This document shows, one piece after another, positions 1 through 64,000 of a DNA stretch of 64,000 bases. Origin of the DNA: Lactobacillus sp. PV034 (GTDB lineage Bacteria; Bacillota; Bacilli; Lactobacillales; Lactobacillaceae); NCBI RefSeq assembly GCF_014522305.1, contig NZ_CP041982.1:749001-813000 (forward strand), given 5' to 3'. Position 1 is the stretch's first letter, and each line of letters begins with the position of its first letter. The translations under genes and the position numbers were made by a program. The notes under the pieces are model-generated. The model worked only from the letters and a program-made list of their open reading frames with translations. It was not told the DNA's origin and made no database searches.

Positions 1-530
1 CATCCTGAATAAATAGTAAAAATTAGTGCAATGTATAGTAAAATTGTTCCAATATAGAAAAAGTTTCCAACGAGTAAAAAAATAATTGCTAGCATTTGAC
101 AGGTAGTCTTAATTTTTCCTGGCATTTTAGCTGCTATAACTTCACCATTATTTTCCACTACTATCTCGCGTAAACCACTAACTGCTAATTCCCGACAAAC
201 TATAATAGCAATTACCCAGGCTGGAGCTTGCCAACTTGAATTAGAATACAAATATACTAAAAATACAAATGCTGTCATAGTAAGCATTTTGTCTGCAATA
301 GGATCAGCAAATTTACCGAAATTTGTAACCAAATTTCTTGCACGTGCTATATGGCCATCTAGCCAATCTGTAAATGAGGCTAAGGCAAAGACAACAGCAG
401 CAATTACCCAACTCCAAGTTAAGTGCCATTGCCCAACATCTATTCCTGCATGACCACCAAAAATAATAATTAGCATAAAAACAGGAATTAATATAATTCT
501 AAATACAGTTAATTTATTTGGTAAATTCAT
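1..530 (-). CDS. pgsA: PgsA phosphatidylglycerophosphate synthase, cut by window edge
   Basis: Integral membrane enzyme that joins CDP-diacylglycerol and glycerol-3-phosphate to make phosphatidylglycerol phosphate, the precursor of phosphatidylglycerol and cardiolipin. I translated the 176 codons in the window: the protein starts MNLPNKLTVFRI and carries the CDP-alcohol phosphotransferase signature DG-x2-AR-x8-G-x3-D-x3-D (seen as DGHIAR, then FGKFADPIAD), followed by several hydrophobic segments. The C-terminus is missing beyond position 1. The ATG overlaps the stop of the rodZ-like gene by one base (TAATG), so the two are translationally coupled; ymfM-pgsA is also a common order in Firmicutes. 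Identification is firm. Confidence 0.93.
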   Translation of the reverse strand, partial: MNLPNKLTVFRIILIPVFMLIIIFGGHAGIDVGQWHLTWSWVIAAVVFALASFTDWLDGHIARARNLVTNFGKFADPIADKMLTMTAFVFLVYLYSNSSWQAPAWVIAIIVCRELAVSGLREIVVENNGEVIAAKMPGKIKTTCQMLAIIFLLVGNFFYIGTILLYIALIFTIYSG

Positions 531-1648
531 TATTGGTTCGTTTTGCCTCCAGCATTAGTTTGCGTTTGTCCACTACTTTGATTACTTTGACTTGCTTGTT
601 CTGTAGTTGAGCTTGATGGTTGTGTTTGTTGTGATTGAACTGGCTGTCTTGTTTGTGATTCTCTAGTTGATGCACTATTTTGATTACTACTACTTTGAGT
701 AGTTTGACTATTTTGGCTCACATTAGAATTACTAGTAGTATTATTAGAACTACTATATTGATTATAGCTACTATTAGTTTGAGTATTTGCAGAATTTTGA
801 CTAGTATCAGCAGTTCTAAAAATAAAGTTAATTGTCATCGAAGCAGCTGGATTAGTCTCATCCTGAGCTTTAACTCTCTTACCATCTAAAGTCAATTTGG
901 TAGATTGAGTATTACTAAAGAGAACCGATACATTTTGTACATCTTTAGCTAAGCGAATAGTATGGGAATCATTACTACGAAGAGTACCTTGCCAAACTAC
1001 ACTACCATTAACCATAACTTGTGCATATGTTGATGTAGCGCCAGTAGCAAGTTTTAGATCACGATTACGTGCTTTACTCCAGTCTCGTACTCGATAAGTA
1101 TTATTACCTAAACTTTCAAGTCTAATCTTTGAAGTTGAGGTACTCTTTTTAGGTGTCTTCTTCGACTTCTTGGGTGACTCTGAAGATGAAGAAACCGTGA
1201 CATTATTTGCTTGATTTGCAGATTGTTGATTTGCAGTACCAGTGAAGAAATGGCTATAAAGCAAATAAACTACAAAAATCACTAAGAAAATTCCAATAAT
1301 TGCAGCTGCTTTTGGAAGATAAGCACGCCATAAGCCCTTTTTATTATTGGTTGTACGGCGTACTTCTTCACGCTTATTATCAATAGAATTTTCTACATAT
1401 TCTTCTGGTTTTGATTCAGGTACATCGGCGTGTAAATCATTTAATAATTCATTTCCGTTTAAACCGACTACTTGAGCATATTGTTTAATAAATGCACGTG
1501 CATAAAAATCACCAGGAAGTTGATCAAAATCATTATTTTCTAAGGCTTCAAGATAACGATATTGAATCTTAGTAATTTTTTCAATATCTTTAAGCGACAT
1601 TCCCTTTTCTTCTCTTGCTTTACGAAGTTTATCACCAATATCAGACAT
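530..1648 (-). CDS. rodZ: RodZ/YmfM-like HTH membrane protein
   Basis: A 372-residue homologue of the cell-shape protein RodZ. Residues about 1-70 form a Cro/HTH_25-type helix-turn-helix (KLRKAREEKGMSLKDIEKIT). Residues about 112-135 are one transmembrane helix after a basic stretch. A DUF4115-type beta domain follows (about 175-275, with VMVNGSVVWQGTL). The last 100 residues are very rich in Ser, Asn, Gln and Thr, like an exported flexible tail. In the family the HTH domain touches MreB in the cytoplasm and the outer part faces the wall. The gene is followed by pgsA and sits downstream of ymfF-ymfH-ymfI, as in B. subtilis. The long low-complexity tail is the only odd trait. Confidence 0.85.
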   Translation of the reverse strand: MSDIGDKLRKAREEKGMSLKDIEKITKIQYRYLEALENNDFDQLPGDFYARAFIKQYAQVVGLNGNELLNDLHADVPESKPEEYVENSIDNKREEVRRTTNNKKGLWRAYLPKAAAIIGIFLVIFVVYLLYSHFFTGTANQQSANQANNVTVSSSSESPKKSKKTPKKSTSTSKIRLESLGNNTYRVRDWSKARNRDLKLATGATSTYAQVMVNGSVVWQGTLRSNDSHTIRLAKDVQNVSVLFSNTQSTKLTLDGKRVKAQDETNPAASMTINFIFRTADTSQNSANTQTNSSYNQYSSSNNTTSNSNVSQNSQTTQSSSNQNSASTRESQTRQPVQSQQTQPSSSTTEQASQSNQSSGQTQTNAGGKTNQ

Positions 1649-1703
1649 AATAACCTCTCAATTCTCGTAATTTACTTAGAGTATAACAAATTTTGCGCTT
1701 TGA

Positions 1704-2432
1704 TTAAACAAGCCAGCCACCATCAATGTAAATCGTTTGACCAGTAAGATAATCTGCCTGAGGAGAAAGCAAATTTTTTACCCAAAACGAAATATCTCTA
1801 GGTACTGCTAATCGATTAACTGGAATTTCATCTTTAACTTCTTCTATAACATCTGCAGAAAAAATTTCATTCATTGGTGTGTCTACTGCCCCTGGAGCTA
1901 GAACATTTACCGTTAAATTATTCATGGCCACCTCACGTGCATATGCCTGGACAAATCGAGAAATTCCACTCTTACTTGCACTGTATACACTTTCCAAGGC
2001 ACTTCCTTGTTTTCCATAAACTGACCCCAAATAAATAATTCTGCTATGTTCGCGAGATAAAAGTAAAGGGGTCAAAAGTTTTGTCAACTTAATAGGCGTA
2101 ACCATGTTAATCTTCAAAATTTTTTCTATGGTTGTAAGAGATTGAGCAGATAAAAAATTATAATCAGTTATTCCCTGTGCAAAAATAACTGCATTAATTG
2201 AAAATATTCCTTTACTTAGGTTAATAAATTTTTCATCGGGGTCAAGAAAAGATAATTGCAAAAGGAAAAATTCTTGTTGGGGATATAATTTTACTAATTT
2301 CTTTTGTATTTGTTTGGCCCTCAACTCATTCTTTTCAAAATGTAAATATAAGGACCACCCTGCTTCAGCTAAGTCAAAAGCAATTTCTTGCCCAATTCCA
2401 CCTGTTGCCCCAAAAATAATTGCTCGTTTCAT
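1704..2432 (-). CDS. ymfI: Short-chain dehydrogenase/reductase (YmfI type)
   Basis: A 242-residue NAD(P)-dependent oxidoreductase of the classical SDR fold. It has the N-terminal dinucleotide motif GATGGIGQ at residues 8-15, the NMVT segment, a catalytic YSASK motif near residue 151 and the C-terminal SDR signature TGQTIYIDGGW. The substrate cannot be told from sequence; FabG-like activity on acyl chains is possible but the genome context (between the M16 proteins and RodZ) matches the uncharacterised ymfI of Bacillus. The start codon overlaps the end of ymfH by 4 bases (ATGA), so it belongs to the same operon. Confidence 0.85.
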   Translation of the reverse strand: MKRAIIFGATGGIGQEIAFDLAEAGWSLYLHFEKNELRAKQIQKKLVKLYPQQEFFLLQLSFLDPDEKFINLSKGIFSINAVIFAQGITDYNFLSAQSLTTIEKILKINMVTPIKLTKLLTPLLLSREHSRIIYLGSVYGKQGSALESVYSASKSGISRFVQAYAREVAMNNLTVNVLAPGAVDTPMNEIFSADVIEEVKDEIPVNRLAVPRDISFWVKNLLSPQADYLTGQTIYIDGGWLV

Positions 2433-3667
2433 TCTTCAATTTCTTTCTCAAGAATAGTAGAAAAAATCTCACTACTATTTAAAATTTTTTCATATATTTG
2501 ACAAAATTCACTAAACCCAATAGTTTGAATTTTTTGGTATAATTCAGATCTACTTTCCCCGTCTAATGAATATTCAGCCTCTTCTATTGCTAGATTTTCA
2601 ATCTGATCACACTCACGAATATTATTAGCAAGAAAAATTTTTCTCTGTAAATTAAAATTACTCTCAACAATACTTCCAAATTGCACTTGACGCTTTATTT
2701 CATTTAGTAGTTTTTCTGGTTTATCACTCGAACCACTAATGATTGCATAGTTTCCCTGTCTGGTATAAGTCACATTAATAGACAGTGGCGTTGCAAGCAA
2801 TTCAGCCTTTTGAGCTTCTTCAAACCATATACTACTAGCCCCTAAGCGTGCTTCCAACATCATTTCAACTAAAATTTGAACTTGACCTTTTGTTAAGGGC
2901 AAACCTAATGAATAAAAATCTGGTAATTTAATCCCAACTCCTATCATAGGAATGTTAGCACTCCCCTTAATCCTGCCATCTTTTATCTTCGACGATTGCA
3001 CATCTTGCCAAGAATTCTTTCTTTTTTTCAAAGATCTAAAATACTTTTCCTGTAATTTGCCTACTTCACGCAAAATCTCGTGGGCTTGATTTTTACTAAA
3101 GCCCCCGCAAGCCACAAATTCTAAATTACCACTATAGTAATTTTTCGCATATATTTTACTTAAGATCTCAGGAGTCATTTTCTGTAATGATAAAGATGTA
3201 CCAGTTAAGTCTTCAGCTAAATTAGTTTTTGGATACATTTTTCCAAAAAGATCATGATTTAATTGCCAACTTGGCTCATCTTGATACATTGCAAGTTCCT
3301 GGGAAATAATTTGCGCCTCTTTTTTTACATTTTTTTCTGTAAAATGAGTTGTTCCTACCAGTTCAAACAAAAGCGGAATAACTTGACGCCAATGCTCTAA
3401 AAATTCAACATAAAACATTGTTTCATTGTATGATGTAAAGGCATTAGTGATCGCATTTAAAGCTTCAATTCTTTTTGAAATATCTCCAGTAGTTTTCGCA
3501 TATAATTTATGTTCTAAAAAGTGTGCTCCCCCACTTAATTCTTGTGTGTCACTTCCACCAAAATCTACAATAATTCCCATAAATTTTTTATAGAACTTAG
3601 GTCGACAGATTACTTGAGCCTTAAATCCTGAAGGAAAAGTGCGTTTAAATACTTCTAAATTTCTCAT
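2429..3667 (-). CDS. ymfH: M16 family zinc protease YmfH (active-type subunit)
   Basis: Pitrilysin/insulinase-like peptidase of about 412 residues. The inverted zinc motif HxxEH is present (HFLEH near residue 50), with a downstream glutamate-rich helix typical of the third ligand region, so this subunit should be catalytic. It is paired with YmfF, which lacks the motif; M16B enzymes often act as such active/inactive pairs. I place the start at the ATG at 3667; an in-frame TTG at 3676 is an alternative and neither has a strong ribosome binding site. It overlaps ymfF by 4 bases. Confidence 0.85.
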   Translation of the reverse strand: MRNLEVFKRTFPSGFKAQVICRPKFYKKFMGIIVDFGGSDTQELSGGAHFLEHKLYAKTTGDISKRIEALNAITNAFTSYNETMFYVEFLEHWRQVIPLLFELVGTTHFTEKNVKKEAQIISQELAMYQDEPSWQLNHDLFGKMYPKTNLAEDLTGTSLSLQKMTPEILSKIYAKNYYSGNLEFVACGGFSKNQAHEILREVGKLQEKYFRSLKKRKNSWQDVQSSKIKDGRIKGSANIPMIGVGIKLPDFYSLGLPLTKGQVQILVEMMLEARLGASSIWFEEAQKAELLATPLSINVTYTRQGNYAIISGSSDKPEKLLNEIKRQVQFGSIVESNFNLQRKIFLANNIRECDQIENLAIEEAEYSLDGESRSELYQKIQTIGFSEFCQIYEKILNSSEIFSTILEKEIEE

Positions 3668-4878
3668 TTTAAACAATAGCTTTCATTCAAAAATAATGAT
3701 TGAGCAAATTGAGTTAATTTCTTCTCATTAAAGTTCATCACTTTATTTATTCGATCATCAATAGTTAAATTTCTGCCCCTTAAAGAATTTGCTAGCATTT
3801 GCATCAATAGCACATTCTCTTGATCTTTATTTTCATGATACATGCGTTTTAATGCTCTTTGAGCCTTATTAAATAGTTCAGTATCAATTTTGCCAGCGGC
3901 AACTTCTTTAAGAACAGTTTTAATTTGTTTTTTAGTCTCAGCTAGCTTATTATAATTGATTCCTGTTGAAATCAAAAATAAAGAGTTATCTAATAAATTA
4001 TCTGCATCAATTGCATAAGCCGCTCCCATTTTTTCCCGAATCGTAGCAAATAACTTTGAAGATTCGTCTCCTGCCAAATACTGACTTAAGATAATTCCGC
4101 CAAACTGGCGCAGATCAGATGATAATTTATTTGGATAACCAAAGCCAAGTAATAATTGTGCCTGTTCATGGTTTCCCGCTTCAACTTTTTTAATTGGATC
4201 ATACTTTGCAATAATGGAAAGATTTTCAACACTAAAGGATTGTGAAAACCCAGGCCAATCTAGTTTTTCTTGAAGTAAATCTGTAATCAACTTCGGACTT
4301 TCAACTAAGCCTAAACAAATTGCTGGTTTTTCCTTTAAAGTTTTAAAAAAATTCTTTATCTGCAGGACAGTACATTTTTTTATAACTTCTAAATCACCAA
4401 AAATATTCTCAGAATACTCCGGTAGATTACGGTACCAATATTGATAAAAACGATTCAAGGCATAATTTGCTGGGATGTCTAAGTATTGTGTTCTGACACT
4501 AATAAGTTGACTCTTTGCTAAATAGAGTAAAGATGGATTAAAAAGTGGATTTTTAATAATATCCACAAAAGTTTCAATAATCTTTTGATAATTATAATCT
4601 GGATTTAAAACTTCCTTGGGTTCAATAAAGTTAATTACATAAAATAAAATTATTTGATTTCCAAAAACCTGCGGGAAAATTGCTAATTGTGCATCATAAT
4701 ATTCTTCTAGAGCTTTAGCTTGAATGCTAATTCCAGGATATCTAGCACTCGCATTATTTTGCATAACTGCTAATATATTTGCCAATGCAAGATTCTCTTG
4801 AGTTAAAGGTAAGCGCAAAAAACAGCCCAAAGTGGCTGTTTTAAATTTTGAATTATGCTCAATTTGAATATTAGTCAT
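3664..4878 (-). CDS. ymfF: M16 family protease-like YmfF (no zinc motif)
   Basis: A 404-residue M16 family protein with the overall two-domain pattern of the family but no HxxEH zinc site: the corresponding N-terminal region reads LRLPLTQENLALANILAVM. It is therefore likely the non-catalytic partner of YmfH, helping to bind substrate. Features such as GFGYPNKLS and the ATIREKMGAAYAI segment (the family's R/Y substrate-binding region) are present. It lies directly after ftsK with two bases between stop and start and overlaps ymfH, so all three are probably co-transcribed. Confidence 0.82.
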   Translation of the reverse strand: MTNIQIEHNSKFKTATLGCFLRLPLTQENLALANILAVMQNNASARYPGISIQAKALEEYYDAQLAIFPQVFGNQIILFYVINFIEPKEVLNPDYNYQKIIETFVDIIKNPLFNPSLLYLAKSQLISVRTQYLDIPANYALNRFYQYWYRNLPEYSENIFGDLEVIKKCTVLQIKNFFKTLKEKPAICLGLVESPKLITDLLQEKLDWPGFSQSFSVENLSIIAKYDPIKKVEAGNHEQAQLLLGFGYPNKLSSDLRQFGGIILSQYLAGDESSKLFATIREKMGAAYAIDADNLLDNSLFLISTGINYNKLAETKKQIKTVLKEVAAGKIDTELFNKAQRALKRMYHENKDQENVLLMQMLANSLRGRNLTIDDRINKVMNFNEKKLTQFAQSLFLNESYCLK

Positions 4879-4880
4879 TG

Positions 4881-7373
4881 TTAACTATCTCCATCTTCTT
4901 CAGGAGGAATTAGAACTTGCCGAGGCTTCGATCCTTCTGACGGTCCCACAATTCCTTTAGCTTCCATCGTATCTACAATTCTGGCTGCCCTGTTATATCC
5001 AATTCTAAATCTTCTTTGCAACATCGAAACACTTGCAGATTGCTGTTTTCGAACTAGCTCAACTGCTTGTTGATAAAATTCATCATCCGGTTCGTCACTA
5101 TCTTCATCCCCATTTCCATCCTGCTGAGAAGGAATCATAGTTTCATCATATTCAGCTTCTTGCTGTTGTTTTACCCATTCAACTACTTTTTCAACTTCAT
5201 CTACGGAAATAAAAGCTCCTTGAACACGCTCAGGTTTTGAAGCGCCAATTGGTAAAAAGAGCATATCTCCGCGACCAAGTAATTTTTCTGCACCAACTTG
5301 ATCTAAAATTGTGCGTGAATCGACTCCACTTGATACTGCAAAGGCAATACGAGATGGAACATTCGCCTTAATCAATCCGGTAATAACATCTACACTTGGA
5401 CGTTGAGTAGCCAAGATCATATGTATACCAGCCGCTCTTGCCATTTGAGCTAAGCGAACAATGGCATCTTCTACATCATGACCAGCTACCATCATTAAGT
5501 CACTCAACTCATCTACTATTACTACAATGTATGGCAGTTTTTCCATTACTGGATTATCTTTATCTTGATTATTTTCATCAACCTTTTGGTTATATTCGGT
5601 TATGTTTCGAACGCCTCCAGCAGCAAAAAGCTTATAACGTCGTTCCATTTCTTTAACAGTTTTTCTCAATGCATTTGCCGCTAACTTGGCATCTGTAACC
5701 ACAGGAATTAACAAGTGAGGAATACCGTTATAAACGGATAATTCGACCATCTTAGGATCAATTAAAACCAATTTTACGTCTTCAGGATGTGATTTCATTA
5801 GGATACTAGTAATAATTGTATTAATCGCTACTGATTTACCCGATCCCGTTGATCCCGCAATTAATAAGTGTGGCATCTTTCTTAGATCAGCAGAAATTAT
5901 TTCCCCGGTAACATTTTTTCCTAAAGGAACTGTTAAATCAGATGACTTAGATTTTTTATCTTGATGCATCATTGCATCTTTAAAGGATACAGCTGATGTC
6001 GTACGGTTGGGAACCTCAATTCCAATCAAGGGTTTACCCGGAATTGGTGCTTCAATTCTAATATCTTTAGCAGCTAAAGCAAGAGCTAAATCATCAGCTA
6101 AATTAACTATTCTACTTACTTTAACACCAACTGCAGGTTGAACTTCATAACGCGTAACAGTAGGTCCTAAAACAGCCTTTTTAACATTGACATCCACCCC
6201 AAAACTCTTAAATGTAGATTCTAACACTTGAGTATTCTGCTGAATCAATTTCTTATCTTGGGATTGATCAACATTTTGAATCGGCGCTAATAAATCAAGC
6301 GGCGGGAGAACATAATTCTCATTATGATTGTTTACGGCTAATTTAGTATCAAAATCTCCATGATCAACACCACTGAGTTCCTGACGAATTTTATTATCTT
6401 CATCAGCGAAAGAATGCGATTTTGGTAAATCGCCTTCAACGTTTTGGTGTTGAATTATTGGTGATTTATTTTGCAAATCAGATTTTGGAGATACAAGAGA
6501 ATTTTCTGATACAGCATCTTCTGATAGATGTTCACTAGAATCTTCAATTGGAATTGGTTTAAAGGGATCTTCTTCACTTAAACCAAGATTTTCTTGAGGC
6601 AGCTTATCTAAATTATCAATTTTAGTTTGCTCATGAAAATCTGCTGTATTTGGAAGAAAATCATCATCAGAGTCATAAGGATCTCTTAAATTTTTTCGGT
6701 TATCTTTTTGCTGTTCTCTTTTTTCGACAAAATCAGAATAAGTATTTTGAATTTTATCACTAATTACATTACCAGCAGCCTTATTCTTCTGAATAAATAA
6801 TTGCGAAACTTTTTGAAAAATTCTTACAATATCAGCAAATTTCACATTAAAGATCATTAAAATACCGCAAATAATTCCGCAAACAGCCAGTGTCAAAGCA
6901 CCAAGATGACCAAAAATTGGGAAAATTATTTGATAAAGGACAGTTCCAATCAATCCTCCGCCAACGCTAGTAGTGTTTTGGCCTCGAGCAAATTCACCAT
7001 CAATGATATTAACAAAACTGTTAACGAAATCATGATTAATCATTAGATCTTTAAAGAAATTACTACTTTGCCAGAGCATAACGCCACCATAAGCTAGAAT
7101 AACGCCACTACTTCGTTTAATTCCAAGATGAGGCTTTTGATTATAAATAATCATTACTAAACCAACAATTCCTAAAATAAAACTCGCTAAATAATGTGTA
7201 TTACCTACTATAAAACGTAAACAGTTTACTAGCTGACGGCTAAAGATACCAAAGTGTAAGCAAGAGAAGATACTAATTAAGACTAATACGATACCAATCA
7301 AAACATTGGTCATATCTTGTTTTTGTTTTTTTGTATTATTTCTTCTCTTCTTTCTTTTCTTGCTCTTAGGCAT
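4881..7373 (-). CDS. ftsK: DNA translocase FtsK/SpoIIIE
   Basis: An 830-residue septal DNA pump that clears chromosomes through the closing division septum. The N-terminus is very basic (KKRKKRRNN), followed by four to five membrane helices within residues 20-180, an acidic and polar linker to about residue 350, and the RecA-like motor with Walker A GSTGSGKS near residue 505 and Walker B ([11 protein letters not shown]). The C-terminal gamma domain (winged helix, [21 protein letters not shown]) that reads KOPS/SRS sequences is intact. Length and domain order are normal for the family. First gene of the ymf block on this strand. Confidence 0.95.
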
Positions 7374-7385
7374 AGGACATCCTTC

Positions 7386-7820
7386 CTAATTTTTATCAGA
7401 ATTTTGTTTCTCTTTAAATTTGAGTTGATCAAAATTTGATTTAAAGTTTAAATTTACCGGTTGTTCCATTGTAATTTGAGTTAGCTGATAAGTTAATGTT
7501 TCTATTTCTTCAACCAGAGGGCGTGAAATTAATTCATAGTCGTTTGGCTTTAAATCTCTTCCTTCTCCAAAATAATCAATTAGCTGAACAACTTGGCTTA
7601 CTAACCCTGATACAGTGAATTGTCCAGGCGCAGGTGCAACTTCAAAAGGAACTGCAACTTCAAAGAAGTGCCCAGACTTCCCTTCATACTGCTCACCTTG
7701 ATCATTAGTTTGAAATACTTGGCGAATAGATACATTTAAATCATTTTTTACCTTTAAAGTATCATTTAAATCATAATGAAAGTGCTGTACCAAGATAGGA
7801 GTCATTTTTTTAATTTCCAT
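7386..7820 (-). CDS. DUF1149 family protein
   Basis: A protein of about 144 residues of the DUF1149 family, conserved in Lactobacillales and without a known role. It is predicted to be soluble; GHFFEVAVPFEVAPAPGQF and a following VSQVVQL segment give a beta-rich middle like SecB-fold proteins, but this is only an impression. The ATG at 7820 has AGG eight bases upstream; a GTG at 7829 in the same frame is a weaker choice. It overlaps the end of trmL by 11 bases and ends 12 bases before ftsK, so it links trmL to the ftsK block. Confidence 0.7.
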   Translation of the reverse strand: MEIKKMTPILVQHFHYDLNDTLKVKNDLNVSIRQVFQTNDQGEQYEGKSGHFFEVAVPFEVAPAPGQFTVSGLVSQVVQLIDYFGEGRDLKPNDYELISRPLVEEIETLTYQLTQITMEQPVNLNFKSNFDQLKFKEKQNSDKN

Positions 7821-8376
7821 TATTTTCACCTAAATTTCGTTCATAACGCTCTGGACGATTATAATCATCTTTTAATTTATCATTTTCATAATGATGCGAC
7901 GTTTCTAAATTTGGAAATCCTTGTTGTCGTAAAGCTTCTAATAAAACCATAGCAACAGAATTAGATAAATTATAACATCTAATACTATCAGACATGGGAA
8001 TTCTCAAATTGCGCTCGTAATAATCACGCATGAATGTCTCAGGTAAACCTGTAGTTTCTTTTCCAAATACAAAATAATAATTTTTATTGGTGTCTGTATA
8101 ATCCACCTGAGCATAATTCTTTGATGAAAATTTTGAAATTAAATACATTTCATCATTTGGTCCTAGAGTATCTAAGAAAGCTTGTAAATCATCATGCAAG
8201 TGAATTTCAACTTTATCCCAATAATCTAATCCAGCTCTTTTCATTTTTTTATTATCAATTTGAAAACCTAGAGGTTCAATTAAGTCAAGAACCGTATTAG
8301 TTCCTGCACAGGTTCGGGCAATATTCCCTGTATTTGCTGGCATTACTGGTTCAAACAAAACAATATGATTAGTCAT
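7810..8376 (-). CDS. trmL: tRNA (cytidine/uridine-34 2'-O)-methyltransferase TrmL
   Basis: SPOUT (SpoU) family methyltransferase that modifies the wobble ribose of tRNA-Leu species. Family motifs are clear: EPVMPANTGNIARTC near the N-terminus, the knot-forming FGKETTGLPE and the C-terminal IPMSDSIRCYNLSNSVAMVLLEA. The true start is the ATG at 8376, which follows a strong GAGGGGG site; an upstream in-frame start at 8418 would run back through the terminator of the preceding gene. A C-terminal tail of about 30 charged residues extends beyond the core. Confidence 0.9.
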   Translation of the reverse strand: MTNHIVLFEPVMPANTGNIARTCAGTNTVLDLIEPLGFQIDNKKMKRAGLDYWDKVEIHLHDDLQAFLDTLGPNDEMYLISKFSSKNYAQVDYTDTNKNYYFVFGKETTGLPETFMRDYYERNLRIPMSDSIRCYNLSNSVAMVLLEALRQQGFPNLETSHHYENDKLKDDYNRPERYERNLGENNGN

Positions 8377-8390
8377 AAAATACCCCCTCG

Positions 8391-8428
8391 TAAAAAAACG
8401 TAGCACTTGGATTTTCAAGTACCACGTT
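8391..8428 (-). terminator. Rho-independent terminator of the AI-2E gene
   Basis: Imperfect inverted repeat with arms 8398-8409 and 8416-8427, loop of six bases, followed on the minus strand by seven T residues (8392-8398). It lies after the stop of the AI-2E family gene and just before the ribosome binding site of trmL. Confidence 0.75.
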
Positions 8429-8446
8429 AATTTGTTACCTACAATT

Positions 8447-9634
8447 CTACTCTTTTATTGATTTTTTATCATTACTTGAAGGCTTATTTTCGCTATATAG
8501 GGCTGAAATATTGCGATAATAGTTAAATAATCTAGTTAAAATAATTTTAATAACCGCATAAATTGGAATTGCAAAAATTACACCCCATAATCCTGAAACT
8601 GCACTTGCACCAATCAATAATAAAATAGTTGTTACAGGATTCATATTCATTTTGTTACCCATTACTAATGGAGAAATTAATCTTCCTTCAATGGTCTGTT
8701 CAATTGCGAATACAATAATCACTTTTAACAACATCATCGGAGAAGTCATAATTCCAATAATTAATGCTGGAATAAACGCAATAAAGGTACCAAAATAAGG
8801 AATTAAGTTCAAAAATCCTGCTAAAACAGCTAAAGTAATGCCATAGCGTAATCCAATAATTGAGTAGCCAATACTGAACATTACTCCTACCCAGAATGCT
8901 ACTGTTATTTGTCCACGAATATATGAGGCAATAGCATCATTAATATCATGCAATAAGCTTGCAAAGCTTTCCTGTAAACGTTTAGGAGCAAACTGAGCCA
9001 GGTAGGGTTTAAACTTGTGTCCATCCTTTAACATAATAAAAAGAACAAAAGGTGCGGTTAATAATGTCATTACAATCATAGTAATAACATTAACTGCATT
9101 AGTAACATTAGCCAAGGCAATATCAATACTATCCTTACTAGTAGTAAATAGCTTGCTTTGGGCAGTTGCAATTGCATCATTGATATTGCCCCTTACACTA
9201 TTTAAACGAGGATCATGCAGCATGTGATTAAAACTTTTTTGCGCATCTTTCCAATACTCCGGCCAATTATTAACTAATGATGTGGTTTGTTTTTGAACAA
9301 TTGGTACTAAAATGGCGATAATCCAAATAATTAACCCAATAACTAATAGAAATAGGATAATAATTGTGATAATTCGTGGAACATGCCATTTTTCCTCTAA
9401 AAAATCGACTAGTGGATTCATTAAATAAAACTGAATAGAAGCGACTAATAATGGGGGTAAAATAGCATAAAAAAAGGTCCAAACAGGATTTAAAATAAAA
9501 GATATTTTATTAAATACCAAAAGAATTAAAAAGAATAAAAGAATATTTAATAAAACTACGCTAAAACGATTATTTAAGAACCACTTAACAAATATGTTAT
9601 TCTTTGCTGACTCTTTATTTGTTTTTCTTTCCAT
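8447..9634 (-). CDS. AI-2E family transporter (YtvI/TqsA/PerM type)
   Basis: A polytopic membrane protein of about 395 residues in family PF01594. There are roughly eight hydrophobic helices, two near the N-terminus (VVLLNILLFFLILLVF), a long soluble stretch at about 110-170 and a cluster in the C-terminal half (GYSIIGLRYGITLAVLAG, LNLIPYFGTFIAF, typical of the family). Members have been linked to autoinducer-2 or small-metabolite export and to sodium/proton exchange, but the substrate cannot be predicted. Start taken at the ATG at 9634, with AAAGAG seven bases upstream; a TTG lies directly before it. Monocistronic, with its own terminator. Confidence 0.85.
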   Translation of the reverse strand: MERKTNKESAKNNIFVKWFLNNRFSVVLLNILLFFLILLVFNKISFILNPVWTFFYAILPPLLVASIQFYLMNPLVDFLEEKWHVPRIITIIILFLLVIGLIIWIIAILVPIVQKQTTSLVNNWPEYWKDAQKSFNHMLHDPRLNSVRGNINDAIATAQSKLFTTSKDSIDIALANVTNAVNVITMIVMTLLTAPFVLFIMLKDGHKFKPYLAQFAPKRLQESFASLLHDINDAIASYIRGQITVAFWVGVMFSIGYSIIGLRYGITLAVLAGFLNLIPYFGTFIAFIPALIIGIMTSPMMLLKVIIVFAIEQTIEGRLISPLVMGNKMNMNPVTTILLLIGASAVSGLWGVIFAIPIYAVIKIILTRLFNYYRNISALYSENKPSSNDKKSIKE

Positions 9635-9767
9635 CAACTAACTCTTTCATATTATAAATAATTCTAATGTGTAATTATGAAAATTAACTAATGTCTTAAT
9701 AAATTTTACCATAAAACTCAACTTGTTTTTTTGACCTTCTTAACTTACAAATCTTACTTACTAAATG

Positions 9768-9776
9768 TGATATACT
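9768..9776 (+). promoter_or_regulatory. Extended -10 promoter for the lactonase gene
   Basis: TGATATACT, a TGN-extended -10 hexamer, lies 34 bases before the ATG at 9810. No good -35 hexamer is at the usual distance (TTACAA is 20 bases upstream), which is acceptable for an extended -10 promoter. Confidence 0.5.
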
Positions 9777-9809
9777 GCTATTAAATTATTAGATGGAAAG
9801 GAATCTTAT

Positions 9810-10829
9810 ATGAAAGTTTTACTTGGTGGTTATACTACAAAAACTTCAAAGGGAATCTACGCAGGTAAAATCGATACCTCAACTTCTCCCATTGAAATTG
9901 AGCAAGTTAAGAATGTTATTAATGTTAATCGTCCTACTTATTTTCAAATAGATGGCGATTTACTGATCACAATTATTCAAGATGGTGTTCAAGCAGGTAT
10001 TGCCTCATATAAGAAAGATAAGGACACTTATACACAGGTTGATACTTTCTTTCATCCAGGTGCAGCGCCAGCTTATGTTGGTTTAGATCGTACTCATCAT
10101 TTAATCTTTACAGCAAACTATCATTTAGCTACGCTTAATGTTTTTAGTTATGATGATGGTGGTCATATAACCTTTATTACTAATACTCAGCATCAAGGTA
10201 GCGGCCCACGTCCAGAACAAGAAGCGGCCCATCCCCACTACTTTGATCGCACACCTAAAGGTCACCTCGTATCATGCGATTTAGGAACTGATCGTGTAGA
10301 TTTTTATGATTTTAAAGATAATAAACTCGTTCACTTAGCAACTTACCAAATGGAATCTGGGTTTGGTACACGCCATCTTACCTTTTCTCCTGATGGTAAA
10401 ACTATGTTTATTGTTGGTGAGTTATCAAGTCAAGTTAACGTAGCTCACATAAATGAAGAGAACTGGACTTTTGAAAATATTGCTACTTATAAAACCATTC
10501 CAGATCATTTTGAAGGACACAATGGAGCAGCTGCCATTCGCTTATCTAAGGATGGCAACTTCCTTTATGTTTCTAATCGTGGGGATGATAGCATCGCTGT
10601 TTTCAAGGTAAAACCAGATTCACAGTTAGAACTTATCCAGCGAATTTCAACTTTTGGTGCATTCCCACGTGATTTTAACTGGGATAAAGCCCAAAAGTTG
10701 GTTGTTGCTGCTAATCAAAATACAAATAATGCTACCTTATATACACGTAATGAAAAAAACGGTACGTTAACGCCAATTCAAAAAAATATTTTAGCTCCTG
10801 AAGCAACCTGTGTACAGTTCATCCAATAA
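9810..10829 (+). CDS. Lactonase family beta-propeller protein (6-phosphogluconolactonase-like)
   Basis: A 339-residue cytosolic protein of the PF10282 seven-bladed propeller family, whose E. coli member Pgl hydrolyses 6-phosphogluconolactone in the pentose phosphate path. Repeated blade motifs are visible (LTFSPDGKTMFIVGE, LYVSNRGDDSIAVF) along with the conserved PHYFDRTPKGHLVSCDLGTD segment. AAAGGAA lies nine bases before the start. Lactobacilli use this family as general lactonases, so the exact substrate is open. It is a single gene bounded by a promoter and a bidirectional terminator. Confidence 0.88.
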   Translation: MKVLLGGYTTKTSKGIYAGKIDTSTSPIEIEQVKNVINVNRPTYFQIDGDLLITIIQDGVQAGIASYKKDKDTYTQVDTFFHPGAAPAYVGLDRTHHLIFTANYHLATLNVFSYDDGGHITFITNTQHQGSGPRPEQEAAHPHYFDRTPKGHLVSCDLGTDRVDFYDFKDNKLVHLATYQMESGFGTRHLTFSPDGKTMFIVGELSSQVNVAHINEENWTFENIATYKTIPDHFEGHNGAAAIRLSKDGNFLYVSNRGDDSIAVFKVKPDSQLELIQRISTFGAFPRDFNWDKAQKLVVAANQNTNNATLYTRNEKNGTLTPIQKNILAPEATCVQFIQ

Positions 10830-10866
10830 AAAATAAGTCATGCTAATCAGCGTGACTTATTTTTTA
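10828..10866. terminator. Bidirectional terminator between convergent genes
   Basis: Perfect 13-base arms (10828-10840 and 10853-10865; AAATAAGTCA and its complement) with A-tract on the left and T-tract on the right. It serves the lactonase gene on the plus strand and the pseudouridine synthase gene, whose stop lies inside it, on the minus strand. Confidence 0.88.
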
Positions 10867-11739
10867 TTGCCATAAATTTTTCATATCTTCTGGATCAGAA
10901 ATTGTAATTTCTTTTCTTTCAGAAGTAAAAGGATCATTAAAACTTAAAAGAAAACAATTTAATGCTTGACGCTCAAAACTATCTTCTCTTCCATAAAGAG
11001 GATCCCCATATAATGGATGTCCAATATGAGACATATGAACCCGAATTTGATGAGTACGACCAGTGAATAACTGTAATTCTACTAGAGCGGCATCATTTGT
11101 TTGATCCAACACTTTATATTTAGTTTGCGACGGCTTACCACTTGGCAAAACCCAATGTTTTATGCTCTCATCTTTTTTTCCAATTGGTTGATCTATAATT
11201 CCTTCTAATTTATCACTAGCAAAATTTCCATGAACTATGGCATGATATTTTTTTACTAATTTATCTTTCCCCAACTCGCTAAAACGTGCATGAGCAACAG
11301 AATTTTTTCCAATTAATACTAGCCCCGAAGTATCACGATCAAGGCGCGTTACCACATGTGGTTTAACTTTTTCTTGCTTTTGTTCAAAATAACCTAAAAC
11401 TCGATTTACTATGGCATCATCATCTTCGTAACGTGAAGGAATGGATAAAACCCCTGATGGTTTATTTAAAATTAAGTAATTCTTTGTTTCTAAGACAATA
11501 CTAATGGGATTAGTTGACGCCTTTAGCCATTTATTTTCTTTTTCTCGCCCTATAATAAAGATTACTTCATCCCCTTGATGAAGAAGATACTTACTATATC
11601 GCCGCTTATGGTTAACTAACATCATGCCCCCATGATGCCGACTATTAGTCAAAGCTCGATGAGAGAATCCATTTTTCATCAAAAAACGCCCCAATTGTTG
11701 GGGAGTTTTTTGTTTAAACACTAATTTAAAATATTGCAT
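10864..11739 (-). CDS. RluD-type pseudouridine synthase (YjbO homologue)
   Basis: RluA/RluD family enzyme of 291 residues that isomerises uridines in RNA, most likely 23S rRNA. The catalytic motif VTRLDRDTSGLVLIGKN contains the active-site aspartate; RTHQIRVHMSHIGHPLYGD is the second family signature. A degenerate S4-like RNA-binding region occupies residues 1-75. The start overlaps the nadK stop by one base. Third gene of the relQ-nadK-rluD operon, the same order as yjbM-yjbN-yjbO in B. subtilis. Confidence 0.9.
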   Translation of the reverse strand: MQYFKLVFKQKTPQQLGRFLMKNGFSHRALTNSRHHGGMMLVNHKRRYSKYLLHQGDEVIFIIGREKENKWLKASTNPISIVLETKNYLILNKPSGVLSIPSRYEDDDAIVNRVLGYFEQKQEKVKPHVVTRLDRDTSGLVLIGKNSVAHARFSELGKDKLVKKYHAIVHGNFASDKLEGIIDQPIGKKDESIKHWVLPSGKPSQTKYKVLDQTNDAALVELQLFTGRTHQIRVHMSHIGHPLYGDPLYGREDSFERQALNCFLLSFNDPFTSERKEITISDPEDMKNLWQ

Positions 11740-12548
11740 TATACTTCTCGATCATGCCCAATAAAGGCATCTTCTACTCGATTCCAAAAATGAGTATGTT
11801 GATACTTATCAAATCTAATTACATGTTGTGAAATACGGTATTCAATCTTTTTAATATCTTTCCCTCTCAAAGTATATCCATCATAGGTAATAATATAATC
11901 ATCATGCCGTGCTTTGGCAGGTTTAATTGTAATCCATTCATCAGGTGAAATAACAATAGGAGAAGAAAGTGTTCTAAAAATTCGATTATTTATTGAGGCA
12001 ATTTCGGTCATTTGAAGTGCTTTTAAGCGAGGGTGAATAACTGCACCACCAAGTGATTTACTATAAGCTGTAGATCCGGTAGGCGTTGAAACACATAGCC
12101 CATCTCCCTTAAAGCTCTCAAAAAATTGGTCCCTAATAAATACATCGGCAGTTAATGTTTTAGAAACTCGTTTAATAGTAGCTTCATTCAAAGCTAAAAG
12201 CTTTCTCTTACTATTATCTTTTCGCGTAACTATCAATTCAAGTAATGGATAAGATGCAGTAGAGGGCTGCTTTTTAGTTAAGTTATCGACTAACTTATCT
12301 AATTCAAAATTTCGCCAATCAGTATAAAATCCTAGGTGTCCTGTATGCACCCCAATAAAGCGTACTTGATCAATAATATTAACGTATTTATGAAAAGCTG
12401 AAATTAGAGTTCCATCTCCACCAACGCTTATGATAACGTCTGGATTCTCCACATCAATTTCTATTTTTTTGGCAGCTAGTAATTTTTCTAGGTTCTTTAC
12501 TACTGCCTTTGTTTCTACCCGATCATTACTTACAATTGCAACCTTCAT
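11739..12548 (-). CDS. nadK: NAD kinase
   Basis: A 269-residue kinase that phosphorylates NAD to NADP, the only route to NADP(H). The nucleotide motif GGDGT is at residues 43-47 and the second domain has STPTGSTAYSKSLGGAVIHP, the conserved NAD-binding loop. Length is normal for the Firmicute form. The start overlaps the relQ stop by one base and its own stop overlaps the next start, so expression is coupled across all three genes. Confidence 0.96.
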   Translation of the reverse strand: MKVAIVSNDRVETKAVVKNLEKLLAAKKIEIDVENPDVIISVGGDGTLISAFHKYVNIIDQVRFIGVHTGHLGFYTDWRNFELDKLVDNLTKKQPSTASYPLLELIVTRKDNSKRKLLALNEATIKRVSKTLTADVFIRDQFFESFKGDGLCVSTPTGSTAYSKSLGGAVIHPRLKALQMTEIASINNRIFRTLSSPIVISPDEWITIKPAKARHDDYIITYDGYTLRGKDIKKIEYRISQHVIRFDKYQHTHFWNRVEDAFIGHDREV

Positions 12549-13174
12549 TAATGCTCTTTTCCTTTTGTTTTGGTAAATATTCTTTGAGCCTCTTGGACTT
12601 CATCCTTAATCGATGACATTTCTTCATCGAGCTTATAAGCCGCTTCCGCAGTTATCTTTAATCTTTCAGAAATATCTTCTGGATATTCACCTTGATATTT
12701 ATAATTCAAAGTATGTTCGACCGTAGCCCAAAAGTTCATCGCTAAAGTTCTAATTTGTATTTCAGCGATTATTTTTTTAGGTCCCTCAGGAAGATGAACA
12801 GTATATTCAATAACCATATGATATGAACGATAGCCAGATGGCTTAGCATTTTTAATATAGTCGCGCTCCTCCACGACCTGCATATCTTGCCGCTCATGAA
12901 TTAAATCGACCACTTTATAAATATCGTCTACAAATTGGCACATAATTCTAATTCCAGCAATATCTTGCATATCAGTTTCGATAACTTCCGGAGCAATTAC
13001 CCGTCTTTTCATTTTTTCTTTGATTGAATCAACAGTTTTAACGCGTCCCACTACAAATTCGATCGGTGAATGTTCACCTTCATTTAAAAAACTCTGCCGC
13101 AGCGAACGAAATTTAACTTTTAATTCCGAAACGGCTTCTTTATAAGGCCAAAGAAATGTATCCCAATCTTTCAT
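12548..13174 (-). CDS. relQ: Small alarmone synthetase RelQ/YjbM
   Basis: A 208-residue (p)ppGpp synthetase with only the RelA/SpoT synthetase domain, no hydrolase, TGS or ACT domains. Visible motifs: RVKTVDSIKEKMKRR, the metal-binding DIAGIRIMCQFVDDIY, GYRSYHMV and EIQIRTLAMNFWATVEHTLNYKY. The C-terminal helices fit the tetramer-forming region of RelQ. Such enzymes are induced by wall or alkaline stress in related bacteria. Co-transcription with NAD kinase is the conserved Firmicute arrangement. Confidence 0.94.
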   Translation of the reverse strand: MKDWDTFLWPYKEAVSELKVKFRSLRQSFLNEGEHSPIEFVVGRVKTVDSIKEKMKRRVIAPEVIETDMQDIAGIRIMCQFVDDIYKVVDLIHERQDMQVVEERDYIKNAKPSGYRSYHMVIEYTVHLPEGPKKIIAEIQIRTLAMNFWATVEHTLNYKYQGEYPEDISERLKITAEAAYKLDEEMSSIKDEVQEAQRIFTKTKGKEH

Positions 13175-13265
13175 CAGCTAAATCCTTTCCGTTTTTGCCA
13201 AAATTATTCTACCATATAGAGGAAGACATATTGAAGAAGATGTTTTGACTTTGGAGGTTAAAATT

Positions 13266-13889
13266 ATGTCAAAAAATATCGAAATAGAATCAAAAACTTT
13301 AATAGATCAAAAGACCTATGAAAAAATGAGAGATGCTTTTGCATCAAGGTCTGAATATAATCAACAAAATTTTTATTTTGACACGCCAGATCTTGATCTA
13401 GCTAATAATGATGCTAGTGTTCGAATCAGAATTTTCGTAGAACGAGCAGAACAAACTTTAAAAGCAAAAGAAGATAATCCTAAACAGGATACTTTTCATG
13501 AAGTAGTTGAGATTAATGATCTTCTTTCTCTTGCACAAGGTGAACAGATGGTTAATGCAGCTCAAAGAGGTGAGCATTTTAGCTTTGGTGGTGACGTTCA
13601 AAAATACTTATTAGATCACTTCGGCAAAGAAGTAGCAGATAATTTGGAATTACGTACTTGGAGTAAAACAAGAAGAATTATTGCACCAGGTCCAGATAAT
13701 TGTGATTTAACTTTGGATATGACCATTTATGAAGATGGCTTTACTGATTTTGAATTAGAAATTGAAAATGATGATCCAAAACTTATCAAAAAAGTTCTAA
13801 CTGAACTAGAAAAACAATTTAATTTTAAGTCTACAAAAGACAATACTAACCAAAATAAAGTACAACGTGCCTATAGTCACGCAAAATAA
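13266..13889 (+). CDS. CYTH domain protein (YjbK homologue)
   Basis: A 207-residue member of the CYTH/triphosphate tunnel family. The N-terminal EIESKT signature (seen as NIEIESKTLI) is present, with alternating basic and acidic strand residues (RIRIF, TLKAKE, DFELEIE) that would line the triphosphate tunnel. Substrate unknown; inorganic triphosphatase or thiamine-triphosphatase activity is typical. GGAGG at 13253-13257 fixes the ATG at 13266, making an upstream in-frame TTG at 13245 unlikely. It is divergent from relQ, as yjbK is next to yjbM in Bacillus. Confidence 0.85.
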   Translation: MSKNIEIESKTLIDQKTYEKMRDAFASRSEYNQQNFYFDTPDLDLANNDASVRIRIFVERAEQTLKAKEDNPKQDTFHEVVEINDLLSLAQGEQMVNAAQRGEHFSFGGDVQKYLLDHFGKEVADNLELRTWSKTRRIIAPGPDNCDLTLDMTIYEDGFTDFELEIENDDPKLIKKVLTELEKQFNFKSTKDNTNQNKVQRAYSHAK

Positions 13890-13906
13890 GTCGTTTAAGT
13901 TTATTT

Positions 13907-13935
13907 TTGACTAAAAATCTGATAGAGTATTAAGT
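13907..13935 (+). promoter_or_regulatory. Candidate promoter of the yjbH-like gene
   Basis: TTGACT at 13907-13912, 17-base spacer, TTAAGT at 13930-13935, followed by a GGAGG site and the ATG at 13971. The -35 is close to consensus and the -10 weak. Confidence 0.4.
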
Positions 13936-13970
13936 AGATTATATAGTGGAGAACATATGGAGGAAAAGAT

Positions 13971-14585
13971 ATGTTTGAAATCTTCTTCTTTATGAATCCT
14001 TTAGGTATTAATTGTTATTTAAATGAAAAAGCAATAATTAACGGTATTGATGATTCACAGAAAAAGGTCGACTATCATTTTATTCCAATGGCAAATATGA
14101 CTACCATACGCAATGATCTTCTAGCGCGGAATTTGCCGACTTGCGATTTAAATTTGTTTAACAAGTTTAGTCGCCGCACCTTTAATGCTATTAAAGACTA
14201 TCATGCTGTAAAGCTAATTAAGGGTAACAAAACTGCGAGAAAATTTATATTCGATTTGCAGGCAGCTGTTAATGAAAACGATAAAAAATACTCAAAGGAT
14301 TTAGTCAACGAATTTTTGCAGAAATATAGTATTAATCCTTCTGCATTTGAAGAAACAAGAATGTCAAAATACGTTCTTTATTCAATGAATAAGGATTCAC
14401 ACTTAGCTAAGAAATTTAATGTTCAAACTACCCCAACTACATTATTTTATGATTATGATCACGATAATTGTAATTATAAAATTGAAGGGAAAGTTACAGA
14501 AGATGATGTTGATATCGTATTAAATGAAGCCAATGCTATCAACAACTCTAAGATTAGTGGACAAGCTAATTTGCATCTTTTATAA
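13971..14585 (+). CDS. spxH: YjbH/SpxH-like ClpXP adaptor, DsbA-like fold
   Basis: A 204-residue thioredoxin-superfamily protein of the DsbA/YjbH group. In B. subtilis and S. aureus YjbH (SpxH) delivers Spx to ClpXP. The active-site position reads NPLGINC, so the usual first cysteine of CxxC is replaced by glycine and only one cysteine remains: oxidoreductase activity is unlikely, an adaptor role is more likely. The C-terminal part has the thioredoxin-type cis-proline region VQTTPTTLFYD. Its genomic closeness to spxA and mecA supports the assignment. GGAGG precedes the ATG by eight bases. Confidence 0.78.
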   Translation: MFEIFFFMNPLGINCYLNEKAIINGIDDSQKKVDYHFIPMANMTTIRNDLLARNLPTCDLNLFNKFSRRTFNAIKDYHAVKLIKGNKTARKFIFDLQAAVNENDKKYSKDLVNEFLQKYSINPSAFEETRMSKYVLYSMNKDSHLAKKFNVQTTPTTLFYDYDHDNCNYKIEGKVTEDDVDIVLNEANAINNSKISGQANLHLL

Positions 14586-14590
14586 GAAGG

Positions 14591-14618
14591 GCATCTCTTA
14601 ATGAGATGCTCTTTTTTT
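14591..14618 (+). terminator. Terminator after the yjbH-like gene
   Basis: Arms GCATCTC (14591-14597) and GAGATGC (14603-14609), followed by CTTTTTTT on the plus strand. It overlaps the 3' end of coiA on the other strand. Confidence 0.8.
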
Positions 14619-15461
14619 ATGTAAAAAATCAACTATTCTTTTTGAAGTGAAAGGATCTCGGTTTACCATTAAGACTTGGTCAGGTATCTGATCAAGCGTT
14701 AATTTTTGCTTGTAAAGTAACTCTCCGACTTCTCTTCCGAATTTTGTTCTATCTCTTAATTGACGATAAAGATAATTTTTTCCTTTCTCAAGACTAGTCA
14801 ATTTCAATGGTATCGTAGGTGGCATAAATGTAAAAAGCTGTTTTAACCCATCTTCATCTAATTTAAAATCTTTTCTTTGAAACCAAGCTCTGTTGCTATT
14901 AGCCTCTAACTGAATGTGATATTTTAAATGGATTTTTTGTCTTGTTGGCTCAATTTCAAGCAAGTACCAACCCCAACTAGGCGATTTTCGTAAATATTTA
15001 TATTGTGATCGAATAAGTTTCTTTTTTAAGTAATGGCGCTTTCCTACTATCCAAATATCTTTAATATTAAGTTTCTCATATAAAGTATGGCGATGTTGAT
15101 ATTCTTCATCACTTAATGGCGCACATTGAATTTCAAAAGCTATTTTTTTTGACGCTAAAATATCTGCCCGTAATTGATTAAAGGCAAGAGAAACTTCCAT
15201 CCTTGCTGGATAACCACAAGCTACCAGAGCACTACAAAGCAGCTTCTTACTTTCTAAATGTTCCTGTTTTTCCCCCTCACCGGTAATTAAACTTAAATGC
15301 TTGAAAAATGGCGCTTTATATTGAGAAATAATCAAAATTACCCTTTTTTTGCAAGATGGACAATGATAAAAAGTACCATTTAATTTCTTGTATCCTTGAT
15401 GAACAAGCTGCGCTTCACTAATTGCTAAAACCAATTTCTTATCTAATAGTGCAGCATACAT
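14598..15461 (-). CDS. coiA: Competence protein CoiA
   Basis: A 287-residue CoiA family protein, needed for processing incoming DNA during competence in streptococci and bacilli. It starts MYAALLDKKLVLA, has a zinc-finger-like YHCPSCKKRVIL (one CxxC visible), then the nuclease-like core (GYPARMEVSLAFNQLRADILASKKIAFEIQCAPLS) with the D...E.Q pattern of PD-(D/E)XK-type enzymes. I chose ATG 15461, with GGGGTG six to seven bases upstream; the longer reading to 15509 would start inside the mecA terminator. Presence of coiA does not by itself show the strain is competent. Confidence 0.9.
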   Translation of the reverse strand: MYAALLDKKLVLAISEAQLVHQGYKKLNGTFYHCPSCKKRVILIISQYKAPFFKHLSLITGEGEKQEHLESKKLLCSALVACGYPARMEVSLAFNQLRADILASKKIAFEIQCAPLSDEEYQHRHTLYEKLNIKDIWIVGKRHYLKKKLIRSQYKYLRKSPSWGWYLLEIEPTRQKIHLKYHIQLEANSNRAWFQRKDFKLDEDGLKQLFTFMPPTIPLKLTSLEKGKNYLYRQLRDRTKFGREVGELLYKQKLTLDQIPDQVLMVNRDPFTSKRIVDFLHKKRASH

Positions 15462-15484
15462 TTTTTCACCCCAATATTTATTAC

Positions 15485-15520
15485 GAAAAAAAGAGTAAAG
15501 TTCTTTCAAACTCTACTCTT
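15485..15520 (-). terminator. Terminator after mecA
   Basis: Inverted repeat AAGAGTAAAGTT / AAACTCTACTCTT around a short loop, followed on the minus strand by a T-run (15485-15491). It abuts the mecA stop codon and separates mecA from coiA. Confidence 0.75.
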
Positions 15521-16195
15521 TTAAGCTTTTGTAAAATATTGTCGCAAATTTCCTAATGCATCTTCTTCAATTAAACGCTTAGCTTTAGGTTTTATCTTAT
15601 TAAACTTCTTTAATGAAATATTATTTCCAAATTCATTAGCTATAACCCAGGCATCTTCAGGTTTCATTTCAATGTAATTATCATCAAGAAAGGCCAAATC
15701 TAAATAATATTGATGCAAATACGTATAAAGACTTGAAGCTAGTCCCTCTACTTTGAGAGTATCAGCTAGTCCTGCAACCATTTCAATACCCTTTAAGACA
15801 TAAATACGCCGTTGTGATTGAAGTAAGTCAGGCGTTTCTTCTTCGATTTTTGTTTTGCGAAAAGCATTTTTATCACCAGTTTTTTGTAAATCACCTAGTC
15901 CATCTAGCAATTGCTTTAATTGAGCATCCCCCTTATCACTTTGATCAGAAACATTATTACCTACTTTAGAAATTAATAATTCTAATCCCGATCCACTTGG
16001 CATAACCTGGAAAGTTACAGGGTCATCTTTAGCAAAACTATGATCACCATCAACTTCATTTAAAATTTGATAAAAGAAGTTTTGAATTTGACTTTTATTT
16101 CCTAGGAGATCAAGCATAGTGATACCTCGCTCTTTTAATTCATCAGCATCAATGTTCACTTGAATTGTATTTTCATTAATTCTATGTACTTGCAC
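15521..16195 (-). CDS. mecA: Adaptor protein MecA
   Basis: A ClpC adaptor of 224 residues that recruits substrates such as ComK and also drives ClpC assembly. The N-terminal recognition domain (VHRINENTIQVNIDADELKERGI) and the C-terminal ClpC-binding domain (RIYVLKGIEMVAGLADTL, LYTYLHQYYLDLAF) are joined by a charged linker at about 85-130. I prefer the GTG at 16195, eight bases after GAGGTGAG; a GTG three codons upstream overlaps that site. It lies between coiA and spxA, as in B. subtilis. Confidence 0.92.
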   Translation of the reverse strand: MQVHRINENTIQVNIDADELKERGITMLDLLGNKSQIQNFFYQILNEVDGDHSFAKDDPVTFQVMPSGSGLELLISKVGNNVSDQSDKGDAQLKQLLDGLGDLQKTGDKNAFRKTKIEEETPDLLQSQRRIYVLKGIEMVAGLADTLKVEGLASSLYTYLHQYYLDLAFLDDNYIEMKPEDAWVIANEFGNNISLKKFNKIKPKAKRLIEEDALGNLRQYFTKA

Positions 16196-16249
16196 TATTC
16201 TCACCTCGGATTATCATTTATCTCTATTGTACCTTATTTTTTGGTACAA

Positions 16250-16283
16250 ACAAAAACGTTAGCTAACCAGCTAACGTTTTTAA
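16250..16283 (-). terminator. Terminator after spxA
   Basis: Perfect arms AAAAACGTTAGCT and AGCTAACGTTTTT around AACC, with A/T tracts on both sides, between the spxA stop and the mecA start. Confidence 0.85.
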
Positions 16284-16297
16284 TATTTTATTTATTA

Positions 16298-16702
16298 TTA
16301 AAATTCAATATTAATTAAAGCTTCTGCTTCTTCAAGTTCTAAGCGACGAACTTCTCTTGGCAAGAATCTTCTAATTTCATCTTCATTGTAACCAACTTGT
16401 AGTCGACGATCATCCATGATAATTGGACGACGCAACAAACTTGGATTCTTTTCAATTAAATCAAGCAATTGTTGAATAGAAAGATCGTCTAAATTTACCT
16501 TTAAATTTTGGAAAGTTCTAGAACGTGTAGAAATAATTTCTTCAGTTCCGTTTTCTGTCATACTAAGAATTTGCATAATTTCGTCTTTGTTTAAAGGTTT
16601 TGCAAAAATATTTCTTTCTTTAAATTCAATATCATGTTCCTTTAACCATGCTTTTGCCTTACGACAAGAAGTACAACTTGGTGATGTATATAAATTAATC
16701 AT
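16298..16702 (-). CDS. spxA: Redox-sensing transcriptional regulator SpxA
   Basis: A 134-residue ArsC-fold protein that binds the RNA polymerase alpha C-terminal domain and redirects transcription under disulfide stress. The redox switch CxxC is intact at Cys10 and Cys13 ([13 protein letters not shown]). The [20 protein letters not shown] segment is typical of Spx. Stability is set by ClpXP with help from YjbH, whose likely homologue lies 1.7 kb away. A long leader (about 150 bases from the candidate promoter) leaves room for regulation. Confidence 0.95.
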
Positions 16703-16858
16703 AAAAACTACACTCCTTTTTAGATAGAGCTATAAGACTGATTAGAATAATTAAAAAATGTTGGTCTCTCAATTAGATTAATAAGAATTATAGCAGATTT
16801 ACTTATTTCTCTAAGTAAATCCAAGAACTATTTGTATCTTTCTTTATCTTATACATAT

Positions 16859-16886
16859 ACTATAACACGTATTATTAATTTGTCAT
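16859..16886 (-). promoter_or_regulatory. Candidate spxA promoter
   Basis: On the minus strand ATGACA (16881-16886), 16-base spacer, TATAGT (16859-16864). This would give a leader of about 150 bases before spxA. The rest of 16703-16935 is AT-rich with no open reading frame. Confidence 0.45.
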
Positions 16887-16939
16887 AAAATAAGAACTCA
16901 ATATTATAAATTTTTTAAGCAATTTCGTCCCTAGAGCAG

Positions 16940-16973
16940 AAAAAGAGAAAACGTTTCCACGTCTTCTCTTTTT
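16940..16973 (-). terminator. Terminator of the pts operon
   Basis: Arms AAAAAGAGAAAACGT and ACGTCTTCTCTTTTT around a short TTCC loop, directly after the ptsI stop. Confidence 0.85.
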
Positions 16974-16992
16974 AATTAAAATAATATTAAAT

Positions 16993-18732
16993 TTATTCGT
17001 TGATTCCTAACTTCTTCATTGTTTCTTCAACTAACTTTTTGTTTTCTTCATAAGTTTCAGAAACATCACAAGCTTCATTAGCTAGTTCTTTAATATCATT
17101 AGTATTAATTTTCTTCATCAAACTTCTGATACGTAAAATTGAAGTTGCACTCATTGAATATTCATCCAATCCCATTGATAAAAGAATTGGGAACATTATG
17201 TCATCACCAGCAGCTTCACCACACATACCACACCAGATGCCATTTTCGTGGGCACCATCAATAGTATGTTTGATCAAACGTAAAACTGAAGGATTATATG
17301 GTTGATATAGGTAGGAAACATTGTCATTTCCACGGTCAGCAGCCATAGTGTATTGAATAAGGTCATTAGTACCAATTGAGAAGAAATCGACTTCCTTAGC
17401 AAATTGATCTGCTAAAACTGCTGCAGCTGGAACTTCAATCATCATACCTACTTGAAGATCATCACCGATCTTAACACCCTTCTTGACTAAATCATCTTTT
17501 TCTTCTGCAAGAATCTTCTTGGCCTTACGTAATTCATCAAGCGTACCAATCATTGGGAACATAATACCCAATTTTCCGTAAGCTGATGCACGTAACAATG
17601 CTCTTAATTGAGTTCTAAAAATATCAGGATTTTGCATTGAAAGGCGAATAGCACGAACACCTAAGAATGGGTTCATTTCTTCGGGAAGATCCCAGTAATC
17701 TAAGTGCTTATCTCCACCGATATCACAAGTTCTAATAACAACTTGCTTACCATCCATACCTTCCAATACAGCTTTATAAGCCTTAAATTGATCTTCTTCA
17801 GATGGAAAATCAGATGAATCCATATATAAGAATTCAGTACGGTAAAGTCCAATAGCTTCAGCACCATTTTCCTTTACACCCTCCATATCATCTGGAGTAC
17901 CAATATTGGCAGCAATGGTAAAGTGTTTACCGTTAGCGGTAACTGAAGGTTCATCTTTAAGTTTCTTCCATTCAGCCTTACGCTTGGCAAATGCTTTACC
18001 CTTTTCAGTGTATTCTTTTACTTCTGAATCAGATGGATTAAAAAGCACATCACCATCTAAACCATCAGCAATAACCATTTCACCGTCTTTAACATCTGAA
18101 GTAATAGTTTCAGTACCAACTACAGCTGGGATTTCAAGTGAACGTGCCATAATTGCTGAGTGAGCGGTTCTACCACCAATATCAGTCACAAAGCCTTTAA
18201 CATATTTTTTATTAAGTTGTGCAGTATCACTTGGGGTTAAATCGTGAGCAATAACTACAACTTCGTGATCAATTGAAGCAGGATCTGGCAACTTCTTACC
18301 AAGTAAGTGTGCCATAAGTCTTTTTGAAACATCGCGCACATCTGCAGCTCTTTCTTGCATATATGCGTTATCAGTCATACCTTCAAAAATTGCAATATAC
18401 TTTTGTGCAGTATCATCTAATGCAGCTTCAGCATTGATCTTTTCGTCTTTAATTTCAGTTTCGATGGCACCAGTAAATTCTGGATCACTTAAGAATAAAA
18501 GGTGAGCATCGAAGACTTGTGCTTCATCCTCACCTAATGTTTCTTTAGCTTTATCTCGAACAGCTTCGAGTTCTTTAGTTGATTCTTCAACTGCTTTCTT
18601 AAAACGAGCAATTTCAGCATCAACATCAGTTATTGAAGTTTTTGAAAACGAAAGGTCAGGCTCTACTAAACGATATGCTTCTGCAATGGCAATACCGTCA
18701 CTAGCTGCAATACCCTTTAATGTTTTCGTCAT
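16993..18732 (-). CDS. ptsI: PTS enzyme I (PEP-protein phosphotransferase)
   Basis: A 579-residue cytosolic enzyme that moves phosphate from phosphoenolpyruvate to HPr, first step of PTS sugar uptake. The phosphorylated histidine lies in [21 protein letters not shown] near residue 190. The C-terminal PEP-binding barrel has LYRTEFLYM, the DIGGDK loop, [22 protein letters not shown] and the active-site cysteine in [13 protein letters not shown]. Length is standard. The start overlaps the ptsH stop by one base, so the two are coupled. Confidence 0.97.
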
Positions 18733-18998
18733 TATTCAGCTAAGCCTTCCTTTTTCATAGTATCTGCAATGGCTTCAATGGCTTCTTTAGCGTCATCACC
18801 ATCAGCCGTAACAGTTACATCAGCACCTTGGCCAACACCAAGTGACATAACACCCATAATTGATTTTAAATTAACAGTTTTACCATTATATTCTAAGTTA
18901 ATATCTGAATTAAATTTTGATGCAGTTTGTACTAATAAAGTAGCAGGACGTGCATGAATCCCGGTTTCAGCAATAATGTGAAATTCGCGTTTTTCCAT
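18732..18998 (-). CDS. ptsH: Phosphocarrier protein HPr
   Basis: An 88-residue HPr. His15, which receives phosphate from enzyme I, is in TGIHARPAT; Ser46, the target of HPr kinase used for CcpA-linked catabolite repression, is in [12 protein letters not shown] strong AAAGGAGA site lies before the ATG. First gene of the ptsHI operon; the 110 bases upstream are AT-rich and must contain the promoter, but I find no clear -35/-10 pair. Confidence 0.98.
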
Positions 18999-19114
18999 TT
19001 TAAATTATCTCCTTTTAAATCAAAATAATCGGGAGTTATACCCCATTCGTCTATTAGATTAACATGTTTTCAATGTTAATACAACAGGAATGTAATGGTT
19101 TTCATTTTTCTAAA

Positions 19115-19303
19115 CTAAACTTGGTTTTCCGCCTGTTTATAAATGATACTTCCCCCTCTTTGAGCAATTCCAGTAATATCCTGACGACGTCCAAAATTTC
19201 TCAAAGCTTGTTGAAATGCAAACGCATCTTTTGCCTCAATCTTATACTCACTTAATTTTCCATCAGCTAAACTTGTTAAAATTTCTTCGTAATTCTTTTC
19301 CAT
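19115..19303 (-). CDS. Small conserved-looking cytosolic protein, function unknown
   Basis: A 62-residue protein, MEKNYEEILTSL..., with an acidic N-terminal helix, a predicted second helix (AKDAFAFQQALRNFG) and a basic RRQDITGIAQRGG segment. No membrane helix or known motif. TAGGA lies about nine bases upstream of the ATG. The gene is divergent from clpE and precedes ptsHI on the same strand by 116 bases. I do not recognise a family. Confidence 0.55.
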   Translation of the reverse strand: MEKNYEEILTSLADGKLSEYKIEAKDAFAFQQALRNFGRRQDITGIAQRGGSIIYKQAENQV

Positions 19304-19403
19304 AAAAAATCCTATTCTTTTACTTTGTTTCTTTAACCATTATAAATTTAAAAAAATAAATTTTTAAGATAATTTAATAAGTAATTATTTTTCTTTCAAA
19401 CAC

Positions 19404-19432
19404 TTGCATTTAGTAAGTAAAGCAAGTATGAT
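19404..19432 (+). promoter_or_regulatory. Sigma-A promoter of clpE
   Basis: TTGCAT (19404-19409), 17-base spacer, TATGAT (19427-19432). The predicted transcription start (about 19439) is just before the CIRCE-like operator, as in other HrcA-controlled genes. Confidence 0.75.
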
Positions 19433-19441
19433 ATAGACAAG

Positions 19442-19468
19442 TTAGCACTTAGTGCAACCAAGTGCTAA
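19442..19468 (+). promoter_or_regulatory. CIRCE-like operator (HrcA site) before clpE
   Basis: Perfect inverted repeat TTAGCACTT - 9 bases - AAGTGCTAA. The CIRCE consensus is TTAGCACTC-N9-GAGTGCTAA; only the innermost base of each arm differs, and it differs symmetrically. Position straddling the start of transcription suggests heat-shock repression of clpE by HrcA. No CtsR heptad repeats are visible in the 190 bases before clpE. Confidence 0.85.
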
Positions 19469-19501
19469 AATTAAAATCCTTGAGATAGGAGGATGATATC
19501 T

Positions 19502-21661
19502 ATGCTTTGTGAAAATTGTCAACAAAGACCGGCATCTATCCATCTTCATACTCGAATTGATGGACAAGACCGTGAATTTTCTTTATGTGACTACTGTTAT
19601 CAACAATTAAGACAAGAACAAGGAAAAATACAAAATATGGATAATGAATTTTTTAGTGATTTTGATGACTTATTTAGTGCCTTAAATGGTCAAAATTCTA
19701 CTCAAAATAATAATCAAAATGGTCCAATAAATCAGGGAAATGGTCGTACACCTAGAAATAATCAAAACCGTAATAATTCCATTTTAAGTCAATTTGGTAC
19801 TGATTTAACCGACCTAGCAAAAAAAGGCAAAATCGATCCAGTCATCGGACGTGATAAAGAGATTGCTCGTGTAATCGAAATTTTAAACAGACGTACCAAG
19901 AACAACCCTGTTTTAATCGGTGAAGCAGGAGTTGGTAAAACAGCTGTTGTAGAAGGCTTAGCGCAACAAATCGTTGATGGTTCCGTGCCAGAAAAACTAC
20001 AAAATAAGCGAATTATTTCACTTAATATGGTTTCAATGGTTCAAGGTACCGGCGTGCGCGGTCAGTTTGAACAAAGAATGCAAAAATTAATTAATGAACT
20101 TGAAGAACAAACAGATGTAATTCTTTTCATTGACGAAATTCATGAAATCATTGGTGCGGGGAATGCCGAAGGTGGAATGGATGCAGGCAATATTATTAAA
20201 CCAGCTCTTGCTCGTGGAGAACTTCAATTAATTGGCGCAACCACAATTAAAGAATATCGTAATATCGAAAAAGATTCTGCCTTAGCACGCCGCTTCCAAC
20301 CTGTTGATGTCAAAGAGCCTTCCTTAAAAGAAACTATTAAAATTCTTCAAGGAATTAGAAAACGTTATGAAGATTACCACCATGTAAAATATACTGATGA
20401 CTCCATCGAAGCCGCAGTAAACTTATCTTCTCGTTATATTCAAGATCGCTTTTTGCCAGATAAAGCAATTGATCTGCTTGATGAAGCAGGTTCTCGCATG
20501 AATTTAACAATTCCATACGTTGATAGTGCAAAAATTGAAGAACGCTTAACAGCAGCTAAAGATCTCAAAGAACAAGCTTCACAAAATGAAGACTATGAAA
20601 AAGCTGCTTATTACCGTGATCAAGTTGAAAAATATGAAAAATTAAAAGATCAAAAAGTTGATCCTGACAAAATTCCAACAATCACAAAAAAAATCATGAA
20701 CAAGATTGTGGAAGAAAAGACCAATATCCCTGTTGGAGACTTACAAAAACAAGAAAAGAACCAATTGAAAAACTTAGAAGACGATTTACAAACTAAGGTT
20801 ATTGGACAAAATGATGCAGTAGCTACGGTTTCACGTGCTATCCGTCGTAACCGAGTTGGTTTTAATAAATCAGGTCGTCCAATTGGTTCATTCTTATTTG
20901 TCGGTCCAACTGGTGTTGGTAAAACTGAATTGGCTAAACAGTTGGCACAGCAAATCTTCGGTTCAGCTGATGCAATGATTCGCTTTGATATGAGCGAATA
21001 CATGGAACCCTACTCTGTTTCTAAATTAATTGGTTCTGCTCCAGGCTACGTAGGTTATGAAGAAGCTGGTCAATTAACCGAACAAGTTCGTCATAATCCT
21101 TATAGTTTGATCCTATTTGATGAAATTGAAAAAGCTCATCCAGATGTCCTTCATCTTTTCTTACAAATTCTTGATGATGGTCGCTTAACAGATTCTCAAG
21201 GAAGAACAGTTTCCTTTAAAGACACAATTATTATCATGACGTCTAACGCTGGTCAGGGCATTAAGGAAGCTTCTGTTGGATTTGCAGCTGAAAATACTAA
21301 AGAAGAACAATTTAAACGGGTATTAGGTCAATACTTCAAGCCTGAATTCTTAAACCGTTTAGATGACATTGTAGAATTTAACCCATTAGAAAAGCCAGAA
21401 TTAATTAAAATTGTTGATTTAATGCTTGCTAATACTAATGAAATGGTTAAAGATCATGGCCTACACATTCAAGTAACTGATGTAGCCAAAGAAAAATTAG
21501 TAGAAGCAGGATATAATCCTGCCATGGGTGCTCGTCCACTGCGTCGAACTATTCAAGAAGAAATTGAAGACAAGGTTGCTGATTATACTTTGGATCACAC
21601 AGAGGCTAAAGATCTAATTGCTGACTTAGTAGATGATCAAATCGTAATTTCAAATAATTAA
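19502..21661 (+). CDS. clpE: ATP-dependent Clp protease ATPase subunit ClpE
   Basis: A 719-residue AAA+ unfoldase that works with ClpP under heat and protein-damage stress. The N-terminal ClpE zinc finger is present (CENC ... CDYC within residues 3-32), then an Asn/Gln-rich linker, AAA domain 1 (Walker A GEAGVGKT), a UVR-type coiled region ([20 protein letters not shown]) and AAA domain 2 (Walker [19 protein letters not shown]). AGGAGG at 19487-19492 is nine bases before ATG 19502; an ATG at 19493 touches that site and is rejected. Monocistronic with its own terminator. Confidence 0.96.
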
Positions 21662-21686
21662 AACAAGTTAGTTAAATAAAAAATCA

Positions 21687-21725
21687 AAAAAGAGGAAAGA
21701 ATAAAATTTATTCTTTCCTCTTTTT
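21687..21725. terminator. Bidirectional terminator between clpE and prfC
   Basis: Near-perfect arms AAAAAGAGGAAAGAATAA / TTATTCTTTCCTCTTTTT between convergent genes, with T-runs on both strands. Confidence 0.85.
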
Positions 21726-21726
21726 G

Positions 21727-23295
21727 TTATAGTCTAGAAGTTAATTTAACATCTGGATATTTATCTTTGAACCATCTTTCTGCAAAAGCATTTTCAAATA
21801 AGAATAATGGTTCTTCATTTTTATCTTTGACTAACAAGTTTCTTGAAGAAGACATCTTAGGATCCAACTGATCCGGTTCAATCCAGCGTGCCACACGATT
21901 ACCCAAAGTATGAAGTTCAACTTCAGAATTATATTCATTCTTCATCCGGTAGGCAAAAACTTCAAATTGTAATTGTCCTACTGCACCTAAGATGTAATCA
22001 TCTGTACTCCAGCCACGATATAACTGAATTGCTCCTTCTTGAACTAACTGAGTCATTCCTTTATGGAATGATTTTTGTTTCATGACATTCTTAGGGGTTA
22101 CTCGCATAAAAATTTCAGGAGTAAATTGGGGCAATTCTGGATATTCTATTTTATCTTTGCCAGCATAAATACTATCACCAATTTGGAAGTTACCAGTATC
22201 GTATAAACCAACAATATCCCCCGCAACAGCTTCTGAAACTTGAACACGTTCACTAGACATAAACTCGGTTGCATTATTTAGTCGGACTGGCTTCCCGGTA
22301 CGCGCTAAGTTTACATCGATGCCCTTTTTAAATTCACCACTACCAATTCTAACAAAAGCAATTCGATCACGGTGTTGTGGATTCATATTAGCCTGAATCT
22401 TAAAGACAAAACCAGAAAATTCAGGGGTATCAGGCTTAAGAACTTGATCACCATTAACAATATGACTTTCAGGAGCTGGAGCAAGTTTTACAAAGCTATC
22501 TAAAAATGTCTCTACTCCAAAATTAGTTAATGCTGATCCAAAGAAAACAGGAGTTTGATCACCTTTAAGCACTTTTTCTTCATCAAATTGATTCCCAGCT
22601 TCTCTTAAGAGCTCAATATCATCCAAAGTATTTTGATATAGACCATCTTGGGCTAACTCAGTATCCTCAGCTAATTTCCCCTGGTCATTTAAAGGAATAA
22701 AACGATCTTCTCCATCCTTGCGGTAAAGTTCAACACGATTGTTAGCAATATCATAAAGCCCTTTTAATTGTTTACCCATTCCAATTGGCCAATTCATTGC
22801 TACACCTTCGATACCCAGTAAATCTTCCAGCTCTGCAATTAAATCTAATGGTTCTCGCCCATCACGATCTAACTTATTCATAAAAGTAAAAATTGGGATA
22901 CCACGCTGCTTAACAACCTTAAAAAGCTTTTTAGTTTGAGGCTCGATACCCTTAGCCGAATCAATAACCATAACTGCCGCATCAACAGCCATTAATGTAC
23001 GATAAGTATCTTCAGAAAAGTCTTGGTGCCCAGGAGTATCCAAAATATTAATACGCTTACCTTGATACTCAAATTGCATTACTGAACTTGTTACTGAAAT
23101 ACCACGCTTTTTTTCAATATCCATCCAGTCACTAGTAGCATAATGGCCTGTTTTTCTGGCCTTTACTGTACCCGCATTTCGAATAACTCCACCAAATAAC
23201 AACATTTGCTCAGTTATAGTAGTTTTACCAGCATCTGGGTGAGAGATAATCGCAAAGGTTCTTCTTTTTTTTACTTTATCAGTTAAATTACTCAT
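21727..23295 (-). CDS. prfC: Peptide chain release factor 3
   Basis: A 522-residue translational GTPase that recycles RF1 and RF2 after peptide release. G motifs are intact: SHPDAGKTT (P-loop), DTPGHQDF (G3) and NKLDRDGR (G4). The insertion and C-terminal domain ([18 protein letters not shown]) match RF-3, not EF-G. The start overlaps the stop of the CBS-domain gene upstream by one base, so both come from one transcript. Confidence 0.96.
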
Positions 23296-24164
23296 TACTT
23301 TTTATTAGCTTCCTCTTTTATATTTTTTTCAGGGATGGTCACCAAGAGAGTTAAAATTCTTGACCCTTTCATCCGTCTCGTAGTTAGGGTAATACCATTA
23401 TCAAGGGTGACACTTAATTTTTCACCTTTTGCAGGTATCACTCCCAGTTTAGTGATTAAATAGCCTGCAATTGTATCGACATCTTCCATTTGTAAATCTG
23501 TCTTAAATTTATCATTAAATTCAGCCAAAGTCATTTTCCCATAAACAATATATTTAAATGGTGTTAATTCCTTATAAAGAACTTCAGCTTGATCGACCTC
23601 ATCATCGATATCTCCGACAATTTCCTCAATCAAATCTTCAATTGTAACTAAGCCAACAACACCACCATATTCATCAGTTAAAATTGCAATTTGGCGCTGC
23701 GTTTCCTGCATTTCTGTTAATAATTCACTGATTTCGGTCAATTCTGAGGCATAAAGTGGTGTAGAAATTACATCATGATAAGTAATCCGATCAAAGCCTT
23801 TTTGCCAAGCAACTCGTAAAATTGTTCTGATATGAATTATACCTACAATCTTATCTTTTTCCCCATCATAAACAGGAACGCGAGAATATGGTTGACGCAA
23901 AATTTCTTCAAGATTTTCTTTTAAATCATCTTGAATATTGATCATAAAAGCATCTGTTCGTGGAACCATCACTTCACGGGCAATAGTTGATTGAAAGTCA
24001 ACTATTCCTTCCATCATTGAGAATTCTCTTTCAGTAATTTCATTATTTTTATAAAGTCTTGTTAAATCTGTTCTTATCTTTTCAGCCGGTTCAATTTTTT
24101 CTTCTCGGTGAAATTTAGCTTTAAATTTACTGAATAAATCACTCGCCGGAGCATCTTTACTCAT
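23295..24164 (-). CDS. CBS-pair CorC/HlyC-like protein
   Basis: A 289-residue cytosolic protein with a central pair of CBS domains (residues about 70-200; [60 protein letters not shown]) and a C-terminal CorC_HlyC domain ([14 protein letters not shown] ... [14 protein letters not shown]). The N-terminal DUF21 membrane domain of larger relatives is absent, as in E. coli CorC. The family is tied to magnesium/cobalt efflux or membrane-linked nucleotide sensing; old 'hemolysin' labels are not reliable. Operon with prfC. Confidence 0.88.
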
Positions 24165-24219
24165 AGAGTTAACCTACGCTTTCATTAATAAATATAATCC
24201 AACCTTAAGAATGAAGGTC

Positions 24220-24228
24220 ATTATATCA
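24220..24228 (-). promoter_or_regulatory. Extended -10 promoter of the CorC-like gene and prfC
   Basis: On the minus strand TGATATAAT, a consensus -10 with TGN extension, about 55 bases before the ATG at 24164. The best -35 at 17 bases is weak (TTTATC). Confidence 0.45.
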
Positions 24229-24276
24229 TAGTCAATTAATATGATAAAATGTAAATCAAGAAATGAGGTTCAGTAT

Positions 24277-24738
24277 ATGAAAAAAGAACGAATTTATCTA
24301 GTTTTTACATTTTTACTCTTGATCCCTTATCTATGTAGCTTAGGATTAATCGGCATTGCTTACAATGCATTAGTTCGCCATGCAGCAGACTGGGGACGAA
24401 CAATCATTGGCGCCGTTATTGGTGCCTTAATCATGTTTGCAATAAAGGCCACTATTCAACGTCCCTTAGACTTACTATCTGATGAAGTTGATGAAAAACT
24501 TTTTAAGCAATTCTTGCGTCTCTTTAGTATAAAAAGAAGAAAATTACTTTTGATTAGCAACTTAATTCTTGATTTCTTTTTATGCTTACTTGCAACAATA
24601 TTTATTCGTTTAATCTTACCTCAATCCATTATTATTGGTACTTCAATTGGCTGGGTCTTCCTCATTATGCTTATCTCGACCTGCATTGGAGCTTATGTTG
24701 AATACGATAATCTTTCTATTGATCCTCAACAAAAATAA
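24277..24738 (+). CDS. Four-helix membrane protein, function unknown
   Basis: A 153-residue integral membrane protein. Four hydrophobic segments are visible: VFTFLLLIPYLCSLGLIGIAY, GRTIIGAVIGALIMFAI, LLLISNLILDFFLCLLATIF and IIIGTSIGWVFLIMLIS, with a charged loop (DEVDEKLFKQFLRLFSIKRRK) between the second and third. I chose the ATG at 24277, preceded by GAGG; the frame is open upstream to 24241. It is convergent with the next gene with only three bases between stops. Family not recognised. Confidence 0.65.
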   Translation: MKKERIYLVFTFLLLIPYLCSLGLIGIAYNALVRHAADWGRTIIGAVIGALIMFAIKATIQRPLDLLSDEVDEKLFKQFLRLFSIKRRKLLLISNLILDFFLCLLATIFIRLILPQSIIIGTSIGWVFLIMLISTCIGAYVEYDNLSIDPQQK

Positions 24739-24741
24739 AAA

Positions 24742-25233
24742 TTACTTTTGCAAACTGGAATCCAGATATAATGTTTGGGCCAGTTTTTTTGTACTCAAAT
24801 TAAGGGTCGTTAATAGATAAGGATACTTACTATCACCTGGATTTTCGTGAAATACTACATCACTTTGAGCTAATTTATCTAAAAATGTTGGAATTACAAA
24901 ATTCAATGGTTGACTAAAGAAACCCATGTTCATATTTTCAGTATCAATTTCAGCACCTTCAGCTGCAGGTAACATAAAATGATTCAATTGTTTAGGTAAT
25001 TGCTTAAGCTTTTTTTCAGTTACAATTCCGTACCAGAACATAAAAGTTTCTGGTGCAAATACTACTAAACTTGCACGCTGATTGGTAAAACCATTTTTTT
25101 CTAAAAACTTTTTAAAGACTGGATCGTTCTCGGTTTCTTGTACTTGTTGAGCGAAGCTCTTATTGTTATCAATTTGCGCAGGCAAAAACACCTTACCGAT
25201 AAAATTCATTTCTGAAAGTTTCTTTTTTTCCAT
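24742..25233 (-). CDS. Hypothetical soluble protein of lactobacilli
   Basis: A 163-residue protein without membrane segments or cysteines; features such as [18 protein letters not shown] and [19 protein letters not shown] are not from a family I know. AAGGGGAAAG precedes the ATG. It overlaps the 3' end of the DUF402 gene by 41 bases in another frame and is likely translated from the same mRNA. Confidence 0.6.
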
Positions 25234-25789
25234 TTTCTTTCCCCTTAAAGTTATTATTTTTAGTATCAGGCTTTAAATCAATATATCTGTTATACCAAAT
25301 TTTAACAAAATCTGGTGCAAATGGTCCCTTTTTCTGATCAATCCATTGCAATAATTCAATTGTAGAACCATGTAAAATAGTATCGATTTTATTTCCATAA
25401 TGCCAACGCTTTTTGTTTAAAGCATATTCATCTACATCTAAAAGACGTTTTTCTCCGTCAGGAAATACCTTTACATCTAAATCATAATCAATATATTTTA
25501 AGGCCTCTCGATCTATCACAAAGGGACTAGCAAGGTTACAATAATATGCTACCCCATCAGATCGTAGCATCACGATAACATTAAACCAAAACTTTTTATG
25601 AAAATAAACAATCGCTGGTTCTCTACTTACCCATCTTCGGCCATCACTCTCAGTAATTAGGGTCTTATCATTGACACCGATAATAATATTTTTTTCAGTT
25701 TTCACGACCATTGTGTCACGCCACTTACGGTGAAGCTTTCCATTATGCTTGTAAGATTCAATGGCAATATAGTCGCCTTCATTTGGCAT
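25193..25789 (-). CDS. DUF402 protein, NtdP-like nucleoside tri/diphosphatase
   Basis: A protein of about 198 residues of the DUF402 family; Staphylococcus and Bacillus members (NtdP) hydrolyse nucleoside tri- and diphosphates. Conserved family residues are visible: [57 protein letters not shown] and [16 protein letters not shown]. The ATG at 25789 gives the usual MPNEGDYI start; a TTG at 25795 with GAGGTGAG five bases upstream is equally possible. A charged tail of about 25 residues extends past the family core into the overlapping downstream gene. Confidence 0.8.
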
Positions 25790-25828
25790 TGCCAATTTTC
25801 TCACCTCTCACACGTATTATACAGCAAA

Positions 25829-26644
25829 TCAAGCCTCATCTATTTCTGAAAGGTCTACTAACTCGCCTTTTAAAAATGAATCTATTTCACTACTTGAAAA
25901 GCCGTGCTGATATAGGTATCTTTTCACCTTTTGCTGGCGCGTAAAAGAATCCTCATTTCGATAACGACGATAGACTTTTGCCCCCTGCTTTTTTAAGGCC
26001 TCTATTTGTTCTTCTGCGTCATTTTGCAAGTCAAGTTCACTGATAATATTGGCAATTAACTCATTTGAAAAGCCATGACTTAAAAGCTTATTTTTAGCCT
26101 TACGCTCTATTTCTTTGCTAGCAAGCTTACCTTGCTGATGAATTAGGGAGTGAATTAGTCTCAGTCCAGATTTAATCCAATCTTCATCATTTATCTCAAA
26201 TAGACTATCTTCAATTATATTTTCATCCACACCCTTACGTAGCAATTTATTTCTAATTGAATTCTGTCCATCTTTTCCTATTCTAAGATTATTTTTTATA
26301 AAGAGTTTAGCAAAGGCGCTATCATCTAAATAACCTAAGTCCTCTAAATCAGCAATTGCGCTTTCACTAGTTTCCTCACTTATTTCTTTGTCTTTTAGAT
26401 ATTGCTTTACTTCCGCAATCGTGCGCGGCTGATAACTTAAATAATTCAGGGCCAATTCAGTCGCCTTACTATCAGCCTCGGCTTCTTTTATTTGAGCAAT
26501 TTTTTCTGAAGTTAACTCTGTTCCTTTTAATAATCTAAATTGTGTAAGAATTTTTTCACTGACGCTAAATGCATATTCATTATCAATAAAAATATTATAG
26601 CGCCCCTTACGTTTTTGAGACGTTACTTTGGTAATAATTGTCAT
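25829..26644 (-). CDS. recX: Regulatory protein RecX
   Basis: A 271-residue helical repeat protein that restrains RecA filaments. Repeats of three-helix RecX motifs are visible (ALNYLSYQPRTIAEVKQYL, IADLEDLGYLDDSAFAKLFI, NKLLRKGVDENII, VKRYLYQHGFSSSEIDSFL). It is longer than the E. coli form, as usual for Firmicutes. It is divergent from the RlmD-type gene across 110 bases. Confidence 0.9.
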   Translation of the reverse strand: MTIITKVTSQKRKGRYNIFIDNEYAFSVSEKILTQFRLLKGTELTSEKIAQIKEAEADSKATELALNYLSYQPRTIAEVKQYLKDKEISEETSESAIADLEDLGYLDDSAFAKLFIKNNLRIGKDGQNSIRNKLLRKGVDENIIEDSLFEINDEDWIKSGLRLIHSLIHQQGKLASKEIERKAKNKLLSHGFSNELIANIISELDLQNDAEEQIEALKKQGAKVYRRYRNEDSFTRQQKVKRYLYQHGFSSSEIDSFLKGELVDLSEIDEA

Positions 26645-26681
26645 ATATTCCCCTTAATTCATTTTAAATTATCTTGATTAC

Positions 26682-26710
26682 TTGTCTACAGATTAAATAC
26701 CTTATATGAT
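26682..26710 (+). promoter_or_regulatory. Promoter of the RlmD-type gene
   Basis: TTGTCT (26682-26687), 17-base spacer, TATGAT (26705-26710), 45 bases before the TTG start codon. Confidence 0.55.
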
Positions 26711-26754
26711 AATTGTGACACTTTTTCTAATGGAAAAGAAATGGAGATAAAATT

Positions 26755-28128
26755 TTGACTAAATTTACAAAAAATAAATCAGAAAAAGATATTATCATTA
26801 CTATTAAGCGTCTAGGAATTAATGGCGAAGGTATCGGATATTATAAAAAGAAAATAATTTTTATTCCAGGAGCTCTTCCTGGTGAAGTGGTTGTTGCTAA
26901 AATAACCAACTCACATCCCCATTATTTAGAAGGAGAATTGATTCGTGTCAAAGAAAGATCTCCTCATCGCGTACCTTTTCCAAAAGATGTTAATCCTGCT
27001 ACTGGTGGTCTCGAATTAGCCAATTTAGCTTATGCTCAGCAGCTTGAATTTAAACAACACTTAATCCTTGATGCTTTACGTAAATATCATCCCCGTAATT
27101 ACAATAAAATTAAAGTTAAAAAAACTTTAGCTGCTCCTGATCAATGGCATTATCGCAATAAAGCCCAGTATCAAATAGAAACTTATAAACATAAAACCCG
27201 CCTCGGACTTTATGCACCAAATTCTCATCACTTGATTGATCTACCAACAATGCCAACTCAATCAAAAGCAACTCAAAAGACTGAACGTGCAATCAAACAC
27301 TTAATTGATAAACTTCATCTCCATATCGCTGATTATCGTCGGCATTTAGATGGAATAAAGACAGTCGTCGTCCGCGAATCGCAAAGCAGTCATGAAATTC
27401 AAGTTACTTTAATTACCATCGGCAAACATATTCCAGGACTCAAGAAATTAGCTCAAGAAATCATGAAATTACCTAATGTAGTTTCTGTTTTCCAAAACGA
27501 AACTCAGTGGCAAAATCCACAAGTATGGGGTAATAAAACAACTAAGTTATTAGGAAAATCACATATTACCGAATCTATCTTGGATAAAAAATTCAAGCTT
27601 TCGCCTCGTGCTTTCTTCCAGTTAAATCCAGCGCAAACTATTATTTTATACAGTGAGGCATTAAAGCTCTTAGATTTAACACCTGAGCAAACTTTAATTG
27701 ATGCCTATTCAGGAGTTGGGACATTAGGAATTCTAGCAAGCGATCAAGTTCGCCAAGTTATTGGTATCGAATCAATTCCTGAAGCTGTGGAAGATGCTCA
27801 AGAAAACTGCCACTTAAATCATGTTCGTAATGCCGAATACGTTCAAGGTAACGTTGAAAAAGTTTTACCAGATTTGAAAAAACAAGGTGTTCCAATTGAT
27901 GCTTTGATTGTTGATCCACCTCGCACTGGGCTTAACAAAAAGCTAATTAAAACTTTGTTAGAAGTAAAACCCAAAACTTTTGTCTATATCTCATGTAATC
28001 CTTCAACATTAGCTAAAGATCTTGTACTTTTAAGTGAAGCTTACGATGTTCGCGTAATTAAACCAGTTGATATGATGCCACAAACTCCCCGTTGGGAAGG
28101 TATCACCAAATTAACATTACGCAAATAA
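26755..28128 (+). CDS. rlmD: 23S rRNA (uracil-5-)-methyltransferase, RumA/RlmD family
   Basis: A 457-residue SAM-dependent RNA m5U methyltransferase. Residues about 10-65 form a TRAM domain (ITIKRLGINGEGIGYYKKKIIFIPGALPG); the Rossmann domain starts near residue 310 (LIDAYSGVGTLGILA) and the catalytic cysteine is in YISCNPSTLAKDL after the DPPRTGL motif. The four iron-sulfur cysteines of E. coli RlmD are not seen, as in many Gram-positive forms that methylate both U747 and U1939. The start codon is TTG at 26755, eight bases after GGAGA. Confidence 0.88.
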   Translation: MTKFTKNKSEKDIIITIKRLGINGEGIGYYKKKIIFIPGALPGEVVVAKITNSHPHYLEGELIRVKERSPHRVPFPKDVNPATGGLELANLAYAQQLEFKQHLILDALRKYHPRNYNKIKVKKTLAAPDQWHYRNKAQYQIETYKHKTRLGLYAPNSHHLIDLPTMPTQSKATQKTERAIKHLIDKLHLHIADYRRHLDGIKTVVVRESQSSHEIQVTLITIGKHIPGLKKLAQEIMKLPNVVSVFQNETQWQNPQVWGNKTTKLLGKSHITESILDKKFKLSPRAFFQLNPAQTIILYSEALKLLDLTPEQTLIDAYSGVGTLGILASDQVRQVIGIESIPEAVEDAQENCHLNHVRNAEYVQGNVEKVLPDLKKQGVPIDALIVDPPRTGLNKKLIKTLLEVKPKTFVYISCNPSTLAKDLVLLSEAYDVRVIKPVDMMPQTPRWEGITKLTLRK

Positions 28129-28148
28129 AATTATAATTTACAAAAATA

Positions 28149-28182
28149 AATAAGCAGGTTGCTCATTGCAACCTGCTTATTC
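28149..28182 (+). terminator. Terminator after the RlmD-type gene
   Basis: Arms ATAAGCAGGTTGC and GCAACCTGCTTAT around a short loop, then TCTTTT. Confidence 0.88.
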
Positions 28183-28433
28183 TTTTGGAGGAGGTAAACA
28201 TCTAGTTTTCACATGTGATGTTCTTAAGCATCATATTGTAACATTGCCACATACTTTTATTAGTAAGGATAATGATTATTTGGTTTGTTATATAGTAGAG
28301 AATCTAGGTTAAATTCTACAAATTGGAGATAAAATCTTTAATTGAATAAAATTTTTACCTCTTCCACTTCCTTAGTATAGGAGGTTTAACAGCAAATTCA
28401 AATATATGACATTATAGGCTTTAATACTTGAAT
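28183..28433. other. Intergenic region between rlmD and mvaS, no gene seen
   Basis: About 250 AT-rich bases between convergent genes. There is a GGAGGAGGT stretch at 28187-28195 that looks like a ribosome binding site but no usable start codon follows it. A 12-base inverted repeat (28394-28405 / 28424-28435, one G-U pair) touches the mvaS stop and could stabilise or end the mevalonate transcript, though no T-run follows. No open frame above 30 codons is convincing. Confidence 0.4.
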
Positions 28434-29597
28434 TTATTTTTGTTTATATAATCTAACCCCATTCTTTACACCAGCAAAATACCATACTCCTGCTTGTTCA
28501 TCACTACTTAACTCTTTACCTTCTACTGGATCTGCCAAAGATTGAGTAAAAATAGTCTCATACTCTGGAATAGTTAACTTAGTTCTAGCATCTAATCTAG
28601 CTTGTACCTTATCTGGATGTAATTGTTGCTTAAATCCTTCAACTACGTTACCAGTAAAGAATTCAGCCATTGCACCAGAACCATATGAAAATAGTCCAAT
28701 TAAATCATTAGGAGCTAATTCTCCATTCTGTAATAAACTTAATAGACTTAAATAAAGTGATGCAGTGTAGACGTTTCCCACATTAACACTCAATTTTTTA
28801 CTTGCTTCAAAAGTCTTACTCAACTTTTCACTCACTACTTCTGATTCATCCGCAATTGCTAAACGATTAGCCTTAAGTCCCATTTTTGTAAAAGGCAAGT
28901 GGTAAATTAAAGCATCAAAATCTTCAGTTTTAAGATTTTTCTGTTTTTTATAGTCTTCAAATGTCTTGGTAAAGAAATCTAAATAAACTTGAGTTGAGTA
29001 CTTTCCATCAACCATAGCAGTTTTAGAATTATTTGGACGCCAGAAATCATTAATATCGTCACTATATGCACTGTGACCTTCATTTAAGGCGAGAATACTT
29101 GGATCAGCTTTAACTAGCATACTAATACTACCTGCTCCTTGTGTAACTTCTCCGCCAGTATTTAAGCCATAACGTGCAATATCACTTCCGATAACAATGG
29201 CAGTTTGTTCAGGGTGTAATCTAACAAAATCTGTTGCCATCATTAAAGCAGCTGTTAGACCAAAACATGCTTCTTTTACTTCAAAAGTTCTAACTTCTGG
29301 ACGTAAATTAAGCGCAGTTTTAACAAACAATGAAGCTGACTTTGATTGATCAACACTTGATTCAGTTCCAAAAATCATTAAGCCTACTTTATCTTTATCA
29401 ATTTCATCTACAAAATCTAAAGTAGCATTAATTCCCATTGAAACTGCATCCTGAGTTTCATCAGCTACTGTCATCTTTTCTTGACCAATTCCAATTAAAA
29501 ATTTATTTGGATCTTGATTACGGGCATTGGCTAAATCTATCATATCCACATACTTATTTGGGGTATAAAAACCAATTTTATCAATACCAACTTGCAT
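28434..29597 (-). CDS. mvaS: Hydroxymethylglutaryl-CoA synthase
   Basis: A 387-residue enzyme that condenses acetyl-CoA with acetoacetyl-CoA to HMG-CoA. The catalytic Cys111 lies in VKEACFGLTAA and Glu79 in FGTES, at the same numbers as in the Enterococcus enzyme; the histidine is in ALIYHLPFTKMG. The start overlaps the mvaA stop by one base. Third gene of the operon thlA-mvaA-mvaS. Confidence 0.96.
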   Translation of the reverse strand: MQVGIDKIGFYTPNKYVDMIDLANARNQDPNKFLIGIGQEKMTVADETQDAVSMGINATLDFVDEIDKDKVGLMIFGTESSVDQSKSASLFVKTALNLRPEVRTFEVKEACFGLTAALMMATDFVRLHPEQTAIVIGSDIARYGLNTGGEVTQGAGSISMLVKADPSILALNEGHSAYSDDINDFWRPNNSKTAMVDGKYSTQVYLDFFTKTFEDYKKQKNLKTEDFDALIYHLPFTKMGLKANRLAIADESEVVSEKLSKTFEASKKLSVNVGNVYTASLYLSLLSLLQNGELAPNDLIGLFSYGSGAMAEFFTGNVVEGFKQQLHPDKVQARLDARTKLTIPEYETIFTQSLADPVEGKELSSDEQAGVWYFAGVKNGVRLYKQK

Positions 29598-30802
29598 TAT
29601 TTTTTCTCCTGTAATTTTTTCAACAATTCTTTTGCATACTCTAAAGTATACTTTTTATCTTTACGCATTTGCTTTAAAATAAGTTCTTTATTTTCAGCAG
29701 TCGTTTCTAATGTAGCAACCATATTTCTTGCTTGAAGTCGCATATGACCTGCTTGAATACCTGCAGTAGAAATTGCTAATAGGGCCGCTAAATTATTCGC
29801 TAAACCAATCCCAACAATAATTGATGCTAAAGTTTCACTATCAACATCACCTAAAATTTGATAGGCATCTTGAATATCTGAGCGAGCTGAAATAGAGCCT
29901 CCCACAACGCCAATCGGCATCGGCAGAGTAAGTTGCCCCACCAAGCTATCTTCTTCTAACTTCCAACTACTTAAGCTATGGTAACCATTTTCTCCTGCTA
30001 ATACTGCTGCGGCAGCTTCAACAGCACGAAAATCATTACCCGTTGCAATCAAAACTGCATCTACCCCATTCATAATGCCCTTATTATTAGTCGCACCACG
30101 ATAGGGGTCTTCTATTCCAATTTGGCTCAATAATGCAATTTTTGCTGCAACTTCTTTCCCTCCTAAACTATTTACTGGTAAAGAAACTCTACCTGTAGCT
30201 AGTTGGCTAGGATAATTTGACAAAATAGCAAAAAGCTTTTCCTCAACACCATCAAAATCTACTAAAAGATTAGCTAAGAATTCTAAGATAGCATTCGTCT
30301 TATTTGCCCCCATGGCTTGTGCTGGATCTACTAGTACTTTTAAATAAACTAATTGCTTTTCTTGGCGGATCGTAATTTTTTTTACTCCACCACCATGATT
30401 AATTAAGCTAGTAAATTGATGATTAGCTACGTCAATTAAGTTAGGGATTTTATCTTTTATGCTTTTTAGTTTAAAAGTCTTATTTACTTGTAAAACAATT
30501 TGACCATAAATTCCTTTACGCTGATTTTTAACTTTTACTCCACCATGTCTAGCAAAAATTTTACTACCATGATTTGCCGCAGCAATTACTGATGGTTCCT
30601 CAGTAGCCATCGGAACCATATATTCTTTTCCATTAACTAACAACTTTTCCACAATTCCCAGTGGTAAACATATGCTTCCAACAACATTTTCACTAAGATT
30701 ATCCATTGCAGTTAATTGTGCAGGACTAATAGGGCTTAAGTCTATCCCTTGCTGCTTTAATAAAGCTCGTCGCTTCTCTGGTGATAATTTATAGAATTTC
30801 AT
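29597..30802 (-). CDS. mvaA: Hydroxymethylglutaryl-CoA reductase, class II
   Basis: A 401-residue soluble bacterial-type reductase that makes mevalonate. Seen motifs: ENVVGSICLPLGI, VPMATEEPSVIAAANHGSK (catalytic Glu), DPAQAMGANKTNAI, and the nucleotide-binding ATGNDFRAVEAAAA. The catalytic histidine region near the C-terminus is GHMRLQARNM. Class II enzymes are NAD(P)H-dependent and statin-resistant. One-base overlaps with both neighbours show translational coupling. Confidence 0.95.
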   Translation of the reverse strand: MKFYKLSPEKRRALLKQQGIDLSPISPAQLTAMDNLSENVVGSICLPLGIVEKLLVNGKEYMVPMATEEPSVIAAANHGSKIFARHGGVKVKNQRKGIYGQIVLQVNKTFKLKSIKDKIPNLIDVANHQFTSLINHGGGVKKITIRQEKQLVYLKVLVDPAQAMGANKTNAILEFLANLLVDFDGVEEKLFAILSNYPSQLATGRVSLPVNSLGGKEVAAKIALLSQIGIEDPYRGATNNKGIMNGVDAVLIATGNDFRAVEAAAAVLAGENGYHSLSSWKLEEDSLVGQLTLPMPIGVVGGSISARSDIQDAYQILGDVDSETLASIIVGIGLANNLAALLAISTAGIQAGHMRLQARNMVATLETTAENKELILKQMRKDKKYTLEYAKELLKKLQEKK

Positions 30803-31965
30803 TAATCAAGTCGCCTAATTTCATATGCTATTCCTTGTCCACCACCAATACACAAGGAAACAATTCCATGTCTTTTATCAATTTGCTTAAGACTATTTAC
30901 AATCCCACCAATTAATCTAGCACCAGTTGCACCTAAGGGATGTCCCAAACTAATTGCGCCACCAGCAATATTTAACTTATTTGCAGGGATCTTTAAATCT
31001 CTAGCTACTGGTACAGCTTGGGCAGCAAATGCTTCATTAATTTCAAATAGATCAAAATCATCAACAGTCGTACCAGTTTTGTCTAACAGCTTTTCAATAG
31101 CAAAATATGGCGCATATCCCATATATGCTGGATCACAACCAATTTCAGCAAAATTACTAATTACAGCAATTGGCTTTAAGTTTAATTCTTCCACCTTTTC
31201 TTTTGTGGCCACTAGCAACATGCTTGCACCATCATTAAGAGGAGATGAATTACCTGCAGTTGCACGTCCATCTTCTTTGAAAACAGGCTTTAAGCCTCCT
31301 AAAGCTTCCATTGTAGTTTCTGGTCTAACTGATTCATCATGATCCAAGGTTTTACCATTAATAGTGACAGGAATAATTTCATCTTTAAACCAATCATCTT
31401 CTATTGCTTTAGCAGCTTTTTGATGAGAATTTAAAGAAAATTCATCCATCTCTTTACGTGTTACATGATAACGGTCAGCAACATTTTCTGCGGTTAATCC
31501 CATTGGCTTTTGTGAATAAGCATCCCCAATTCCATCAATTTGAAGTGTATCTTTAAAATTAGGATTTTCTGCCTTCTTTTCAGACTTTGGTAATACTAAA
31601 GGAGCATTCGTCATACTTTCAGCTCCACCGACTACGGCTACTCCAAAATCTCCTAAAGCCATTTGTCCTTGGGCAAAACGCAAAGCTTTTAAACTTGAGC
31701 CACAAACATCATCAACTACTGTGGCAACTACTGATTCAGGTAAGCCAGCGCCCAAAGCAATTTGACGCGCAACATTTTGTCCTAAGCCAGCGCTTAAAAC
31801 ATTTCCAATTAAGACACTATCAATCTTATCCTTAGCAATTCCAGTTTTCTCGATCAAACCATTTAAAGCGATTTTTCCTAAATCAATTGCGCTTTGATCC
31901 TTAAAAAATCCACGATAACGACCAAATGGAGTTCTCTGTGCTCCAATAAGATATATTTCTTCCAT
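30802..31965 (-). CDS. thlA: Acetyl-CoA acetyltransferase (thiolase)
   Basis: A 387-residue biosynthetic thiolase giving acetoacetyl-CoA, the first mevalonate step. The acylated Cys88 is in VDDVCGSSLKA, the histidine in AISLGHPLGATGAR and the second cysteine in SLCIGGGQGIA. First gene of the mevalonate operon, preceded by GGGAGA. Placing all three upper-pathway genes together fits an organism that relies on mevalonate for isoprenoids. Confidence 0.95.
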   Translation of the reverse strand: MEEIYLIGAQRTPFGRYRGFFKDQSAIDLGKIALNGLIEKTGIAKDKIDSVLIGNVLSAGLGQNVARQIALGAGLPESVVATVVDDVCGSSLKALRFAQGQMALGDFGVAVVGGAESMTNAPLVLPKSEKKAENPNFKDTLQIDGIGDAYSQKPMGLTAENVADRYHVTRKEMDEFSLNSHQKAAKAIEDDWFKDEIIPVTINGKTLDHDESVRPETTMEALGGLKPVFKEDGRATAGNSSPLNDGASMLLVATKEKVEELNLKPIAVISNFAEIGCDPAYMGYAPYFAIEKLLDKTGTTVDDFDLFEINEAFAAQAVPVARDLKIPANKLNIAGGAISLGHPLGATGARLIGGIVNSLKQIDKRHGIVSLCIGGGQGIAYEIRRLD

Positions 31966-32055
31966 AAATATTATCCATTTCTCCCAAATTTTGTATACTA
32001 CATAAAAATGATAACTAATTTATTTATAAAAAGTAGAAATTTAATAAAATTTAAA

Positions 32056-32083
32056 GAAAAAAGAGTGTCTTTCACACTCTTTT
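32056..32083 (-). terminator. Terminator of the hydrolase gene
   Basis: Arms AAAAGAGTG and CACTCTTTT around a seven-base loop, with T-run on the minus strand, overlapping the stop codon of the hydrolase. Confidence 0.7.
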
Positions 32084-33035
32084 ATGCCATATATTTATCT
32101 AAAAATTGCCTTACTTTTTGTTCATACTCACGTGGATGAGTTGCAAATGATTTCGCATGACTGGCCCCAGGTACAAGCCATAATTCTTTTGGTCCTCGAC
32201 TAGCATGATAATTGGCATACACCATTTTAGTTGGAACAAAATTATCTTTGCTACCATGAATGAAGAACATCGGTGAATGATTTTGCTTGAGTTGCTTCAA
32301 GCTATCAGCATCATTTAAAAAATATCCAGCGTTTAACTTTGTATAACCACTTAAAATTTCAACCAAAGGAAAACGTGGAAACCCTGGCATATGATAGATA
32401 GTTTGAGCTTCATGTTCAATCTCAGTTTTAGCATTAGTATAACCACAATCTTCAATATATGCTTTTACTTGTGAGGGCATTTTTTGTCCACTTGTCATCA
32501 TCGTCGTGGCTCCACCCATACTTACTCCAAAAATGGCAATTTGGCTATTCTTCCCGTTATGTGCAATAACTTTCTTGGCCCATTTCCTCACATCGCCTTT
32601 TTCACGCCAACCATAACCAACATAATTTCCCTGACTCTGACCATGCCCACGTGCATCCGGTAATAAAGTGTTGTAGCCAAGCTCATGAAACATAGCAGCA
32701 TAAGGTCCCATAGTGTCTTTATTATTCATATATCCATGCAAGATTATGACGGTTTTATTTGTTTTATGCGCTGCAGGAATATAATTAGCATCTAATTTTA
32801 AATTATCATCAGTAGAAGTTAAATACCAGCGCTCTTTTTTACTATCGTTATACCATTTGGTTTGTTTGTAAAGAGGATCACTCTTCTTTAAGGCATGCTT
32901 CTTACTTAGAAAACTTTTCTGTCCTGGAACAATAGCTACATTATAAAAATAATATCCTGCTCCAGCAAAGGCAATTACTAATACTCCTAACACTGAAGCA
33001 ATCCAAATCCATAATTTTTTATGTTGTTTGAACAT
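32082..33035 (-). CDS. Membrane-anchored alpha/beta hydrolase
   Basis: A 317-residue serine hydrolase. Residues about 10-32 form a transmembrane anchor or uncleaved signal (LWIWIASVLGVLVIAFAGAG), so the enzyme is expected outside the membrane. The nucleophile elbow GVSMGG is present, with the oxyanion-side ILHGYMNNKDT, a distal aspartate in FFIHGSKDNFVP and the catalytic histidine in VPGASHAKSF. Bacillus relatives of this type (YqkD-like) are of unknown substrate. Single gene with its own terminator. Confidence 0.85.
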   Translation of the reverse strand: MFKQHKKLWIWIASVLGVLVIAFAGAGYYFYNVAIVPGQKSFLSKKHALKKSDPLYKQTKWYNDSKKERWYLTSTDDNLKLDANYIPAAHKTNKTVIILHGYMNNKDTMGPYAAMFHELGYNTLLPDARGHGQSQGNYVGYGWREKGDVRKWAKKVIAHNGKNSQIAIFGVSMGGATTMMTSGQKMPSQVKAYIEDCGYTNAKTEIEHEAQTIYHMPGFPRFPLVEILSGYTKLNAGYFLNDADSLKQLKQNHSPMFFIHGSKDNFVPTKMVYANYHASRGPKELWLVPGASHAKSFATHPREYEQKVRQFLDKYMA

Positions 33036-33129
33036 TTTATATTTCGATCCTTAATCATTTAAAGTAAAATTAAATCAACAATAATTACAAAATTAATTAG
33101 ACTATCTAACTAATATCCACTAGTATATC

Positions 33130-33423
33130 ATGCTTTTAACTAATTTTTTTCAATTATCTCAAGATTTAGATAAAAATCTTTATTTATTTTATAAATCTAA
33201 GCAAATGCAAAAAGCTTTTCCTATTCGAAAAATCAATTTGACTGCTAATAGCTGCGAATTAATTTGTAAAAATGGAACTGCCAAAACTTTAGGAGACCTT
33301 GCAAAAATGCTTGGTAAAATTAAGCAAAAAAATATTCCTTTAACTGTCCATTTATTAAGTGAAGATAATAATATTTATGGCTTTCAAATTGATAATCACC
33401 AAAATCGTATTTATCTAAAATAA
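33130..33423 (+). CDS. Small hypothetical protein, possibly leaderless
   Basis: A 97-residue basic protein (FYKSKQMQKAFPIRKINLT) with no recognised domain. No ribosome binding site is visible upstream; instead TTAGAC, an 18-base spacer and TAGTAT end four bases before the ATG, so transcription could start at or near the start codon. It ends with its own strong terminator, which supports a real gene. Divergent from the hydrolase. Confidence 0.5.
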   Translation: MLLTNFFQLSQDLDKNLYLFYKSKQMQKAFPIRKINLTANSCELICKNGTAKTLGDLAKMLGKIKQKNIPLTVHLLSEDNNIYGFQIDNHQNRIYLK

Positions 33424-33425
33424 AA

Positions 33426-33458
33426 GGTCGAGGAGCATATTAGTCCCTCGACCCTTTA
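33426..33458. terminator. Terminator between the small gene and galU
   Basis: Arms GGTCGAGG (33426-33433) and CCTCGACC (33445-33452) with T-rich tails on both strands; convergent genes share it. Confidence 0.82.
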
Positions 33459-33471
33459 TTATTCTATTTAA

Positions 33472-34371
33472 TTATTTTGAAGACTTATCTTCATTAGCAA
33501 GTTTTGCCCCTAAATTAATGATGTATTCTCTTAAAGCATCTTTTGTTTCTGGGTGAGTAAGACCATACTGGATGGCAGTTTCTAAATACCCTTCTTTATT
33601 ACCAACATCATGTCTTGCACCTTTAAATTCATGTGCGAATACTCGCTGAGTCTTATTCATGGTATCAATCGCATCTGTCAATTGAATTTCACCACCACGA
33701 CCAGGCTTTTGATTTTCTAAAATATCAAAAATTTCTGGTGTTAATAAGTAACGTCCAATAATAGCTAAATCACTAGGAGCATCCTCAACTGCTGGCTTTT
33801 CTACAAAAGATTCAACGTTATATAATCCTGATTCAATTTCACCTGCAGGATCAATAACACCATATTTTGAAACTTCCTCATGAGGGACTTTCATAACGGC
33901 AATTGTTGAAGCATGTGTTTTATTGTAACGTTCAATTAATTGTTGACTTAATGGTTTTTTGTCATCCATTAGGTCATCACCAAGCATTACAACAAATGGC
34001 TCATCACCAACAAAACTGCGTGCCCGATAGATTGCATCACCTAATCCAGCAGGATGTGGTTGACGAGTATAATAAAGGTTAACTCCCAATTCAGTAATTG
34101 ATTGTGTCAATTGAAGAAGTTTATCTTTATGTTTTTCTTCAAGGTCAGCTTCTAGTTCTGGATTAGAATCAAAATGGTCTTCGATTGCACGTTTTGATTT
34201 ACCTGTAACAATTAAAATATCTTCAATACCCGATTTTTTTGCTTCCTCAACAATAAATTGAATAGTAGGCTTATCTACAATTGGCAACATTTCTTTTGGC
34301 ATTGCCTTAGTTGCTGGTAAAAATCTTGTACCCAATCCGGCTGCAGGTATAACTGCCTTTCTGACTTTCAT
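33472..34371 (-). CDS. galU: UTP-glucose-1-phosphate uridylyltransferase
   Basis: A 299-residue nucleotidyltransferase that makes UDP-glucose for wall polymers, glycolipids and galactose use. The N-terminal [19 protein letters not shown] loop and later [13 protein letters not shown] and the [14 protein letters not shown] segment are diagnostic. Together with wecB and gtrA nearby it suggests a surface polysaccharide or teichoic acid supply area, though the genes are in separate transcripts. Confidence 0.96.
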
Positions 34372-34432
34372 ACTTATATTCTCCTCAATAAGTTAGTTCT
34401 TAATCAAAATAATTATACTACTAAAATTCTCT

Positions 34433-35350
34433 TTAGTGCGAGCTATCTCGTCGTCTTTTATAAAAAGAAATTAAACTACTGGTACTATACTTAGTTTCGC
34501 CATATTTTAACTGATCACTAGCTGCATTTATGCAAACTCCAAAAAGTAATAGCAAAGCTCCCAAATTTAGCCAAAACATAAATACGATGAACGACCCAAT
34601 AATGCCATAGTTTTGCCAACGAATTCCAAAATTACGCAAATACCAACCAAACCCATATGATAATCCTAACCACGAGATCGTTGTTACCCAGACTCCCGGC
34701 CAAATCCTTCTTTTAGCAGTATCAATATTTGGTAAAACAAGATTCACATATAAAACAACTATGACAATCATTAAAATAATCAAGGGCCATTTATAGCTCT
34801 CAATCTTATAGACCCATGCTAATGAAAAACCAAAAACTGGCACTAAAAATTCCATTATCTGGCGCCCAAATGCAAAAACAAACATTACTCCTGAAAAAGA
34901 AAGGACCAGTAGAACCGTAACCAGAAAAGTCACCGTGCGCGCAAAGAAAGTATACCACCACGCACGTTGCTTTTCTTTCTGATCTACTCCATAAATCTTA
35001 TTCATTGCTAACCTAATCGAATTAGTTAATCCAGAAAAGGACCAAATAGAAACAATAATACCGAAAGAAATAAAACCACTTGAATGTTGTTTAAGAAGGG
35101 TGGTAATAATCGGTATTACTAATTTAGATACTTGGGCAGGAAAAATTAATGATAAATAATCTGCAATTGGGCGAGTATCAATTTTAAACAAGGGTAAAAT
35201 ATTTCCCACAATAATAATTATTGGGAAAATGCTAAACAGCGCATAATAAGCAATAATGATTGAATGCTGATTGATTTCACCTTGTGAAATCGTCTTGACC
35301 AATTCGTTAAAATAAAGTTTTATCTTTTTACTGACATTACTCGTATTCAT
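34433..35350 (-). CDS. YihY/BrkB family membrane protein
   Basis: A 305-residue membrane protein with six predicted helices. The family signature at the N-terminus (IIAYYALFSIFPIIIIVGNI) and the GIIVSIWSFSGLTNSIRLAMNKIYGV segment are clear. Once called ribonuclease BN by mistake; real function is unknown. The start lies six bases after the map stop, so it is probably co-transcribed with map. Confidence 0.88.
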   Translation of the reverse strand: MNTSNVSKKIKLYFNELVKTISQGEINQHSIIIAYYALFSIFPIIIIVGNILPLFKIDTRPIADYLSLIFPAQVSKLVIPIITTLLKQHSSGFISFGIIVSIWSFSGLTNSIRLAMNKIYGVDQKEKQRAWWYTFFARTVTFLVTVLLVLSFSGVMFVFAFGRQIMEFLVPVFGFSLAWVYKIESYKWPLIILMIVIVVLYVNLVLPNIDTAKRRIWPGVWVTTISWLGLSYGFGWYLRNFGIRWQNYGIIGSFIVFMFWLNLGALLLLFGVCINAASDQLKYGETKYSTSSLISFYKRRRDSSH

Positions 35351-35356
35351 TAATAA

Positions 35357-36184
35357 TTAGTCTTCATCTTCATCAAAATGAGGAAGATATTTTTCATAAC
35401 CATCATATGGCTTTTGTAAAGTTAAAATTTTAGGACCATCTTTGGTAATAGCAAAAGTATGTTCAAATTGAGCAGATTTTGAACCATCAGGAGTTGCATA
35501 GTAAACCCAATCATCATTAGGATCACTAACAGTGGTTTGTTTAATTCTCCAATCACCACCAGCTTCAACCATTGGTTCAACAGTAATAGTCATTCCTTCG
35601 CGTAGACGTAAGCCATGACCAGCCTTGCCAAAGTGAGGTACTTCTGGATCTTCATGAATAGTTGGTTGAATGCCATGACCGACTAACTCACGAACATCAC
35701 CAAAGCCATTATCATCTTCAACGTATTTTTGAATGACACTACCAATGTCACCAATGCGGTTACCGACCACAGCTTGGTCAATCCCCATATACATTGCTTT
35801 TTTAGTGACATCCATTAACTTTTGGTCTTCTTCAGAAATTTTTCCTACGGCATAAGTAGTACATGAATCAGTTTCATAACCATCCAAATTGCAAGTCACA
35901 TCAACTTTAACTAAGTCCCCTTCTTTAAGGATTTTATCCTTACGAGGAATAGCATGAGCAATTTCGTCATTTACACTAACACAAGTTCCATATTTATATC
36001 CTTCAAAGCCTTGTTCAGATAAACGACCACCATGTTTTTTCATAAAGTCTTGAGCAAATTCTTCAATTTCCCAAGTTGAAATACCTGGCTTAATTACATC
36101 ACGCAAGCCTTCAAACATTGATGCTAAAAGGCGACCAGATCTTTGCATACCTTGAAGTTCACGTTTAGATTTTATAGTAATCAA
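35357..36184 (-). CDS. map: Methionine aminopeptidase, type I
   Basis: A 275-residue metallopeptidase that removes the initiator methionine. Metal ligands can be placed: Asp in VKVDVTCNLDG and DSCTTYAVG, His in LVGHGIQPTIHEDP, Glu in TVEPMVEAGG, and the last Glu in SAQFEHTFAI. It is somewhat longer than the 250-residue norm through a C-terminal tail (YLPHFDEDED). The start codon is TTG at 36184, eight bases after AAGGAG. Confidence 0.95.
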   Translation of the reverse strand: MITIKSKRELQGMQRSGRLLASMFEGLRDVIKPGISTWEIEEFAQDFMKKHGGRLSEQGFEGYKYGTCVSVNDEIAHAIPRKDKILKEGDLVKVDVTCNLDGYETDSCTTYAVGKISEEDQKLMDVTKKAMYMGIDQAVVGNRIGDIGSVIQKYVEDDNGFGDVRELVGHGIQPTIHEDPEVPHFGKAGHGLRLREGMTITVEPMVEAGGDWRIKQTTVSDPNDDWVYYATPDGSKSAQFEHTFAITKDGPKILTLQKPYDGYEKYLPHFDEDED

Positions 36185-36298
36185 AATAGTTTCTCCTTAT
36201 AAAATTAATTAATTAAATTTCAAATAAATACAATTCTATTATAAAGCTTTTTTAAAACTTTTTCTTTATCTCTTTACTCATCTGCGCTTAGTATCTAG

Positions 36299-36304
36299 TA
36301 TAAT
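36299..36304 (+). promoter_or_regulatory. -10 element before flavodoxin
   Basis: Consensus TATAAT 36 bases before the flavodoxin ATG. No good -35 hexamer at 16-18 bases. Confidence 0.4.
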
Positions 36305-36340
36305 AAAAGATAATTATTCTTGAAAGAAGTTCGATAATAT

Positions 36341-36787
36341 ATGAAAGCTCAAATAGTATTTGCAAGTATGACTGGAAATAATGAAGACATGGCAGAAATT
36401 CTTGGCGAAAACTTAGAAGATTTTGGCTTTGATGTTGAAAGCACAGATATTAGTTTTGCTGATGCTAGCGCATTTGAAGATGCAGATTTATGTATTGTAG
36501 TTACTTATACTTATGGTGAAGGTGTGATGACTGATGAACTAAAGGATTTCTACGATCAACTACTTGAATTAAATTTAACCAATAAAAAATTTGCAGTTAT
36601 GGGTTCAGGAGACAAATCATATAAAGACCACTATTGTGAAAATGTCTATGATTTTGAAAAGGCATTTAACAAAATTGGTGCAGTTGAAGTAGCTAAGCCA
36701 GTTACAATAGAAAACGCTGTTGATGATGCCGATATCTTATTAATTGACCAAGCAGCAAAAGAAATGGCTGGCTCATTTAATGACTAG
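36341..36787 (+). CDS. Flavodoxin
   Basis: A 148-residue FMN electron carrier. The phosphate-binding loop SMTGNNEDMA near residue 9 and the isoalloxazine loops around TYTYGEG and GSGDKSYKDHYC are in the expected places; the acidic surface (many Asp and Glu) is typical. Partner enzymes are not in the window. The stop overlaps the gtrA start. Confidence 0.9.
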   Translation: MKAQIVFASMTGNNEDMAEILGENLEDFGFDVESTDISFADASAFEDADLCIVVTYTYGEGVMTDELKDFYDQLLELNLTNKKFAVMGSGDKSYKDHYCENVYDFEKAFNKIGAVEVAKPVTIENAVDDADILLIDQAAKEMAGSFND

Positions 36788-37301
36788 AAAATTGACTAAG
36801 CAAAAGCCAATCACTAAAAGCCAAATTCGAGTACTAGGCAATCGATTAGTTGCTCGACATCGTGATTTTTATATCTATACGATTTTTGGTTTTCTTGCTT
36901 CCCTAATTAATATTATTGCCTTTGCAATATTTCATAATTGGTTAAAAATTCCATGGTTTTGGGCTAATATTTTAGCTTTTTTTGTGTCAACCTTGTCATC
37001 TTTTTCTTTTAATAAACATGGTGTATTTACTGAAAAGAAAAATCCTACCCATGGAGTAATTTATCAATTAAGCCTTTTTTTCTTATATAGAATTCTTAGT
37101 TTAATCCCAGATAACTTAATTATGTTTATTGGATTGTCTTGTTTACATTGGAATACTATCTTTGTAAAAACAATAGATCAAGTAGGCGTAGGGCTCTTTA
37201 ATTACTTTGCAACTAAATCAATTTTCTTAGAATCAAGTAGTAAAGTTGCAACAGTTTTTAAAAAAATGACAAATTCAACATTCCAAAAAAGTCATAAGTA
37301 G
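36780..37301 (+). CDS. GtrA-like membrane protein
   Basis: A 173-residue four-helix membrane protein of PF04138, a family that flips or helps transfer lipid-linked sugars for cell-surface glycosylation. Hydrophobic segments: YTIFGFLASLINIIAFAIF, WFWANILAFFVSTLSSF, IYQLSLFFLYRILSLI and the final region ending QVGVGLFNYFATKSIFL. I chose ATG 36780, eight bases inside the flavodoxin gene; an upstream start at 36744 lies deeper in flavodoxin. The coupling to flavodoxin is unusual in function but clear in sequence. Confidence 0.82.
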   Translation: MTRKLTKQKPITKSQIRVLGNRLVARHRDFYIYTIFGFLASLINIIAFAIFHNWLKIPWFWANILAFFVSTLSSFSFNKHGVFTEKKNPTHGVIYQLSLFFLYRILSLIPDNLIMFIGLSCLHWNTIFVKTIDQVGVGLFNYFATKSIFLESSSKVATVFKKMTNSTFQKSHK

Positions 37302-37326
37302 TTAAAAACTACTTATGACTTTTTTT
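37288..37326. terminator. Bidirectional terminator between gtrA and wecB
   Basis: Perfect 15-base arms AAAGTCATAAGTAGT / ACTACTTATGACTTT with five-base loop and T-runs on both strands. The gtrA stop codon lies inside the stem. Confidence 0.9.
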
Positions 37327-38467
37327 ACTTAAAATCTATTGGACGTTCGTTCTTATCTTTTGCAAAATAATATGCAATAGCATCCATGATGCGATCAGCA
37401 GCATGACCATCTCCATATGGATTCTTAGCATTAGCCATTTCTTCATAAGCAGATTGATCTTCTAACAAGCGAATCATTTCTTGCTTCACCTGATCTTCTT
37501 GAGTTCCCACTAATTTTAAGGTTCCTGCTTTAACTCCCTCTGGTCTTTCAGTGGTATCACGTAAGACCAAGACCGGTTTACCCAAAGATGGGGCTTCTTC
37601 TTGAACACCACCTGAATCTGTCATAATGAAGAAAGAGCGCTTAGCTAAATTATGAAAATCTACAACATCAAGGGGGTCAATCAAATGGATCCGTGGGTCT
37701 CCACCTAAAACTTCTTTAGCCACTTCTTGAACCCTAGGAGATAAGTGAACTGGATAAATTATTTCAACATCATCATGTGAATCAACGACTTGTTTCATTA
37801 CTTTAAAGACCCGTCTCATTGGTTCACCTTGATTTTCCCGACGGTGCATAGTTACCAAGATAACACGATTACCAGGTTTTATTTCATCCAAAACATCATG
37901 ATGATAATCTTTTTGAACTGTTTGTTGAAGTGCATCAATTGCAGTATTTCCAGTAATAAAAATATTATCAGCTGGATGATTTTCAGTAATTAAGTTTGCC
38001 TTACTCAATGCAGTTGGGGCAAAATAAAGATCTGTCAGGTCATCAGTCATTTGACGATTCATTTCCTCAGGAAATGGGGAATATTTATTCCAAGTACGCA
38101 GTCCAGCCTCAACGTGACCCAATGTAGTTTGTTCATAAAATGTAGCTAACCCAGCGGCAAAGCTAGTTGTCGTATCGCCATGGACTAGAACAATATTGGG
38201 AGTCTCTTTTTTAATTACCTTTCCCATATCTAAAAGGACTTTTGCCGTAATATCACCTAAAGTTTGATTCTTATGCATAATGTTAAAATCATAATCAGGT
38301 TTGATTTTGAAGATATCCAAAACTTGATCTAACATTTCACGATGTTGTGCGGTAACAACCGTTACTTCATCAAATCGATCATCTTTTTTTAACTTTAAAA
38401 CTAAAGGCGCCATCTTGATTGCTTCTGGACGTGTTCCAAAAACAGTCATTACTTTGATCTTCTTCAT
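37325..38467 (-). CDS. wecB: UDP-N-acetylglucosamine 2-epimerase (non-hydrolysing)
   Basis: A 380-residue enzyme interconverting UDP-GlcNAc and UDP-ManNAc for teichoic acid linkage units and wall polysaccharide. Family marks: FGTRPEAIKMAPLV, VTAQHREMLDQ, VHGDTTTSFA, HVEAGLRT, MHRRENQGEPM and the DSGGVQEEAP loop that contacts UDP. GGGAGG precedes the ATG. This is the last well-known host gene before the prophage. Confidence 0.96.
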   Translation of the reverse strand: MKKIKVMTVFGTRPEAIKMAPLVLKLKKDDRFDEVTVVTAQHREMLDQVLDIFKIKPDYDFNIMHKNQTLGDITAKVLLDMGKVIKKETPNIVLVHGDTTTSFAAGLATFYEQTTLGHVEAGLRTWNKYSPFPEEMNRQMTDDLTDLYFAPTALSKANLITENHPADNIFITGNTAIDALQQTVQKDYHHDVLDEIKPGNRVILVTMHRRENQGEPMRRVFKVMKQVVDSHDDVEIIYPVHLSPRVQEVAKEVLGGDPRIHLIDPLDVVDFHNLAKRSFFIMTDSGGVQEEAPSLGKPVLVLRDTTERPEGVKAGTLKLVGTQEDQVKQEMIRLLEDQSAYEEMANAKNPYGDGHAADRIMDAIAYYFAKDKNERPIDFK

Positions 38468-38577
38468 AAAATACCTCCCAATAATTACTTCTACTATACC
38501 TTAAAGTAAACGGTTTTTGTACTAGTGAAATATAAATATTAATTGCAAATCACTTTATTTTAAAGAAAGGAATTATC

Positions 38578-38763
38578 ATGGATTGGATTTTACTTTTAAC
38601 TGGTTTAATGATTATCATTACTATTTTTCTTTTAGTTTTTAGCTTAAATAACTTTTATTCGAAAAGAATGCGTTATTGCCTTGTAATAATGGGAGTTATC
38701 TGTTTGTTTATTACAATATATCTAATTTACTTAGTACTTTCTAAACCATGGTTAGAATTATAA
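38578..38763 (+). CDS. Two-helix membrane peptide
   Basis: A 61-residue protein made almost wholly of two transmembrane helices (WILLLTGLMIIITIFLLVF and YCLVIMGVICLFITIYLIYL) joined by the basic loop YSKRMR. AAAGAAAGGAA is well placed before the ATG. It lies between wecB and the prophage boundary; I take it as host, but it could be phage-derived. No known family. Confidence 0.6.
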   Translation: MDWILLLTGLMIIITIFLLVFSLNNFYSKRMRYCLVIMGVICLFITIYLIYLVLSKPWLEL

Positions 38764-38780
38764 AAGCTTCGATAATTATG

Positions 38781-38849
38781 ACCCCCGTGAGAATAATACG
38801 GGGTGCTATATCAAGGTTTATGGCTAATTTGTGCATCATCTGTGCATCA
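38781..38849. other. Putative prophage boundary (att and integrase arm sites)
   Basis: A GC-rich imperfect hairpin (38781-38788 / 38798-38804, ACCCCCGT and ACGGGGT) stands out in AT-rich sequence 18 bases after the last host gene. It is followed by two direct copies of TGTGCATCA (38830-38838 and 38841-38849), spaced 11 bases, which resemble integrase arm-type repeats. Host gene content stops here and phage lysis genes begin shortly after. The exact core cannot be set without the other prophage end. Confidence 0.45.
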
Positions 38850-38945
38850 CTTCAAAAAAATAAAAAATTAATCCATAGATTGAGTATCTTTATTCTTAAA
38901 ATTATTAGTAGAAATAATATCTATAAGAAGAAAGGAAAAAATATT

Positions 38946-39275
38946 ATGAATTTTAAAAAATACAGTAATATCATAAAGTGGATAGTTTTTGGATCAATTG
39001 TAGGGATAATTATTTCAATAGGTGGACTATTGTGGACCTTAAGATTCAATTTGGAAGCATGGTTGTATAGTTCCTCATTTTTTATTCTTTTTGTAATATA
39101 TTTAATTTGCTTTCGCCTAGTAATAAAATCAAAGAAATTAATAACTAAAAAAATATGTTTTTCTGTTCTCAACTCGTCTACTTCTTTATTAGGTACAATT
39201 TTCATAATTGCTTTTATAAACTATCTTATTTCTCTCAATGATAAGAAAATTAGTCTGATTATTTTTTATTTATAA
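38946..39275 (+). CDS. Small membrane protein at the prophage end (possible lysogenic gene)
   Basis: A 109-residue protein with three to four hydrophobic segments (WIVFGSIVGIIISIGGLLW, SSFFILFVIYLICF, LLGTIFIIAFINYLISL) and a lysine-rich loop (KSKKLITKK). AAGAAAGGA precedes the ATG; the longer frame back to 38748 runs through the presumed att site and is not used. It is transcribed against the late genes and lies between lysis cassette and attachment site, the usual place for lysogenic-conversion genes. Very AT-rich. No family recognised. Confidence 0.6.
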   Translation: MNFKKYSNIIKWIVFGSIVGIIISIGGLLWTLRFNLEAWLYSSSFFILFVIYLICFRLVIKSKKLITKKICFSVLNSSTSLLGTIFIIAFINYLISLNDKKISLIIFYL

Positions 39276-39348
39276 TTGGTTGTATTATAGTATATATTTT
39301 TATCAACCTTGGCAAAGATTATGCAAAAGAAAAAATCAACAAATAGCC

Positions 39349-39458
39349 GTTTTGTCAATAATTGTTCTTAATCCACCATACCTTAATTGACAAAATGGGG
39401 GTTTTGTCAATTAAGGTACGATTACTTAGTAATAATTATGGACAAAACGAAGTTTTGT
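39349..39458. repeat. Nested palindromic element (TTTTGTCAAT motifs)
   Basis: Three inverted repeats built from the same motif. Inner: perfect 17-base arms 39379-39395 and 39402-39418 around TGGGGG. Outer: 39349-39363 pairs with 39434-39448 with one mismatch. Right: ACAAAAC-GAA-GTTTTGT at 39442-39458. The whole can fold into a cruciform or long hairpin. It has no T-run of its own and lies upstream of a separate terminator, so it is not a simple terminator. Confidence 0.85.
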
Positions 39459-39470
39459 TAATTTAGAAAC

Positions 39471-39515
39471 GCAAAAAAGCCACTTCAGAGCATCAACGCT
39501 CCAAAGTGGCTTTTC
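39471..39515 (-). terminator. Terminator of the late operon after endolysin
   Basis: Arms AAAAGCCACTT (39475-39485) and AAGTGGCTTTT (39504-39514), with an inner GAGC/GCTC pair, and T-run on the minus strand. It ends the whole structural-lysis transcript. Confidence 0.88.
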
Positions 39516-39527
39516 TTCTATAATATT

Positions 39528-40427
39528 TTACTTAAAGGTTCCTAGTGGCTTATCGCCTTCACGGCAAACAAGGTAGCCATAGCTATCATTGCGTGGCTGT
39601 CTAATCCAGACATAGCCACCATGACGAGAATAAGCATCGTATTTAACTGTGGTACCTGCTGGTAAGGTGCTAATCAATTTGCTTTGTGGAGTAGCTCCCC
39701 ATCTTAAATTGATGCTTGTACCAGTAGTAAAAGTACCTGTTTCTTTAGTCCATTTGTGACCTAAACTGTCTGTCCAAGTTTGAGGTGTTGGAGTAGCAGG
39801 TTGAGGTGCAACCGGCTTAGATGTTGGTACTGAAATAGCACTATCGCCCTTAGCAATTTTTTGCCAGCTTTCCTTATCAAGGTAGACCATACTTCTATCC
39901 ATATCTCCACCAGTAAACTGCCATGCCGTCATAGCTTTATAAGGTGCAATACTGAAGCTTGCATTAGGAGTAGTCCATGAAGCCCAACTCATAGAAGCAT
40001 ACCAAGCTAACCAAAGCCCACAATTGTCAACGCAATTTGCTACTTGACTGAGTCCTGCTTGACCAGTGTAGACTAGTGGCCAAACCCCAGTTAGAGCATG
40101 GAATTTATCCACGAATCTTCTTACGTAAGTAGTGTTGCCCCAACTAGAGTTTTGATATTCTTCCCAGTCGACAGCGGGAACAGCCTCGCCGATGTAATTC
40201 TTTGCATTGTTGTAGAAGTATTGCGCTTCCGCTTCAGGATTACCACCGCCACAATAATGGTATACACCAAGGAGCTTACCTGCCTTCTTAGCCGCTTGAT
40301 AGTCAGTATCACAATAAGGGTTTACATATCCTGTACCTTGAGTAGCCTTTACCATAGTAATATCAGTTCCTGCTTGCGTAGCGAAACTTCTAGGACTTCC
40401 GCTAAACACGTCTACCATTTTAAGCAT
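39528..40427 (-). CDS. Phage endolysin, GH25 muramidase with SH3b domain
   Basis: A 299-residue lysin. Residues 1-195 are a glycoside hydrolase family 25 lysozyme: Asp6 in MVDVFSG, and the catalytic Asp87/Glu89 in AVDWEE, plus TDITMVKATQG and QFTGGDMDR. A Pro/Thr/Ala linker (about 200-220) joins an SH3b-type wall-binding domain (TSINLRWGATPQSKLISTLPAGT ... GYVWIRQPR, split here for length). No signal peptide, so it needs the holin. GGAGGTAAC precedes the ATG; it overlaps the holin gene by 8 bases. Confidence 0.93.
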   Translation of the reverse strand: MLKMVDVFSGSPRSFATQAGTDITMVKATQGTGYVNPYCDTDYQAAKKAGKLLGVYHYCGGGNPEAEAQYFYNNAKNYIGEAVPAVDWEEYQNSSWGNTTYVRRFVDKFHALTGVWPLVYTGQAGLSQVANCVDNCGLWLAWYASMSWASWTTPNASFSIAPYKAMTAWQFTGGDMDRSMVYLDKESWQKIAKGDSAISVPTSKPVAPQPATPTPQTWTDSLGHKWTKETGTFTTGTSINLRWGATPQSKLISTLPAGTTVKYDAYSRHGGYVWIRQPRNDSYGYLVCREGDKPLGTFK

Positions 40428-40737
40428 CTTTGTTACCTCCTTGTTTATTTTTCATGTAGGCATATTGAACTGCTCCTTCAGCAGTATTTTTATCAGTTCC
40501 TTCTGGTGCTTTCATCATCACGTCAGCTACTGCATCTTTGAATTTATTAATCCCAGCCTTATCAGTAAAACGGCTTTGATTAGCAACTGCCCAATCAGCA
40601 AGTACACCAACATGTTTAATTTTCTCGGCCATGGTTGGGTCTGCTTTCTTTGCGTAGTGATAATAGGAAGAAATTGCACCTGCAATAGCAAATACGATTA
40701 CTCCAACCCATGGGAGCCAATCATTAATCATTTGCAT
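40420..40737 (-). CDS. Phage holin, LLH type
   Basis: A 105-residue protein with one N-terminal transmembrane helix (WLPWVGVIVFAIAGAISSYYHY) and a charged helical C-terminal part (KHVGVLADWAVANQSRFTDKAG), the layout of the Lactobacillus LLH holin family. It would form the pore that frees the endolysin. Directly upstream of the lysin gene with 8 bases overlap. Confidence 0.85.
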   Translation of the reverse strand: MQMINDWLPWVGVIVFAIAGAISSYYHYAKKADPTMAEKIKHVGVLADWAVANQSRFTDKAGINKFKDAVADVMMKAPEGTDKNTAEGAVQYAYMKNKQGGNKDA

Positions 40738-41032
40738 TTTCTTTTTCTCGCTTTCTAAGGTTGCTATTTTTAATTCTTAAAGTTTTATTTTTTTCTTCTA
40801 ATTCTTCAATTTTATTTTTTAGTTCTTGGTTCTCTTTCTCAATTTCTTCATAGCCCTCTTCTGCATCCCTCCACCGCTGTCGATAAAGTTCTAAATCTTG
40901 CCGTAATTCTTCTTTATCTTCCTTAGTAGTATCATGTTTCTGCTTTTGAAAAGCAGAAAAAGCAGTTAATCCCCCGACTATGCTAGAAAGTAGAAGAGCA
41001 ACTTGTTGAACGAAGTCCCGCCACTCTTGCAT
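40724..41032 (-). CDS. Membrane-anchored coiled-coil protein of the lysis cassette
   Basis: A 102-residue protein: a hydrophobic N-terminal segment (VALLLSSIVGGLTAFSAF) followed by about 70 residues of charged heptad-like coiled coil (EKENQELKNKIEELEEKNKT). It resembles XhlA-type proteins that assist holins in PBSX-like phages, but similarity is only in layout. Overlaps the holin gene by 14 bases. Confidence 0.65.
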   Translation of the reverse strand: MQEWRDFVQQVALLLSSIVGGLTAFSAFQKQKHDTTKEDKEELRQDLELYRQRWRDAEEGYEEIEKENQELKNKIEELEEKNKTLRIKNSNLRKREKENAND

Positions 41033-41041
41033 AGTTATCGC

Positions 41042-41455
41042 CTACTTTCTACGTTTAATCGTTGGACTACGTCTTGCACAATATTCAATTAATAGCAATG
41101 CCCCAAGCTGAAATATAGCAGCTACTACTAAACCAGGGACTTGAAATGCCAATGCATGACCTATTTCTAAAACGATAATCATGGTTAAATAAAAGGCACT
41201 TGCTCCAAGCAAAATTGTATTAGCAAGTTGATTAGTTCCACCTGCTAATACAAAAGCAAAGTAACAAGTACCTAAAATTATTGCAATTGCATCAATACGG
41301 TCATCATTAAAAATATCATGCCACTCAGGTGGCCAAAGGAAAAAACTATCTGTAACTAAAAGATAAAAACCAGTTAGAAGTAAAAGAAGTCCAATAATTA
41401 AATGAATAGGATTAGCATTAAGCCGTTGTCGTACTCTCTGAATTTCTTTCTTCAT
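41042..41455 (-). CDS. Four-helix membrane protein of the lysis cassette
   Basis: A 137-residue protein with four hydrophobic segments (PIHLIIGLLLLLTGFYLLV, AIAIILGTCYFAFVLAG, ILLGASAFYLTMIIVL and VPGLVVAAIFQLGALLLI) and basic ends. It may act as a second holin or antiholin; no family is recognised. I chose ATG 41455, seven bases after AGGAGA; the upstream reading to 41497 lies in the XkdX gene. Confidence 0.65.
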   Translation of the reverse strand: MKKEIQRVRQRLNANPIHLIIGLLLLLTGFYLLVTDSFFLWPPEWHDIFNDDRIDAIAIILGTCYFAFVLAGGTNQLANTILLGASAFYLTMIIVLEIGHALAFQVPGLVVAAIFQLGALLLIEYCARRSPTIKRRK

Positions 41456-41597
41456 AATTTTCTCCTGTAATTCTCTTATATGCGTCTGAACCCACACAGC
41501 CCATTTTTACGAAGTTAGCAATATTTTTCTTCGTGTAAATTCCCATATCGTAGTATTTTTTATAAAAAAATTCAAAGCTTTTAGCTAAATCAAACAT
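41418..41597 (-). CDS. xkdX: XkdX family phage protein
   Basis: A 59-residue protein read directly from the sequence: it begins MFDLAKSFEFFYKKYYDMG and has the XkdX core KYYDMGIYTKKNIANFV ... YKRITGE (family PF09693). In PBSX-like phages this tiny protein lies just after the tail fibre genes and before the lysis genes, exactly as here; its function is unknown. GGGAG is seven bases before the ATG. It overlaps the next gene's start by 38 bases in another frame. Confidence 0.82.
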   Translation of the reverse strand: MFDLAKSFEFFYKKYYDMGIYTKKNIANFVKMGCVGSDAYKRITGENYEERNSESTTTA

Positions 41598-41598
41598 A

Positions 41599-41991
41599 TT
41601 ATTCTCCCTTCCGTGAGCTCATCAATGTACTCATCATCTGAATAATTTGCGCATTCTGCTCTGCATTGGCCTTATTGCTTTCTGTCAGTGTTTCTTGTAA
41701 TCGAGTCATTTTCTGATATGCGTCTTCTGCACTGGCTTCTTCCCATCTAAACGTTTCCCAATTAAATTTCGGATGTTTAATTCCTTTTGGTTCTTCAATA
41801 ATAAATGGTCTAACTGTATAGTCAAGTTTTGGAAAAGGAATAGCCACACAATCAAACTGATCATTTGATACGTAAACAATCTGATTATATAAAGGATTAT
41901 CCTTCAAATATGTATTGGTAATTTTCTCTTTTGCTTCTTCAAGTGAAATATCTACACCCTTAGAATTCTGCACAATTGTTTCTTCTGCCAT
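41599..41991 (-). CDS. Tail-associated protein, possible fibre assembly factor
   Basis: A 130-residue protein with an N-terminal mixed region, a WETFRWEEAS segment at about 78-88 and a C-terminal helix (YQKMTRLQETLTESNKANAEQ, split for length at Q). Many phages carry a protein of this size and W-rich motif directly after the fibre gene that chaperones fibre folding; I infer this from place and layout only. A short helix ends near the XkdX start, one base away. Confidence 0.55.
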   Translation of the reverse strand: MAEETIVQNSKGVDISLEEAKEKITNTYLKDNPLYNQIVYVSNDQFDCVAIPFPKLDYTVRPFIIEEPKGIKHPKFNWETFRWEEASAEDAYQKMTRLQETLTESNKANAEQNAQIIQMMSTLMSSRKGE

Positions 41992-42005
41992 TTTATTCCT
42001 CCTAA

Positions 42006-43400
42006 TTACTTAATTTTTCTTTGCAGTTCAGCAACTTCTCTTTTCAAATCTTTTATATCTGCTAAGGCATTATTATGGTCAATAATTGCGTTTAATATTC
42101 CTTGACTATTTGGAGTTCCATTCTCATCTGTAAATGTAATCCATGGGAAAATATTACTATTATCTATTGTTCTAATAGCAAATTGTCCCTGAACCCCAAT
42201 AAATAACTGTTGTTTCCAGCCTTTCCATGCCTTTGGATTATTCAAAGTAATTATCTGACCAGAAGCTGTAAAATATCCACCCACATTAAAGTTATACACA
42301 GTCTGAATTCCTTGAGGTAGATTAGAAATAGTATTATCTGTTGGATTAGTTAAATAGTCTTTCGAGTAACCAACATAACTATCCAACTTCCCTTCAAATT
42401 CATTACGTAAACTAGGGATTTTAGAATTGGTTAATTGCTCAACTTGTTCAACTGTAGTTTCATCTGGTAGTTGTTGCCACTGCGTTAGTCGATAAATTGT
42501 ACCAGAATTTTCTCCCATTATTCTTCTATAAATACTACCTTCAGCTGTCACCATAAACTGACTATATAACTTTGTAGAGTGATCGGATGCATTAATAGGT
42601 ACATGTGGATCTGTTGTTATAATTAGGCCACTATAATGAACTTTTTGACCATCTACAGTTAATTCTGCATCATCTACCGGCTGCACTCCTGGATTAAGAA
42701 AATTAATTTCCGTTCCATCAAGGGTAGCCATATTGCTAGATAGTGTGACAGTATGATTATTAAGATGATTTATTTCATCGATATTGGCTTTATTCTTTAA
42801 CTTATTATCAATCTCATTCTTAGTGTAGGTATCTATCTTATCAGCTTTATTAGTGTTGAGCTTAGAAATTTTATTGTCCTCTTCTTTAAGTAATTTTTCT
42901 ATCTCTACTTTACTTAATGTTTCACCTTTGGTGTAGACATCATCAGGACTCACTTGTACAGAAACGTTATCTGTTCTTCCTACAACAAGGTATGCAATAA
43001 AATTAAACTTAAAAAGTGTATTATCGGTATACGCAGGAATAAATTCTGCATTCTTTGCTGTAACTATCGCATAAAGGAATTCTTTCCCATTTTCTTCCTG
43101 TGCATAAAATCCAATAGTTTTAACACTGTATCCTGTTTTTACTTCCCTATTATCAAAGGTAGCTCTAACTGCAATCGTTGAAGCTTGGTTAATATCAGTA
43201 TCAGACACATCTTGTACTGATACAGTTTGTACAACATCTGCAATGGCTGTCATAGATTGTAATTCTTGAATATTCTTTTTTGTTAAATCGTCAAAAGATG
43301 AAACACCTTTTGTAAGTTTAAATTTTGCTTGTCCTTTATTAGCTCTTTTAGCTAAATCTAATCCCGCATCAGTAAGAATTGACTTATTATACTCTGACAT
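42006..43400 (-). CDS. Phage tail fibre / receptor-binding protein
   Basis: A 464-residue fibre. The N-terminal 150 residues match the baseplate-binding domain of phage tail collar fibres (SILTDAGLDLAKRANKGQ and KTIGFYAQEENGKEFLYAI). A coiled, repeat-like stalk follows (LSKVEIEKLLKEEDNKIS, TYTKNEIDNKLKNKANIDE), then a pyocin-knob-like domain (GVQTVYN-like PQGIQTVYNFNVGGYF) and a C-terminal coiled coil. It is the best candidate for host recognition. Follows the XkdU gene by 12 bases. Confidence 0.82.
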   Translation of the reverse strand: MSEYNKSILTDAGLDLAKRANKGQAKFKLTKGVSSFDDLTKKNIQELQSMTAIADVVQTVSVQDVSDTDINQASTIAVRATFDNREVKTGYSVKTIGFYAQEENGKEFLYAIVTAKNAEFIPAYTDNTLFKFNFIAYLVVGRTDNVSVQVSPDDVYTKGETLSKVEIEKLLKEEDNKISKLNTNKADKIDTYTKNEIDNKLKNKANIDEINHLNNHTVTLSSNMATLDGTEINFLNPGVQPVDDAELTVDGQKVHYSGLIITTDPHVPINASDHSTKLYSQFMVTAEGSIYRRIMGENSGTIYRLTQWQQLPDETTVEQVEQLTNSKIPSLRNEFEGKLDSYVGYSKDYLTNPTDNTISNLPQGIQTVYNFNVGGYFTASGQIITLNNPKAWKGWKQQLFIGVQGQFAIRTIDNSNIFPWITFTDENGTPNSQGILNAIIDHNNALADIKDLKREVAELQRKIK

Positions 43401-43411
43401 TCTTTACCTCC

Positions 43412-43969
43412 TTAATTATTAAATTGGTCTTCATTAGCTAAAGCCATTCCATTAACTCTGACAACTGAACTTAATCCAACATTCAATCTTTCATTAATTG
43501 AACTTGTGGCAAGTTTTACTTTAATCTCATACAACATATTAGCTGGAAGATATATATTCAATAGTTTTCTTACTGTAATTAGTTGCGTGTCTGTAATATC
43601 ATCTCTGTCAGCAACAATATTTACCTTTCGCTTACCATACTCAACGATTGCTGTAGCTTTGATATTCATAGTTCTTAGCAATTGGTTAAAATAAATTAAT
43701 GTAATTGGCTTAGGAGGTAAAATATGCGTTAAGACCTCATTACGTCTTTCTTCTAATGTTTCTCCTTTTTGCGGAATAATCTGGTATTGACTTTCAAAGA
43801 TGGAAATCCCTGTACTATCCGCTTGTGAAATAAATTGATTTAAAAGTTGCTGGTGATATAAATCTTCAAAACTTGCAAGACTAGATCCTTGAGCTTTTAG
43901 AAGCTCATCCATTTCATAAACCTTTTCATAGTAATCTGGTTTATATGCTAATAAGTCCGTCTTACGCAT
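43412..43969 (-). CDS. xkdU: Baseplate/tail protein XkdU (DUF2313)
   Basis: A 185-residue protein of the DUF2313 family, equal to Mu gp48 or PBSX XkdU. It starts LLAYKPDYYEKVYEMDELLKAQG, shows the ESQYQIIPQKGETLEERRNEVL segment and a C-terminal beta part. The family joins fibres to the baseplate wedge. It overlaps the baseplate J gene by 8 bases. Confidence 0.82.
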   Translation of the reverse strand: MRKTDLLAYKPDYYEKVYEMDELLKAQGSSLASFEDLYHQQLLNQFISQADSTGISIFESQYQIIPQKGETLEERRNEVLTHILPPKPITLIYFNQLLRTMNIKATAIVEYGKRKVNIVADRDDITDTQLITVRKLLNIYLPANMLYEIKVKLATSSINERLNVGLSSVVRVNGMALANEDQFNN

Positions 43970-45110
43970 TGACTGTTACCTCCCCTAATATTGGCAATTG
44001 AGAAGTAGTTTCATTAAAAATCAAATTAATATCATTTTCTTTATCGTTAAGTTTAGGTAATTGTGCATTAGCAATACCATCTAAGTTCATTATTTTTGAA
44101 AGTATTTTCGAACGATAAATTGTTACCGCATATCCTCTTCCTATAACAGGATTGATGTTATCCCAGTCATTCCTTAATTCTTTAAAGTAGTCCTCGATGG
44201 TGCTTTGCACTGTGCTCCTTATCGTATTGATATTTGCATTAGGCGCAAGCATTATATCGATCATGACATTAACCTTTAAAAGAGTTGGTGTAACTACGGT
44301 AACTTTGTGGTCAATTGGTGCTAAACCAACTCCCATCCCACTTTGTTCAGCTGGATCAATAGTGTTTTTAACTTCATCTATCAAACCTTGACTAGCTGGC
44401 ATCAAGTCATTATTAAGAATTACTAATTTGACTGTCCCTCCACCATTCCATACTGGATAGACTTGAACTGCTCCCACATCAGTGATTGAACTTGTCATCT
44501 TTACATAATCAGAAATATTTCCACCGTAAGAAATCCAATCTGAGGGGCTAAGAAGTCGTTCACGTAAATGTTCATCAGTTTCTTCATCTCTAGCAGGTGC
44601 TATAATCTCAGTAATTTCTGCCCACGATAAGGCATCGTTAGGAGTAATCGGTAGGATTTGACCTAAATACCCATTCGCTACACTCCCTGCATCTTCTGCA
44701 CGTAAAACTAGACTTAAATCATCTTTTATCTGAATCACGGTATAAAAAATAGGACTATCGCCAATACTGGCGAATTGGTCCCCTACCTTTACGTTATCTA
44801 GTATTTTTTTATCTTCATTTTTTGCTATTGCTTTTACTTTAGCATTTGTAGCTGGGTATCTGTTAGTGCCATGCTCTACCGCTCGATAGTCCAGAAACTC
44901 ACCTTGACTTGTTTGGGTATAGGTAAGCTTGATAATATTAGCTAATTGTAATGCCTGTTGTCCCATAACCTGTGCAGCTGGTGCTAGGGCATCCCAAATA
45001 ATAGATCCTTCTCGTTTATCTATATCATCAGGCACTGTATCAAGCATTTTTTGTAAGAAATAGTTGCTATCTTTAGTTTGAATATCTCTAATTAATTCAC
45101 TTGGCGTCAC
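43962..45110 (-). CDS. xkdT: Baseplate J-like protein XkdT (Mu gp47)
   Basis: A 382-residue baseplate wedge protein. Conserved features include DKREGSIIWDALAPAAQ, QTSQGEFLDYRAVEHG, EETDEHLRERLLSPSDWISYGGN and AVQVYPVWNGGGTVKLVI. This protein is found only in contractile tails and related injection systems, so it marks the phage as a myovirus type. Overlaps XkdS gene by 14 bases. Confidence 0.9.
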   Translation of the reverse strand: MTPSELIRDIQTKDSNYFLQKMLDTVPDDIDKREGSIIWDALAPAAQVMGQQALQLANIIKLTYTQTSQGEFLDYRAVEHGTNRYPATNAKVKAIAKNEDKKILDNVKVGDQFASIGDSPIFYTVIQIKDDLSLVLRAEDAGSVANGYLGQILPITPNDALSWAEITEIIAPARDEETDEHLRERLLSPSDWISYGGNISDYVKMTSSITDVGAVQVYPVWNGGGTVKLVILNNDLMPASQGLIDEVKNTIDPAEQSGMGVGLAPIDHKVTVVTPTLLKVNVMIDIMLAPNANINTIRSTVQSTIEDYFKELRNDWDNINPVIGRGYAVTIYRSKILSKIMNLDGIANAQLPKLNDKENDINLIFNETTSQLPILGEVTVNA

Positions 45111-45474
45111 CTATTTGCACCTCACTTTCTATTGGAACTTCACCATAATTTGTAACACATGATCCTTCTATTAATAATGAAGTACTGTCTATCGGTTCAA
45201 TTTTTGCGATTGTAACATCTGTCACTCTTGTATCAGCTAGAAGCGCTTCTTTAATCATTCGTTCAGACTCTGTTTTTGCATATCCAATATCTTTGCCAAT
45301 AAGATCTTCCAAATCATTACCATACTGGTCAGTGTAAATTGGATAAACAAATCTTGATGTTAACAGGATTTTCTCAATAGCTTGCATCATTGCTGCATGT
45401 CCTGAAAATTTATTTCTAATTCTGCCATGGACAACTTGAAATGTAGTTGTTGGTTGTTCTTCTTCGTTATCCAT
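45097..45474 (-). CDS. xkdS: DUF2634 baseplate protein XkdS
   Basis: A 125-residue homologue of PBSX XkdS and T4 gp25-like wedge proteins (DUF2634). The IEKILLTSRFVYPIYTDQYGNDLEDLIGKD core has the conserved Y-x-x-x-YG-x-x segment. It lies between XkdR and XkdT, as in PBSX. Soluble, acidic. Confidence 0.82.
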   Translation of the reverse strand: MDNEEEQPTTTFQVVHGRIRNKFSGHAAMMQAIEKILLTSRFVYPIYTDQYGNDLEDLIGKDIGYAKTESERMIKEALLADTRVTDVTIAKIEPIDSTSLLIEGSCVTNYGEVPIESEVQIGDAK

Positions 45475-45477
45475 TAT

Positions 45478-45837
45478 TTATCGCTCCCTTTCAAAGAGAT
45501 AAAAACGCTGACCACCATCGCCACGAATTAAAGAAACTTTATCTCCAGTATGCAAAGAATTATCCACGGTAATTTCAATATCACTCGTCATTTCAATATC
45601 TCCTTTTGCACTACCTTTCGTAACTTTGCCTTTGTTTGTAGCTTTACCTTTAAGCGTATAAGTACCAATATTTTTACCTAAGGTAATAAAATTACCATCT
45701 ATTACCATAGTGTTAGATATTTGAACTTTAAGAGGACTAGCTGATACGACTGTTCCATAAATCAAGTCAGCATATTCACTATCGCTTCCGCCTCGTTGAG
45801 TCATTAGCTCATAGAGGCCCCTTCCAAGCTCTGCCAT
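45478..45837 (-). CDS. xkdR: DUF2577 baseplate protein XkdR
   Basis: A 119-residue protein of DUF2577, part of the central hub/spike region in PBSX-like phages. It reads GTVVSASPLKVQISNTMVIDGNFITLG and ends with an OB-like GDKVSLIRGDGGQRFYLFER. It overlaps the end of the XkdQ gene by 34 bases. Confidence 0.8.
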   Translation of the reverse strand: MAELGRGLYELMTQRGGSDSEYADLIYGTVVSASPLKVQISNTMVIDGNFITLGKNIGTYTLKGKATNKGKVTKGSAKGDIEMTSDIEITVDNSLHTGDKVSLIRGDGGQRFYLFERER

Positions 45838-46886
45838 TTAGATCCCACCTTTACATCAAGACTACAAGTATAGTCATTTTCACTAAAATTATGAGTAGCT
45901 TTAATAATTGGGCAATTATGCCAAGTCATAGATAGGTCACTAATTGTCACATCAATTCCTGAACCAACTGTTAATCCTAAATCTCCTAAGCAATCAACTG
46001 ATAAAGTTTTTTCAGATTGATTCAATTCTTTAAGCTTATCTTTTGCCTGTTGAACCATTTGAGCATAATTTGCTTTATTTTTAGCATTTTCTACTTTTTT
46101 TAAAGTTCCCCATTTTGAAACAGTATTGTTATCCCACGAACTCGCAATAGTGAAACTAGTTGTTTTTGGATCTTCTCCTGTAGAGATATTACTAGCATCC
46201 GCAGTGGCTGTCTTGCTTTGAGAACTACTATCGTTTTTTTGAACTACATAAACTAAATTTGCTGTATTATCAATACTTTCTGAAAAAGTAAAATCAGTCA
46301 TTACCGTTCTTGAATCTACAACTAATCGCATACCACCATTATTTCTTGGTGCTATGCCAAGTTCTAAATGATTGTAGTTCATATATAAGAAGTGCATGTT
46401 TCCTGTTGCCGTATAAGTTTTATTTATAGCACTTTTAATCATGTCAAAGCCAGTTTTGCCATCACAAACTTCCGCTGGAACTGTATAGTTTGGAACTTCA
46501 TTATATTTGACGTTATTAAAAGGCACATTGTCAAATCGACAAACTTGCTTAAATCTGTCCCAGACAGTCCCCGCCTGAAAGACAATAGATCCTTCACTTT
46601 TTAGGTATCTTTCATAGTCATAAGCAGTTACGCTTACTGTTTTATCAGCTTTAAATTCAGTTTTAAAAACAAATCCATAAAAAACATTTTTATGATCCCA
46701 AGCAAAATCTACCACTGCTCCCATTGCCGGAAGTACAGGAATGTCGTTTTGAACTAAATCAAACGTAAGAGTTCCTGCACTGTAATTCAGGTCAGTAACC
46801 CACTTTAGATTTTTTACCATGTCTTTTACATCATACTTTGGAGTCCCATTTGGTACTCGTGGAGAAATATCAAATTTGGTTATCAT
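45804..46886 (-). CDS. xkdQ: Baseplate hub protein XkdQ (gpD-like)
   Basis: A 360-residue homologue of PBSX XkdQ/YqbQ, related to phage late-control protein D and T4 gp27. Visible are LKWVTDLNYSAGTLTFDLV, the FYGFVFKTEFK strand and AYDYERYLKSEGSIVFQ. The C-terminal DLGLTVGSGIDVTI is typical of the family. It probably forms the hub through which DNA passes. Its ATG overlaps the XkdP stop (ATGA). Confidence 0.85.
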   Translation of the reverse strand: MITKFDISPRVPNGTPKYDVKDMVKNLKWVTDLNYSAGTLTFDLVQNDIPVLPAMGAVVDFAWDHKNVFYGFVFKTEFKADKTVSVTAYDYERYLKSEGSIVFQAGTVWDRFKQVCRFDNVPFNNVKYNEVPNYTVPAEVCDGKTGFDMIKSAINKTYTATGNMHFLYMNYNHLELGIAPRNNGGMRLVVDSRTVMTDFTFSESIDNTANLVYVVQKNDSSSQSKTATADASNISTGEDPKTTSFTIASSWDNNTVSKWGTLKKVENAKNKANYAQMVQQAKDKLKELNQSEKTLSVDCLGDLGLTVGSGIDVTISDLSMTWHNCPIIKATHNFSENDYTCSLDVKVGSKWQSLEGASMS

Positions 46887-47557
46887 ACTGGTCTCACTTC
46901 ACTTTGTCGGACCCAGCCGCGGGGACCGCCTCCAACTAAAGCAACATGAATCGGGAATGCGCGACCTGGTGCCATATAAGTGATTTGTCTTCGAGCATTA
47001 TGTTCAAAAACACCAGGTCCACTTCCATAGCTATCCAAGTGCAAACGACCATTACAAATAACAATTGAACCAATACCTAATTTTTTAGGTGGAGCAGGAC
47101 GAGGTTTAGGAGGAATAGGTACTTTAATTTTCCTATATTTTGTTTCCCTGTACTCCTTTAAAGTCAATGAGTAAGTGTATTCGCCGTCGTATCCATTTTC
47201 AAATCCGTATTCAAACGAAGAAATTGTTGCGGTCATACTAATTGGTGTTGATCCAACGACTAATTGTACATGTCCTTTTCTTGCCCTAATCTCTTCAAAC
47301 TTATTAATATAAAATTCAGGATTATTAAACCATCTTGATGTTAACCAAGGTACATAGTTTTTTGGAAAAGTACTGTCAATTTGAACTGATGACAATTTTT
47401 TGTTGCCAATATGATTGATTTCTCCAAGATTAATAACTGTTTCTGATTTATCATCAGTTTCCCATTTAAATTTTATTTCTTTGGGATTTATCGGTAATTC
47501 ATAAGTTCGATTATCAATATAATCCGTAATATAAACTGCAAATCCATTTAATGCCAT
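46883..47557 (-). CDS. xkdP: XkdP-like tail protein without LysM
   Basis: A 224-residue protein in the XkdP slot between tape measure and XkdQ. Residues 1-150 match the XkdP/YqbP N-terminal part (YELPINPKEIKFKWETDDKS, SIQ-like SVQIDSTFPKNYVPWL). In Bacillus the C-terminus carries LysM; here, after a proline-rich linker (IPPKPRPAPPKKLG), it is a different glycine- and histidine-bearing domain (IGSIVICNGRLHLDS ... GWVRQSEVR) with an SH3-like look. ATG 47557 is eight bases after AGGAGG. Confidence 0.75.
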   Translation of the reverse strand: MALNGFAVYITDYIDNRTYELPINPKEIKFKWETDDKSETVINLGEINHIGNKKLSSVQIDSTFPKNYVPWLTSRWFNNPEFYINKFEEIRARKGHVQLVVGSTPISMTATISSFEYGFENGYDGEYTYSLTLKEYRETKYRKIKVPIPPKPRPAPPKKLGIGSIVICNGRLHLDSYGSGPGVFEHNARRQITYMAPGRAFPIHVALVGGGPRGWVRQSEVRPV

Positions 47558-47558
47558 A

Positions 47559-50500
47559 TTATGCACCTCCTAATGATTTGTTACGTTGTGCCATGATACT
47601 TTGCTCTAATCTTCTTAAAAGTGTATCAGCATCATATTGTACATCGCCTGTACTATTAATTTGAATAGCTCCTTTATCAATATTCACATTTGTGCTATTA
47701 GAATTACCACCATTTACAACAGAAGAGTGGTAACTTGATGGTGTAATGCTTTCAGCATTTAAAGAGCTTGTTCCAATACCTGTATTACCAGTGAGGCTTG
47801 CTCCTTGCCCAACTATACCGATATTTGCTTGAGACCCATCAATATTAGTAATTGCATCAGCAACATTATTAACAGCTCCAAGAGCACGTTGAAACCCTGT
47901 TGCTAATTCGTCTCCAGGACTAGAAACAGCAAAATCCATTCCCATTGTTGGATTCATAGTAGTAGCTGCATCTACAACACCTTGTGCCATAGAACCTGCC
48001 GCATTTGCTGCCTTGTTTGCATCATGATTTAATCCAATGATTAAACCTTGATCAAACCAACGCCCATATTGCTTCATTAATCTTGATGGAGAACCAATAT
48101 GTAAAGCACCTTTAACAGCTCCAACAACTTTAGATGCAACGCTTTGAGCTGCACTCACTGCAGCTCCTACCATCGACTTAATACCATTAATTAAACCTTT
48201 AATCAGGTCAGCACCAGCTGATACCATTTGACCTGCCATATTTCTTGCAGCACTTACGGCTCTACTAATTCCACTTCGCACAGAACTAACAACATTATTC
48301 ATAGCGCCTCTGATAGCTGACACCATCATTTGACCTGCAGCTATAAACATTGAAACCATGGCCATTGCTCCAACTCCTACCATCATTAAAGCGGAAGAAA
48401 CCATCATTAGAGCAGCAGCCACAACCATTAATCCAACGGCTAATACCATAACTGCTACATCAAGCATCATGATTCCAACGGCTGCAATCATTGCAAAAAC
48501 CATGATTAGCATTAAAGAAACACCTAGCATCATAATTCCTACTGCTGCAACCATGGCAAAGACCATTAATAGCATCAAGCCTACGCCCATCAGCATAAGA
48601 CCTACTGCTGCAACTAGTGCGAATACACCTACAAGCATTATTCCAACACCCAGCATAATCATTCCTACTGCTGCAATAAGTACAAACACAGCAACTAATG
48701 CTAAACCAACACCCAGCAATAAAATTCCGACCGCAGCTACTAGGGCTGCAACTGCGACAAGCGTTAAACCTACTGCAAAGACAATTGCCCCCACACCAGC
48801 TATAGCTAATCCAATAGCCAATGCAACTAATGCCACTGCAAGAGCAATAATACCAATGGCTGCAACAACTGCACCAATTCCAAAGATAGCAATAGCAACA
48901 GCCAATGCAATAATTGCTAAGGCTGCCATAAGACCATATTGCGCAATTGTTGGTAATTGAGTTGCCAACAATGTCAAACCTACAGCTGCAATGGCGACTG
49001 CTAATACTACTAGAAGGATTCCTGCACCAAGAATAAAGAATCCAATTGCTCCAACTACAAGAGCTGGACCTAATGCAGAAACTAATACTGCTAATAAGGC
49101 AATTGCTATTCCAATTCCTAAAAGAACCGCAATAGCACCTCCTCCTGCGCTTGCTAATTTAATAGCAGCATTAGTGATTATTGTTAGCCCCGCTCCAACT
49201 AAAATTAATGCGGCTCCAAGGATAGCAAAACCAATAGCACCACCTATCATGCCTGCTCCTAAGGTTTTCACTAATACTGCTAATAGTGCAATCGCTGCAA
49301 TCATTCCAAAGAACACTGCAATAGCTGCTCCACCAGCACTAGCTAATTTACTTGCTGCATCAGCCATCTGTTTGAAGCCAACTCCTGCTAATGCAACTCC
49401 TGCTCCCACAAACATTAAGGCAGCGCCTAACTTCATATAGGCACTAGCATTCTTAGCTATATTGCTTGATTTTTGCATCTTAGGTTCTTCTATTTCAGGA
49501 GTTTTAAGTTTCGGCATTTTTAGTTTTTTAAGTTTACCAAATGCATCGGCAACTCCACTTATACCTTTAGCAATACTTGTTGCTGCTTTCCACATTGCAA
49601 AAGCAACAGCTAATGCTGTAATAGCTGTTGCTAAAGCATTTAATGTTCCTGGATCAAGTTTATTTAATGCATTTAATCCTGCTACTACAGCACCTAATAC
49701 TAGACCTTTAGTACCTGTTTTTAATACTGCAAAAGCGACTCCTAAAACTTGTAAAGTTGATGGGTCTATTTTTCCAATTGCAGTTGCCATTGAGCCAATA
49801 GCCTTAGCTATACCACTAATAGCACCTCCGCTTATTTTTCCCAATTGACTGAATAGCCCATTTTTACCTTTACCACTTATTTTTCCAAAGCTATCTCCTA
49901 AAGATTTAACCGCTTCACCTATCTTGCTAAACATTCCTTTAATCGATGAAAGTGCTCCACTTTCTTTAAATCCGCTAAACAAATCTTGAATTGCTTGTTT
50001 TGCAGTTTTAACAGCAGGAACTATATAAGAATTAATAACTTTAATTAATCCATCTGCCATTCCACTAAAATTGATATTTCCTAGTGAATCCGTAAGTTTT
50101 GACACTGCTTTAATACCATATTGACTAATTTTATCGAACGCCGGTTGCAAGCTATTCGCAAGCGTTTCTTTCAATCCATCGACAGCTTGTCCCACTGTCT
50201 TAAATTGTGTAGCCATTTTAGAGAAGTTCGCATTATTACCAGTTTTAGCTATTGCATCAAATAAATCCTGAGTTTTAACTTTTCCATCTTGTACATCCTT
50301 AATAAGTTGCTGAGTACTTTTACCCATTGATTTTGCCACAGCAGCAATACCAGCTGGGGTCTGTTCAAGCATCAGCTTAAAGTCTTGCCATTGTACTTTA
50401 GGCTTAGCAGCCATTTGGGTAGCTTGTTCTGATAAGGTCTTCATCGCTTGTTTGGGATTATTCGATGCTGCTGCTAATCCACCAAAGCCCTTAACCAATT

Positions 50501-50927
50501 GAGTAGTGTTTTTTGTTCCTACAGCAGCTAACTGAGCATAAGTAGAAGCCATATCTGAGGCACTATAAATTGTCTGTTGAGCAAATTGCTGCATTGACTT
50601 TTTAGCAGAAGCAATTTGAGCTGGTGATTTTCCTAATTGACGCATATTTCCATCAAATGTTTGCCATGAAGTGCTTGCTTCATTTAATTCATCAATCATT
50701 GAACGAATACCATTACCTGCTGCTCCCATAGCATTGGTAACGATTCCTCCAACAACATTAGCACCTAACATAGATTTAAAAAATCCATTACTACTTGATG
50801 TACCACTAGATAATTTAGTTTTTAAATGATCAAAACCGCTTTGTGATTTTTCAAGTCCACTTGATAACTTATTTAAGGCGCCACTAAATGCATCATTAAT
50901 TTTTATAGTAGTAGTTATTGTTGACAA
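47559..50927 (-). CDS. Tail tape measure protein
   Basis: A 1122-residue protein that sets tail length and enters the membrane on infection. Residues about 75-250 form the tape-measure N-terminal domain (SPAQIASAKKSMQQFAQQT, MLEQTPAGIAAVAKSMGKS). From about 390 to 870 the protein is extremely hydrophobic, with two 65-residue repeats (KLASAGG...AIALLAVLV) and five tandem 21-residue repeats (FALVAAVGLMLMGVGLMLLMV type). The tail ends with an amphipathic region and GSPSRLMKQYGRWFDQGLI. Start codon is TTG, seven bases after AGGAGG. Confidence 0.93.
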   Translation of the reverse strand: MSTITTTIKINDAFSGALNKLSSGLEKSQSGFDHLKTKLSSGTSSSNGFFKSMLGANVVGGIVTNAMGAAGNGIRSMIDELNEASTSWQTFDGNMRQLGKSPAQIASAKKSMQQFAQQTIYSASDMASTYAQLAAVGTKNTTQLVKGFGGLAAASNNPKQAMKTLSEQATQMAAKPKVQWQDFKLMLEQTPAGIAAVAKSMGKSTQQLIKDVQDGKVKTQDLFDAIAKTGNNANFSKMATQFKTVGQAVDGLKETLANSLQPAFDKISQYGIKAVSKLTDSLGNINFSGMADGLIKVINSYIVPAVKTAKQAIQDLFSGFKESGALSSIKGMFSKIGEAVKSLGDSFGKISGKGKNGLFSQLGKISGGAISGIAKAIGSMATAIGKIDPSTLQVLGVAFAVLKTGTKGLVLGAVVAGLNALNKLDPGTLNALATAITALAVAFAMWKAATSIAKGISGVADAFGKLKKLKMPKLKTPEIEEPKMQKSSNIAKNASAYMKLGAALMFVGAGVALAGVGFKQMADAASKLASAGGAAIAVFFGMIAAIALLAVLVKTLGAGMIGGAIGFAILGAALILVGAGLTIITNAAIKLASAGGGAIAVLLGIGIAIALLAVLVSALGPALVVGAIGFFILGAGILLVVLAVAIAAVGLTLLATQLPTIAQYGLMAALAIIALAVAIAIFGIGAVVAAIGIIALAVALVALAIGLAIAGVGAIVFAVGLTLVAVAALVAAVGILLLGVGLALVAVFVLIAAVGMIMLGVGIMLVGVFALVAAVGLMLMGVGLMLLMVFAMVAAVGIMMLGVSLMLIMVFAMIAAVGIMMLDVAVMVLAVGLMVVAAALMMVSSALMMVGVGAMAMVSMFIAAGQMMVSAIRGAMNNVVSSVRSGISRAVSAARNMAGQMVSAGADLIKGLINGIKSMVGAAVSAAQSVASKVVGAVKGALHIGSPSRLMKQYGRWFDQGLIIGLNHDANKAANAAGSMAQGVVDAATTMNPTMGMDFAVSSPGDELATGFQRALGAVNNVADAITNIDGSQANIGIVGQGASLTGNTGIGTSSLNAESITPSSYHSSVVNGGNSNSTNVNIDKGAIQINSTGDVQYDADTLLRRLEQSIMAQRNKSLGGA
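48475..48789. repeat. Five 63-bp tandem repeats inside the tape measure gene
   Basis: CCTACTGCTGCAA-type starts recur at exactly 63-base spacing at 48475, 48538, 48601, 48664 and 48727 (the first and last are degenerate). They encode 21-residue hydrophobic units at residues about 713-818. Confidence 0.88.
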
Positions 50928-50954
50928 TTATTTACCTCCTCTCTATTTTTTCTA

Positions 50955-51010
50955 GATAGCAAAAAGAGAAAGACCTTCTAAATATGCTTAGAATGTGCCT
51001 TTCTCTTTGC
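50955..51010 (-). terminator. Terminator-like hairpin between tail chaperone and tape measure genes
   Basis: Two-part stem: outer AAAGAGAAAG / CTTTCTCTTT (about 50961-50972 and 50999-51009), inner TTCTAA (50976-50981) / TTAGAA (50988-50993), with a TTTTTG tract after it on the minus strand. The frameshift product ends inside it at 50978. It may act as a partial terminator setting tape-measure dose. Confidence 0.6.
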
Positions 51011-51579
51011 TTTTTTCTCTTCTTTTGCTTCATTTTTTTGGCGAACTTCGATAGATGCTATCACTAATGCTTTTTCTCTCATACTCATCTTTGCCCATTC
51101 GCTAGGCTTCCAATGGTATTCGTTTAACACGTAATGATAAACAGGAAAATCATCTATCGAGTTCTCAATTAGTTTTTTGCTTCTTCTACATCATCATCTA
51201 AAGATTCATTTAAACCAGATAAATCCATTACTTTTTCGGATAATTTGTTATATTCTCCAGCAGTAAGCATACGACCAAGAACTTTTTCAGGTTCTCCAAG
51301 CGCACCCCAAGACTTTTGTAATTCAGCATTACGTAAATCAGGAGAAACAACACTAGCCACAATTACTTCACTGGCAAACTTATTCTGGTCAGTTTGTTGT
51401 TCATACTGATGCGTCTTTTTATTCAAAACTCGTTTAGTCGCAAGTGATCTAATTTCAGTTACATCTTCACCACTTAATCCTTTAATCTTGAATGGTGACT
51501 TAAATCTCTTAAATTTAATTTCTTCTTCTTGATTAGCACTTTCAACGTTTTCTCTCAAAAAATCTGTTACATTAGTCAT
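50978..51579 (-). CDS. Tail assembly chaperone, -1 frameshift product (gpGT type)
   Basis: If ribosomes slip back one base on A AAA AAC (51178 to 51172), reading passes the TAA at 51171 and continues CTA ATT GAG for 64 more residues to a TAG at 50980-50978, giving a 200-residue protein. The added part (VYHYVLNEYHWKPSEWAKM, then MREKALVIASIEVRQKNEA) is the W-x-P-S-x-W ... EKA motif typical of the second tail chaperone domain. This frame has no well-placed ribosome binding site of its own, which supports frameshift expression. Confidence 0.85.
51169..51579 (-). CDS. xkdN: Tail assembly chaperone, short product (XkdN-like, gpG type)
   Basis: A 136-residue tail chaperone lying between tail tube and tape measure genes, the fixed position of this family. 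It carries a YqbN/XkdN-like core (FKSPFKIKGLSGEDVTEIRS ... VIVASVVSPDLRNAELQKSWG) and ends with acidic residues (NESLDDDVEEAKN). The last three codons GCA AAA AAC followed by TAA contain a slippery heptamer, so a fraction of ribosomes should extend it (see the longer product). Confidence 0.85.
   Translation of the reverse strand: MTNVTDFLRENVESANQEEEIKFKRFKSPFKIKGLSGEDVTEIRSLATKRVLNKKTHQYEQQTDQNKFASEVIVASVVSPDLRNAELQKSWGALGEPEKVLGRMLTAGEYNKLSEKVMDLSGLNESLDDDVEEAKN
51172..51178 (-). promoter_or_regulatory. Programmed -1 frameshift heptamer A AAA AAC
   Basis: The heptamer matches X XXY YYZ in the reading frame of the short product and lies directly before its stop codon. Position, frame shift direction and downstream protein all agree with lambda G-GT type control. 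Confidence 0.85.
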
Positions 51580-51600
51580 AATATTTTTTCCTCGTTCTTT

Positions 51601-52068
51601 CTATTCTAAGCCGTCAAAAGCTTGGATTACTTGGCTTCCTTCAAAAGTAAAGTCTGATTCCCATTCCATAACACCATCGTCTGCTTCAAAGTCCGCAATG
51701 TTGATGTCATCAAGGTTAACTTCAGTAAGCATAACTACTTGTTTACCAGTCTTTGATGTCTTATCTTCAATAGTCAAAGTGGCAGTGAAATATAAGTCAG
51801 AGCCGTCATTAACGTAAGGAATAGCCTTTTGAAGCCAAAGTGAGTTAACTAAGTAACCACCAAGTGTACCAGTGCCTTCAATAGAAGTAGTCTTCTTACG
51901 TTTAACATGTGAACCTAAGGTTTGAACATCTTCCTTGTTCTTTTCCCATTTTGCCGTGAACTTATTACATTCCATTACTTTGTAAACTTGTCCATCAATT
52001 TCTACTGTTAAAGTTGCATCTTTGGTAGAAATTGCATCTCTACCATTCATAAATTCTTGTACAGCCAT
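51601..52068 (-). CDS. xkdM: Tail tube protein XkdM
   Basis: A 155-residue tail tube subunit of the XkdM/YqbM family. It starts MAVQEFMNGRDAISTKDATL, has GTGTLGGYLVNSLWLQKAI and a beta-rich end (MEWESDFTFEGSQVIQAFDG) as usual. It lies directly after the sheath gene; tube and sheath are the two concentric layers of a contractile tail. Confidence 0.92.
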   Translation of the reverse strand: MAVQEFMNGRDAISTKDATLTVEIDGQVYKVMECNKFTAKWEKNKEDVQTLGSHVKRKKTTSIEGTGTLGGYLVNSLWLQKAIPYVNDGSDLYFTATLTIEDKTSKTGKQVVMLTEVNLDDINIADFEADDGVMEWESDFTFEGSQVIQAFDGLE

Positions 52069-52085
52069 TATATTCTAGCTCCTCT

Positions 52086-53438
52086 CTATCTCACTACTAA
52101 TGTCATGTAAAGTTTTTCCATTGAATCAACTGGAATAACAGCAATATTAACCAAAATTGAATCACTATCATTACCTTTTTCAACAACAACATCAGCATTA
52201 TCAAAACTTTGGATAATACCGTTTTGTTGAAGGTTAGATAAGTAAGCAATTCTATTAGCCTTAAACAAATCACGACCATTAGCGTCATTTCCAACCTTCC
52301 CTAAAAAGGTTTGTTCGAAAACATCCACAGAATTAGTGCAAATATCATCAATAGTTCTAATTACACGATTCTTACTAAATTCTTTTGGTCGATCAGCTGT
52401 GAACTTAGTTAGGGAATTAATATCCTGCTCAACTACTACTCTTTGTCCAGGGCGTGTTGTAAATACAATTTGACCTGCATTTAGAGCATTAATAGTCTTT
52501 TCATTATTAAGTTTTGGAGATGCTTCCATAGCATCTGAAACAGTGTAGTAAGTTAATGATGTACCAGCATCTGCAGAAGCACTTACTCCAGCAAAGAAGG
52601 CAGCAGCATTAGTAGTATCAATAATTCTTCCATCACTTTCGACGAATCCATTACCTACAACTGAAACACCTTCATAGTTATAGGTCGTAGTGCTATCGTC
52701 TCCAGGAACAACTGCACGAACTTTAATTCCCTCATCTTCTCTTAAACGCTTTACAGCTTCCACTAATAAAGCATGGATATTACTCTTAGTATCAATACCT
52801 CCAGTTGTAACAACGCTATAATTTTCATTTTCAAGGGCATCATTTAATAAATCTGTAACTTCTACTTTATTAGTGATACCATCTGATAATTTAATTGAAA
52901 TTGCACTTGTAGGAAGAACTGGATTATCTACTGGAGTTGCAGTAACAAAATCATTAGAAAACTTTTCAATATCAGTTGCAGTAATTATACGTTGATCAAC
53001 AATCGAAGCGCCAAATAAAGTAGTAACAGTAGCTTTTGTCGGCATTGCCCCATTTACAACAATCTCTGGCTCAATTGATACTGAAATATCATTGCCTTTA
53101 AGGCCTGGATAATTAGCAGTGAAATTAAAAGGACTATTTTCAGCTGTTCCTTTAGCCGCTTCTCCACCATTAGGGTTTAAAAAAAGCACTGTTTCAGCTC
53201 CCTTAAGAGCTTCTTTCAGTGCTAATAATTGTTCATTATCCAAATCTGTACCAAGCTTTGCTTTAAAATTAGATCCACTGGTTAGTGAAATTATTCCCTT
53301 TGCTCCCCAATCTAGAGATGCATCACTAATCATTAGTAATCTTCCAACGCTTGATTCACTAGTTGCATCACCAGTTCCTTTAACATTGACGTAAGCACCA
53401 GGTCGGCGCTTATTTTGTGCTTTCCATGTTCCAGCCAT
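52086..53438 (-). CDS. xkdK: Contractile tail sheath protein XkdK
   Basis: A 450-residue sheath subunit. Family landmarks: N-terminal NKRRPGAYVNVKGTG, the central GVSVVGNGFV and AAAFFAGVSASADAGTSLTYY region, and the C-terminal NRVIRTIDDICTNSVDVFEQ and IPVDSMEKLYMTLVVR. Presence of a full-length sheath gene shows the virion would be myovirus-like. AGGAGG-type site before the ATG. Confidence 0.94.
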   Translation of the reverse strand: MAGTWKAQNKRRPGAYVNVKGTGDATSESSVGRLLMISDASLDWGAKGIISLTSGSNFKAKLGTDLDNEQLLALKEALKGAETVLFLNPNGGEAAKGTAENSPFNFTANYPGLKGNDISVSIEPEIVVNGAMPTKATVTTLFGASIVDQRIITATDIEKFSNDFVTATPVDNPVLPTSAISIKLSDGITNKVEVTDLLNDALENENYSVVTTGGIDTKSNIHALLVEAVKRLREDEGIKVRAVVPGDDSTTTYNYEGVSVVGNGFVESDGRIIDTTNAAAFFAGVSASADAGTSLTYYTVSDAMEASPKLNNEKTINALNAGQIVFTTRPGQRVVVEQDINSLTKFTADRPKEFSKNRVIRTIDDICTNSVDVFEQTFLGKVGNDANGRDLFKANRIAYLSNLQQNGIIQSFDNADVVVEKGNDSDSILVNIAVIPVDSMEKLYMTLVVR

Positions 53439-53624
53439 TTAAATACCTCCTTTAAAGTTTTTGATTGCTTTCTTAGCTTCATCAAGTGTATAGGTTTTAC
53501 TATTATCTAAAACGATTTTTAAAATGTCACGCTCTGTAATAGTAAAAACACTACTATTCACAAGATTTTCTTTAGAATATTTTGGTGTGTCTAGTTTTAT
53601 GTCAGGCTTTTTTGCTTTTGGCAT
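53439..53624 (-). CDS. Small phage protein before the sheath gene
   Basis: A 61-residue lysine-rich protein (KAKKPDIKLDTPKYSKEN) with a helix-turn pattern at the C-terminus (ITERDILKIVLDNSKTYTLDEAKKAI, split here after K). Small genes at this place occur in PBSX-like phages (XkdJ slot) and are of unknown role. It overlaps the previous gene by 23 bases and ends just before the sheath start. Confidence 0.65.
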   Translation of the reverse strand: MPKAKKPDIKLDTPKYSKENLVNSSVFTITERDILKIVLDNSKTYTLDEAKKAIKNFKGGI

Positions 53625-54009
53625 TTAAATCCATCCTTTCTTGTAGAATATTATTATTTTGTTTTGCAGCTCGTATAAACACATCAAAGGTTAATATAAC
53701 TGTCTTTTCATCTGTATTCTGAACTAGTTCTTTGTTCCTGATACTTGCATAATTTTTAATTTCAGTAAATGAATTTAGTAAACTCTCGCTAACTTTTTCA
53801 ATCTGTACATTATTTTCTGCAAAAAAAACAATTTCATAACCGTATAAACGGTCTTGTATTTCATTTAGTCTTGGAGTTACTCGTGTTGTAGTACGAGCGA
53901 TATAGAAGCTTGGAACGTTAAAACCACTAGCTTGATTTTCCGAGTAAATCGTATAATCAGGAAAAATATCCGCTATTTGATTTGCTATTCTTTCCGTTAA
54001 ATCAATCAT
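53602..54009 (-). CDS. Putative tail terminator / completion protein
   Basis: A 135-residue protein in the position of YqbJ/XkdJ-like tail completion proteins. It begins MIDLTERIANQIADIFPDYTIY and reads FNVPSFYIARTTTRVTPRLNEIQDRLYGYEIVFFA in pieces, typical of tail terminator (gpU-like) folds. ATG 54009 is nine bases after GAGGG; a TTG at 54012 is adjacent. Function is inferred from place. Confidence 0.65.
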   Translation of the reverse strand: MIDLTERIANQIADIFPDYTIYSENQASGFNVPSFYIARTTTRVTPRLNEIQDRLYGYEIVFFAENNVQIEKVSESLLNSFTEIKNYASIRNKELVQNTDEKTVILTFDVFIRAAKQNNNILQERMDLNAKSKKA

Positions 54010-54442
54010 CAAATAAATCCCTCATTACTTTAGCAACTTCTGGATCTAATAATCTAGGTATTTGTCCTTCTATTTGACCCATTGATTTGTGCATAAAGAA
54101 ATGTCCAGCTACCCATGATGCTTTTAAACGCTTATGAATAGCTGGAACATATCGTCCTGGGGTTTGTCTATGTCCCAATTCCACAAAAGAAGCATATTCA
54201 GCATTATTAGTCAGTCTAATAGTCCAACCGCCGGCTCCAAAACCAGGGCCATCTGCTGTCCACGATCGACGGAGATTTCCTTCATCAACAGGAGTATTAC
54301 TTTTTAAAATTCTTAAGCTCTGTTCTCCAATACGCTTGGTTGACTTACTTATTTTTTGTTTTAATCCTCCTGAATTTATTTGTCCTTCTACTTTCTTTGC
54401 GAATTCTTGGAATTGAGCATCGTCTACCTCTCCTAAACTCAT
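54002..54442 (-). CDS. HK97 gp10-like tail completion protein
   Basis: A 146-residue protein with the HK97-gp10 signature: LRILKSNTPVDEGNLRRSW, then LTNNAEYASFVELGHRQTPGRYV. It is involved in head-tail joining in this family (YqbI slot). It overlaps the next gene and is preceded by a 4-base overlap with the connector gene. Confidence 0.85.
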   Translation of the reverse strand: MSLGEVDDAQFQEFAKKVEGQINSGGLKQKISKSTKRIGEQSLRILKSNTPVDEGNLRRSWTADGPGFGAGGWTIRLTNNAEYASFVELGHRQTPGRYVPAIHKRLKASWVAGHFFMHKSMGQIEGQIPRLLDPEVAKVMRDLFDD

Positions 54443-54801
54443 GCTTTTTCATCCCTTACCATAGCTAACTCTTGATGACTGTAATAACCTGTATATCCTC
54501 TACTCGAACGCTTGTATCTAACAGTGTTACCATTCTGATCAGTGACTACTATAACTGCCCCAGCTGGTATATTAATTCCATTACGAATAAGCAGTTTTGC
54601 ATCGTATTGATCTGTATCAAAAAACGTTTGATTCCCAGCTTTTGTTGAATTAACAATTACTTTAGCAGGTTCATCTTCTACGATGGTTACTTCTTCGTTA
54701 TTAGTAATTGCTCCATGTTTAACGGGCTTTGTACCAATAACTGTAACCTTATCCCTCCAAAGTAACGATATTGCCTGTTTTAGTCCTTCAAACATACTCA
54801 T
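54439..54801 (-). CDS. Head closure protein, YqbH/XkdH-like
   Basis: A 120-residue beta-rich protein: WRDKVTVIGTKPVKHGAITN near the start and IRNGINIPAGAVIVVTDQNG in the middle, the pattern of minor capsid/head closure proteins (DUF3599-like). It follows the connector in the order seen in the skin element. Assignment rests on order and fold impression. Confidence 0.7.
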   Translation of the reverse strand: MSMFEGLKQAISLLWRDKVTVIGTKPVKHGAITNNEEVTIVEDEPAKVIVNSTKAGNQTFFDTDQYDAKLLIRNGINIPAGAVIVVTDQNGNTVRYKRSSRGYTGYYSHQELAMVRDEKA

Positions 54802-55214
54802 TAGAACTTAACTCGTCTGAAATTATTAAGAATGTTAACAAAATCATCACTAATTGTATTAATACCTCGTAATGAAGCATATATCTCTGAAACAGGCTTA
54901 AAGGAAACAGAGGTATCGCCCTCATTAAGGCTCTGTACGTCATTATTTCGCTCGTCAATTGGTTTTAACCATTTATGAGTATCAATAATTTGTACGCACA
55001 GACTAACAATTGTGCCATCTAATACCGGTGGTAGTTCTTCAATTGGAACATTCAGATAATTTGAAACGTCAAATATTACTTTTTCTAGCGTGAAGTTGAT
55101 AACTGATCTGGTATATTCAGAATTTTCTTTTGGATTATCAGCATCTACGCCGATTAACAAGTTAACCTTTGATAAAACGTCATCATATCTTACAAAATCT
55201 TTCATATAACTCAC
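54801..55214 (-). CDS. Head-tail connector protein
   Basis: A 137-residue helical protein (YMKDFVRYDDVLSKVNLLIG, VINFTLEKVIFDVSNYLNV) of the gp6-like/YqbG connector type, sitting after the capsid gene. It would form a ring below the portal. One-base overlap with the head closure gene shows coupling. Confidence 0.72.
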   Translation of the reverse strand: MSYMKDFVRYDDVLSKVNLLIGVDADNPKENSEYTRSVINFTLEKVIFDVSNYLNVPIEELPPVLDGTIVSLCVQIIDTHKWLKPIDERNNDVQSLNEGDTSVSFKPVSEIYASLRGINTISDDFVNILNNFRRVKF

Positions 55215-55216
55215 TC

Positions 55217-55345
55217 CTATTTAATTAGAGCAAGCAATTCATCTTTTTTAGCGCTGTTATCGTAAGAAATACCATTAGCATCAAGATAATTCTTGATTTC
55301 AGCTACTGTATTAGCTGCTGTAGGCTTATCTTTACTTACTCGCAT
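55217..55345 (-). CDS. HeH/LEM (SAP-like) domain peptide
   Basis: A 42-residue peptide read directly from the sequence, MRVSKDKPTAANTVAEIKNY..., ending LLALIK. The core TVAEIKNYLDANGISYD ... KKDELLALI is a helix-extension-helix LEM/SAP-like fold, common as a tiny gene or capsid tail in Lactobacillales phages, perhaps binding nucleic acid or capsid. It begins 13 bases inside the capsid gene in another frame; GAAAG upstream is a weak binding site. Confidence 0.7.
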   Translation of the reverse strand: MRVSKDKPTAANTVAEIKNYLDANGISYDNSAKKDELLALIK

Positions 55346-56279
55346 CTTTCTTTGCATCATCATTTGGAGTAGCTACCTTATCAGCGACTACAAATTCAAT
55401 ACCTGCTGACTTAGTTTGAAGTAAATTAACATCATCATAGGATTGTTCGTAGTAAACATAGTTACCAGAAGTTATAGCGGTAGGTGCATCAAATCCAACA
55501 AATGAATATTTTTCAGGTGCAACTTGAACACCATTGTAAATCAATAACATTTGAATTTGTTTAGCATCTGCAACTTCTTTAGACCCAATTTCAAAATCAA
55601 ATTTAGTTTGCATTAAATTGCTTGGTACAACTTTAATAGTTACTTGATCTAAGCTATGAACAGTACGAGTAATATTACCAGGATCACTAATAACAATTTG
55701 ACGATTCATAGCATCCGCACGCTTCAAAATTCCATTAACAACTGGATTTACATAAAGAATACGGTTGTTAGATGGAATAGATGCTTCATCAAAGTTAGTC
55801 ATCATATCATCAAATGCTTGTAAGATATTCTTTTCATCTAAAGTATCAGTGTGAATACCTTTAGTGCCATCTAAATTTTGCTTTTCTAAAAACAAGTGTG
55901 AATACATGTAGCGGTCCTTTTCAGGCATCTTTTCAGTCAAATTAAACTGACGAGTGATGTTAGCAATTGAAACGACCATATTAGTTTCATCCACATCTGA
56001 TGGATCTACCAAAGTTGACCAGTAACGTTCATTTTTCACTTCGTATGAATCCCAATCATTTGAATAGTTTGCGTGAGGCACTGTAATTTCTCGTCTCTTA
56101 CGATCTTGACGTCCTTCGGTAATATTTAAACGTGGTAATTTGTAGTGCTTAGCACCATCCCACTTGATAAGTGCATTGCTTGGACTATTCCATAAGTCTG
56201 CTGAATATAAATGACCATCATAAAAAGCTGTTTGAATAGCTTGTTGATATGAGGTTGCGTAATTAATTAAATCTGGCAT
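55332..56279 (-). CDS. Major capsid protein
   Basis: A 315-residue capsid protein, coming after the scaffold and before the connectors. It starts MPDLINYATSYQQAIQTAF and contains RQFNLTEKMPEKDRYMYSHL and the C-terminal PEKYSFVGFDAPTAITSGNY, typical of this HK97-fold capsid group in myoviruses of lactobacilli. No protease gene is near, in line with a separate scaffold. Coupled to the scaffold gene by one-base overlap. Confidence 0.85.
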   Translation of the reverse strand: MPDLINYATSYQQAIQTAFYDGHLYSADLWNSPSNALIKWDGAKHYKLPRLNITEGRQDRKRREITVPHANYSNDWDSYEVKNERYWSTLVDPSDVDETNMVVSIANITRQFNLTEKMPEKDRYMYSHLFLEKQNLDGTKGIHTDTLDEKNILQAFDDMMTNFDEASIPSNNRILYVNPVVNGILKRADAMNRQIVISDPGNITRTVHSLDQVTIKVVPSNLMQTKFDFEIGSKEVADAKQIQMLLIYNGVQVAPEKYSFVGFDAPTAITSGNYVYYEQSYDDVNLLQTKSAGIEFVVADKVATPNDDAKKDASK

Positions 56280-56830
56280 TATTTAGCTTCTCCTTTTTTA
56301 AATATATCAACCATTTGTTGAGTTGTGTCTACTGGCGCAGGCTCGCCATTAGTAGGCTTATAATCTTCTTTACTACCTTCATCAAATAAATATGGATCTG
56401 ATTTCTTCATAGCTTCAACTTGTTCTTTTAGCCCTTGAACAGTACCATCTTCGTTCAACTTGATAGTATCGTTATCTAATAAAGCCTTAGCAGCCTTGGT
56501 ATTTCTAACTTTGTTATGAGTCAAAAATTGTTCAATAGCACTATTAAGTTTCACTGCATGCAATTTGTTAGTAAGATTTTCAGTATCTTCCTTATACTTA
56601 CTTTGAAGATCCTTGAATTGACCTGATAAGTCTTCATTATCCTTAACTTGTGACTGCAACTTTTTTAAATCCTTGTTACGTTCATCAATTTGTGACTTCA
56701 AAGACTTATTTTCTTCAGTAATTTCATTTAAATTGCTCTTAGCTTTTTCAATATCACTACCGTTTAAGTCCATAACTTTATTAATTTGTTCGTCATTAAG
56801 ACCTAACTCTTTAAGGTTTTCTCTTTTCAT
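56279..56830 (-). CDS. Phage scaffolding protein (GP20 type)
   Basis: A 183-residue, highly charged coiled-coil protein (ITEENKSLKSQIDERNKDLK, LQSKYKEDTENLTNKLHAVK) ending with the capsid-binding type tail (MVDIFKKGEAK). This is the GP20/minor structural scaffold family. I chose ATG 56830, nine bases after AAAGGAA; a reading to 56848 is possible but starts upstream of that site. Confidence 0.85.
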   Translation of the reverse strand: MKRENLKELGLNDEQINKVMDLNGSDIEKAKSNLNEITEENKSLKSQIDERNKDLKKLQSQVKDNEDLSGQFKDLQSKYKEDTENLTNKLHAVKLNSAIEQFLTHNKVRNTKAAKALLDNDTIKLNEDGTVQGLKEQVEAMKKSDPYLFDEGSKEDYKPTNGEPAPVDTTQQMVDIFKKGEAK

Positions 56831-56848
56831 ATTGTCTGTTCCTTTCAC

Positions 56849-56916
56849 ACGTTTTTACGACTTCGCCTGTCATTAAGGCATAAAAAATAAGCCTTTTTAC
56901 GACTTGCTTAGGTCAA
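56849..56916. repeat. Direct repeats and small hairpin before the scaffold gene
   Basis: TTTTTACGACTT occurs twice (56852-56863 and 56894-56905), 42 bases apart, flanking a small AAGGC/GCCTT hairpin (56875-56879 / 56891-56895). This lies right after a terminator, where a promoter or operator for the capsid genes would be expected; no clear -35/-10 pair is seen. Confidence 0.55.
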
Positions 56917-56945
56917 AATAAAAAGCACTAACAATTATTAGTGCT
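56917..56945 (-). terminator. Terminator after the MuF-adjacent small gene
   Basis: Arms AGCACTAA (56924-56931) and TTAGTGCT (56938-56945) with T-rich tail on the minus strand. It separates the portal-MuF block from the scaffold-capsid block. Confidence 0.75.
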
Positions 56946-57351
56946 ATATTCCTTCAAAATCATCCCAATATTTATCCCACCAGCCTGGTTTTATCTTGAC
57001 ATTAGGGAATATTTCTTTACCGACTGCCTCATTAAAATCAGCCAAAACTTGTTCGCATCGTTCTTTGATATAAGCATCCACTTCACTTGGTGGCATCTCG
57101 CACTCAATTAGTTCTTTAGCAAATTTTTTCCGTTCCTCTAAGGCTTTTTGGTCTACTTTTTTTAGTTCTTCAGATGAATATTCCTCTGTAAAATCTCCTA
57201 TTTGAGGCGGTCTATTGCCATGAGTTAAAAGATTTAAGATGTATTTAAGACGACCTACAGAATTACCTTTATCACCCACTAGGCAAATTAAATCATGACT
57301 AATTACTAAGTAATCATTAGTAGTTGGGAATTTTGCTATGACTTTAACCAT
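56944..57351 (-). CDS. Small protein after the MuF gene, candidate immunity protein
   Basis: A 135-residue acidic soluble protein (VKVIAKFPTTNDYLVISHD ... PGWWDKYWDDFEGI) with a helical middle (SSEELKKVDQKALEERKKF). No family is recognised. It overlaps the 3' end of the MuF gene by 8 bases and is followed at once by a terminator, so it is expressed with MuF. If the MuF C-terminus is a toxin, this is the natural place for its immunity gene; otherwise it is a minor phage protein. Confidence 0.6.
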   Translation of the reverse strand: MVKVIAKFPTTNDYLVISHDLICLVGDKGNSVGRLKYILNLLTHGNRPPQIGDFTEEYSSEELKKVDQKALEERKKFAKELIECEMPPSEVDAYIKERCEQVLADFNEAVGKEIFPNVKIKPGWWDKYWDDFEGI

Positions 57352-59260
57352 CTAAAACCTCCTCTAACTTATACTTGATCTTTTTATTTTTTAGAAGTTT
57401 TTCTAAACTTTCAGTTAATTCATCTTTTGGAATAATTATATAATCAATATCTTTATAAGTTAAGTGTCCATGCAATTGTGCTTCATTATAATCGTATTGT
57501 TTATTTTTAATAAATTTATTTATATTATCATAGTTTTCATTTAACTCAAGATAAGGGTCTTTCCATAACTTACTTAAAAAAGTTCTACCTTGGTTAGACT
57601 TCATAAATTTTAAGTTTCGCAAATATGATTCATTAATAGTACCAATTTTAGACGGCTTAGCTAGCTTCTCTAATGGCATTCCTTTAATTCCTAGACTATC
57701 ACCATGGTTATATGTTGTCCTGGATTTTATTGAGTCTTTGAAAATAATCTTACTACTTCCATACTGATTTAAATTTCTATTAAACGGCTCATCATCTCTA
57801 CTATCCCACAAATAACCATATTTTTCGAAATCAATAGACTTATAATTATTAACTTCTTCCATTGGAATATTAAATAAATTAGCCGTAGCCTTCTTCCTAC
57901 GAGCTGGATCAAATAGCCCACCACTTTTATGGGTTTCAAACTGATTTTTAAAGCCTGTATTGATAATGCTTTCTAAATCGCTTGTATTAACTCGCATTCT
58001 TACTTGTACAGTAGGTAAAGCTGAAATATCGGCAATTTTTTGAAGCTGTTTTTTTACATTTATTTTAACTAAGCGTTTAGTCTCTTCATCGGTATCATAT
58101 TTATTAACATTTTTATTAATAAAATCATCAATACTTTTAGTAGTAAGGTGACGCAAAGTTTTAGGTAATGAATTAGTAAGGTGTTTATGAGCCGTAAATG
58201 TTAACTTAGGTTTGAACTCACTATCAACTTTAGGATTAAAAACATTTTGATAATTTTTCCATTGATCAAATGTCATATTTTTAATTAAATGACCTTTACC
58301 ATTATCATCTCTCGCCCATCTTGTTTCTACATCAGGTAGGGCTGGATCATACGGTGTAGTGGTACATCTACAATAAGGATGGATCAATGGATAATTTATT
58401 CCTGTTTTTTGGTCCCTAACTTTAAATATTTTTACATCAAGATGACCACATTCAGTACAAGTACGTGATTCAAGCGTGGCCATATATTGATATTGTTCAA
58501 TTTTGCTATCTTTATAAAAATCTAAGTTAGCTGTTTCTTGCGCATGACCCATTTCAGTAACTACTAATCTATGAATTTGATTTTCACTAAATTGCGTCAT
58601 TCTTTGCCGCATCTCTTGAGTGATTTTACTATATGACTGTCCAAGTAAAGTGCCACGTAAGATAGCATCAGTAAGATAATCAGGTAAGACCTTAGTATAG
58701 TTTCTCCAAATACGTTTTGAAAAATCACTGCCTTGCCAAGGCCTACGAATTATATTCTCAACTTGCCGTTCGTTGAAGTGATTAATATTAATACTCAATT
58801 TTCCTTGTAACTTCTGCCGACTATATTCTGCCATCAAATAGCTTTCAGAATATTCTTTTGATAAAGCTGTTTGCATTCTAAGTACTTCACTAGCTGAATG
58901 TTTTTCTGCAAAAATAACCAGCTGATCATGCAAATCCTGTAATCTAGCTATCCGACTTCTAAAATATTCGGTATCAAGTTCTTTTTTATATCCACCTTTT
59001 TCAGCTTTAGCTTTAAATTCTTCTAATGTCATCCGCCAATGTCGGCTGTTAATAGTATTTAAAGCCTGTGCAGCATTTTTTAGAGATGTATTATTTTCTT
59101 GAGCGTACCTTGATATATAACCAAATGCTTCACACTCCATATCATTTTCAAGCTGCTTTAAACGATTTCGCATAGCCAACTCATAATCTGCAGCGCTTTG
59201 CAATTCTTGCTGTTTAGCAAAAATCATTCGCTTACGCCAATAACTATTCGTCTTCATCAT
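57344..59260 (-). CDS. MuF minor head protein with C-terminal toxin-like domain
   Basis: A 638-residue protein. Residues about 1-330 are a phage minor head protein of the SPP1 gp7/Mu gpF type (GTLLGQSYSKITQEMRQRMT, TLESRTCTECGHLDVKIF, INYPLIHPYCRCTTTPYDP). This is already the full normal length. Residues about 420-638 are an added domain: VRMRVNTSDLESIINTGF, FETHKSGG, KYGYLWDSRD, SRTTYNHGDSLGI and YNEAQLHGHLTYKDIDYII. That pattern resembles DUF3626/ADP-ribosyltransferase-like toxins. It overlaps the portal gene by 17 bases. Confidence 0.8.
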   Translation of the reverse strand: MMKTNSYWRKRMIFAKQQELQSAADYELAMRNRLKQLENDMECEAFGYISRYAQENNTSLKNAAQALNTINSRHWRMTLEEFKAKAEKGGYKKELDTEYFRSRIARLQDLHDQLVIFAEKHSASEVLRMQTALSKEYSESYLMAEYSRQKLQGKLSININHFNERQVENIIRRPWQGSDFSKRIWRNYTKVLPDYLTDAILRGTLLGQSYSKITQEMRQRMTQFSENQIHRLVVTEMGHAQETANLDFYKDSKIEQYQYMATLESRTCTECGHLDVKIFKVRDQKTGINYPLIHPYCRCTTTPYDPALPDVETRWARDDNGKGHLIKNMTFDQWKNYQNVFNPKVDSEFKPKLTFTAHKHLTNSLPKTLRHLTTKSIDDFINKNVNKYDTDEETKRLVKINVKKQLQKIADISALPTVQVRMRVNTSDLESIINTGFKNQFETHKSGGLFDPARRKKATANLFNIPMEEVNNYKSIDFEKYGYLWDSRDDEPFNRNLNQYGSSKIIFKDSIKSRTTYNHGDSLGIKGMPLEKLAKPSKIGTINESYLRNLKFMKSNQGRTFLSKLWKDPYLELNENYDNINKFIKNKQYDYNEAQLHGHLTYKDIDYIIIPKDELTESLEKLLKNKKIKYKLEEVLDG

Positions 59261-60671
59261 CTACATCATCTTCTGAATCATCAGGCTTGTAATCAGAATC
59301 AGGAGCAAATGGATCACCATTTTTAGCATCTTCTTCTTGATACTTAAGTTCTTGTTGCCAGTCATCAACAATTGGATTAGCTTTTGCAATTGCTTCCTTG
59401 GAAGACCAATTTGCCACAGTTGATAACACTTGAGCTTGACTTAAAGAATCTTCAATCATGGTTCTTTGCCATGTCTGAATTACATTTGTACTCATTGCAT
59501 TCGGGAGATTGAGATAAGTCATAATAGCTCTGACTAAATCGCTAATAGAATTTCTAAAATTAGCTTCAGTTGTTGAAGCTTTTAGCTCTAATGTTGAATA
59601 AAGCATCTTAATAGCTGTACCACTAGCATTAGTCGTATCAAACTTAGTTGGATCAATTCCTTGGCCTTGAACAAAAATATTATCTCTTGTGATATTTAAA
59701 ACAGTATTTCGAGCTTCTGTTGGGATTTCGATTTGAAGTGTATCAATACCACTCTGGTCGCCATTACCACTGTTGTTGAACTTAACAGCTTTATATTCAT
59801 TAAGATCTTTCATAAAGCTTCTCAGGTCTGTACCGCCATAATTTTTTAATACCAACACAACTTGTTGAATATCATCAATGTCATTTAAAAAGCCGTTATA
59901 AATATCATCGTAAGCATCAATTAAGCCCTTATACTTAAATAAATCAGGTTCTCTATATCTATTTTTTGGGAAAATAATAAAAGGAACTCGTCCAAATTTA
60001 TGATGAAATACATTGCTTGCCCCAGTTTCATAACCAGCTGATACATCAAACGTAGTAATCCGATTATATGGTTCCAGTGTCTCTACATTTTCTGTATCCG
60101 GTGTTCTAAAAAACATAGCTTCTTGATCAGTCCAATATTCATGAACAATAAAATATTTTCCAGTATCAGAATCTAATTGTTTGTAACTCCTAAGTAATCC
60201 AATTAATTTTGAAGTTAACGTTGTATCAAAAATTGGTGTTACTTGATCAAATGGAACAACAGAATATCTAAAATTATTATCATCATCGAGCCAGTAATGT
60301 AAGCAACTATAACCACCTAAAGCAGCATCAACTACTAAATTATTTAAGGTTAGTGCAAATTGATCACCTAAAACATCTATTATTTGATTGTTAATTTTTT
60401 CATCCCCTACATCAATTTGAGGAACTTTGGTTGCCACATAGCTGGCCTCTTGATCTACAAGCAATTGATGAAAATTTTGAGGAACTCTATTATCTGCATG
60501 ACGTAAAGGCTTGTCTTTACCTTCTTTATTAAGTCTAGACTTTCCATTATTACGGTTAGTAATATCAGTCTTGTTCTCATAATATCGCAGAGAAGTTTTG
60601 TATCTATTAACTCGCCGCTCTCTTAACGTAGCAGTATTTTTTATCAGATTTTGTAATACTTTTACGTCCAC
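59244..60671 (-). CDS. Phage portal protein (SPP1 gp6 type)
   Basis: A 475-residue portal. Marks include RHADNRVPQNFHQLLVDQEA, IDVGDEKINNQIIDVLGDQF, ALGGYSCLHYWLDDD and GRVPFIIFPKNRYREPDLF. The acidic C-terminal tail (PDSDYKPDDSEDDVDDEDE) is common in this group. It forms the 12-subunit ring through which TerL pumps DNA. Overlaps TerL by 10 bases and MuF by 17. Confidence 0.9.
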   Translation of the reverse strand: MDVKVLQNLIKNTATLRERRVNRYKTSLRYYENKTDITNRNNGKSRLNKEGKDKPLRHADNRVPQNFHQLLVDQEASYVATKVPQIDVGDEKINNQIIDVLGDQFALTLNNLVVDAALGGYSCLHYWLDDDNNFRYSVVPFDQVTPIFDTTLTSKLIGLLRSYKQLDSDTGKYFIVHEYWTDQEAMFFRTPDTENVETLEPYNRITTFDVSAGYETGASNVFHHKFGRVPFIIFPKNRYREPDLFKYKGLIDAYDDIYNGFLNDIDDIQQVVLVLKNYGGTDLRSFMKDLNEYKAVKFNNSGNGDQSGIDTLQIEIPTEARNTVLNITRDNIFVQGQGIDPTKFDTTNASGTAIKMLYSTLELKASTTEANFRNSISDLVRAIMTYLNLPNAMSTNVIQTWQRTMIEDSLSQAQVLSTVANWSSKEAIAKANPIVDDWQQELKYQEEDAKNGDPFAPDSDYKPDDSEDDVDDEDE

Positions 60672-61879
60672 GGTACATAGCCTCCTTTATAGTGTTTGCT
60701 GTAAATTGCGTAACGCATCATATCCATTACATCATCATGTTCTTTAACTGGTTCCCCAGTTTTCTCATTCCAAATATATTGATAAACTTCATCGAGAAAA
60801 TGTTCTATACCTTCTTCATTAACAAAAAACTTTCCTGTTTTCATTAATTTGGCCACAAATTCAATACCGGGAAGTACAGACTTATTAGCATTAATTGCAT
60901 TGATGCCATTAGCTTGAAATTCACTTATATTATCAGGACGAGCACTATCACAATAGAAGACAATATCTTTTCCATATTGTTCCTGAATTTGATGTGCTAC
61001 TTCTACCCAATGATTGATAAATTTATGTTTTCCTGTGAACTCTTTGATAAAGTATGTATTTCCTTTATCATCATCACCAAACAAGCCAATAGAATTAAGG
61101 TGTTCAAATCCCCAGTCCACACCAGCATAATAATGTAAGCCATCTGGTATTTCACTTTCAGTAATAAGCATCGTATCTTTATTAAAATCTTGATAAACAA
61201 TACCTTCTCCGGTGACCCAAAGTCCTAAAATATCACGGTCATAAAACATCCCTTTTGGAGTTTGTGCTTTGAAAGATTTAACATATTCAGGATCTAAAAA
61301 AGTATTATCATCAATTGTAAAATTAAAACACTTTATTTTTGCAGCCGGATCGTGATTATCAATATAACGAGTTTTAAGCCAATGAGTAGGGATGTCAGGG
61401 TTTGTGTCGCAGATTACCCGTGAATCAGGTTCTGAACAACGAGAAACAATTTCTTGAAAAACATCATATACTGCAAGTGATGCTTCATTAACATAAGCTC
61501 CATAGGAAGTCATACCACGTATTGCAGCTAAGCCTCGAATTGAGCCAGTATAAGCAGGTACTATATCAACTCCGAATAGATGATAATGTCCATGCCGGTC
61601 AATCTTAATATCAATTCCAAATTGAGTAGCAATTGAACTAATAACATTACTGTAAATCGAGTTAGAACTATAACCAGCCAAAATATATTGTGGGTGTGGA
61701 TCATTGCGTTCTTTTGCAAGCTTTGCAACCCTTTTAATTTCATAAAAGAAAATATAATTATTAGATACTGTTTTTCCTGCTCTTTTTGCACCAGCAAGTA
61801 TCATCGTTTTCCAATCGTCATTAAAGTATGAGTAAAGTACTTCTTCCTGTTTTTTAGTCAGTATTTTCTTCATTCTCAT
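60662..61879 (-). CDS. terL: Terminase large subunit
   Basis: A 405-residue packaging motor. The ATPase has a Walker A-like ILAGAKRAGKTVSNNYIF near residue 32 and YGAYVNEASLAVYDVF (Walker B/coupling region). The nuclease domain carries Asp in YYAGVDWGFEH, a second in IVFYCDSARPDN and DDVMDMMRYAIYS near the end. I chose ATG 61879, nine bases after AGGAG; TTG 61885 and ATG 61873 are alternatives. It overlaps terS by 26 bases. Confidence 0.93.
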   Translation of the reverse strand: MRMKKILTKKQEEVLYSYFNDDWKTMILAGAKRAGKTVSNNYIFFYEIKRVAKLAKERNDPHPQYILAGYSSNSIYSNVISSIATQFGIDIKIDRHGHYHLFGVDIVPAYTGSIRGLAAIRGMTSYGAYVNEASLAVYDVFQEIVSRCSEPDSRVICDTNPDIPTHWLKTRYIDNHDPAAKIKCFNFTIDDNTFLDPEYVKSFKAQTPKGMFYDRDILGLWVTGEGIVYQDFNKDTMLITESEIPDGLHYYAGVDWGFEHLNSIGLFGDDDKGNTYFIKEFTGKHKFINHWVEVAHQIQEQYGKDIVFYCDSARPDNISEFQANGINAINANKSVLPGIEFVAKLMKTGKFFVNEEGIEHFLDEVYQYIWNEKTGEPVKEHDDVMDMMRYAIYSKHYKGGYVPWT

Positions 61880-62375
61880 CTTCAATTACTCCTGCGTTAA
61901 CTTTGTCTAGTAAGTCATTCAATACACGATTATCTTCATTAGTTAATTGTTTCATTGCCTTAACTCGCTCTTCACTGTATTCTGCATCTGCATTAGCTTT
62001 ACGAAGTTGTGCTTTGCCTAGTGGATCATCTGGATATCTTTTAAGTATCTCTTTAGCAGCTGAAATTCTATCTTTCGCTGTAACTGGAACATCGTCATAG
62101 ACGCCCTTAGCAGTCGTTACAGACTCCGTTTGCTCTCCCCGCATAACTGATGATAAATACTCTAAAACCTCTCTAGCCCCTGCTATCTTTTCCGATTCAA
62201 GCTTTTTCATCTGCTTTTCTATATAAGCTTTTAATTCAGGTTTTTTCAGGTTTTCATTTCCAATCGAGTAAGCAGTTTTAGGAGAATAGCCAGCCTTTAT
62301 TGCGGCTTCTTTGGCATTTCCGCATTTGATATACTCGTCACAAAATTTCTGCTGTTTAATCGTCAACTTATTCAA
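61854..62375 (-). CDS. terS: Terminase small subunit
   Basis: A 173-residue DNA-recognition subunit (Terminase_2 family). The N-terminal helix-turn-helix reads LTIKQQKFCDEYIKCGNAKE followed by AAIKAGYSPKTAYSIGNENL; the centre is an oligomerising helix and the end is acidic. It selects the phage DNA for packaging; its binding site is probably nearby (see the repeats at 62479-62515). Confidence 0.9.
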   Translation of the reverse strand: MNKLTIKQQKFCDEYIKCGNAKEAAIKAGYSPKTAYSIGNENLKKPELKAYIEKQMKKLESEKIAGAREVLEYLSSVMRGEQTESVTTAKGVYDDVPVTAKDRISAAKEILKRYPDDPLGKAQLRKANADAEYSEERVKAMKQLTNEDNRVLNDLLDKVNAGVIEDENEENTD

Positions 62376-62403
62376 CCCATTTCTCCACCACCTTTCAGAG
62401 CAA

Positions 62404-62430
62404 GCAAAAAGACCTAACCAATTAGGTCAG
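62404..62430 (-). terminator. Terminator between ArpU-like gene and terS
   Basis: Arms GACCTAA (62411-62417) and TTAGGTC (62422-62428), loop CCAA, with a T-run on the minus strand (62406-62410). It divides regulator and packaging genes. Confidence 0.72.
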
Positions 62431-62478
62431 GCCTTTCATACAATTTTTTCACTATAACAAATATACACTATTTAAGTA

Positions 62479-62515
62479 CGAACGAAGTTCGGTAAAATTC
62501 CGGTTAAAGTTCGGT
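62479..62515. repeat. AAGTTCGGT repeats upstream of terS
   Basis: AAGTTCGGT occurs at 62485-62493 and 62507-62515 (22-base period), with a third partial copy (CCGGT) between and a palindrome CGAAC-GAA-GTTCG at 62479-62491. It lies at the end of the ArpU-like gene and 110 bases before terS, a possible packaging-site or regulator-binding region. Confidence 0.5.
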
Positions 62516-62953
62516 TTTGTAAACATGTAAATCTACACAAGGGATGCATCCATAATGTTGTTGATAATAATCAAAACTATCAGCAAACTGGATTAATGCT
62601 TGTCTTCGAAGAATACTAAGTTGAGTATGTTCACGATAGATACGTTGCTGAACTAAAGTCCAACTTTCGTGTTTTATATACAAGCCAATTAATATCGTTC
62701 TACTAGTTTCAGGCAAATTAACTATTGTATGATGAATAGCTTGTACTTCCCTTGCAGCATCTAACCCCCGAATAATAGCTGCTTCTTGACTATTTACTCC
62801 ATTCCTATGACTAGGGGCTTCACTTAAAACAGGTGAGGATAAATCTGTTAAGCTTCTACCAGACATCAATATTAATTTTTCTAGATCTTTCTTAAGGAAT
62901 TTATCTACTCTGTTTGCTGTTTTATTAATATCAATCTCTGGAAATAATTCCAC
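62504..62953 (-). CDS. ArpU-like late transcription activator
   Basis: A 149-residue protein of the ArpU/RinA-like group that switches on packaging, structural and lysis genes. It begins MELFPEIDINKTANRVDKFL; the C-terminal half is sigma-region-4-like (NLPETSRTILIGLYIKHESW ... QLSILRRQALIQFADSFDYY). It sits just upstream of the terminase genes, where late activators belong. Confidence 0.8.
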   Translation of the reverse strand: MELFPEIDINKTANRVDKFLKKDLEKLILMSGRSLTDLSSPVLSEAPSHRNGVNSQEAAIIRGLDAAREVQAIHHTIVNLPETSRTILIGLYIKHESWTLVQQRIYREHTQLSILRRQALIQFADSFDYYQQHYGCIPCVDLHVYKTEL

Positions 62954-63005
62954 TGAAAATCCTCCTATACTTCATCTCTTACACAATTCATTCTCTACCT
63001 CTATT

Positions 63006-63437
63006 TTAACAATTTCCTACTATATGTTGTATTGCAATGTAATCCGCATCATTATGTGGCGTACTAGCTATCGAACCATATTTTTTTTCTATTTTGTGTA
63101 AATGAGAATAAAAGTTAGCATCTAATTTGAAAGAAGTTTTACGATATGAGTTATCCCATTTTAAATTTCTAGCTTTATTATTTGTAATATCACCATCTAA
63201 ATGAATAACAGTTTTAAAGTTATTAGGATTTGGAACAAAATATGTAGCTACTAGTCTATGAACTAGATGAGAATGTCTAATTTTTTTAGAATCAAATAAA
63301 GCAACTCTATGTTCACCAAGTCTGTTAATTTGCTGCTTAAGAATTTTCATTTTATTATTCATTACCAAACCAGTATTTGAGATTAGATATTTTCCATCAT
63401 ATCCATCTATCTTTTTCCACTTAATCGGCAAATCCAT
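63006..63437 (-). CDS. HNH endonuclease with NUMOD4 motif
   Basis: A 143-residue nuclease. The N-terminal KWKKIDGYDGKYLISNTGLV is NUMOD4; the centre HLVHRLVATYFVPNPNN ... VIHLDGDITNNKARNLKW is an HNH_3 core with the histidines and asparagines in place. The C-terminal 40 residues (FYSHLHKIEKKYGSIASTP) are an extra segment. Such genes are free-standing homing-type nucleases in phages; nearness to terminase also allows a packaging helper role. Overlaps the VRR-NUC gene by 17 bases. Confidence 0.85.
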   Translation of the reverse strand: MDLPIKWKKIDGYDGKYLISNTGLVMNNKMKILKQQINRLGEHRVALFDSKKIRHSHLVHRLVATYFVPNPNNFKTVIHLDGDITNNKARNLKWDNSYRKTSFKLDANFYSHLHKIEKKYGSIASTPHNDADYIAIQHIVGNC

Positions 63438-63777
63438 ATCCTACCAACTCCTCATTTACAATTTTTAAAGCATCATCAACTGAACGTGCAATACCATGAA
63501 TTGTATTAGTTTGCATCAAGTGTTTATGAAAACGTATTTGGTCTTCCCGTGGTCTACCTTTATCGTCTTTCATTTCAATAAAGAAAATTTTATGGTTTGA
63601 ATGTTTATAGCCAAAAATATCTGGAAACCCATTGGGTAAACCTGTTCTAAACATTCTTAGAAACTTTCCTGAACTATCGCGTAAGGGTACTTGACCAACA
63701 TTAGCACGAAATACATCACACCCATTAGCCGATAATGCTGCTAATACTTGATTTTGAATATAATGTTCACTAGTCAT
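63421..63777 (-). CDS. VRR-NUC domain nuclease
   Basis: A 118-residue protein of the VRR-NUC branch of PD-(D/E)XK nucleases. The active-site pattern is visible as GFPDIFGYKH ... FFIEMKDDKGRPREDQIRFH, that is D, E-x-K and the Q/R helix. These occur in phage replication modules, where they probably act on branched DNA. Marks the end of the early/replication region. Confidence 0.88.
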   Translation of the reverse strand: MTSEHYIQNQVLAALSANGCDVFRANVGQVPLRDSSGKFLRMFRTGLPNGFPDIFGYKHSNHKIFFIEMKDDKGRPREDQIRFHKHLMQTNTIHGIARSVDDALKIVNEELVGYGFAD

Positions 63778-63949
63778 TTACTTCGGTCACCATCGTAATA
63801 TATTTCGGATTAACTAGAATTAATCCTCCAGTATTTTTTTCTTTAATAAGTTGAATATCAGTCGTTGACATTCTTTGCATCCAGAAATTTAAATCACCAT
63901 CATTAGTTTCGATCACATCTCCAGTAATCGTTTCAATTTTAATCATCAT
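63770..63949 (-). CDS. Small phage protein, function unknown
   Basis: A 59-residue beta-rich acidic protein (MIKIETITGDVIETNDGDLN ... LVNPKYITMVTEVND). Two adjacent ATG codons (63949, 63946) follow GAGGG; the second has better spacing. It overlaps both neighbours by a few bases, so it belongs to the early operon. Proteins with an 'I-x-T-x-x-G' start like this are common in phages but uncharacterised. Confidence 0.6.
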   Translation of the reverse strand: MMIKIETITGDVIETNDGDLNFWMQRMSTTDIQLIKEKNTGGLILVNPKYITMVTEVND

Positions 63950-64000
63950 GAACACCCTCTTTAATACATTTCTCTACGATTTCTGTTGCTTTATCTACTA
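63939..64000 (-). CDS. C-terminal fragment of a phage gene, cut by the window edge
   Basis: The last 19 codons of a minus-strand frame (VDKATEIVEKCIKEGVHDD) end at TAA 63941-63939, overlapping the start of the next small gene. Too short to identify; the tight overlap suggests the same early operon. Confidence 0.5.
   Translation of the reverse strand, partial: VDKATEIVEKCIKEGVHDD

What the first reader, a model, noticed from the sequence alone, without database searches (positions are those of the whole stretch)
57344..59260. MuF head protein with a toxin-like C-terminal domain (possible polymorphic toxin)
The minor head protein carries about 220 extra residues beyond the normal MuF length. 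They contain an R-led strand, a S-R-T-T ... GDS stretch and an E-A-Q-x-H-G motif, in the order seen in DUF3626 and roughly like the R/STS/E-x-E layout of ADP-ribosyltransferases. Temperate phages are known to attach toxin domains to MuF. The specific toxin type here is my inference. Such a protein could be delivered with the phage DNA or act between lysogens.
Basis: partly seen in the sequence, partly recalled or inferred. Interest (0 to 1): 0.78.

Follow-up and report, generated by a model that had tools for sequence, protein, structure and literature searches.

The report
Phage head protein carrying swappable toxin
A dormant virus in a Lactobacillus carries, at the tail end of one of its head proteins, an exchangeable enzyme domain related to a Salmonella enzyme that tags proteins with ADP-ribose, followed by what looks like its antidote gene; the arrangement is known, but this type of enzyme in it appears not to have been described.

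Summary
The 638-residue minor head protein (57344-59260, minus strand) has a MuF core shared with related Lactobacillus prophages up to about residue 340, then an unrelated ~300-residue C-terminus. In 11 same-locus relatives the core is 50-58% identical and none keeps the C-terminus; they carry ADPrib_exo_Tox, Ntox50, Ntox24-like or other regions, or no extension. The domain (residues ~420-632) belongs to the DUF3626/SopF superfamily: a 20-sequence profile finds the solved ADP-ribosyltransferase SopF (E 8e-8), and the predicted fold matches SopF first (E 4e-8), DarT next. The catalytic-position glutamate E593 is invariant in 20 of 20. These are about four sequence types. Best reading: MuF polymorphic toxin with a SopF-type ADP-ribosyltransferase and its immunity gene. 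Toxicity, target and virion delivery are untested. Novelty: new toxin type in a known system.

The parts
57344..59260 (-). MuF minor head protein with C-terminal toxin-like domain, 638 aa (P0001)
58241..59260 (-). MuF core, residues 1-340, conserved in related prophages; swap boundary at its end
   Evidence: 49.7-58.4% identity to 11 relatives, falling to background after residue 340
57347..58168 (-). exchangeable C-terminal region, residues ~365-638, closely shared with viral contigs L058-L060 and L093-L095
   Evidence: 52.9% (L058) and 48.9% (L093) identity over 272 and 276 columns; against the 11 same-locus relatives the best match is E 0.006 over 29 aa, the rest 0.26 or worse or none
57365..57964 (-). 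DUF3626/SopF-type ADP-ribosyltransferase-like domain, residues 433-632 (strand with M422 just upstream)
   Evidence: Pfam match below cut-off, SopF by profile, fold
57482..57484 (-). codon of E593, inferred catalytic glutamate
   Evidence: E in 20 of 20; aligned to SopF chain position 256, E in 7dn8 and D in NAD-bound 7dn9
57358..57364 (-). Shine-Dalgarno-like GAGGAGG for the downstream gene, inside the toxin's 3' end, 6 nt before its ATG
   Evidence: sequence
56944..57351 (-). small gene, 135 aa (P0002), inferred immunity gene; overlaps the toxin gene by 8 bases
   Evidence: homologues behind the same toxin domain
56924..56945 (-). terminator-like hairpin plus T run directly after the small gene, before the scaffold gene
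   Evidence: pattern scans only
56279..56848 (-). scaffold protein gene, conserved right-hand border of the cassette
   Evidence: Phage_scaffold 8.7e-48; 54-65% identity in the 9 of 11 relatives compared
59244..60671 (-). portal protein gene, left-hand neighbour
   Evidence: SPP1_portal 7.1e-81

Best explanation
This is a MuF polymorphic toxin of a temperate Lactobacillus phage. The N-terminal MuF part is a normal minor head protein that sits in the head with the portal. The C-terminal cassette is an exchangeable enzyme domain of the SopF/DUF3626 type that most likely binds NAD and moves ADP-ribose onto a target, with E593 as catalytic glutamate. The overlapping 135-residue gene makes an immunity protein that most likely blocks the enzyme by binding it; its small size and the lack of any hydrolase match argue for binding, but its model is of low confidence and no structure search was run on it. 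Shown here: gene anatomy, homology, fold, cassette exchange, linkage of toxin and small gene, prophage context. Inferred: NAD use, toxicity in bacteria, neutralisation, carriage in the virion and injection with DNA.
For: Domain: Pfam match; profile of 20 sequences finds SopF chains 7dn8 (8e-8) and 7dn9 (1.7e-6); model pLDDT 83, pTM 0.85; Foldseek's top two hits are SopF, then DarT and other ADP-ribosyltransferases. SopF is an ADP-ribosyltransferase with an I-Y-E triad (PMC10333799, passages). E593 and Q595 20 of 20. Exchange: core 50-58% in 11 relatives, tail unrelated, scaffold 54-65% in the 9 compared; other toxin domains at the same place. Small gene: all 9 relatives with an extension have small ORFs directly behind it, neither of the 2 without. 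The small gene as query returned 5 new viral contigs; all 3 with longer upstream DNA carry the same MuF toxin there. The overlap is 8 bases in the three measured (window, L058, L093). Prophage: terminase, portal, scaffold, head and tape-measure genes in the window; integrase, repressor-like and M78 peptidase genes beyond its right end.
Against: The window sequence alone is below Pfam's DUF3626 cut-off. Fold similarity to SopF is moderate (TM 0.55, rmsd 7.5 A over 315 columns). The first triad position is M (14) or I (4), but S and Y once each of 20, and which tyrosine acts could not be settled. The small gene has no match better than E 0.046, far under that family's cut-off, and a low-confidence model (pLDDT 65). 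Small genes of more distant carriers are not demonstrably one family (hhalign probability 2.3, 0.4 and 0.5%). The 8 linked places are only about four sequence types, L058-L060 and L093-L095 being near-copies. 7 of 18 carrier proteins scanned have no recognised MuF or minor-capsid part, though two of these (L071, L079) run off the stored DNA. No activity has been tested.
Confidence: 0.77

Rival explanations
1. The C-terminal domain is an injected helper enzyme, not a toxin: a few copies enter with the DNA and ADP-ribosylate a host protein to favour infection or lysogeny (like T4 Alt), and the small gene regulates or chaperones it.
For: Viral ADP-ribosyltransferases fused to MuF are discussed as head-packaged, injected enzymes (PMC9503650, passages); Jamet et al. 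propose a lysis-lysogeny role for mildly toxic MuF proteins (PMC5576092, passages).
Against: Exchange with nuclease-type toxin families at the same place, small ORFs only where an extension exists, and an intact small gene kept beside a decayed toxin remnant on a plasmid fit toxin and immunity better.
Confidence: 0.2
2. The enzyme modifies DNA or another nucleic acid, as DarT does, rather than protein.
For: DarT1 is the third structural hit (E 9.6e-4, prob 1.00) and several DarT entries follow.
Against: SopF, a protein modifier, scores far better by fold and is the only ADP-ribosyltransferase found by sequence in the PDB search; no family listed for the 20 members at E 0.1 is a DarT model.
Confidence: 0.12
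3. The C-terminus is an ordinary structural virion domain.
For: It is part of a head protein and kept in frame.
Against: None of 11 same-locus relatives keeps it and two do without any extension; the fold is an enzyme fold with invariant active-site-like residues.
Confidence: 0.03
4. Classic R-S-E (cholera-toxin-like) arginine ADP-ribosyltransferase.
For: An R-led strand, an RTT stretch and an E-x-Q motif occur in the expected order; neighbours at the same locus do carry ADPrib_exo_Tox domains.
Against: Column counts do not fit (R423 15 of 20, S513 2 of 20, E-x-Q not E-x-E); the protein has no Pfam hit to PF03496 at E 1 and the window's genome none at E 0.001.
Confidence: 0.03

Closest known systems
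MuF polymorphic toxins of temperate phages (Jamet et al. 2017, PMC5576092; passages read)
   Same: MuF N-terminus in the packaging/head operon, variable C-terminal domain, small ORF under 150 aa directly downstream, temperate phage of Firmicutes
   Different: neither DUF3626 nor SopF occurs in that paper's main text; its supplementary tables were not read
Bxa of a Bacteroides stercoris prophage (PMC11699363; abstract and passages read)
   Same: MuF-fused ADP-ribosyltransferase with adjacent immunity genes, shown to be antibacterial
   Different: Bxa is reported to modify arginines and one of its immunity proteins is an ADP-ribosyl hydrolase; no hydrolase match in the small gene here, and the domain is of the SopF type (no mention of SopF, DUF3626 or DarT in that paper)
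SopF of Salmonella (structures 7DN8, 7DN9; PMC10333799 and PMC6682159, passages read)
   Same: same superfamily by profile and fold; equivalent glutamate; a similar E-A-Q/H-x-H-G end motif
   Different: SopF is a type III secreted effector acting in animal cells, activated by ARF GTPases; here the domain rides on a phage head protein with a likely immunity gene
DarT (DarTG toxin-antitoxin)
   Same: weaker structural similarity
   Different: no sequence-level match seen; nothing here points to DarT's antitoxin partner

Membership tests
MuF polymorphic toxin | N-terminal MuF domain in the packaging/head operon | tested here: met
   PF04233 5.5e-18, TIGR01641 5.8e-25, portal upstream, scaffold and major head protein downstream
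MuF polymorphic toxin | C-terminal domain exchanged among relatives with a conserved N-terminus | tested here: met
   11 same-locus relatives: core 50-58%, tail unrelated; other toxin families in place
MuF polymorphic toxin | small ORF under 150 aa directly downstream | tested here: met
   135 aa, 8-base overlap
MuF polymorphic toxin | temperate phage or prophage | tested here: met
   integrase 5.3e-27, HTH repressor-like gene, M78 peptidase beyond the window's right end in the same genome
MuF polymorphic toxin | toxic activity neutralised by the small gene product | not testable with these tools
   needs an experiment
Pfam DUF3626 (PF12294) | single-sequence score over the curated cut-off of 27 bits | tested here: not met
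   21.9 bits, 22.8 for the domain alone; so it is called DUF3626-like, not a Pfam member
DUF3626/SopF superfamily (profile level) | reciprocal profile similarity and shared motifs | tested here: met
   16 of 20 sequences hit PF12294 at E 0.1; the reverse search hits the same 3 stand-alone DUF3626 genomes of 398; SopF at 8e-8
SopF-type ADP-ribosyltransferase | fold | tested here: met
   7dn8 and 7dn9 are the two best Foldseek hits in a library of 350,542 chains; the second aligner was not available
SopF-type ADP-ribosyltransferase | I-Y-E triad | tested here: inconclusive
   E invariant; first position M 14, I 4, S 1, Y 1 of 20; the tyrosine could be Y481 or Y500, both 20 of 20
SopF-type ADP-ribosyltransferase | NAD-dependent transfer activity | not testable with these tools
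   needs an experiment
R-S-E ADP-ribosyltransferase | R, S-T-S and E-x-E motifs | tested here: not met
   S513 2 of 20; E-x-Q in 20 of 20; no PF03496 hit
DarT | DarT family sequence model | tested here: not met
   no DarT model among the 12 families listed for the 20 members at E 0.1; structural similarity only

The most novel reading that the evidence does not exclude
SopF, an enzyme reported to lack sequence relatives among known ADP-ribosyltransferases, belongs to a large family whose usual home is the phage head: a packaged, exchangeable toxin with a dedicated antidote. Phages swap such cassettes between the MuF core and the scaffold gene, relatives keep silent cassettes with both homology arms, and hosts capture the antidote gene to survive infection. 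Secreted effectors such as SopF would be descendants of phage-head toxins.
Probability: 0.3. Interest if true: 0.75.

Novelty: new variant of a known kind. Interest (0 to 1): 0.56.

Why it matters
It ties a domain of unknown function found in many phages to an enzyme with a solved, NAD-bound structure, gives a testable toxin-immunity pair in a Lactobacillus phage, and suggests where SopF-like effectors could come from. The antidote-like gene kept on a Lactobacillus plasmid beside a decayed toxin, if it protects, would be natural evidence that such head-borne toxins really reach the cytoplasm of infected cells, which is an open point for MuF toxins.

Tried and rejected
Close-relative scans with single sequences found nothing: the window's domain and the small gene in viral contigs and the domain in genome contigs (210 pattern matches, none confirmed). 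An alignment query was needed.

Two hits of the domain in 395 order genomes other than the window's own (G813 at 2.9e-4, G834 at 5.6e-4) were rejected as chance: by sequence reading they lie in a carboxypeptidase-like and a LicD-like gene.

I expected one immunity family across all carriers because several small genes share a short GYW-like motif; profile comparison did not support it (3 pairings of 4 subgroups run), so the claim is limited to the Lactobacillus group.

The promoter-like site at 57463-57435 before the small gene is not above chance for the region (26 found, 27.3 expected) and is not used. Terminator-like hairpins between toxin and next head gene occur in 9 of 11 loci with a cassette (not in L035, L037) and 0 of 2 without. 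The stretches differ in length, in L058, L039 and L042 their right end was not fixed by a seen scaffold gene, and single-base shuffles give a hairpin in up to 11 of 50 (L042); so this is only a lead.

Conservation of F-N-Q-E-T (437-443) is partly built in, since that motif was the search seed; L093 and L094, found by the small gene instead, read FKTQLET. The residues I rely on (E593, Q595, G598, Y481, Y500, T516) were not in the seed. The 20 rows include groups of close relatives (L070/L071, L063/L067, L075-L077), so 20 of 20 counts fewer independent lineages.

Rows dropped before counts: L034 (duplicate of L033) from the 11 relatives; of the 23 viral loci, L059 and L060 (near-identical to L058), L061 (holds an unread residue) and L073 (frame broken) from the 20-row alignment; also L051 and L052 (not from a collection allowed for folding) and L053 (same phage as L078). 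Of the 23 viral loci 18 carrier proteins were scanned against Pfam: 9 with Phage_Mu_F, 2 with Phage_min_cap2, 7 with neither.

L091 and L092 carry small genes 390 of 390 and 386 of 390 identical in DNA to the plasmid copy, but both contigs begin at that place, so assembly mixing cannot be excluded; the comparison used is L093. In L095 the MuF core matches in two frames; its toxin domain and small gene each match in one piece.

Changes after re-checking: the 8-of-8 statement now counts the window apart and says that there are about four sequence types; some searches were added for the literature and for labels first given by eye.

Full report
What is there. The gene at 57344-59260 (minus strand, 638 aa) lies between a portal gene and a scaffold gene, with terminase genes upstream and the major head protein and tape measure downstream. 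Its genome is a single 1.58 Mb contig. Beyond the window's right edge the same prophage continues to an HTH repressor-like gene, an M78 peptidase and a phage integrase (5.3e-27). So it looks like a temperate phage with complete head and lysogeny modules.

Where the head protein stops and the extra part starts. Of 60 genomes (own included) 19 match the protein. In 12 places in 10 other genomes the match is long and ends at residues 338-360. Comparing 11 of these (the twelfth is a duplicate), the core is 49.7-58.4% identical; the tail gives at best E 0.006 over 29 residues (L036), otherwise 0.26 or worse or nothing; the scaffold gene behind it is conserved again at 54-65% in the 9 where I compared it. 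Identity by block drops from 0.60 (301-320) through 0.37 (321-340) to at most 0.12 afterwards. What stands in place of the window's domain differs: nothing in two (L031, L032), ADPrib_exo_Tox over the cut-off in L035 and L037 and below it in L033, Ntox50 in L039, L040 and L041, Ntox24 below its cut-off in L038 and L042; L036 looks like a JAB-type peptidase by eye, without a Pfam hit. All 9 relatives with an extension have at least one small ORF directly behind it; the 2 without go straight to the scaffold. In 7 of the 9 the scaffold is seen after the small ORFs; in L039 and L042 the list of three was filled by small ORFs. This is the layout that Jamet et al. describe (89.4% of MuF toxin genes against 25.5% of short MuF genes are followed by an ORF under 150 aa; PMC5576092, passages).

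What the domain is. Pfam puts DUF3626 on residues 433-632 with 21.9 bits, under the cut-off, and of 60 genomes (own included) only the window's has it. An alignment with three phage proteins found by protein search (Streptococcus phage MissE2, a Christensenellales phage, Bacillus phage SP-15) found 23 viral loci, SP-15 itself among them. A 20-sequence alignment of window and viral domains gives: DUF3626 hits in 16 of 20 members at E 0.1; the same three stand-alone DUF3626 genomes of 398 as the Pfam model, besides the window's own; and, in the PDB by sequence, SopF entries 7dn8 (8e-8) and 7dn9 (1.7e-6), with one further hit at 0.4. AlphaFold gives pLDDT 83.3 and pTM 0.85. Foldseek ranks SopF first and second (4e-8, 1.7e-7), DarT1 third (9.6e-4), then other DarT, CopC and CteC entries above E 0.001. 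Among viral models 15 match at E 0.001 or better, including phage minor capsid and DUF3626 proteins and proteins of giant viruses.

Active site. SopF is an ADP-ribosyltransferase with an I-Y-E triad and no sequence similarity to earlier known ones (PMC10333799, passages); DUF3626 was noted in it (PMC6682159, passages). In the profile alignment window E593 falls on the glutamate of 7dn8 that is aspartate in the NAD-bound 7dn9, and M422 on an isoleucine. By chain length this glutamate would be residue 325; that number is my arithmetic and recall, not a tool result. Column counts over 20: E593, Q595, G598, Y591, Y481, Y500, T516 and R455 20; D521 19; H597 16; M422 14 (I in 4); R423 15; R514 12; S513 2.

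The neighbour gene. P0002 (135 aa, 56944-57351) starts 8 bases inside the toxin gene behind a GAGGAGG, and a terminator-like hairpin follows directly. Among 75 genus genomes it is found only in the window's own and in L. intestinalis, where it sits next to the only other trace of this toxin domain in the genomes. Among 301 family genomes searched with a three-row profile only the window's own matched (the L. intestinalis genome is not among the rows shown). In viral contigs the profile finds 8 loci, 3 of them on contigs already known. Places with more than 118 bases of upstream DNA are the window, L. intestinalis, L058, L059, L060, L093, L094 and L095; in all 8 the toxin domain stands directly upstream, in L. 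intestinalis as a remnant. L058-L060 and L093-L095 are near-copies, so these are about four sequence types. L091 and L092 start at the gene or 118 bases before it. Identity to the window: toxin domain 52.9 and 48.9%, small gene 35 and 37% (L058, L093), so the small gene changes faster. Its model is weak (pLDDT 65; strands, then helices). No known family matches better than E 0.046.

The plasmid remnant. L. intestinalis DSM 6629 plasmid NZ_CP072985.1 has the end of the toxin domain in two frames, without a listed gene (the plasmid table omits pseudogenes), then an intact small gene, near type I-E cas genes. Against phage contig L093 the small gene is 375 of 390 bases identical, the toxin part 176 of 233 and the following stretch 110 of 144, gap columns (13 and 12) left out. 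Either recent exchange or selection on the small gene explains this; both fit a captured antidote, neither proves it.

How it likely works. [quoted passage not shown] PMC5576092, passages). During infection the C-terminal domain would enter with the DNA and modify a target using NAD; lysogens express the small gene and are protected. Bxa, a MuF-fused ADP-ribosyltransferase with immunity genes, has been shown to kill E. coli and be neutralised (PMC11699363, abstract and passages); Apk2 is another tested MuF toxin (PMC12226406, outline and abstract). Everything after homology and anatomy is inference here.

Novelty. In the held library DUF3626 occurs in 2 papers, both on Salmonella by their titles and abstracts, one of them read in passages. 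SopF with phage, ADP-ribosyltransferase and homolog occurs in 2 papers and SopF with MuF in 3 whose titles and abstracts are on mouse liver disease, STING and tuft cells; of these five I read passages of one. The main texts of PMC5576092, PMC9503650 and PMC11699363 contain neither SopF nor DUF3626, and the held part of PMC3482391 no DUF3626. Subscription papers and preprints are not held and supplements were not read, so a prior mention in a table is possible. I rate it a new variant of a known kind.

Noticed in passing
L028 (G022:C7:258000-277999), about 6700-9190, 14150-15520, 17470-18640: Three orphan cassettes in one same-genus genome, near a phage integrase (L029 5463-6581): each has a short arm of MuF (residues ~284-335), a different domain (ADPrib_exo_Tox, an HExxH-type protein by eye, Ntox50), and an arm of the scaffold start; arms are 87-95% identical in DNA. 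It looks like a store of spare MuF toxins.
   Followed up: partly
L030 9514-10235 (NZ_CP072985.1 78513-79234): Decayed toxin remnant with intact small gene on a Lactobacillus intestinalis plasmid, near type I-E cas genes.
   Followed up: partly
L037 2267-4813: One MuF protein (848 aa) carries two different extra domains in a row, an HExxH-type region (by eye) and an ADPrib_exo_Tox domain.
   Followed up: no
L053 1981-4272 (Bacillus phage SP-15): A 763-aa protein with the DUF3626-like domain in the middle (8.9e-5, under the cut-off), no Pfam MuF match, and what looks by eye like a second ADP-ribosyltransferase domain at its end, without a Pfam hit.
   Followed up: partly
L075-L077: The DUF3626-like domain is on a protein of its own, followed by a small ORF and then a separate gene that is Phage_Mu_F in L075 (6.2e-15) and looks alike in the other two.
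   Followed up: partly
L071 2-4678: A 1558-aa open frame (start not held) with a weak Tpt1/KptA match (3.2e-4, under the cut-off) before the DUF3626-like domain: possibly two NAD-related domains in one phage protein.
   Followed up: no
window 56924-56945 and the matching gap in relatives: Terminator-like hairpin behind the small gene, seen in 9 of 11 loci with a cassette and 0 of 2 without, with weak controls: the cassette may be a separate transcription unit inside the late operon.
   Followed up: partly
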